DNA of 64,000 nucleotides from Odontesthes bonariensis. Taxonomy: Eukaryota; Chordata; Actinopteri; Atheriniformes; Atherinopsidae. The stretch spans positions 17,816,227 to 17,880,226 of the forward strand of contig NC_134515.1 of the NCBI RefSeq assembly GCF_027942865.1, written 5' to 3'. The position numbers were made by a program, and so were the translations under genes. Below, one piece after another: positions 1 to 64,000 of the stretch. Under the pieces are notes generated by a model. That model ran no database searches. It was not told the DNA's origin and saw only the letters and a list, made by a program, of their open reading frames with translations. Within the stretch, counting starts at the first letter, position 1. Each line of letters opens with the position of its first letter.

Positions 1-1357
1 GTATCCCATCGCCATAAACTAGCTACTTAAAGAACAAAGAAATTGTTTTATTTATACCAAAATCACAAATCTTCACTTTTACACTAAATTCTGCTATATT
101 TTAAAATAAATTGTTTTAGGTATGCAAAGTCTTAACAAACAAAATAACAGACAAATTAAATTAAGAAAAACAAACATAACCCCAAATGGGCCCCTTGAGC
201 AGTCCCTCTCTGTGTGTGTTTGTTTATGAGTGTTGTAAGTGTTTGTGGCAGATTTTGATGCTTGATGACTGATATTGGGGGCTCCCATTTAAAGCACTGT
301 GGCTCAATGTCAGCCATTTTCAGTCATGATGGATGACAGAGTTCCATTCAGAAACAAAGTGTTCCTGGTCTTGGTTTTATTGAGCCCCACCATGGAAAAA
401 ACTCTCTCTGCATCAGCATTTCAGTGCGGCAGAACTAATACCAGTTTGGCAATTGTAGATAGCCTTGTTGGGAATCTGTTCATACCAGTCACCTTTGAAA
501 AAAATTAACCACGGAAGCCTAATTACACTCCTACATATTTTTCATTTTTCATTAAGTTGCTCATGTCAAAGGGTGTGTGCTGAATATTTAGGTCTACTAC
601 TCAAACAAACACTTTAACCGGCAGGTATTGGTCTTTTACAAGGAGTAGGAAAACTATAGTAACTAACAAAAGATTAAAATAAATGAAAATATGACCTGCT
701 GATGATCCTGACAGTTCTCTTCCACCTCCAGCTCGTCTACTACTTCTGCACGCATTCAGAGCATAATAGGTTATGTCCGCTGTGCATTCTTGGGACGCGT
801 GCTTGCGGCTGAAAGCTATTTCACACCCGGCAACAAGAAATTCTGTTTTCTGATTGGCTGAGAAATTCTATTTTGTGATTGGCCGATGGGTTGCTAAATC
901 AAGACAGCTGTACCAGAGCTATAGTTCTGAGCTGTACGAGCGCACAGTAACCTGCCATTGACTCGTTTATAGTATCGGCCATTAGAATTTCTGTGCGACG
1001 AAGTTGATCATTTCTCAGCGTGAGAAATGGCATGTGTGGCGTGTGAGCGTGTGAACTTGTTGAAATGCGTGTGTCTCACGCTCATTGCGTGAGACTTGAG
1101 AGCCCTGCTAATAACCAACTGCTATTTTTTCATAATGCTGATTTTAATGTTTCATTGACACTAAAGCAAGACAAAACTACTGGTATCAGCTATCGGCCAA
1201 ATTGTTGTTTTGACATCAGTATCTATATGGGACCATCTCGAGTATATACCAAAATCATTTTGCATCTTGTGAAAAAGGCTAACAAAAAGTTATGAATGCA
1301 GCCTTATCATGACTGCCCCCCCCCCGTGAAGTCTTTTATGGTCATAAGTTGATGTAC
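1..1357. other. Left-edge non-coding segment (gstm copy A intron 6)
   Basis: No exon is recognisable here. Homology to intron 6 of gstm copy B is visible only near the right side (about 1245-1357, matching about 8600-8801). Copy B has 1418 bp between exons 6 and 7, so copy A's exons 7 and 8 would be expected just beyond the left window edge. At about 835-890 two imperfect 25-bp repeats each carry TGATTGGC (an inverted CCAAT box). At 1010-1100 there are short CACGC/GCGTG-rich repeats. No coding function is supported for the short ORFs. Confidence 0.6.
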
Positions 1358-4300
1358 CTTTTCACCAGCAAACCACTTCCTGTTTCCCATGAAATCTGAG
1401 AACTGCTTCAGTACACCTGGCAGCGTCTGGAGGTACTCTGGCTTCATTTGATCCTGATTCCAGAAAGGAAAGACTGTTATTAGGGGAGATTCAAAGGTGT
1501 GAAATGAGGTCATATTCAAGTTAATACTTACAAAGTCAGTGTAGCACATCCTAATGAAGACACCTCTGACGTCCACAATCTGGTTCTCCAGGATGTCCAC
1601 TCGGACCTTTTCATCCTCAGTCTCTCCGCCTGTTATCAGATCAAAATTTACATAATTGAGAAAATGAACCTGAAGCAATGAATTTGCTCCTTTCTTGAAT
1701 GTTGTGAATAAACGAAAAAGAGGACATGGAACTTTTCGACTTACACAAATTGTTCTTACGAGCAATGTATCTCATGATGGCATTGCTCTGCACTATCTTC
1801 CTGTCTCCATCCACCAGGTAGGGTAGCTATAATGAGGTGTTAATCACAGTAAATGATCAAATAGTTTTAAAATGCCTTTCATTAAAATCATTATGATCGG
1901 GTTAAACTCTTACATTGGGGAAATCCATTCCAAGTTTATATTTCACATTAAACCAGCAGCTCTTGTCATAGTTTGGAGCTGTGTGAGAGACATGTGGGTC
2001 AAGTGAATGAGTCAGATCTTTAGTCAAATTAATGACATCTGTTTTATTTGGTAGCTGAAATGCTGAGTTACCTTCGCCGCAGACATAAACCTTGTCCTCG
2101 TACTTGGTGCCGGTGTACTCCAGCAGGAGGCGGATGGGCTGGGCAAGCTGCACGAGTTCAGAGGTGGGAGAAAGGTTGGTTTGATGTCAACACACAGAGC
2201 TCTGAGGTTTATTAACGGCTGTCCATTGAGGACATGCACTTACATTTCAAATAGCTTTGAGATAATGCTAAAATGTATAATTGAAATGTGAAACTTAACA
2301 GTTGATTTTGATTCTTGAGGACTTCAACAACTTTTTATATGAAAGCAATAGATTTTAAGTAATAAAAAAACAGTTTTATGTGCCTTTTAGTCACAAGCCT
2401 TAAGTCACAGACAAGACAGAAGGGTTGAAAGTGGACAAAAATGAGAGTGGATGGAAAAAAGAAAGACAACTGGCCAACTGGAAGTGCTTACTGACTGTGG
2501 ATGAAAACAAGATGTTCTCTTTTTCTAGCCAGGAACCATGTGGAAATTTCCTTTATCAATCAAATAGTAACTCTTAACAGACCCAGAAATCTGTCATCTC
2601 TCCAACATGGCACAGATAGTGTGATGCATGCATAAAAAGGCAGATACGACGACGCTGCCGTGGACACTTTAAAAAATGGCTTAGACAGATCAACGTCTGA
2701 AGTGGGTTCACAGATGTTGTAACCACAGCTCATCTCTCAGACTGAGAACTGAGCTCTGACTAGCATTTGGAATACAGACATTCCCTTGAGACGACCAAAT
2801 CTGAAGGTTCTGACAGATATCAAGCCGTTTCTGGGTCCTGAATTGACTTGTTGCCACCCAAAAAAAAACAGGCAAGAAAAGACAAGTATGTGAATGACAA
2901 ATACACATCCATCATAGCTCTGTAAAAGGCTACCAAAAAGAATTAAAGAGAAAATAACATCAAATGTGGATTCAGACCCCAAAACCTTTAGATAATTGTG
3001 ATTTGTAAAAAAGATTTCACATTATCTTGAAGTGAGAAGGTACCAAAATTTCAAACCCCCTCAAATGAAACATTTAGAGACTTAAACTTTCACTAAGTTT
3101 CACCAGGATAAGAACCGGCTGTTAATATTATTCAGAGTCATATTAACAGTGATAACTGCTCATAAAATAAGTGACCTGCTGCTTAATTTCTGATTGGCAT
3201 TTTTTTAATTAGAATTGAACCAACTTAACAAACAAATGCAAAACTCAAGTTATCAGGTATTACTTGGCCAGAGAAAGCAGATGGCAGTGTCTTACAGCTT
3301 CTTACTGTCGTTTAAAACGTGGTCAATATATGTATATATATATATATATATATAAAGGACCCATGGACCTTTAAAAATAATAACATACTTTTAGGTAATG
3401 TTCCTGATTGAAAAAAAATATAATAATAACGATGGCCTATTGCATTGCATCAAGGTATCAGAAAGTTGCATACGGGACATATACATAGTCTGTCATATCC
3501 TCTCTCTATGAACTCTAATCAATATTTAAATAACAGCTGTTTTGTTTTGCAAATGAGATGCAAAATGAGGCAGACATTTTTGGCTGTCATTTTTTTTTTT
3601 GCCAAGAAAAATGTCTCCTTTCTAAAACGCACTGCGCGTGTTCAAACAGCAAGTGTTTTATCTAACAGGTATGTCAGATTTTGCTCTAGTATATTCACTC
3701 TAGTGAATATGGAGAGATGTGGTCTTTCTTTACAAAAGTCATTCATGGATACCGATTATGACTTTTCTAGCTTTGCCAGAAATAGCATTCCTTCTCAAAT
3801 GAACAGTGTATGTTAAAAACAACTGCGTTTATTTCACGCATAAGTCAGACAATCTTTCATAAATCTAGTAAATATTAACAAGTTTGATTTTTCTTCACTA
3901 AAGTTGGAAGGGGAATAGATGCTGGCAGACTGAGAAATCCAGCTTGCCAGAATTGGCTGCATTTTCAGTAAAGAAAGAGGAACCTTCTCGATATTCACTA
4001 GTCATGAAAAAGGATCTGACATGTGTAAATTAAAGCACAAGATGCTTTAACACACACTGTGATACTTTTTTTTTTTTTTTAGCAAAGGAAAAATACAGCC
4101 AGAAACAACTGTCCCAGTTTTTATCTCTGTTGTTCTTTGGGGAAAAAGAAAAGAAAAATAAACCTGACCGTATTTCCTAGATCAATGAATGTTATTTGGC
4201 CTTTGTGCAAAACAGAACAACTGATGTATGAACATAGATTGGGGTTCATATAGAGAGGATATGACAGACTGTAAGTTCACAATGACCATATGCAACTTGG

Positions 4301-4835
4301 TACATTAAAATCGCTATAAATGGAATGCATTAGGTAATCATCATTGCAAAAATCATTATTTTCCATTTATGGAGGTGTAGTTTTGCATCAGACTCAACCT
4401 CTATAAGTATGTTATTCTATAAAATTATAGGCCAACATTATAATATTGTGAAATGATGAAAACGGTTTTGCAGGGAATAAATGGCTTACAGTAGGCTATG
4501 TCTCAGTGCGTTAGTAAGAGTTCTCAATTAATACATAACAAGTCCAAAGAAATCAAATTTTGTTACAAGCTCCGAATGACTTTGCAAAACCTCACAGACA
4601 CAACAATACTCAAACAATTAATTAAAGCATTTACATAAACTATTTGCTATGGTTTAATTTGGTGGAGAAGCGTAGAAATATGGATCAAACTTTGCAAAGT
4701 GCGCGCTCCTGCGTGCAGAGGATTCACTTCATGAGAGGGGATAACTACCTTTAATTAGGAGCTACTTACTTCGTACTCAGTGAAAGAGGCGCAACTTACC
4801 CCGCGGACGTCCCAGTAACCAAATGTCATTGCCAT
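1358..4835 (-). CDS. gstm: Glutathione S-transferase mu, copy A (3' end outside window)
   Basis: Cytosolic GST that conjugates glutathione to electrophiles. Six exons are visible on the minus strand: 4835-4800, 2147-2072, 1978-1914, 1826-1745, 1629-1532 and 1453-1358, together 453 nt or 151 codons. All have GT-AG boundaries and matching phases, and exon lengths 36/76/65/82/98/96 fit the mu-class gene pattern. The start codon (MAMTFGYWD) carries the Tyr that activates glutathione (residue 7 with Met counted). Exon 3 keeps Trp46 and Lys50, exon 4 keeps the VQSNAI glutathione loop, and exon 5 ends with the Tyr of CYTDF. Exons 7-8 (VDF to the C-terminus) are not in the window. Relative to copy B, changes cluster in exon 3 (NVKY versus DEKN), the second half of exon 5, and the start of exon 6. 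It may be a complete gene cut by the window edge; a truncated gene is not excluded. Confidence 0.9.
3327..3354. repeat. TA dinucleotide microsatellite
   Basis: About 14 nearly perfect TA units inside gstm copy A intron 1. Confidence 0.9.
3452..4307. mobile_element. Foldback / MITE-like inverted-repeat element in gstm intron
   Basis: The two ends are inverted copies of each other. The left end holds AAGTTGCATACGG, then AGTCTGTCATATCCTCTCT, then TATGAAC. The right end, read on the minus strand, holds AAGTTGCATATGG, then AGTCTGTCATATCCTCTCT, then TATGAAC. Weaker match continues inward for roughly another 40-50 bp (ending in TTTTGCA). The interior (~600 bp) has no transposase-like ORF, which suggests a non-autonomous DNA transposon. 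No clear target duplication was identified, so family is unassigned and ends are approximate. Confidence 0.6.
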
Positions 4836-4932
4836 TTTTGCGGAGTGTTCTGGAGCAGGTGTGGATATGAACGGAGTAGATGCTGTGCACAAAGCGCTGG
4901 TCTCTGTGTGGAGATGCAGAGGGGAGCTGATG

Positions 4933-4939
4933 TTTTATA
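4933..4939 (-). promoter_or_regulatory. TATA box of gstm copy A
   Basis: TATAAAA on the minus strand, about 100 bp upstream of the copy A start codon. This would place transcription start near 4905 and give a 5' UTR of about 70 nt. A GGGCGGGG GC box lies a little further upstream (about 4968-4977). The aligned copy B promoter lacks this TATA box. Confidence 0.6.
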
Positions 4940-5406
4940 CAGTCTGTGAGCGGACAGGTGGAGGATGTGGGCGGGGTGAACCGGCGCCTGTTTCTTTTAT
5001 TATTGCCTTCGGGTTGAAACTTACATTGTGCGACCACATTGCATGTAATAAGAATACACTAATCAAGGCAGCCACGGTTCGTAGACCCATCGCTCATGAG
5101 AATTGTATTCCTCATTAAAATACTATCAGGCTGCAAGTCAAGTTTGTATAACAGAGAAGCATAAGAAGAACATACATGGAGGGAGAACTTTTTATACAAT
5201 GTAATGGATTAAACACAAATTTGACAACCATCTCCACTGACACTTTCTGCGTTCAAGGATACGTAGCCTAACTAGAAATTGTCCCAAAGCCCACTTATTT
5301 GTCGACTTCAAGAAACAAATCATAAAAGTGCAAAATGTTTTTGTTTTTTTAACTCCACAAAATGGGAAACTGCTATTCCTCAGAGTGCAAAAGGAACTAG
5401 TCAGAG

Positions 5407-6025
5407 TGGCTCCTTCTCGACTCAAGTATTGAGGAAGGAAATGTTCCCCAGAATGTTTTGGAGCCGCTGAATAACGCAGGCCCATAGATTATCCACCGGT
5501 GAACTGAGTGAAAAAAAAAGCTCAGCTGAAAGACAAATATAACAGGTTTCTTGTGACATTTGTTCTTTTTTCCCTCATAGCGGGACACTCAGTGACTCTG
5601 AACATGAGATCCTCACCTGTGGAGGTGAGAGCCTGGCTTGAGCAGAGAGGTTTCTCCAAAATGTGAGTACCATTCTTCTCAGAGGCTCAGGAAACTTCAA
5701 GATGTTTGTACTATATGTTAGACCCGCTTTTCACAGACTAAGTTGGACTTTTTGGTTTCTTCTGGACAGCACTGTCTCCAGCCTCGGGGTGCTGACTGGA
5801 GATCTGCTTCTGGGAATGTCCAAAGATGAGATACGGACTGTTTGCCCAGAGGAAACAGGAAATGTCTTCTTCCAGCTGCAAGCTGTCAAGCCATCAATTG
5901 CGGTAAGTAATGCATCATATGATGCAATCTCCACACACGCCAAACTCCAACACATCAGTAATGTTTAATTCTGTTCTCTGCAGCTGTCCAGTGAACCGTC
6001 AGGCATGTACAACGGCCGCTACTGA
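5407..6025 (+). pseudogene. eps8l3: eps8l3-like 3' tail: SAM domain exons plus decayed SH3 end
   Basis: Three spliceable exons, 5581-5662, 5770-5902 and 5984-6025, join in phase. They encode an EPS8-family C-terminal SAM domain (VRAWLEQRGFSKI, then SSLGVLTGDLLLGMSKDEIR, then VCPEE) ending SGMYNGRY and a TGA stop. EPS8 proteins are actin capping/bundling regulators, and human EPS8L3 neighbours the GSTM cluster. Upstream, 5407-5484 encodes WLLLDSS then GNVPQNVLEPL, the typical end of an SH3 domain. It is closed by an in-frame TAG at 5485, has an in-frame TAG just before 5401, and shows no GT donor. The PTB domain and the rest of SH3 are absent, and gstm copy A occupies the space where they should be. 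I read this as a remnant left by the duplication that made two gstm genes. An alternative is a live gene with gstm copy A nested in a large intron. AATAAA and ATTAAA signals lie at about 6508-6545. Confidence 0.65.
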
Positions 6026-6809
6026 GAGACGCTGCTGCAGTACTGGAGATTGTTTGCAGCCGTGGATCAGCATGTGGAACTATTGGTGTCAAATTTTGAT
6101 CTTTGGTGTCAGGATTGATCCTGTAAATCCCAGCATCAACTGAACTTCATCCACTTCTGCTGTGTTAGTTCACCAAAAGCACTTTTATTTTGGAGGATCC
6201 ACTATGTTGTATAACTTATCAACAGTAATAATCAATTAGGAAATAATCTGCAATGTAAACTATATTGTCATTTCTTTTACTGAGTAAATACAACTTATGT
6301 ATGTTGATATCTGAACTATTCAGAACAACTTCCATCTTATGTTGTGAGTCATACATAAATACCAAAAAGAAATAATCTTCTGTATTAACTTATATCCTCA
6401 TTTTCTTTAATCTACAATTTTCAGATCATATTTACTGTAAAAAGTGTGACGTTGAATTTAATTCTGAACCAAAAGGATCAAAGTACAAGACAGATTTCAT
6501 TTAAAAAAATAAATAAATAAAAATTGGTGCTTTCACTGAAATTAAAGTTTCCACTTGCAATGTCTTCTTAACATCAGTTTGTTTTATTTTTTCCTTTAGC
6601 AGAATTTAGAAACTACAAATGGTATTAGAAATGGCGAGTCTATATCTTTGGCTCATTTTGACCTTATTATGTTAAAGGACATGAGGCCTAAGCAACTAGT
6701 TAACAGATAACAAAAAGTGCAAATGGTACAGAAAAGTCTTAAACTTAAGGTTTGATCAGTCAGTAGCACTTGTGAACAGCACTTTATTGTTTCATCAGTG
6801 ACTTTTTCT

Positions 6810-9800
6810 TCACTCCTTCTTGTTTCCCCATTTGGCCATCTTGTTGTTGACGGGAGTCTTTATGAATCTGTTCGACTTCATGTAGGCAGCGATCTTCTCT
6901 AGGGCCTAAAACAATGAGCAAAAGTGATTTTAAATAAAAAGCTGCAAAATCGCACAACATGCATAAATACAACATTTTAGTTTTTTTCAGTTGAAACTGT
7001 AACTAAGCCCTGCCAGAGGTATATCAGTCAGACAAGCAAACAAATTAAAGTTGAATAATCAGGTTCTTCTGGCTCCAAGAGCCTTTAATGTGTCCATCAC
7101 TGCCATTTCTACGGTTGCCATGGTTACTAGCATCTACTTCAAGAAGGGGTTTTAGAGGCAGAGCTTAAGCACAACAGAAAGGGAGGGGCCTGCAAGTTCT
7201 GCTGTGGGCCCAACACAGAAGTGACCCCCACTGATACATTAATATTGTAATACATCAGTCCAGTGTTCTCACCTCAAAACGGTCCAAAAGATCTTTGAGG
7301 TTTTTAAAGTCATCCAGGCATGAAGGATGAAACATCCTGTGTTGATCCAACAGCTCGTACATAATGAAGTCAACAAACGTGACCTGTTGTGAAGAAAAGT
7401 TCAAGGTAACAGCTGCAAAAGTAAACTCAATAGCAGGCTCGTAGTCAATTATAGATTTGCGTCAGTCATCATTATTTGTATAGTAACTTTTTTGTCAGGA
7501 ACTGCATTTTTAAAAAAAAATAAAAAATTTAATGTCCAACTGTTGTATCTTAACCCAGCATGTATGCATGTGAGCTTTGTATAAGATATCAAAGGTCAGC
7601 CATATTCTCACAGTCTGCATGTGCTTATAAGAAACGGTTCATTCAGTTATCAACGGTGTCCTTTGCTCCTTTAGTGATCTGTCAACTATGGAAAACCGCC
7701 CAATCTGAAAAGAGCTTCTTTAATCTTTTTTTTTACTATAAAAGTGCTGTTTTTTTCATTTATTTTTTAATTTCCATTTAGAGGACATGGAAGTTTCGTA
7801 CAATAAAGTTATACATTTGAATTTTTTTTTTTTTTTTTAAATGAATGTAAAGTACAGCCTATGAAAAAAACCAACCAACCAAACAAACAAACAAAAAAAA
7901 CTTAGCTTGACAGACACACACACACAAAAAAGGTCATAAATGGGAGTATGACTCAGTTCTGACTCAGCAAACAGGCTACTCACATGATGAGTCATGTGAA
8001 CAATCAGTAGTTTCTGCTTCTAGAGAATCAACATGACTGGAATGATCAAAAATAGACATGAAAACCTCTGAAAACCCATTTTTCTCTCATACATGAACAA
8101 GGCAACTTATTCGGTTTTGATTTTCCTTAAAGTTTTGTTTCTGGTTAGCAATACTCTGTATTACAGCCATGCTCAACATAGCCCTGATCGGCAGCTGGAG
8201 GGGACACTGCGCAACTTAGTTAATTCAGTCCAAGCCAATTAATGGAAATGATACTGTTGCAAATTACAGTATAAAGCAGGATCATTTTCAATGTTTGCTT
8301 CAAATTCACTCACCGAATAGAAAGCATTTGTGTGTCCAAATTGAAAGAGTTACATGTCGTCTTTTTTTCTTGGTTTAGAGGAGATTTCTCACATTTACAA
8401 TATCAACAAACAAGTGTTCACCAGGAGTGATTAAGTTAAAGAATTATTCAACCTGCAGTTTTCTCTCAGATCTGTAAAGCTTCATACTCCATCCAGTAGG
8501 TATTAAAAAAAAAAAAAACTTTAACTAATGAAGTATCTGCAGAGCTCCAATCAGCACAGGCAGAAACAACTGGATCTAAAGCTTATTAAGCAGTTTAAAT
8601 GTAATACCAAAATTATTTCGCATCCTGTAGATGTGTAAAAAGGCTAATTTTATCAACGTTATAACAACATGACATGCTAAATGTTTATTTCTATCCTCTC
8701 CTGTTCTGGACCCAAAGTTGCCAATAACAAAAATTATGAATGCAGCCTTAATAACGACAGTCCCCCCCTGTGAAGTCTTTTATGGTCATAAGTTGATGTA
8801 CCTTTTCACCAGCAAACCACTTCCTGTTTCCCATGAAATCTGAGAACTGCTTCAGTACACCTGGCAGTGTCTTGAGGTATCCTGGCTTCATATTATCCTG
8901 ATTCCAGAGAGGAAAGATTGTTATTAGTGGAGATTTAAAGGTACGGAATTATGTCATATTTAAGATAATACTCACAAAGTCAGTGTAGCACAGCCTCACA
9001 AAGCCATTTCTCAAGTCCATGGCCTGGTTCTCCAGGATGTCCACTCGGACCTTTTCATCCTCAGTCTCTCCGCCTGTTATCGGATCAAAATTTCCAGAAC
9101 TGAGCAAATGAACCTGAAGCAATGAATTTGCACCTTTCTTGAATGTTGTGAATAAACGAAAAAGAGGACATGGAACTTTTCGACTTACACAAATTGTTCT
9201 TACGAGCAATGTATCTCATGATGGCATTGCTCTGCACTATCTTCCTGTCTCCATCCACCAGGTAGGGTAGCTATAATGAGGTGTTAATCACAGTAAATGA
9301 TCAAATAGTTTTAAAATGCCTTTCATTAAAATCATTATGATCGGGTTAAACTCTTACATTGGGGAAATCCATTCCAAGTTTATTTTTTTCATCAAACCAG
9401 CAGCTCTTGTCATAGTTTGGAGCTGTGTGAGAGACATGTGGGTCAGATCTTTAGTCAAATTAATGACATCTGTTTTATTTGGTAGCTGAAATGCTGAGTT
9501 ACCTTCGCCGCAGACATAAAACTTGTCCTCGTACTTGGTGCCGGTGTACTCCAGCAGGAGGCGGATGGGCTGGGCAAGCTGCACGAGTTCAGAGGTGGGA
9601 GAAAGGTTGGTTTGATGTCAACACACAGAGCTCTGAGGTTTATTAACGGCTGTCCATGGAGGACATGCACTTACATTTCAAATAGCTTTGAGATAATGCT
9701 AAAATGTGTAATTGAAATGTGAAACTTAACAGTTGATTTTGATTCTTGAGGACTTCAACAACTTTTTATATGAAAGCAATAGATTTTCAGTCATGTGCCT

Positions 9801-12514
9801 TTTAGTGACAAGCTTTAAGTCACAGACAAGACAGAAGGGTGGAAAGTGAACAAAAATGAGAGTGGATGGAAAAAAGAAAGACAACTGGCCAACTGGAAGT
9901 GCTTACTGACTGTGGATGAAAAAAAAAAAACCTTGTGGAAATTTCATTTATCAAATAGTAACTCTTAACAGACCCAGAAATCTGTCATCTCTCCAACATG
10001 GAACAGATGCATAAAAATGCATATATGACAATGTTTAAGTAAAAACAAACAAAACAAAAAAAACTGTTCAACCAAGTGCGCTCACAGACTTCGTAAACCT
10101 AGGCACAGCTCATCTCTCAGGGCTGAGAACCAAGCAGGAATTTGAAATGCAGATAATCCCTTGTGAAGACCAAATCCCTGGATCCTGACAAATAAAACTC
10201 ACTTCCTGCCACCAGAAGCAAGAGAGCAGCTTGACATCCGTGAATGCCAAGTACACATCCATCACAACTCTGTTAAAGGCTCCCAAAAATGCATTCCAGA
10301 GGAGGTACGATCCAATGTTGAACACTTTACTTTCCAGCAGCCAGTTCAAGTTTGTATTGAATTGTTCATAAATCTCCCTTTCTTCATTGTATGCGACAGC
10401 CCTCAGAAGTGAGGAGCATATCTGTACCTACAAATACATGCTTACGGATACACATATTTATCAACTTTAATCTCAGAATTGTGATCCCTGCAAGCATCCG
10501 TGAGCCAAACAAGAATTTGCAATCTTTGCTCATAATTTCAGCATGTGTACTAAAAGATCTGTAAAATGTGGGCATCGATACGTGAACATTTTTCCTTTAA
10601 AATAAGGTTTGTGGAGTTTTATCCCCGATATTCTCAAGTGGTAACAGAAGCCTTTGACTCCCTCTTTCAGACCCAAGCACAGTGAGTGTTGTTGCTGAAA
10701 TGTCCATTTCAGTTATGGATAGGAATAATATCTAATCAAATATCACTTGCATCTTGTGAATCAGATACCCAGGCAATACCCAGACCCAGTTGCGACTTGC
10801 TCAGTGATATCGGGGTAACTATCAGATACACGTAGAGTTAACATGAATACAAAAATTGTAATCGGGGAATTGACTGGCAGCATATTCGATGTCCTCTGCG
10901 CCCTGCCAAAATGCCACTCCTTTGCATTTCCAACAGTGAGAAATGCATCTCCATTAGATAACTACCTGCTGTAAAGTGCATGTAAGAACAGCATCTGTGG
11001 GGAAAGTCTGGTCTGAATTGTCCATGCATACTCCAGAAATCTGCAGCTGTTCATGCGTGACAAATGGCTTAAACAAACATATTTACATAACTCTTTTAAT
11101 ACAACTTGCGTTTGACACTCTCTTTAAGCCAAGTTGTTATGGTTTGATCGACTGCTGTTCCACTACGTGCACAGACTTTATTGTCAGAGTTGATGAACTG
11201 AAGAATTCCATTTAAAAAAAAAAAAAAAAAAAAAAAAAACCTGCAGGCAAACACATCAAGTCTAATCCTGGTTCTCAGATACTTTGATTTCCTTCTCACC
11301 ACCACAGAATTCATCATCAGTGTTCACAACATTGATCATAATGTATATGGTGTCGCTGTAATCACCGACGACCAAAACAGTCATTTTTGCACGAAAGGGG
11401 ATGGCCCAATAGCTATAACACCTCCAACAAACACATGCACACTATTCTCACATCATGGCCTCCAAAAAATGGGTTTGCTTGGGTTTCCATTTCTGAACGT
11501 GTTCAGACCCCAAAGCTTTTAGGTCTTGATAAGTTACTGTGGTAAATCAGGGATGGTCGCCTTCAAACAGCCTATGTGTAGATGATGCAGGAAGAACTCT
11601 GCTGACACAGACTTGGTCGAACCCAGAAACCTTTTATTGACAACCAGGCCCGTATCAGAATTACAGAATGATCCTTAAAGCCCAAATGTCTAATGCAATC
11701 ACTGTGGGTGCTGTTCCTTTTTAAGTGGGATAAAACTTTCCCCTATTTAGGCGCATGACCAGAAGATAATGTATAATGCGTTTTCCTCAAAATGTCCATA
11801 TTTGACTCTATGCATCTCTTGGTTGGGACACACACACTCTGTGATGTCTGTGATGCTCTTTTTCAAACATTATCTTTCAGTATCAGACACCACATTACCA
11901 ACATTTTTACGCCACACCCAAAGTTTAAAGACTTAGAGATTTAAACTTTCACAGAGCGATCTGGACAGTCTGTGGTTGTAAACACCAACCTGGGGCATAT
12001 GAACCGTTTGATCTGCTCATAAACTAAATACATTATCTGCCGCTTCATTTCTGATAAGCATTTTGGTTAATATATGACCAAACAAACGAACGCTATAAAA
12101 CTCAGGTTCTCAGCCAGAGATATCAGGTGCCCGTCTAACGACTTGATGTTGTAACCTGGACATATCAGATTACAGTTTCAATTTATTTAATTCGGATTCT
12201 GAAGCCGGTGCAAACGTCACAGATGGAGATCAGGCTGTGAGCATGCGCACAGGGGTCCCGGTTCCAGTTACATAAGTTGCGCGCTGCAAACAACAATCTG
12301 CTCAAAAACACATTGGCGTCGTGCAAGGAAAGTCAAATGTCAAAAGTGCACACAAAGGTGGGTAGTTCAACTTAACGGAGGTCTTGTACTTGTCCAGCGG
12401 CTGCCGTAAAACAGCAACACGGCTGCAACCATATGGAAGCTTCCTTTGTTCCTAAACAATTAAAGATGCGCAACTTACCCCGCGAATATCCCAATAAGCA
12501 AGTGTGACTGCCAT
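6810..12514 (-). CDS. gstm: Glutathione S-transferase mu, copy B (complete)
   Basis: Complete mu-class GST: conjugation of reduced glutathione to electrophilic substrates in the cytosol. Eight minus-strand exons: 12514-12479, 9578-9503, 9422-9358, 9270-9189, 9073-8976, 8897-8802, 7383-7273 and 6905-6810. They total 660 nt, 219 codons plus stop, the normal family length. All introns are GT-AG and phases agree. Landmarks: MAVTLAYWD with the catalytic Tyr7; WF at 46-47 and Lys50; [44 protein letters not shown] in exon 7; C-terminus AKWGNKKE. A minus-strand AATAAA at 6788-6783, 22 nt past the stop, can serve as polyadenylation signal. Convergent with the eps8l3 tail. Best guess is the functional, ancestral-like copy, since its exon 5 resembles other mu GSTs more than copy A's does. 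Confidence 0.96.
7949..7994. promoter_or_regulatory. Cluster of AP-1 / CNC-Maf type sites in gstm copy B intron 6
   Basis: Three TGAC/GTCA-type elements in 46 bp: TGACTCAG (7949), TGACTCAGCA (7960-7969, also fitting the antioxidant response element TGACnnnGC) and TGAGTCA (7988-7994). Nrf2-small Maf heterodimers are known to control mu GST genes through such sites. Function here is inferred from motif and location only. Confidence 0.4.
9579..12478 (-). other. gstm copy B intron 1 (2.9 kb)
   Basis: GT-AG intron. The first ~400 bp next to exon 2 is almost identical to copy A, then homology decays. A poly-A run lies at about 11215-11239 on the plus strand. No further exon or transposon was recognised between 10.3 and 12.4 kb. 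Confidence 0.55.
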
Positions 12515-12690
12515 TTTTATTAACTTTTTTGGCACAAGTGTGGCTTGGAACGAAGCAGCTGCTTCAAACAAAGCAGTGGCCTGTGAGGGTAGACGCCGGT
12601 GTGAGCTGAGGTTCTTTACAGCTTGTTAGGGGACGGCTGGGGTGGGCGGGGATGGCTGGGGTGGGCGGGGTGAACCAGCTTTTCGTTCAT
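12515..12690 (-). promoter_or_regulatory. gstm copy B proximal promoter, TATA lost, GC box doubled
   Basis: Aligned to copy A, CTGTATAAAACATCAGCTC corresponds to CTGTAAAGAACCTCAGCTC at about 12605-12625, so the TATA box is interrupted by small changes. A 19-bp unit containing GGGGTGGGCGGGG is present twice in tandem (about 12634-12671), giving two GC boxes where copy A has one. Confidence 0.45.
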
Positions 12691-12879
12691 TGTTACCCTG
12701 AGCCTGTTCTGCGGGTTGAAAACCTACATGGTGTGTGCTCCTGAATGCATCTAGGCAGCTATGGTTGATAAATCCTCCCCCACTTATTGTTCGTGAAAAT
12801 CTCATGAAGCCTCAAATCTGGAGGTTTCTATGACAGAGAGGCCTCACCTACAGAAGGTTGCAGTTAGACAATAATTCAT

Positions 12880-13920
12880 GAAGGGATTGCTGTCAAAATC
12901 TAAAACTATGGAGCAACTTGCATACAAAGGAGCTTTACTTACAGTTAGGGTTGGCACAGGAAGAAATAATGGTAAATATCAACCAAGCCTTTTTCTTTTC
13001 ATGCATTTTCAGTCCTGTGAAAACTCACCATGACTCAGCGGAAAGTTCCACAAAGGCAAAGATTATTTTGTTTAAAAAGTACTTGTTTAGTATTGAGTGC
13101 TATGAATAAGATGTTTTTGATGTACTAGATAGTAAAATGTTGACATAACAATTAGATATTCAGATTTCTGAGGCTGCAACCAGCAGCATGTGAAGTGGAG
13201 TTACAAAAAGACAAAAATGGCAACAGTCAAATGCTGACCTTGAGACTTCCAAATGGCAGCTCTCGAACCAACATGTTTTTATTATGACTACTTTGATTAT
13301 TTATGTGCAGCCTATGGCTTCACAGTGGTCTTTTGGTTTTTTGTTGTTGCCAACAACAATGTTAATACTATCCAAAGCTTGGTGTATGAAATACAGATGT
13401 TGTACAGAAATGCTGACAAGTGATGGTCACAAACCATCAACATGAACATTTATAAAACAAGTGTTCCACAAACATCATGAAATTCAGAAAGATATCAAAC
13501 CAAGATTCGAGGAAACGACAGTCAGCAAACACCTGGGCACACAGAGTGTCATTTCAGTAGCAGCTTTCAGAATCATATTGTAATGAAAATGTTCTTTCAC
13601 AGATGACATAATGGTAAATATTAACCAGGCTCTTTGCTTTATGAGCAAGTTCTAGGCTGTAACTCACCATGACTCAGCAAAAAGTCCTGGGAAAAAGCAA
13701 GGTTATGTTGTGCAATAAAACTTCTGGTTTAGTATTAGGTACTACTCATAAGATGTTTTTAAGTACTACATAGTAAAAGCTTGACAACAAGAGAATATTT
13801 GGATTTCTGAGGCTGCAACCAGCAATAAGAGTAGTGTAGTTACAGACTAAGGTGGCAACAGTCAAATACTGAATTTGAGACTTCTAAATGGTAGTTCTTG
13901 AACCAATATTTTAATTATGG
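12880..13920. repeat. Diverged older copies of the ampd2-flank repeat
   Basis: Two older partial copies of the DNA in the tandem array to the right. 12900-13600 matches about 15080-15400 and 16740-16870, then 14770-15010. 13610-13920 matches about 15160-15400 and 16740-16810. Each carries the landmarks CACCATGACTCAGC and GAGGCTGCAACCA. Divergence is clearly higher than between the array units. No gene is seen. Confidence 0.65.
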
Positions 13921-16900
13921 CTACATGCTTTGAATAAGAGGGTGAGGTGGAGGTTATTTTGCTAGTTACCATCTGCAGTTTATCCCACTAAATGACCCTA
14001 CACCTTATACCCTGGACCTTTAAGAAGTGTGCTAGCTAACTAGGATACACTTTGGTAACATGTAAATTTAGTGTTAAAAAGAAACATCTGCTGCATAGTG
14101 CAATTAAAATCAAACATCTGTATAAACAAAACATAACAAGCAGTAGCAGAACTACCAAAACGAGAGCTATTTGGAGGCCCAAACATATTTCAAAATTACT
14201 AAAAGGAAAAAAAAACATTGTAAATGTCATAATTTGATTTTACTTTTCTTTTTCCACATGGAGAAACGTTTGTAGTAATATTCAAACTTTAAGAGTGAGT
14301 GGAAAAGCTCATTTCAGTTTACCAAACAACAGTTATTGACAAGTTTAGTAATCTCTGTGCACACGCCATTTTATGTGCTGTAACCTGTATGATTTTAGAG
14401 ATTACATTCAATATCTCCTCTTGGTAAACTCTTACTATATTAAGTTTAATCTCAAAAACAGCGGTTCAAACAGCAGCTGGAATATTTTACAGGGAACTTT
14501 GTAGAAAAATAATAAAAATCAAACGTTGTGTCATGTTAAAATACACTGTTGTGTTGTTTTGTCTCCTTATCCTTTTATTGTGCTACATGAATTCATATGC
14601 AGCTAAAATCACCAAATAGCAACAAAAGACGCCAGAATCAGGACCTCAGTGTTCTCCGTGCTAACTACAGCCCTGTGTGCAATTAAAACTCCTCTCATTG
14701 CAAATCAGCTCCAACGTTTCCTTCTACAGTCATTCTTAAAGTCCGTGTATGTTTGATCAATAGTTTCCTTCTGGATGTTAATAATATCCAAAGCTTGGTG
14801 CAGGAATTACAGATGTTGAACAAAAATGCTGACAAGATATAACCATCAACATGAACGTTTTTAAATGAACTGTTCAACAAACATCATGAAATCCGGAAAG
14901 ATATCAAAGGAGGACTCGAGGAAACTAAAGGTAGCAAACACCTGGGCACACAGAGTGTAGGTCATTTCAGTAGCAACGTTCATAATCATATCGTAATGAA
15001 GATTTTCTCTTTTCACAGGTGTGATATGTTTATATGCAAACATGTACAATGTCCTGACATGATGTTAAGGGATAGCTGTTAGAATCTAAAGCTATGGAGC
15101 AACTTGTATACAAAAGAGCTTTACTTTTAGTTTGGACTGGTGCAGGAGGAAATAATGGTAAATATTAACCAGGCTCTTTGCTTTATGTGCAAGTTCTAGG
15201 CTGCAAAACCTCACCATGACTCAGCTGAAAGTCCTGGGGAAAAAAAACAAGGTTGTATCGTGCAATAAAGTACTTGGGTAGTATTGGGTACTACTAATGA
15301 GATGTTTTTATGGACCAGACAGTAACATGTTGAGATGACAAGAGGATATTCAGATATCAGAGGCTGCAACCAATAATGTATGTGTACAATTACATTAAAT
15401 GTGGTGGTACACAAAGAAGGCTATATATTTATAAGGTTGACTATACTTTCTGTAAGAAATTGAACTTTCTGAAAAAGCTTCATTCTTAAATTTTCAAAAG
15501 ATGGAGCTTAATATTTGGTGTAGAATTCATGATAGATCCCTGCACACATTGACCCACATTAATGGGTCTGAATATGGTCGAAGTAAACAGTGCAGTCTTT
15601 GCACCTTTTACTCACTCACTCGCACACTCCCACAGAGTCCTTTCTGATTATAAAGTGCTGAGTCACAAGCAGCCCTCATTTTTCAGTGTAAATTACATTT
15701 CTACTTTTTCTTACTGCCTTGGTCTTTACCGCTTTCTAACTGGTATTTTCATGTAAAAGAAATAAGCAACTCAGCGTGACTAATATTTATTTTTTAACAG
15801 ACACAGCTGGCATTAAATATCATTTCACCAACAGTACATACATTTCTCTGGGAGGACACAAATTCAGTGCTTTTGAATAGCAAGAAGTGGCCCTAGTCAT
15901 GACACCAGGATACAAACTGAAGACAGGAGTTTGCAAAAGGCTTATCAAGTCAGTAGACTTTCCTAATATGTGGTTTGCTTGTGGATTTGGCACTGGTTGA
16001 ATAGTGCAAGGAGTGAATACTTAAGGAATAATTCATCATGCATCATTCATTGTACTATTACTCAGAAACATATGTAGTTAAGATATGTTTTTGTAAAGGA
16101 CAGATGGAGAAGAGTCAAAGTCCAGACTGCCAGTTGAAACAATATCGTGAAATACAAGTATGTACATCATGATACTGTGAATGTGCAGCGTCACTGAACG
16201 GAGGAAACAATTTTGACGGGTCATCATTCCACTCCACTGAATCACTGTAAAGACTGCAAACACAACACAAATATTACAGAAATACTGGAGATGGAGATTT
16301 CTCTGCCAGTCAGACAACATGAGGTGCCGTAGAAGGTGTCAAGCAGCCCACAACAAACAGTGTTTCTATTTAGACCATTAACCCTCTGAAAATGTTCTAT
16401 TTACTTCATATGTTCAGAGAAGTCAAAGGTGCAGCCAGCCATTTAGAGATGTGAGGTCAATGTTTCACTTTACCTACGTCTCCCTGCAACAATAAAACCT
16501 TGTAATATCATTTAGCTTAGTCATGCCATATCTTTTTATCAGTTATCTATGTTTTGATGTCAATGTTATGGAGGTGTGCTTTCAGAATAATTTATTTACA
16601 ATTCATACAATACATTTTCCATTCAAATAGATACAAAGCCTTAAAGATACACAGTCTTGTCCCGTCAAGTTTTAAGTATAACTTTTCAGCTCGACCTCAC
16701 TGTCTGAATATGATCACTTCCAGCTCCAAAAGACTAAGATGCCAACAGTCAAATACTGAACTCGAGGCTTGAAAATGGTAGTTCTTGAACCAACATGTTT
16801 TCATTATGGCTACTTTCATCATTTATATGCAGTCTATGGCTCCACAGTGGGCTTTTGGCACTTGTTGTGGCCAGCAGAGTTTCTTCTACATGCTTTGAAT

Positions 16901-19900
16901 AAGAGGGTGAGGTGGAGGTTATTTTGCTAGTTACCATCTGCAGTTTATCCCACTAAATGACCCTACACCTTGTACCCTGGACCTTTAAGAAGTGTGCTAG
17001 CTAACTAGGATACACTTTGGTAACATGTAAATTTAGTGTTAAAAAGAAACATCTGCTGCATAGTGCAATTAAAATCAAACATCTGTATAAACAAAACATA
17101 ACAAGCAGTAGCAGAACTACCAAAACGAGAGCTATTTGGAGGCCCAAACATGTTTTAAAGTTACTAAAAGAAAAAAAAAAACATTGTAAATGTCATGATT
17201 TGATTTTACTTTTCTATTTCCACATGGAGAAACGTTTGTAGTAATATTCAGACTTTAAGAGTGAGTGGAAAAGCTCATTTCAGTTTACCAAACAACAGTT
17301 ATTGACAAGTTTAGTAATCTCTGTGCACACGCCATTTTATGTGCTGTAACCTGTATGATTTTAGAGATTACATTCAATATCTCCTCTTGGTAAACTCTTA
17401 CTATATTAAGTTTAATCTCAAAAACAGCGGTTCAAACAGCAGCTGGAATATTTTACAGGGAACTTTGTAGAAAAATAATAAAAATCAAACGTTGTGTCAT
17501 GTTAAAATATACTGTTGTGTTGTTTTGTCTCCTTATCCTTTTATTGTGCTACATGAATTCATATGCAGCTAAAATCACCAAATAGCAACAAAAGACGCCA
17601 GAATCAGGACCTCAGTGTTCTCCGTGCTAACTACAGCCCTGTGTGCAGTTAAAACTCCTCTCATTGCAAATCAGCTCCAACGTTTCCTTCTACAGTCATT
17701 CTTAAAGTCCGTGTATGTTTGATCAATAGTTTCCTTCTGGATGTTAATAATATCCAAAGCTTGGTGCAGGAATTACAGATGTTGAACAAAAATGCTGACA
17801 AGATATAACCATCAACATGAACGTTTTTAAATGAACTGTTCAACAAACATCATGAAATCTGGAAAGATATTAAAGGAGGACTCGAGGAAACTAAAGGTAG
17901 CAAACACCTGGGCACACAGAGTGTAGGTCATTTCAGTAGCAACGTTCATAATCATATCGTAATGAAGATTTTCTCTTTTCACAGGTGTGATATGTTTATA
18001 TGCAAACATGTACAATGTCCTGACATGATGTTAAGGGATAGCTGTTAGAATCTAAAGCTATGGAGCAACTTGTATACAAAAGAGCTTTACTTTTAGTTTG
18101 GACTGGTGCAGGAGGAAATAATGGTAAATATTAACCAGGCTCTTTGCTTTATGTGCAAGTTCTAGGCTGCAAAACCTCACCATGACTCAGCTGAAAGTCC
18201 TGGAAAAAAAAACAAGGTTGTATCGTGCAATAAAGTACTTGGGTAGTATTGGGTACTACTAATGAGATGTTTTTATGGACCAGACAGTAACATGTTGAGA
18301 TGACAAGAGGATATTCAGATATCAGAGGCTGCAACCAATAATGTATGTGTACAATTACATTAAATGTGGTGGTACACAAAGAAGGCTATATATTTATAAG
18401 GTTGACTATACTTTCTGTAAGAAATTGAACTTTCTGAAAAAGCTTCATTCTTAAATTTTCAAAAGATGGAGCTTAATATTTGGTGTAGAATTCATGATAG
18501 ATCCCTGCACACATTGACCCACATTAATGGGTCTGAATATGGTCGAAGTAAACAGTGCAGTCTTTGCACCTTTTACTCACTCACTCGCACACTCCCACAG
18601 AGTCCTTTCTGATTATAAAGTGCTGAGTCACAAGCAGCCCTCATTTTTCAGTGTAAATTACATTTCTACTTTTTCTTACTGCCTTGGTCTTTACCGCTTT
18701 CTAACTGGTATTTTCATGTAAAAGAAATAAGCAACTCAGCGTGACTAATATTTATTTTTTAACAGACACAGCTGGCATTAAATATCATTTCACCAACAGT
18801 ACATACATTTCTCTGGGAGGACACAAATTCAGTGCTTTTGAATAGCAAGAAGTGGCCCTAGTCATGACACCAGGATACAAACTGAAGACAGGAGTTTGCA
18901 AAAGGCTTATCAAGTCAGTAGACTTTCCTAATATGTGGTTTGCTTGTGGATTTGGCACTGGTTGAATAGTGCAAGGAGTGAATACTTAAGGAATAATTCA
19001 TCATGCATCATTCATTGTACTATTACTCAGAAACATATGTAGTTAAGATATGTTTTTGTAAAGGACAGATGGAGAAGAGTCAAAGTCCAGACTGCCAGTT
19101 GAAACAATATCGTGAAATACAAGTATGTACATCATGATACTGTGAATGTGCAGCGTCACTGAACGGAGGAAACAATTTTGACGGGTCATCATTCCACTCC
19201 ACTGAATCACTGTAAAGACTGCAAACACAACACAAATATTACAGAAATACTGGAGATGGAGATTTCTCTGCCAGTCAGACAACATGAGGTGCCGTAGAAG
19301 GTGTCAAGCAGCCCACAACAAACAGTGTTTCTATTTAGACCATTAACCCTCTGAAAATGTTCTATTTACTTCATATGTTCAGAGAAGTCAAAGGTGCAGC
19401 CAGCCATTTAGAGATATGAGGTCAATGTTTCACTTTACCTACGTCTCCCTGCAACAATAAAACCTTGTAATATCATTTAGCTTAGTCATGCCATATCTTT
19501 TTATCAGTTATCTATGTTTTGATGTCAATGTTATGGAGGTGTGCTTTCAGAATAATTTATTTACAATTCATACAATACATTTTCCATTCAAATAGATACG
19601 AAGCCTTAAAGATACACAGTCTTGTCCCGTCAAGTTTTAAGTATAATTTTTCAGCTCGACCTCACTGTCTGAATATGATCACTTCCAGCTCCAAAAAGAC
19701 TAAGATGCCAACAGTCAAATACTGAACTCGAGGCTTGAAAATGGTAGTTCTTGAACCAACATGTTTTCATTATGGCTACTTTCATCATTTATATGCAGTC
19801 TATGGCTCCACAGTGGGCTTTTGGCACTTGTTGTGGCCAGCAGAGTTTCTTCTACATGCTTTGAATAAGAGGGTGAGGTGGAGGTTATTTTGCTAGTTAC

Positions 19901-20985
19901 CATCTGCAGTTTATCCCACTAAATGACCCTACACCTTGTACCCTGGACCTTTAAGAAGTGTGCTAGCTAACTAGGATACACTTTGGTAACATGTAAATTT
20001 AGTGTTAAAAAGAAACATCTGCTGCATAGTGCAATTAAAATCAAACATCTGTATAAACAAAACATAACAAGCAGTAGCAGAACTACCAAAACGAGAGCTA
20101 TTTGGAGGCCCAAACATGTTTTAAAGTTACTAAAAGAAAAAAAAAAACATTGTAAATGTCATGATTTGATTTTACTTTTCTATTTCCACATGGAGAAACG
20201 TTTGTAGTAATATTCAAACTTTAAGAGTGAGTGGAAAAGCTCATTTCAGTTTACCAAACAACAGTTATTGACAGGTTTAGTAATCTCTGTGCACACGCCA
20301 TTTTATGTGCTGTAACCTGTATGATTTTAGAGATTACATTCAATATCTCCTCTTGGTAAACTCTTACTATATTAAGTTTAATCTCAAAAACAGCGGTTCA
20401 AACAGCAGCTGGAATATTTTACAGGGAACTTTGTAGAAAAATAATAAAAATCAAACGTTGTGTCATGTTAAAATATACTGTTGTGTTGTTTTGTCTCCTC
20501 ATCCTTTTATTGTGCTACATGAATTCATATGCAGCTAAAATCACCAAATAGCAACAAAAGACGCCAGAATCAGGACCTCAGTGTTCTCCGTGCTAACTAC
20601 AGCCCTGTGTGCAGTTAAAACTCCTCTCATTGCAAATCAGCTCCAACTTTTCCTTCTACAGTCATTCTTAGAGTCCGTGTATGTTTGATCAATAGTTTCC
20701 TTCTGGATGTTAATAATATCCAAAGCTTGGTGCAGGAATTACAGATGTTGAACAAAAATGCTGACAAGATATAACCATCAACATGAACGTTTTAAAATGA
20801 ACTGTTCAACAAACATCATGAAATCTGGAAAGATATCAAAGGAGGACTCGAGGAAACTAAAGGTAGCACACACAGAGTGTAGGTCATTTCAGTAGCAACG
20901 TTCATAATCATATCGTAATGAAGATTTTCTCTTTTCACAGGTGTGATATGTTCATATGCAAATATGTACAAATGTGTCCTGGTGT
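13921..20985. repeat. Tandem array of ~2966-bp units (2 full + 1 partial)
   Basis: Unit 1 is 13921-16885, unit 2 is 16886-19851 and partial unit 3 is 19852 to about 20985. CTACATGCTTTG marks each unit start, and sequence is offset by 2965-2966 bp with only scattered substitutions and small indels. Unit 3 ends about 40 bp before the ampd2 stop codon on the opposite strand, so the unit includes the ampd2 3' flank and probably its 3' UTR. Short ORFs recur in each unit only because the DNA is duplicated; frames shift between old and new copies, so no protein is supported. Each full unit has TGACTCAGC (15217 and 18183) and TGCTGAGTCA (15656 and 18621). Confidence 0.92.
20506..20511 (-). terminator. 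Candidate ampd2 polyadenylation signal
   Basis: AATAAA on the minus strand about 520 nt downstream of the ampd2 stop codon, within unit 3 of the tandem array. Duplicate signals occur in units 2 and 1 (about 17541 and 14575). Which is used cannot be told from sequence. Confidence 0.35.
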
Positions 20986-21026
20986 TAGGACAGGGAATAG
21001 TGTGAGACATGCGTTGTGCTTCTTGT

Positions 21027-42200
<21,174 letters not shown>

Positions 42201-42660
42201 GTTCCCGGGTCGTGTCGATCAGCTTGGCTCGGATGAGAGGAGGAGAACTGAGTGAATTAGAGAGATGTGAGGCTGGAGCGATGGAGAGCCACAGAGGAGC
42301 AGAGCCACAGACAGAGACGGGGAGAAGAAGGAGGAGAAAAGAGAGGATAGAGGACAGATAAGAGAGAGGACGGGGGATGGAACACAGAAGCTGGAGGCTT
42401 GAGGGAGTCTGACTGCAGTCAGCGTGAGCGTGTTTGTGTGTATGCTACGTGCCTGTGAGCAGGGATTTCCTGACTGGTTGGTCCAGCATGAGCATCCCTC
42501 TGCAGCGAAACAGACCCCACCCCCTCCAAAAGACTCTCGTGGCTGAGCTGCAGCTCTGATGGAGGCAGGGGGCGTAATGCACGACTCGACTTGCCCCCTG
42601 CCATGCGCAAAAACACACATTTGCACTCATGGACGCACACAGGATAGAAAAGACACAGCA
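42201..42660 (-). promoter_or_regulatory. ampd2 5' UTR and promoter region
   Basis: Upstream of the ampd2 ATG (42200-42198) the minus strand is strongly pyrimidine-rich (CTCCTC/TCTCT blocks, about 42230-42370) and GC-richer than its surroundings. No TATA box was seen. The transcription start is probably within this stretch, but no precise site can be called. Confidence 0.4.
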
Positions 42661-43227
42661 GCAGCTCTCAGTCCTGCTGTTGCCATGACGACCACACATC
42701 TATGCATGTTCAAAGCAGTTTGGAGAAAAGTTGTGTTTGCTGCAGAATAAAAGTAGTAACATTAGATTTTACAAATATGTGTGACAAAACTGTTACACTG
42801 AAGTGATATTCATAGAAACTATGAATTTATGGTGTAAATGAAATGGATTAGAATGAAGAAATTTAACAGAGATAACAGTTTTCTTTAGTTTCTAAAATGG
42901 ATTGATAAATACTTACTTAACTCAGATGACAATCAGACTATGATTTGTGAGTAAAATAAACACAAATCCATGATAATTCCAACAGTTGTACAAACATGCA
43001 GTTGTGTTTCACCATCTGTGGTCAAATTTAGAACAGGCATGAAGAGCAGCGAATCCTCCCTTCTCTGACATTATGATGCTGATATTTGCGACTTTGGTTG
43101 AAATGCAGGCAAATATCAGATGGACTGCATTGAAATATTAGACATTAATATAATTTACCAGCTGGTAATCCTTTTATTTTCCATGAAAATTTCAACCAAA
43201 GGCTTTCCAATAATCCATAACTTGTTT

Positions 43228-43573
43228 TCCATCCATCCATTTTCTATACCCAGTTAATCCAATTTAGGGTTGCAGGAGGGCTGGAGCTTATCCCAGTTTT
43301 CATTGGGTGAGAGGCAGGGTACACCCTGTGATCTGTCAAGGGTGAATATCACAGGGCCACAAAGAGACAAACAACCATGCATGCAATTTAGAGTCACCAA
43401 TTATCCTGACATGCATATTTTTGGATGGTGGGAGGAAGTCAGAGTACCCAGAGAGAACCCACCCATGCACGGGGAGAACATGCAAACTCCACACAGAAAA
43501 GGCCCCAGGTGGGAATTGAACCTGGCACCCTGTTGCTGTGAGGTGATGGTGTTAATCCCCACACAACGTGCCC
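43228..43573 (-). mobile_element. RTE/Expander-like teleost repeat, 3' end
   Basis: On the plus strand starts ATCCATCCATTTTCTATACC and contains GGGAGGAAGTCAGAGTACCC, GGGGAGAACATGCAAACTCC and GGAATTGAACCTGG. This is a very common teleost repeat whose minus-strand 3' end is an ATGG tail. It is a 3'-truncated fragment without coding capacity. Confidence 0.65.
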
Positions 43574-44599
43574 TATAACTTGCTTTGCTATTTAGAGTTA
43601 ATTTCCATTTTGCCATGCAGTGAATATGGCAAACATAATATTTTATAAAATGGACACTGCAAGCAGCGTTCATGCTGGTGTTAACATTTATGCTTCACCT
43701 AAAACATAGTTATATAGCACATGTTGAGTAAAGACAAATGAAAAAGTCTTTGACTCAATTCAAAGTGTCTTAATAAGAATCTAATTTATCTGATTAATTT
43801 TTTTTTTTCACTTCATTAGAAGATTACCAAACTTGTGGTTCCACTACTCCTTTAATTTCAGGTCCAGCTATTCTAAATATGCAATAGAAGCACTCTTGGA
43901 CCCACATTAGTGATGACTCTTGTGTGAAATGCACAAACATTATAATCTTTTGATGATTATGCTCTCTGTCTCTCATAATCCTGAGAGGCAGCATGATTTG
44001 ATTCCGTATTGCATAACTGCAGCACCAGATGAGCAAATTCATACAATTCCAGAGAGGCCGTCAGCAAATGAAATAAACCTCTGTCTTGTCTTCAGGGTTT
44101 ATGATGTTGTGCATATGAAACAGCTCTTTAAATTCAGAACAGAATTTGACTAAGATACATGCTGGAACAATGCAGAACCTTAAATCTGTTTAGCCCAGAC
44201 ATAAGATCCATACCAGTCTACCCACTGGAACAAAATAAACATTTCTTGTTCACAGCTGTTTAATTTTTAATGTTTAAAAGGTCCAACCTTGGCTACAAGA
44301 CTAAAACCTGATATAAACATTGTACCAGTGTGGAGCCAGCTCCCTCTTGTGGTGTAAGGAGGCATTAGAACTGAGTGAAGCCCTGCACCATATGCAATCT
44401 GTGGAGTACAGATAATTAGAATTGTTGAAATAGATACTTACTTCTGCAACATAAAATCCAAACCACTGAATGTTTTTTTTCCATCTTAACTTACAGATTT
44501 TTGTCCTTTAAAATCGATTGACATCACTTGAAGCTCTGTAGGTAATTGACATAATAAAAAATAGAAAACAAGGGCTGGAAACATGCTAAATCTCCTGAA

Positions 44600-44990
44600 T
44601 GCTGCCCACTAGTCTATTTGTGTCTGTGCAAAACTTTCAAACTCAGATTGAGAAATATTTGCCCAGTTTTTGTGCAGAACTGCTATTGTGGAGTCAAATT
44701 TAGCTCTCTTTAAGTCCCTGCACAGATTTTCAATTGGATTAAAGTCAAGGTTCTGACGTGGCCACAGAAGGTTATTGACCTTCTTGTGTATAGGATAAAT
44801 ACTGAGGTGAAACACCTTCATCTGTCTAATAAAAGGCTGCATACTTTTCCATATCAATTTAATCAACCCATGCCTGACTCTAGTGCATGCTGATGAAAAA
44901 CACCCCACAACATAATTTTACAACCATCATGCAACAACAACAGGGATGATATGCTTTGGATGAAGTTCTGCGTTTTTCTTATGTCTGTTC
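44600..44990 (-). mobile_element. Tc1-like transposase C-terminal fragment
   Basis: The minus-strand reading contains LLWPRQNLDFNPIENLCRDL then WANISQSEFE, matching the conserved WPSQSPDLNPIEN region around the third catalytic acidic residue of Tc1 transposases. The upstream part is not recognisable. Degenerate. Confidence 0.65.
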
Positions 44991-45332
44991 TCTTGATTCT
45001 TTTTTTTCTACCTTTCAGACACGTTTATGTAAAATTGGCCTCTTCTTAGCAGATGGATGTAAAGCCTTTCGTATTAATCCTGACCAGAATGAGGGTTATA
45101 TTGAGTAAATACATCTATTAATTTCAATGAGTTCATTGTGACAAAGAAGCATTCTTACAGTGTATGATGATTTTATTCTAATGGCATCATAAGCTTCTCA
45201 GTGACTTTAGATGAATACAATCTACAGCCGATGCTTCATTTTCATGGAAAGACTGATGTTTAACTCTGTGTCTCAAGTGTAATGGTTATGTCGAGTCTTA
45301 TGTTTATCAAAATTAAAAGAATGGTCAAAGAT

Positions 45333-45695
45333 TTAAAAAAAGGATTTATTTGTATTTATGTGTGTGTCAGCACCCTCTTCCTTGAGGACATTGTCAGAGC
45401 AGATGGATGTGATGTGTGAGAGAACAGACTCAGTGCTCTCATGCAGCCTCTTGATGGAGAGCTGCAGACAGCTAAAGACAGAAAAAAGTGGGTCAGTGTC
45501 AGTTTTTTACAGAGATATTAACGTTTGAATGGGAATAAGGTATCTGATGTTTACATGGATAAATTCACAGATCCACTGTCCGAATTTGCGTCTGTTCCAA
45601 AGCTGACGTGTCTTAATCCTTCTTCAGCTGCTGGAAAATATGGACTGACCTTGGACACATACTCCAGCAAAGACACATCTATATGCATCATCAGA
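45333..45695 (-). CDS. Unidentified two-exon candidate (3' end of a small gene?)
   Basis: Minus-strand segment 45695-45650 is flanked by AG and GTCAGT. It encodes LMMHIDVSLLEYVSK after one leading nucleotide. After a 188-bp GT-AG intron, 45461-45333 continues in phase 0 with LSIKRLHESTESVLSHITSI and a further 22 codons to a TAA. The composition (amphipathic, helix-like, good splice sites, matching phase) is more gene-like than neighbouring ORFs. No family was recognised and no upstream exon with an initiator was found, so it may be a chance pairing or the remnant of a gene. Confidence 0.3.
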
Positions 45696-46099
45696 CTTTA
45701 ACAAACAAACAAAATAGGGAATAGTGATTATAAAACACTCGACATTTCTGAATATCGTAAACCGTGCAAATGTATTACTATAGTACACAATTAAGCTGAA
45801 TTAAATGCTCTAAGTTATCAGTTGTATATATGTTGTGTTTTTTATCAGTACAATCTGATGACAATCTTTTGGATTTTGTTTAAACTGTAATTCAGAAAGG
45901 CGTGTTGCTGTTCACACACAGTTACCACTTACTACTTTAATTAAATAAAAGTTAGGTTGGTGTTGAAAAAGCAGCAAAAAAAAATGTATACATGATGAAT
46001 ACACATGTACATTTGGTTTGCTCATTCAGTCTCGCATCTAAGGCCTGCAACACCTTCCAAAAAGATTTTACCACTTGGAAGTGCTGCCATTCTTTCTCA

Positions 46100-46990
46100 C
46101 AACATTTAAAAGACGTTCTGGCATTTAGGATACCAAAGAGTGGAGCGGCTCAGGCGTAATTTGGGCTCATTCTTCTTTTCAAACATGTCTAAAGGTTTGC
46201 GGCAGTATGGGGTCATCTTTATTTTGGACGGTCCTGCAGGCAGGCCAGTCCAGGATCCTCCACTTCCTCAGCCATGCCTTTGTAAAGTGTGCAGAATGTG
46301 GTTTTGCATTGTCCTTATAAAAAATGCATGGAAGCCCCAGGAAAGGATGTGGTCTTGAAGGCAGCATCTAAAATCTTAATAAACTTTCCTGCATTAATGC
46401 TGCCATCACAGAAGTGGAAATGAGCTTTGCCAAGAACACTGATAGAACCTCATATCGTCCCAGAGCCTGACTTTTGAACTTCTTTTTCGTCTTCAGTCTT
46501 AAGCACATGGTGTTCACTTCTTCTAATAAAAATCTTAAATACTGATTCATCAGAAATATCCACTGCTGATTTTCCATTCTAGATTCCTCAAAGCCCAAAG
46601 AAGTCCATATTACCTTTCGACAAAGTTAATTAAAGGCTTCTTTTCAAAACAGTGAATTTACAAGTGGCATTTGTAAGTCTGTATTTTATTGCTTTGCAAA
46701 GATTTACTTTAATAACTCTTTGCCCATTTGATTATGTCAGCTGTTGACGAATGACATTTCTTAATGATGTGACATCTGAGGGGATCAGAGTTCACAGTGT
46801 CTGGCTTAGGTTTGCACCCTTGTCCTTTATGCCCTGAAATGACTGAAGATTCATTGGATCTCTTAATGATATTATGGACTGTTGAGGGAGAAATGTGCAA
46901 ATATCCTCTAATCTTTCTTTGAGCAACATTATTTCTAACACATAGAATAGAATAGAATAGAATAGAATAGAAATTGAATAGAAAAACATA
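46100..46990 (-). mobile_element. Tc1-like DNA transposon remnant
   Basis: Minus-strand pieces in transposase order: a helix-turn-helix part at 46990-46710 (ISPSTVHNIIKRS), a middle part at 46598-46368, and the catalytic block at 46367-46179 (HPFLGLPCIFYKDNAKPHSA then FTKAWLRKWRILDWPAC), where the Asp of KDNAKPH is the second catalytic residue. Several frameshifts. Terminal inverted repeats not identified. Confidence 0.75.
46942..46971. repeat. AATAG pentanucleotide microsatellite
   Basis: Five to six perfect GAATA units at the edge of the Tc1 remnant. Confidence 0.9.
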
Positions 46991-49900
46991 TGACATGCAT
47001 CAAAATATGTGTTGAATTTCTAGCCTGTAATAATATTCACAGTGCAGTAACATTTTCAAGACACAAATAATATAAATTTTAAAGAATATTTATTCAGAAG
47101 AAACAGAAACATCATATTTTTATCTAATGCAGACTGGTGCTTAACCACTAAATATCATTTTCATTCAATCCTCTACAGTCCATAACTGCTTGTTAGTTCA
47201 CAGCGTCCTGTTTAGGTGTTGCTGATGGTTTATGTTTGGCTTTTTTTTTACCCATTTGAGTCTACCCATCTATTTCATTATTTCCACTAACATCTCTTTT
47301 GTTGGGGCCATGATGCCAGTCAGCCAGATACAACAGCTCATTCAGTCATTTTTTCCTTTTTTTCTGTGTTTTACAAAGCCAGAATGTTCCACTTTTAAGT
47401 GAGTTTTGAGTGATTTTTAAATATTGTTCCATAGAAAGGAATAACTGAATGTACATCCTCCAAGGGTGGGGATTCCATCATCTTTGCCAGGAGTTACAGT
47501 ATGTGTTATAGAAAACTCTCAGTTTCAGGAGGCTGTTTTTTTTTAATGGTTAAAAGAGTTGATTTTCTCATGCATTTGTGGACTTATTGGAGTTTCTCTG
47601 CCATTTTTACTGCTCAAAGACTCCTGTCCGCTACTTTTATACCAAATCACGATCTCAATCACCTGTTGACATCACCTGTTTGAAACAACACCATTATTAT
47701 CATATGTATATATAGATTTGTTTTTATTTTTTATCTCAGAGCAGCTCTAAGTTGACCTCGTCCCAGCTCATTTGGAATGTGTTAACATAAAATGTGTGAA
47801 AACATAATACATATTGGGTTTAGACTATCTGCTATGATATATAAGTCGAAGCAAAGCGAATTCAAGAATCACTGCTTTTTTTAATTAAAAAAAAGAATCT
47901 TCTTTTTTTTACGTGGAATTTCCATTTTCCGTGTCATTTTTTCTGATAATGTGGTTGGAGTCCAAGGCACTTATAGTAAGTTTAGTTTGTTTCATAAACT
48001 AAATGACTGTAATCAGTCCATTTATCAAAGATAATCCTTGTGAAAATGATCATTCATACTAGCACAGCATTTAGGGTGGTTGTATAACTGGCTTATTTAG
48101 TCTCAGTATTAACATGGGCATTGCAGAGTATGTTGTCACAAATGTCACACCTCTATGTGTCATCAGTGGCCTGTGCAACAGTTTCACAAAATGCAGCAGC
48201 ATTTCACAAAACACAACAACATTTGATAAAAAACAAAAAAAACAACTTGCACTTCAAAAAATGCAATCTTTTACAAAGTGTAACATTTCCAAAAAAAATA
48301 GTTTTTCTCAAATGTTTCTGCATTTTTTTGTTTTGCACTTAAGGTAAAGACTAGTCTACAGTCCAACCTTATTGAAATGGTAGTAGAATCAGCATTTTCT
48401 GCCTCATTGACTAAACATTGGTAATCCTCTACCCTGAACGGCTCGGAGAAATGAATGAGGTAAAGCTGTATTTTCCTCATCCTTTCTGTAACATGATGTA
48501 ACACACTGCATCCCTGTCACTCGGGTTTATCTGGGGCTCTGTGAGTAATCTCGTCAACAGATCAGAGATGCAGGGGCTGAGCACAAAGCGGGGCTACACC
48601 GACCACAGCCTAATGAGATTGGCTGCCATCACTTGATATGCTACAGTGATTAGCTTGCTTGGAAGTGTTCAGGGAATTAGGTTGCACTAGCTCCCGTACA
48701 ATTAGTACAACATGAGGTTTGTAGAGTGATGTGACTGCAGTACTCAGTATTTGAGGACACAACTGATTAGGCCTAAGTCAGAACAGACTCAAGAAAAGGC
48801 TACTTGTTTTTTCACTGATTGCAGACATAGTATGTCCGACTAATAAGCAAAGTTTCTGATTAAAGTTGGTGTTTTGTGAGCTGTAAGCTTGTAAACTGGA
48901 TTTTACTTTATGGTCATGCAATGTTTTCACTTTTAGAAACAGAATCAACATATATTACACCTACACTTTTCTTGTTAAAGTGTAACCTCTTGGGACAGTT
49001 TTGAATCATTGTTCACGTGTCACACTTATTCTCTCTCAGATGCTCCACTCTGCCAATCCTTTAGCTGCCTGCTTAGCCTATTTGACCCTGACGTCACTAA
49101 ACTAGATCTCAGGCTGTCTGCCTGGATGAAGAAAAGATCCAAGTTGTGTTCAACCTGTTCCACCGACAATAAACCCATAGAGAAGGCTATTTGTATATGC
49201 AAACAGTACGACAAGCTTACAAAAAGCTTATCGGGTATCCAATTTTTCACGCCTGGTTTATTGGGTGATGAAGATACCGGGTGGTGAGTGGTGTTGAGGT
49301 GTTGAGGTGTTGACTGTAGCTGTAACGCTGAACAATCACAGCTGATAAACTCTTGAAGCTGAACACAACCAAACACATATGAAATCACCCCATTTGACAG
49401 CTGTGTAATGTTTTACCATACCCACTTAAACACATTAAAGATATTCACAAAGAACGGTATCAATCAAACTACATGTCATTCATAGACCAAAACAGGACAT
49501 CTCAATGGTAACATTCTGGTCACCACTTGACACACAGGCAGTTGGAATTGATATTAACTTCAAAAGTTGAAGGCGTAAAGACTTCCTGGTGAGATGAACA
49601 TACTGTATGTAAATACTGAGTATTTCAACATTTATACCACTTTATGCACACACATAAGTGCATCGTTGACTAATCTCACGGCGCAAAAAAACATTTCCCC
49701 TGAAGACTTAAACTTTTCTTAAACCACCCAGAAAGCCTGATACTTCCATAGACAACATGTGGAACACATACAAATGGAAAATGTGTTATTTCAGTATCTT
49801 ATCCATTATATCCACTTGTGTTATGAGGAATGTTACATATGCATGTGGAGCTAAACTTCCATTAGATTTTTATTACCAAAGAAGAAAAACTCTAGAACTG

Positions 49901-51479
49901 CTTTAAAATGTACTTTTGTTGAATATCACTTAGTATGTTCACGAACCCAAAGATTCCTTATTCTTTTCCATCTTAAATGCAATAATGGAAAGAAAAGAAA
50001 ATTCACAAGCCCAATAATTACTTCACACAAAAGCTTTCTGAAACAGATGCTCTAATTGCTGAATGTGTGAATCAGCATTTCCGCTTTTGAAGAGTTCAGA
50101 ACTTCCTCGTGATATTTTTAGTTTTATGGTAATATTTTAGTTTTCACGAGTCTGGACTGGTCAGACGCCTCATTTACGCCTCAACGGTTAGCCAGACGAC
50201 ACAACAGTTTCCCGCCTACGTATATCTTAAAAGAGCTCAGAGAAGGTGGCACTGTTTCTGGATGCTGATCAAATATTTTTACCTTTGCATGGCAGAGTTT
50301 TAACTTGCCTTTGTGGATGCAGGGACAAACAGCATTCACTGACAAAGGTTTTCAAAGTGTTCCTGACAAATTAAGTGACGTCCACTGTTTTTAGTGCAGT
50401 ACTTAATGATGTCTTGACAGTCATAGTCATTAATAATTAGTTTTCTGCCTCATCCATTACATGCAGATTCCTTTAAAATCTCTCAATTTTAACATTTTAT
50501 TTAATATATACTAAGTATTGTTATTGATCATCAAAAACCTTTTACACTGAGCAATGTTATCGTTAAATGGTGTCTTGTAAATGTCTTTTGCAGAGATGTA
50601 AACCACTCCTGATTTTATTATTTCTTATATCAAATCGTGTTACTAATCTGTTGCCCGTTAACCTAATTACGAGGAGGTTTTCAACTCAATGTTTTGGTTT
50701 TTTTCCAAGCATGTGCAGTTTCACAGTTTAAGTTCTCCAACATGCAGGGCAGGGCCTAATAGTCTTGAAGACAATACCCACTGACCTCTACCCATCAATT
50801 CCACAAGGCTGCTCAGAGATCAGCAGCTCCAATCAGATCAGGAACAACATGAGGACTGTCTTACACAACAGCCCCTCCTCAAAATTTCTACTGGCTTGAA
50901 TATAATTTGATTTCAATTATGTCAGATCCCATTGAAACTTATGAAGATTACGTAATGTGAGACATGCACTGAGCTCATGTTATCACTGAGACCCCACTAA
51001 ACAGCAAAGTGCAGTGACAGTTGCTTTATTTAGCAGGTACCACATCACCTGGGATTAAAACGTCTTAGCTGTAAGAAGTTTACAAGACCTTAATGCCTCC
51101 CTCCTGCTTTGTCCATGTGACTGATGCTGAAGTCAAGAGTTCAGTAAGTAGGAAATTCAGTTCCGACTTCAAGAACACATATTCATCGAATTGGGGACTC
51201 TAAAAAATCATGTATAGATCACCCCTGCTCTATAATGACAGGAAATACACAGAAGAACATACTGTCTTTCCTGTGCATGCCCTATAGTTACAGAAGCAGA
51301 GGAAATATAGTGTCTTTTAAACACATATCATATACTGTATACTGTTTGTACATATATATCCACACCAAATCACATCAAGACTCAACAACTGCTGATAGCA
51401 ATGACTTTCACTGCATCCAAGTATGCGAGAGCATTATTTTCTCCTGTCTTTACATCATTCACAACTGCCCTCATTAGAC
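46991..51479. other. Intergenic region upstream of gnat2
   Basis: No recognised gene over 4.5 kb. 48185-48310 is low-complexity, A-rich, with repeated CACAAAA(A/T)GCA-type units, probably a degenerate repeat. 49039-49285 is open on both strands with splice-like edges (see findings). GGGATTAA at 51051-51058 contains an inverted CRX/OTX core, suggestive for a photoreceptor gene. Confidence 0.5.
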
Positions 51480-51774
51480 TAAATGGATTGACTAGCCAAT
51501 CAGGAAGAGGCCCCTCCTAAGTCATGGTTTAAGCACAAGGAATTAAGGGATGGATCTCTGCCGGCAAGAGCTTGTGAATTCATTAGATCCTTGAAGGCAC
51601 CCCATCTAATCAAAACAGGTTAGAAAAGGCTCATTCCCCTCCTCCTCAGTTCCCTTCCGCTCGGAAATCTCCTTTCGGCACGATTAGTGCTGTTACTGAA
51701 TTCTCATCAGGTGCTCCCAGATAACCGTCAAAATTTCCATCCTTGAGGATCTTGAGTTTGCGGAGAACGAAATC
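51480..51774 (+). promoter_or_regulatory. Candidate gnat2 promoter and 5' UTR
   Basis: Contains GCCAATCAG (CCAAT box, about 51495), GGATTG at 51485, and CTAATC near 51606, the last two resembling CRX/OTX (TAATCC-type) photoreceptor sites. No convincing TATA box. Assignment rests on position directly upstream of the gnat2 start codon. Confidence 0.35.
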
Positions 51775-55733
<3,959 letters not shown>

Positions 55734-57030
55734 ACGGCTCCAGAGTGAAGAGAGGTGCGTGGTGACCACACCACATCACTTCCAGGGACTGTGTTGATAC
55801 AGAGTAATAGGGCCCAGATGAGGCAGACCCCTGCCAATTCAATTTAACTCTCCTACAGCAACTCATTTCTGGCCATCCTGTGTTGCCAAGCAACAACATC
55901 TGGCCATAATATGAGCAAATACAAAGTAACGCAGTTTAGACCCTTTGGGACGGTTGAGGATGACAAAAGATAACAAGAAGATTGACGCAATTCTCGCAGA
56001 GACTTGTGATAAAAATCAGTTCCTCTAAAACGTGCAGAACAGTTGAACTTTTTTCAATTTTAATTTAGAAATAGACAGAACCCACAAGCGAAGGAGACTT
56101 ACAAGTAGCACCATGTTTACCCTTAATGACAGTAAGAATAGATTTTACTCATGATTTCTGAATATTTTTTCACTCATGTGTTACCTTCTCCACTTTGCAG
56201 AATGTCCTTTCCGACCTTAACCCCTCACATATTGGCATTAACTAAGAAGTGTACTGATGGAGCACAGAAAATCCTCAAACTATTGTGCTTATGCCATCGC
56301 CTCCATGCCAACTCCTGGTCCTTGAATGCTCCCATAGCACCTCACCATCTAAAACAGTACATCCCTGCAACATGTCCAGCTGGGTTGAAACAACTATGAA
56401 GTCCCCATTACAACATTCTGGACGTAATGCTTTCTACAAGATACAGTATTTGTCTCACACCTACAGCTTTGTACGTATGACGATGCTCCTTCGATCCTCA
56501 CTGTGTTCTTTTGACTACTGAGTTGTGAGTTACATTTACTATTAAAGTCAAGCTCCGTATAATGACTAAAGCGATCCAGGGAATATATAAATGTTCTGAA
56601 TAGAGACATTGCAACCTTGTTTTTGTTTTTGAGTACAGTAGTCTCTGTGGTCTTGATACTTAAACTGTGAAAAGTTGCTGAGCAAATATCTCAGATATTC
56701 CCAGTGCTTGCAGTATATTCAGATTACAAACCAAATTGTGCATGTATGTAATCTAAATAGTGTTAATGTATTCAATTCACTTAACATTTGAATGTGATGT
56801 ATAAATTTCACAACATCAAACTAATAGAGAGACTTTGTACATAAGAGTAGTTAACTCATTATATTTTGGAAGATAAATTAAATGGAAATATATGAGAGAG
56901 GGAAACACTAGAGGGGTTGATGCTTTATTATGAAAATGGAACGAAAATCTACAGTTTGTTCTTTCTTATGAAATGTAGAGACATGAAATAAAGATGCATT
57001 AACTTCACTTGTGTGTCTGTGTCTTTGTTG
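55734..57030 (+). terminator. gnat2 3' UTR and polyadenylation signal
   Basis: Non-coding after the gnat2 stop. AATAAA at 56987-56992 is followed about 20 bp later by the GT-rich stretch TGTGTGTCTGTGTCTTTG, a good cleavage/polyadenylation context. A weaker ATTAAA occurs near 56540. Implied 3' UTR about 1.27 kb. Confidence 0.6.
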
Positions 57031-57487
57031 CAGAATCACACTGTCATCCACTGAACAGTGTATATTGAATTAGGGCAACAGGGCTGTCAACACAGCCTCA
57101 GTCTGTTATTTGTTGAGGACAGTGTTGATGTTATACCAGTTCCGTGCTCTATTTGGAGAGGAAATGTGCTGCGTATGGAAGTTCATTACTGAGGGAGCAA
57201 AACAAATTAAAAATTTAATTAATCAGAGGGGCTAGATTTACTGCAAGATTGTGCAGGGACAGATTCATGGCACTTCAGGGCAGCTAAGAACAAAACCGGA
57301 AGACGACAAGAGGAACTTTGTTGCTACATTTCAGTAAGCAGTATTCCTATTTTAGATATGTTCACATCTTTGGGCAAAACATAACAAAGTTCAATAGGAA
57401 ATGTCCTGAATGTCCAGCTCTCTAGTTTATTCTATGTACAGTAGATTAACATTGGCTTATAAAGTTTACAACTGAAAAGATGCAGCA

Positions 57488-58660
57488 TTGTCATTAGAGC
57501 TTCAATAAGGGCAACTGGGCCACTTCTTGGATCTTGAAGACGTTTCACCTCTCATCCAAAAGGCTTCTTCAGTTCTGAACAAGATGGTGGGGGAGTTTCA
57601 GCTTATAAGCAGAGAGGGTCGTTGCAGTCACATGCGTCACTGAACCCCCTGGCCACCGTCAGAGTCATTATCACGTATGAATTGTCTACCTGCCTGAAAT
57701 AGTGAGTTTTGGTCACAGGAGAAAGAGTGAATGGTTGTCAAACTGCCTGGGGAGGACAGACAAAACTGCATTGGAGGTGCAGGGAAGGTGATACTAGACC
57801 ACTTCCTCTTTTCAAAGATGTTTTTTCCAGTTGAACATTCCTTGACTCCTCTCTCAAACCATCGGTCTTCTCTGTCCAGAATGTGTACTTTACTGTCACC
57901 TTTTCCTTGAGATGTAGGTGCACTGCTGAGTCGTGACCTGAAGAGCTGGCTCTCCTGTGTTGTGCCATGCACTTGTGGAGCTGTTGTTTGATCTCTCCTA
58001 TATAGGGGTCCGCACACTCCTCACTGCAATGCATTGCATACACAATGCCACTTGTGTTTGAGTGTTTTGTCCTTTGGGTGAACCAGTCTCTGTCTGAGGG
58101 TGCTCTTGGGCTTGAAGTACACTGGAATGTCATGTTTGGAGAAGATCCTTCTAAGTGTAATTACAGTATGTTCTTCTTAGTTTCTCTAAAAGTTTGGTCC
58201 AGTTGTCTTTCCTGATTTGACAAAGGCCCAGTTTGGGTATCTACAGGTCTGAAGAGCTTTCTTGGAGTGCTGATGTTCCTTTTGTTTTCCCTCAGCCTTA
58301 GTAGGTACACTCTCCACCCAGTGGTGTAGAGTTCTGATGATAGCCAGTTTGTGTTCTAGTGAATGGTGTGAGTCGAAAAGCAAGCACTGGTCAGTATGTG
58401 TGGGTTTCCTGTAAACTTCAGTGTTAAGACTTCCACCCTCTTCAATGTACACTGCGCAGTCCAAAATCGGCAGCTTGTGGTCTTTTGCATCTTCCCTCGT
58501 GAACATGATGTTGCTGAACTGAGTTGATGTGCTGGATCTCCTAGTTTAAAACTGAAGAAGCCTTTCAGATGAGAGGTGAAACATCTTCAAGATCCAAGAA
58601 GAAGTCCAGTTGTCCTTATTCAAGCTCTTATGATTACCATGACCTGGATGACTGAGAAAC
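57488..58660 (-). mobile_element. Penelope-like retroelement fragment with GIY-YIG domain
   Basis: The minus-strand coding remnants are in several frames. 58506-58186 is the end of a reverse transcriptase region (EVYRKPTHTDQCLLFDSHH, HKLAIIRTL). 58133-57738 holds the GIY-YIG endonuclease (GIVYAMHCSEECADPYIGE, then LHKCMAQHRRASSSGHDSA). Such RT plus GIY-YIG fusions are diagnostic of Penelope-like elements. Both ends carry the same ~75-bp sequence in inverted orientation (ACTGAAGAAGCCTTT, GATGAGAGGTGAAAC, TCTTCAAGATCCAAGAAG). Most of the RT is missing and frames are broken, so it is inactive. Confidence 0.8.
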
Positions 58661-61075
58661 TTCATCAAGATACAGCATTATTTTTGCAGGTAGGCGTGGA
58701 AGTGTACTGCTGAGGCCTTCTTGACATAGAATCCCTTTTAAAAGCTTTAGATTCTGATTAAATGGTGAAACCTATAAGGACAAATCTGTGAAATTACATT
58801 TTTCCCTTATTATCAACAAAGGCAAGAAAAACAAACTTAATCTGATTTGGCATTTGGCTTCTTCCATAACTTTTAAAAGCACATCAGTAAGCAAGAACAT
58901 TACAAATTACACACTCTTCTTGAAAATTCACGACTAGTTTTTAACGATCAGCAAATCAAATACAGCTGAGTGATGAAGTTAGAGAACTCTGGGAAAACCA
59001 AGTTAAAAGGAATAAAAAATAACACCTTGTTGGCTTCAGTCATCTCATAAAATCTAGCATATCACCAACCAAATTCCAACCATATAAATGTACATTTTGT
59101 GTCCGAAGATTGAAAAAAGGTGTCCCCATTTACTATCATGTTGACTTATAGTTTGAATTTATTTTGTGTTCGCACTATTTACAAGCTGTGGTGTGTGTGG
59201 AGCAGCTGGAATACATTTGCCCTCCACTCAGGCATACAGAGTTGTCGCTGAAATCTAAAAATACCAATCTGACTGACCTCATTCCCCACACTGTTTAGGT
59301 GAATTTGTGCCTGAATAGTTTTTCACGGTGGATGACATCTGATTAGCGATGCCTGTGAAAGAAGCATAGTCAGACAGCTTTGTGCCATCATTCAATAATT
59401 TTAGAATAAGCCAATATAATTGCTCTTATTTGAGACAAGCTGTACATGTAAATTCTAAACCTTTAGGAAACAAAGGTACTATGACTTTTCTGTGCAGGAA
59501 GCAAACTCTCTAACCCAGACTGTACCTTATTACAGAATATAATCGAGGCAGACTTCCTTAGTATGGCCAGAGAAATGGCCCCTGGCTTTATAAAACTATA
59601 ACCCCAATTTTTATGTTTTCAAGTCTTGATGTTTCTTTACGATTATCTAGATGACTTCAACTTTACCTTGAGAGAGAACCACATTCTACATAACCCTCTT
59701 CTGATTTGATACCGTAAGCCGTACTTAAAATCTAAAATAGAAAAACAGACAAACGATATACCAAGCGCAGTTAAGTCAAAATGTCCTTTCACCGATCGAT
59801 TTGCAGTGATGTGTCTTTAGAATAAACAGAGTACAGAATACAGTAAGGTCAACTTGGAATTAAAATAACTATGTTGACATTAAGAAATCATCAGACTATC
59901 AAACTAATCCTGGACCCAAATAATTACTTTCTGTTCTGTACATTAAATTGCTCACCTTAAACTCTATCAAATACACAGGTTATTGAATTCATACAGCCAA
60001 AGATGTGAAAATGATATAACTGACACTAAAAGTTAAAGTAAAACATAACAAATGCAAATAATTATTGAAAAGAATTTGATACACACATACAGCTGAGGCA
60101 AGACACCACAAAAGAAAACTGTGAACAGAATTGACATTTTAGCTGTGAAGCAACTGTGAAATGCAGTGATGGATCTTACAGGCAGGTCTGCTTTGGTTTT
60201 TCTGCAGATCACAGGGAGACTACAAATGCATGAGAGAAACTGAAGTGACTCCACCTGCCTGTGTGGTGCAAAGTTTTTACAGGAGTCACAGCGATTACTT
60301 CAACAGCGCTCCACATCTTAAAATGTGTTGAGAAACCGTAATCACTGTTGCAAATCCCCACATTTTGTGCAGTTGACGTCCTACACGCACCACGATCACA
60401 TGCTTAGTCTTTAGTAAAACGTACTTTCCAATTTGCTTTCTGTTGAAAACACATCCCAAAAGTCCTGATTCCTCCAAACAAAACCTGTAAGGAAAATGAA
60501 AATGAACATAAATATGTATAGCTACAATGTATAATAAACACAATATGTGCAATGATCCTAAAATGTACATTGAAATATACTTCTTTTTTAATAAAATAAT
60601 GCTGTGAATGTGTGTGTAATGTTAAATAAATGATTGGGTTTAAAAAGGCAAAAAAGGAGAAATGGAGGGACATTACGGGCAAATTTCAAAAACATTTTAA
60701 AAGTAACCTTTCCTACTTGGAAATATTTCTTCTTGTAAAATCTAAACAGCAACATTAAGCATGTTAGCATGCTAAAGTTAGCATGTGACAGTACTATGTT
60801 CAAGTTCTTTATTTAAAATTATTCATGCTACAGTTATAGAAAAATGTTTAGCATCTTAAATTTTAGCAAGTTTGTGCAACAATATCTTCACTCATTTTTA
60901 TAATCTTGTTTTGAATTTTAATTAAGCTACATCAAAGCATTAATTCGTTTTTTTTTTTTTGCTTTGTTTTTAAAGATTTGTGTTTACATTAATTGCAATT
61001 AATATATGCACAATTGTAATTGCAATTGATCTATTTTTGAACCAGTGAACAATTTGTGTCATCATCAATCTGAAG
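58661..61075. other. Non-coding region between Penelope fragment and LTR element
   Basis: About 2.4 kb of AT-rich DNA. No exon was recognised. A convergent gnai3 gene might be expected by synteny with mammals, but its conserved C-terminal codons were not found here. Minus-strand ORFs at 60033-60803 lack family resemblance. Confidence 0.5.
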
Positions 61076-61080
61076 CTTAT

Positions 61081-61502
61081 TGTCACGCCCAGAGACTCAT
61101 GTTTTTAGTTTTCATGTTTAGGTTATGTTTCTTTTCAGTCCATGTTTAGTTTTCCCTTCACTTCCCTCACTCAGGCCATTAGTTCATTCCCCTCACCTGT
61201 TCATTCCGCACTCAGCTGCACTCACTCCCCAATCACCCTCACTCCCTATTTAGTTTCCTGCCTCCCCTTTCAGTTTTGTCGGATCTTTGTTACTGTTATG
61301 TGATGCCACGTTTCCACGCCACATTTTCATCCAAGCTAAGTATTTATTCCATGCCATGTCCTTGTTCTTTTGTTTTGGTTATAGCTTCGTTTTTCTCCGG
61401 CTCTGCCGCGTTTTATGTTGATACTTTGTTTTTTGTTAATAAATCACCCCTTTTCTTTGAAAGTCCGCATCCGTGTCCTCCCCTTCTACACCACACCTGA
61501 CA
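61081..61502 (+). repeat. 5' LTR
   Basis: Left LTR. TATTTAG at 61247-61253 is a TATA-like box 31 bp upstream of GTCGGATCTTT (61278), the inferred RNA start. TTAATAAATCACC near 61437 can supply the AATAAA polyadenylation signal, giving a U3-R-U5 order. Confidence 0.9.
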
Positions 61503-61503
61503 G

Positions 61504-61514
61504 AAAGATCCGAC
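61504..61514 (+). promoter_or_regulatory. Self-priming primer binding site
   Basis: AAAGATCCGAC directly after the left LTR is the exact reverse complement of GTCGGATCTTT at 61278-61288, which lies where the RNA should begin. Tf1 and sushi elements prime reverse transcription by folding the first 11 nt of their own RNA onto such a site. The 11-nt length and position fit that mechanism. Confidence 0.75.
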
Positions 61515-61519
61515 CAGAA

Positions 61520-63217
61520 ATGGACGCGGCGGACTACACTGCCTTCTGGGAGCTGGCTGGGGACTTCTGTTGCCTCTCATCGAGCTGCACCTCCTGGGAG
61601 AAACTGAACTCTGCCAATGAACTAATTGACTTTTTTGTACGAAAGCAGGTTCTCAGGCACATGTCAGGAGTGACGCACATCTGGGCAGAGGTGAGGGGTG
61701 TACAGCGCGCTGCTATGCTGGATATCTTTGGCATGGAGCCACAGAAGGTAGCCGCGCTGTACACACCCTCCCTCACCACTCCAGCATCCCAGGCCCCAGC
61801 CCCAGCCGTTCCCGAGCTGGCCCCAGCCGTTCCCGAGCTGGCCCCAGCCGTTCCCGAGCTGGCCCCAGCCGTTCCCGAGCTGGCCCCAGCCGTTCCCGAG
61901 CTGGCCCCAGCCGTTCCCGAGCTGGCCCCAGCCGTTCCCGAGCTGGCCCCAGCCGTTCCCGAGCTGGCCCCAGCTATAGAGGCCTCCGGGCCTGACTCCG
62001 AACTCGACCAAGAGGCCGCAGGGCCTGACCAAGAGGCCGCAGGGCCTGACCAAGAGGCCGCAGGGCCTGACCAAGAGGCCGCAGGGCCTGACCAAGAGGC
62101 CTTAGGGCCTGACCAAGGGGCTTTAGGGCCTGACCATGACCACGAGGCCACAGGGCCTGACCACGAGGCTTTAGAGCCTGACCACGAGGCTTTAGAGCCT
62201 GACCACGAGGCTGTAGAGCCTGACCACGAGGCTTTAGAGCCTGACCAAGACCAAGAGGCCACAGGGCCTGACCACGAGGCTTTAGAGCCTGACCACGAGG
62301 CTTTAGAGCCTGACCACGACCACGAGGCCACAGGGCCTGACCACGAGGCCGCAGGGCCTGACCACGAGGCCGCAGGGCCTGACCACGAGGCCGCAGGGCC
62401 TGACCAAGAGACCTCCGGGCCTGACCATAAGGCGGCAGAGCCCGACATGGACTCACTAGTTCGAGCCCCTCCCTCCCACCCCCAGACTTTGGGGATGTCT
62501 GGGATCCATCCCTTAAAGGGGGGGCTCCCCCCCCGTCGGAGGTCCGTCCGACCGGGGGACGGTCTCCACCTCCTGCTGCCACGCCACGGGATGTCTGGCC
62601 GCCCGCCAGACCACCGCCTCCTGCTGCCACGCCACGGGATGTCTGGCCGCCCGCCAGACCACCGCTTCCTGCTGCCACGCCACGGGATGTCTGGCCGCCC
62701 GCCAGACCACCGCTTCCTGCTGCCACGCCACGGGATGTCTGGCCGCCCGCCAGACCACCGCTTCCTGCTGCCACGCCACGGGATGTCTGGCCGCCCGCCG
62801 GACCACCGCTTCCTGCTGCCACGTCATCGGGGGTCCGGGCGTCCGCCGGATCACCGCCTGCTGCCACGCCGACGGAAGTCTGGGCGTCCGCCAGACCACC
62901 GCCGTCTCCTGCCGCCACGCCGACGGAAGTCTGGGCGTCCGCCAGACCACCGCCGTCTCCTGCCGCCACGCCGACGGAAGTCTGGGCGTCCGCCAGACCA
63001 CCGCCGTCTCCTGCCGCCACGCCGACGGAAGTCTGGGCGTCCGCCAGACCACTGCCTCCTGCTGCCCGAAGCCGGTACCACGCCCGTCTCTGGTTCCCCG
63101 ACCGGCTTCGAGCCCCTCCCTCCCACCCTTGGACTTTTTTGGGGTGTCTGGGATCCACCCCTTGAGGGGGGGGCTCTGTCACGCCCAGAGACTCATGTTT
63201 TTAGTTTTCATGTTTAG
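61520..63217 (+). CDS. LTR-element ORF built of minisatellite repeats (gag-like candidate)
   Basis: 565-codon ORF starting MDAADYTAFWELAGDF just after the primer site and running 41 nt into the right LTR. Residues 1-85 are non-repetitive (includes RKQVLRHMSGVTHIWAEV) and could be a gag/capsid-like N-terminus; no family was recognised. Then come eight APAVPEL heptads (21-bp units, about 61795-61970), about twenty acidic GPDxEA(A/L) heptads (61985-62450), and ten 48- or 51-bp units with SGRPPDH in an Arg/Pro/His-rich context (62570-63055). No zinc knuckle is seen. Because all repeat units are multiples of three, other frames and the opposite strand are also open, so the true frame in the second half is uncertain. 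Confidence 0.6.
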   Translation: MDAADYTAFWELAGDFCCLSSSCTSWEKLNSANELIDFFVRKQVLRHMSGVTHIWAEVRGVQRAAMLDIFGMEPQKVAALYTPSLTTPASQAPAPAVPELAPAVPELAPAVPELAPAVPELAPAVPELAPAVPELAPAVPELAPAVPELAPAIEASGPDSELDQEAAGPDQEAAGPDQEAAGPDQEAAGPDQEALGPDQGALGPDHDHEATGPDHEALEPDHEALEPDHEAVEPDHEALEPDQDQEATGPDHEALEPDHEALEPDHDHEATGPDHEAAGPDHEAAGPDHEAAGPDQETSGPDHKAAEPDMDSLVRAPPSHPQTLGMSGIHPLKGGLPPRRRSVRPGDGLHLLLPRHGMSGRPPDHRLLLPRHGMSGRPPDHRFLLPRHGMSGRPPDHRFLLPRHGMSGRPPDHRFLLPRHGMSGRPPDHRFLLPRHRGSGRPPDHRLLPRRRKSGRPPDHRRLLPPRRRKSGRPPDHRRLLPPRRRKSGRPPDHRRLLPPRRRKSGRPPDHCLLLPEAGTTPVSGSPTGFEPLPPTLGLFWGVWDPPLEGGALSRPETHVFSFHV

Positions 63218-63598
63218 GTTATGTTTCTTTTCAGTCCATGTTTAGTTTTCCCTTCACTTCCCTCACTCAGGCCATTAGTTCATTCCCCTCACCTGTTCAT
63301 TCCGCACTCAGCTGCACTCACTCCCCAATCACCCTCACTCCCTATTTAGTTTCCTGCCTCCCCTTTCAGTTTTGTCGGATCTTTGTTACTGTTATGTGAT
63401 GCCACGTTTCCACGCCACATTTTCATCCAAGCTAAGTATTTATTCCATGCCATGTCCTTGTTCTTTTGTTTTGGTTATAGCTTCGTTTTTCTCCGGCTCT
63501 GCCGCGTTTTATGTTGATACTTTGTTTTTTGTTAATAAATCACCCCTTTTCTTTGAAAGTCCGCATCCGTGTCCTCCCCTTCTACACCACACCTGACA
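63177..63598 (+). repeat. 3' LTR
   Basis: Second copy of the 422-bp LTR, offset 2096 bp from the first, followed by the CTTAT target duplication. Confidence 0.9.
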
Positions 63599-63603
63599 CT
63601 TAT

Positions 63604-64000
63604 TGCTATCTGGGCATGTTTGTGAAATTATATGAAAATCAACAATGAACATATTGACTAAACTTAAAAAGCAGTCAAACATTAAGATATAAGGACAATG
63701 GTGGGTTATATTGGCAGATGCTAAAAGAGTTGTTGTTTTACAATACAATGACCTTAGTACACCAGAAAAAAGGCTGAAAATGAAATAGGTAATTGGAAAT
63801 GCTTCTTATCATTTTTTGTGCAAGGAATATGGCTGAATCTAGAGGTCGGGAATTGCTGGGTTTATCACCTTTTACTGCAAATGATTATGCAACCTTTTTT
63901 GTATTTTTTCACACTATTTATTAAAGGTATTTCACACAATGTTATTGCATAGTATTAAAGCATAATCACAATCAATATCGACAGTCCTGAAAGTGATTCA
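63604..64000. other. Right-edge non-coding sequence
   Basis: AT-rich, nothing recognised. Confidence 0.5.

Follow-up and report, generated by a model that had tools for sequence, protein, structure and literature searches.

The 64,000-nucleotide stretch of Odontesthes bonariensis DNA analysed here (the window) contains, at 61081-63598, a young, short LTR retrotransposon that is probably self-primed, its own RNA folding back to serve as the primer. Our preferred reading, which we hold with a confidence of about 87%, is that this is a non-autonomous and recently inserted element of the Ty3/gypsy type that uses its own RNA to prime reverse transcription, in the manner of the Tf1/sushi elements, with the enzymes supplied in trans. 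The mechanism is not new, as self-priming in vertebrate Tf1/sushi elements has already been published, reportedly with Butler et al. 2001 as the source cited for it, and the non-autonomous setting is a modest extension of what is known. Among the matches listed from literature outside most subscription journals and Repbase, there is no report of a self-priming non-autonomous LTR element in a vertebrate. If the reading is true, the element represents a small, enzyme-free template, such that the sequence needs of self-priming could be read from many copies, and elements of this kind should reveal their partners through a common LTR and primer site.

A complete and recent insertion

The element is intact and 2,518 bp long, and has the hallmarks of an LTR retrotransposon: paired LTRs with TG..CA ends, a target-site duplication, and a purine run ahead of the right LTR. 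Its principal features are as follows.

61076..61080, + strand: left copy of the target-site duplication CTTAT, from the sequence
61081..61502, + strand: 5′ LTR, TGTCACG...CCTGACA, identified by its identity to the 3′ LTR, with ends that fit the Sushi motifs
61081..61277, + strand: putative U3, its extent if the RNA starts at 61278
61247..61253, + strand: TATA-like TATTTAG, 31 bp upstream of the putative primer
61438..61443, + strand: AATAAA, 59 nt upstream of the LTR end
61799..61974 and 62006..62446, + strand: tandem arrays of a 21-nt unit, from repeat analysis
62571..63066, + strand: tandem array of a 48-nt unit, from repeat analysis
63164..63173, + strand: purine run GAGGGGGGGG, the presumed polypurine tract, with CTC between it and the 3′ LTR
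63177..63598, + strand: 3′ LTR, identical to the 5′ LTR
63599..63603, + strand: right copy of the target-site duplication CTTAT, from the sequence

The left (61081-61502) and right (63177-63598) LTRs are each 422 nt long with no differences between them, and because LTR identity indicates recent insertion, the identical LTRs together with the target-site duplication show that the insertion is both complete and recent. No other LTR pair was picked out by eye among the direct repeats of at least 60 nt lying 150-20,000 nt apart in the window. The internal region is 1,674 nt long with a G+C content of 68%, and the 21-nt and 48-nt tandem arrays account for a large part of it. We also observe that the approximately 70 nt preceding the right LTR (63107-63176), including the purine run, recur at 62460-62527 with 85.7% similarity in a different frame, and this inner copy may represent a former element end or another site of plus-strand initiation. 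The G run of the purine tract is preceded by CCCC (63158-63173), and its inner copy by CCC; judged by eye, the tract and the preceding C run could form a small RNA hairpin.

The LTR termini provide the best indication of family. We compared them with nine of the 11 clade motifs in Table 3 of PMC3601003; the two left out, Sire and Retrofit, both need TGTT where the LTR has TGTC. The ends satisfy both of the Sushi motifs given there (TGTYANR ... CNTNACA), the only other full match among the nine being Class III, whose motif is merely TGT/ACA, while the rGmr1 and Gamma motifs fit one LTR end each. Sushi-type ends at a 422-nt spacing occur at two + strand positions in the window, which is the number of LTRs. 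The accessible part of the same source describes Sushi LTRs as having AATAAA nearer the 3′ end and a more T-rich U3; the putative U3 here is 39% T.

An unlikely variant of the preferred reading is that the element is self-primed but moved by some self-priming lineage outside Tf1/sushi. Self-priming has also been predicted for the TAR lineage of plant Copia elements, according to an excerpt of PMC6317226, and the element lacks a recognised reverse transcriptase by which it could be classified; however, both LTR-end motifs fit Sushi, and the available portions of PMC10085805, PMC4600332 and PMC6317226 name vertebrate self-priming only for Tf1/sushi.

Complementarity between the presumed RNA 5′ end and the LTR boundary

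The case for self-priming of the Tf1/sushi type rests primarily on two short sites.

61278..61288, + strand: putative self-primer GTCGGATCTTT, an exact match, at the presumed RNA 5′ end
61504..61514, + strand: candidate primer-binding site (PBS), the exact reverse complement of 61278-61288

The original prediction placed these sites at just these positions, with the second lying one base past the LTR, and its coordinates prove to be exact. The single base between the left LTR and the PBS is G61503, and the pairing ends at exactly 11 nt, T61277/C61515 and G61289/G61503 being non-pairing. The primer of Tf1 has the same length, 11 nt. A second copy of GTCGGATCTTT is present in the right LTR at 63374-63384. 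To gauge chance occurrence, we measured the longest reverse-complement match that the LTR makes with the 20 nt that follow it; with the LTR shuffled by dinucleotides, this match reached 11 nt in 9 of 20,000 shuffles. In the unshuffled 64 kb, 28 of 9,079 sliding windows gave a match of at least 11 nt; this control is looser, covering the entire stretch with its repeats and the element's own windows. The 11-nt complementarity is thus exact and beyond chance. Near-matches (GTCAGATCTTT) at 2011 and 9442 were considered as further parts of the system and set aside, as each sits in one of two duplicated segments that are 85% alike.

It had also been proposed that a tRNA-type TGG site is lacking, and this is borne out: the LTR edge carries no TGG, the first one occurring at 61521, 18 bases inside the element and overlapping an ATG. 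These observations weigh on the alternative that reverse transcription is primed by a tRNA, either whole or as a fragment, and that the 11-nt match arose by chance. Most LTR elements are primed by tRNAs, the accessible text of PMC10886601 describes vertebrate non-autonomous Helenus elements that use tRNA 3′ ends, and a TGG is present at 61521; but this TGG, 18 nt inside the element, belongs to the ATG context, and the rarity of a chance match (only 9 in 20,000 shuffles) makes the alternative quite improbable.

The argument that TATTTAG, 31 bp before 61278, positions the start there survives only in part. The spacing is exact, but there is a rival TATA-like box, TATTTAT, at 61341, 94 bp downstream of the first. 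The start matching TATTTAG is 61278, whereas that matching TATTTAT is 61372, downstream of the primer, and because the two boxes are similar the position of TATTTAG does not fix the start site. A sigma-70 promoter scan gave no match, although this is a bacterial promoter model with no bearing on a eukaryote.

The pathway we envisage is as follows. Transcription would start at or near 61278, and the first 11 nt of the RNA would pair back onto the PBS (61504-61514), the complementarity being evident and the structure predicted. If events then proceed as in Tf1, the reverse transcriptase/RNase H of the partner would cut in trans after nucleotide 11, and the new 3′ end would be extended by reverse transcriptase through G61503 into U5 and R, with synthesis thereafter as in other LTR elements. 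The primer, if it is copied into the new PBS, would renew the match in each cycle. The tRNA primer of retroviruses is copied in this way. If such copying occurs in each cycle, paired changes among copies would mark the mechanism and not only selection.

Predicted folding of the leader

Self-priming has been shown for Tf1 and, in the accessible portions of PMC10085805, PMC4600332 and PMC6317226, is described as shared by, or implicated in, the Tf1/sushi group, including its vertebrate members. The available part of PMC10085805 further describes a 'pretzel' in the RNAs of Tf1 and several Tf1/sushi elements, in which the primer:PBS helix is joined by two more duplexes, with PBS-adjacent sequence pairing with LTR sequence. 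We computed the probability of the middle pairs of the 11-nt primer:PBS helix (D1) for RNAs that all start at 61278 and have one of eight 3′ ends. The values are 0.98-1.0 for RNAs ending at 61514, 61520, 61530, 61545 and 61600, fall to 0.64-0.68 for 3′ ends at 61560 and 61650, and drop to 0.01 with a 3′ end at 61700; local folding is therefore predicted to favour primer:PBS pairing for most, but not all, of the RNA lengths tried. The leader from 61278 to 61560 (283 nt) is no more stable than its shuffled counterparts (z +1.26; 181 of the 200 shuffles equalled or exceeded its stability). The primer:PBS pairing is present in the centroid of this leader but absent from the best single structure, and imposing it costs 1.5 kcal/mol (-51.6 versus -53.1).

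The predicted folds contain the arms of two further duplexes.

61293..61298, + strand: 5′ arm of D2, the second duplex, pairing with 61498-61503 in the centroid fold
61498..61503, + strand: 3′ arm of D2 in the predicted fold, consisting of the LTR end plus G, directly 5′ of the PBS
61462..61478, + strand: U5 arm of D3, a possible third duplex, pairing with 61522-61535 over 14 bp with a 3-nt bulge
61522..61535, + strand: leader arm of D3, sharing with the ATG (61520-61522) its last base

D2 abuts D1 directly, and the best fold of RNA 61278-61545 contains both (-47.7 kcal/mol). D3 would pair U5 with the sequence just past the PBS and is predicted to cross D1 as a pseudoknot; the summed energies of D1, D2 and D3 come to about -61.3 kcal/mol before any penalty for the pseudoknot. 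D2 and D3 may therefore shape the leader into the 'pretzel' of the Tf1/sushi elements. Neither duplex is remarkable when taken singly, each being reached in about 5% of shuffles (250 of 5,000 for D2 and 223 of 5,000 for D3), and the two occur jointly in 7 of 5,000 interior shuffles. D3 within U5 alone was obtained in 4 of 3,000 shuffles; D3 was reached in 54 of 2,000 when the leader was shuffled instead, and by 9 of 400 other segments of the window. Tests of the flank energies were ordinary for up12 (152/1,000), up20 (340/1,000) and down40 (222/1,000), and low for down20 (28/1,000) and down26 (41/1,000). A 'pretzel'-like three-duplex leader is thus possible, but because the windows for the D2 and D3 tests were picked only once the fold had been seen, the duplex statistics are supporting rather than decisive. 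Rfam gave no match at gathering score across the whole window.

The suggestion that the 11-nt sites form an RNA hairpin for packaging, dimerisation or translation rather than for priming is the least credible of the alternatives, as the predicted pairing and the overlap of D3 with the start codon would suit it, but the site lies directly after the LTR, where a PBS must be, and there is no TGG-type site at the LTR edge to take its place. A more elaborate idea, which we regard as speculative and rather doubtful, retains priming and adds regulation: with the RNA 5′ end bound to the PBS, U5 would pair through D3 with the first codons, and the resulting pseudoknot would silence translation and set up priming at once, committing the RNA as a template for the partner's enzymes. 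Self-priming nonetheless provides the best reading of the exact match in its expected place, the absence of a TGG at the edge, the Sushi-type ends and the possible three-duplex fold, although the original interpretation is supported only in part.

Coding capacity, relatives and neighbouring features

The internal region has one long reading frame that opens just beyond the PBS.

61520..63217, + strand: open frame from the ATG at 61520 into the 3′ LTR, which may not be a gene

This frame has no stops in the 552 codons up to the LTR, compared with 16 and 25 in the other two + frames, but other frames on both strands are also open over long stretches. A codon test on the 20 21-nt units of 62006-62446 (10 of them distinct), in which pairwise changes were counted, gave 36 synonymous versus 79 non-synonymous changes in the ATG frame (0.31, versus 0.22 for random changes); the largest synonymous excess (45 versus 23) is in a frame closed by a TGA within the units themselves, and the test is uninformative. 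The first 93 residues have no match in the PDB, and their AlphaFold2 model, made without an alignment, is similarly uninformative (pLDDT 49).

A Pfam scan of the open frames revealed no gag or pol domains, including no pol domain representing the reverse transcriptase or integrase of the Tf1/sushi clade, and no chromodomain. A frame antisense to the 48-nt array matched Bflower above the cut-off (7e-7) and XRN1_DBM and ELAPOR1_C below it, and another frame matched PG_binding_3 below the cut-off (0.011); we take these to be products of repetitive composition. As no enzyme is recognised, the element, if mobile, must be moved in trans, and the non-autonomy originally proposed fits the open frames scanned. 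The element may function like a member of Tf1/sushi without being an autonomous one.

Relatives of the first 93 residues were found in none of eight candidate stretches from viral contigs and in one of 52 from bacteria and archaea; this one (L001), in a Kiritimatiellaceae MAG, is 46% identical over 35 aa with DNA matches of only 18 to 25 nt, and was judged to be chance. Short exact LTR and PBS patterns were likewise found in none of the viral and none of the bacterial or archaeal contigs. Because the collections searched are viral, bacterial and archaeal, these blanks say nothing about copy number.

Among known systems the closest is the Tf1/sushi group of Ty3/gypsy chromoviruses, typified by Tf1 of S. 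pombe and sushi-ichi of Fugu and including the vertebrate members reported by Butler et al. 2001. As described in the accessible sources, it shares with the element a PBS right after the LTR whose complement lies at the presumed start of the RNA, a possible three-duplex leader, Sushi-type LTR ends and AATAAA near the LTR end; the element differs in having no recognised gag, protease, reverse transcriptase, integrase or chromodomain and in its short internal region composed largely of tandem repeats. Tj1 of S. japonicus has a PBS with complementarity to its mRNA 5′ end, which is proposed as a self-primer in the available portion of PMC4600332, but is an autonomous yeast element with gag and pol. 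Two LTRs and an internal region without recognised enzymes, and hence presumed movement in trans, are features shared with TRIMs, such as that of bivalves (PMC6934838, in part), and with Helenus (PMC10886601, in part). TRIMs are less than 1 kb, however, whereas this element is 2.5 kb, and the excerpt on the bivalve TRIM leaves its priming mechanism unsettled where here there is a self-primer site. Helenus elements, in the accessible text, use tRNA 3′ ends in vertebrates and have a 4-bp target-site duplication in animals, in contrast to the self-primer site, the LTR edge without TGG and the 5-bp duplication found here. Helenus is also characterised by tRNA-like sequence within the LTR, whereas ARAGORN detected no tRNA gene anywhere in the window. 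The element probably works like Tf1/sushi, though its own proteins cannot place it in the clade.

Several other features of the window were observed. Positions 13921-20981 hold a head-to-tail duplication of a 2,965-bp unit with 99% identity. Segments 1280-2970 and 8725-10321, which are 7.4 kb apart and 85% alike, are perhaps tandem GST genes; in one of them a frame weakly matches GST C-terminal, below the cut-off. A 616-codon open frame at 35729-37579 contains a reverse transcriptase domain (RVT_1, 2.3e-35) and is LINE-like, and a frame at 54561-55151 that matches G-protein alpha (2.6e-21, residues 70-117) may be a host-gene exon.
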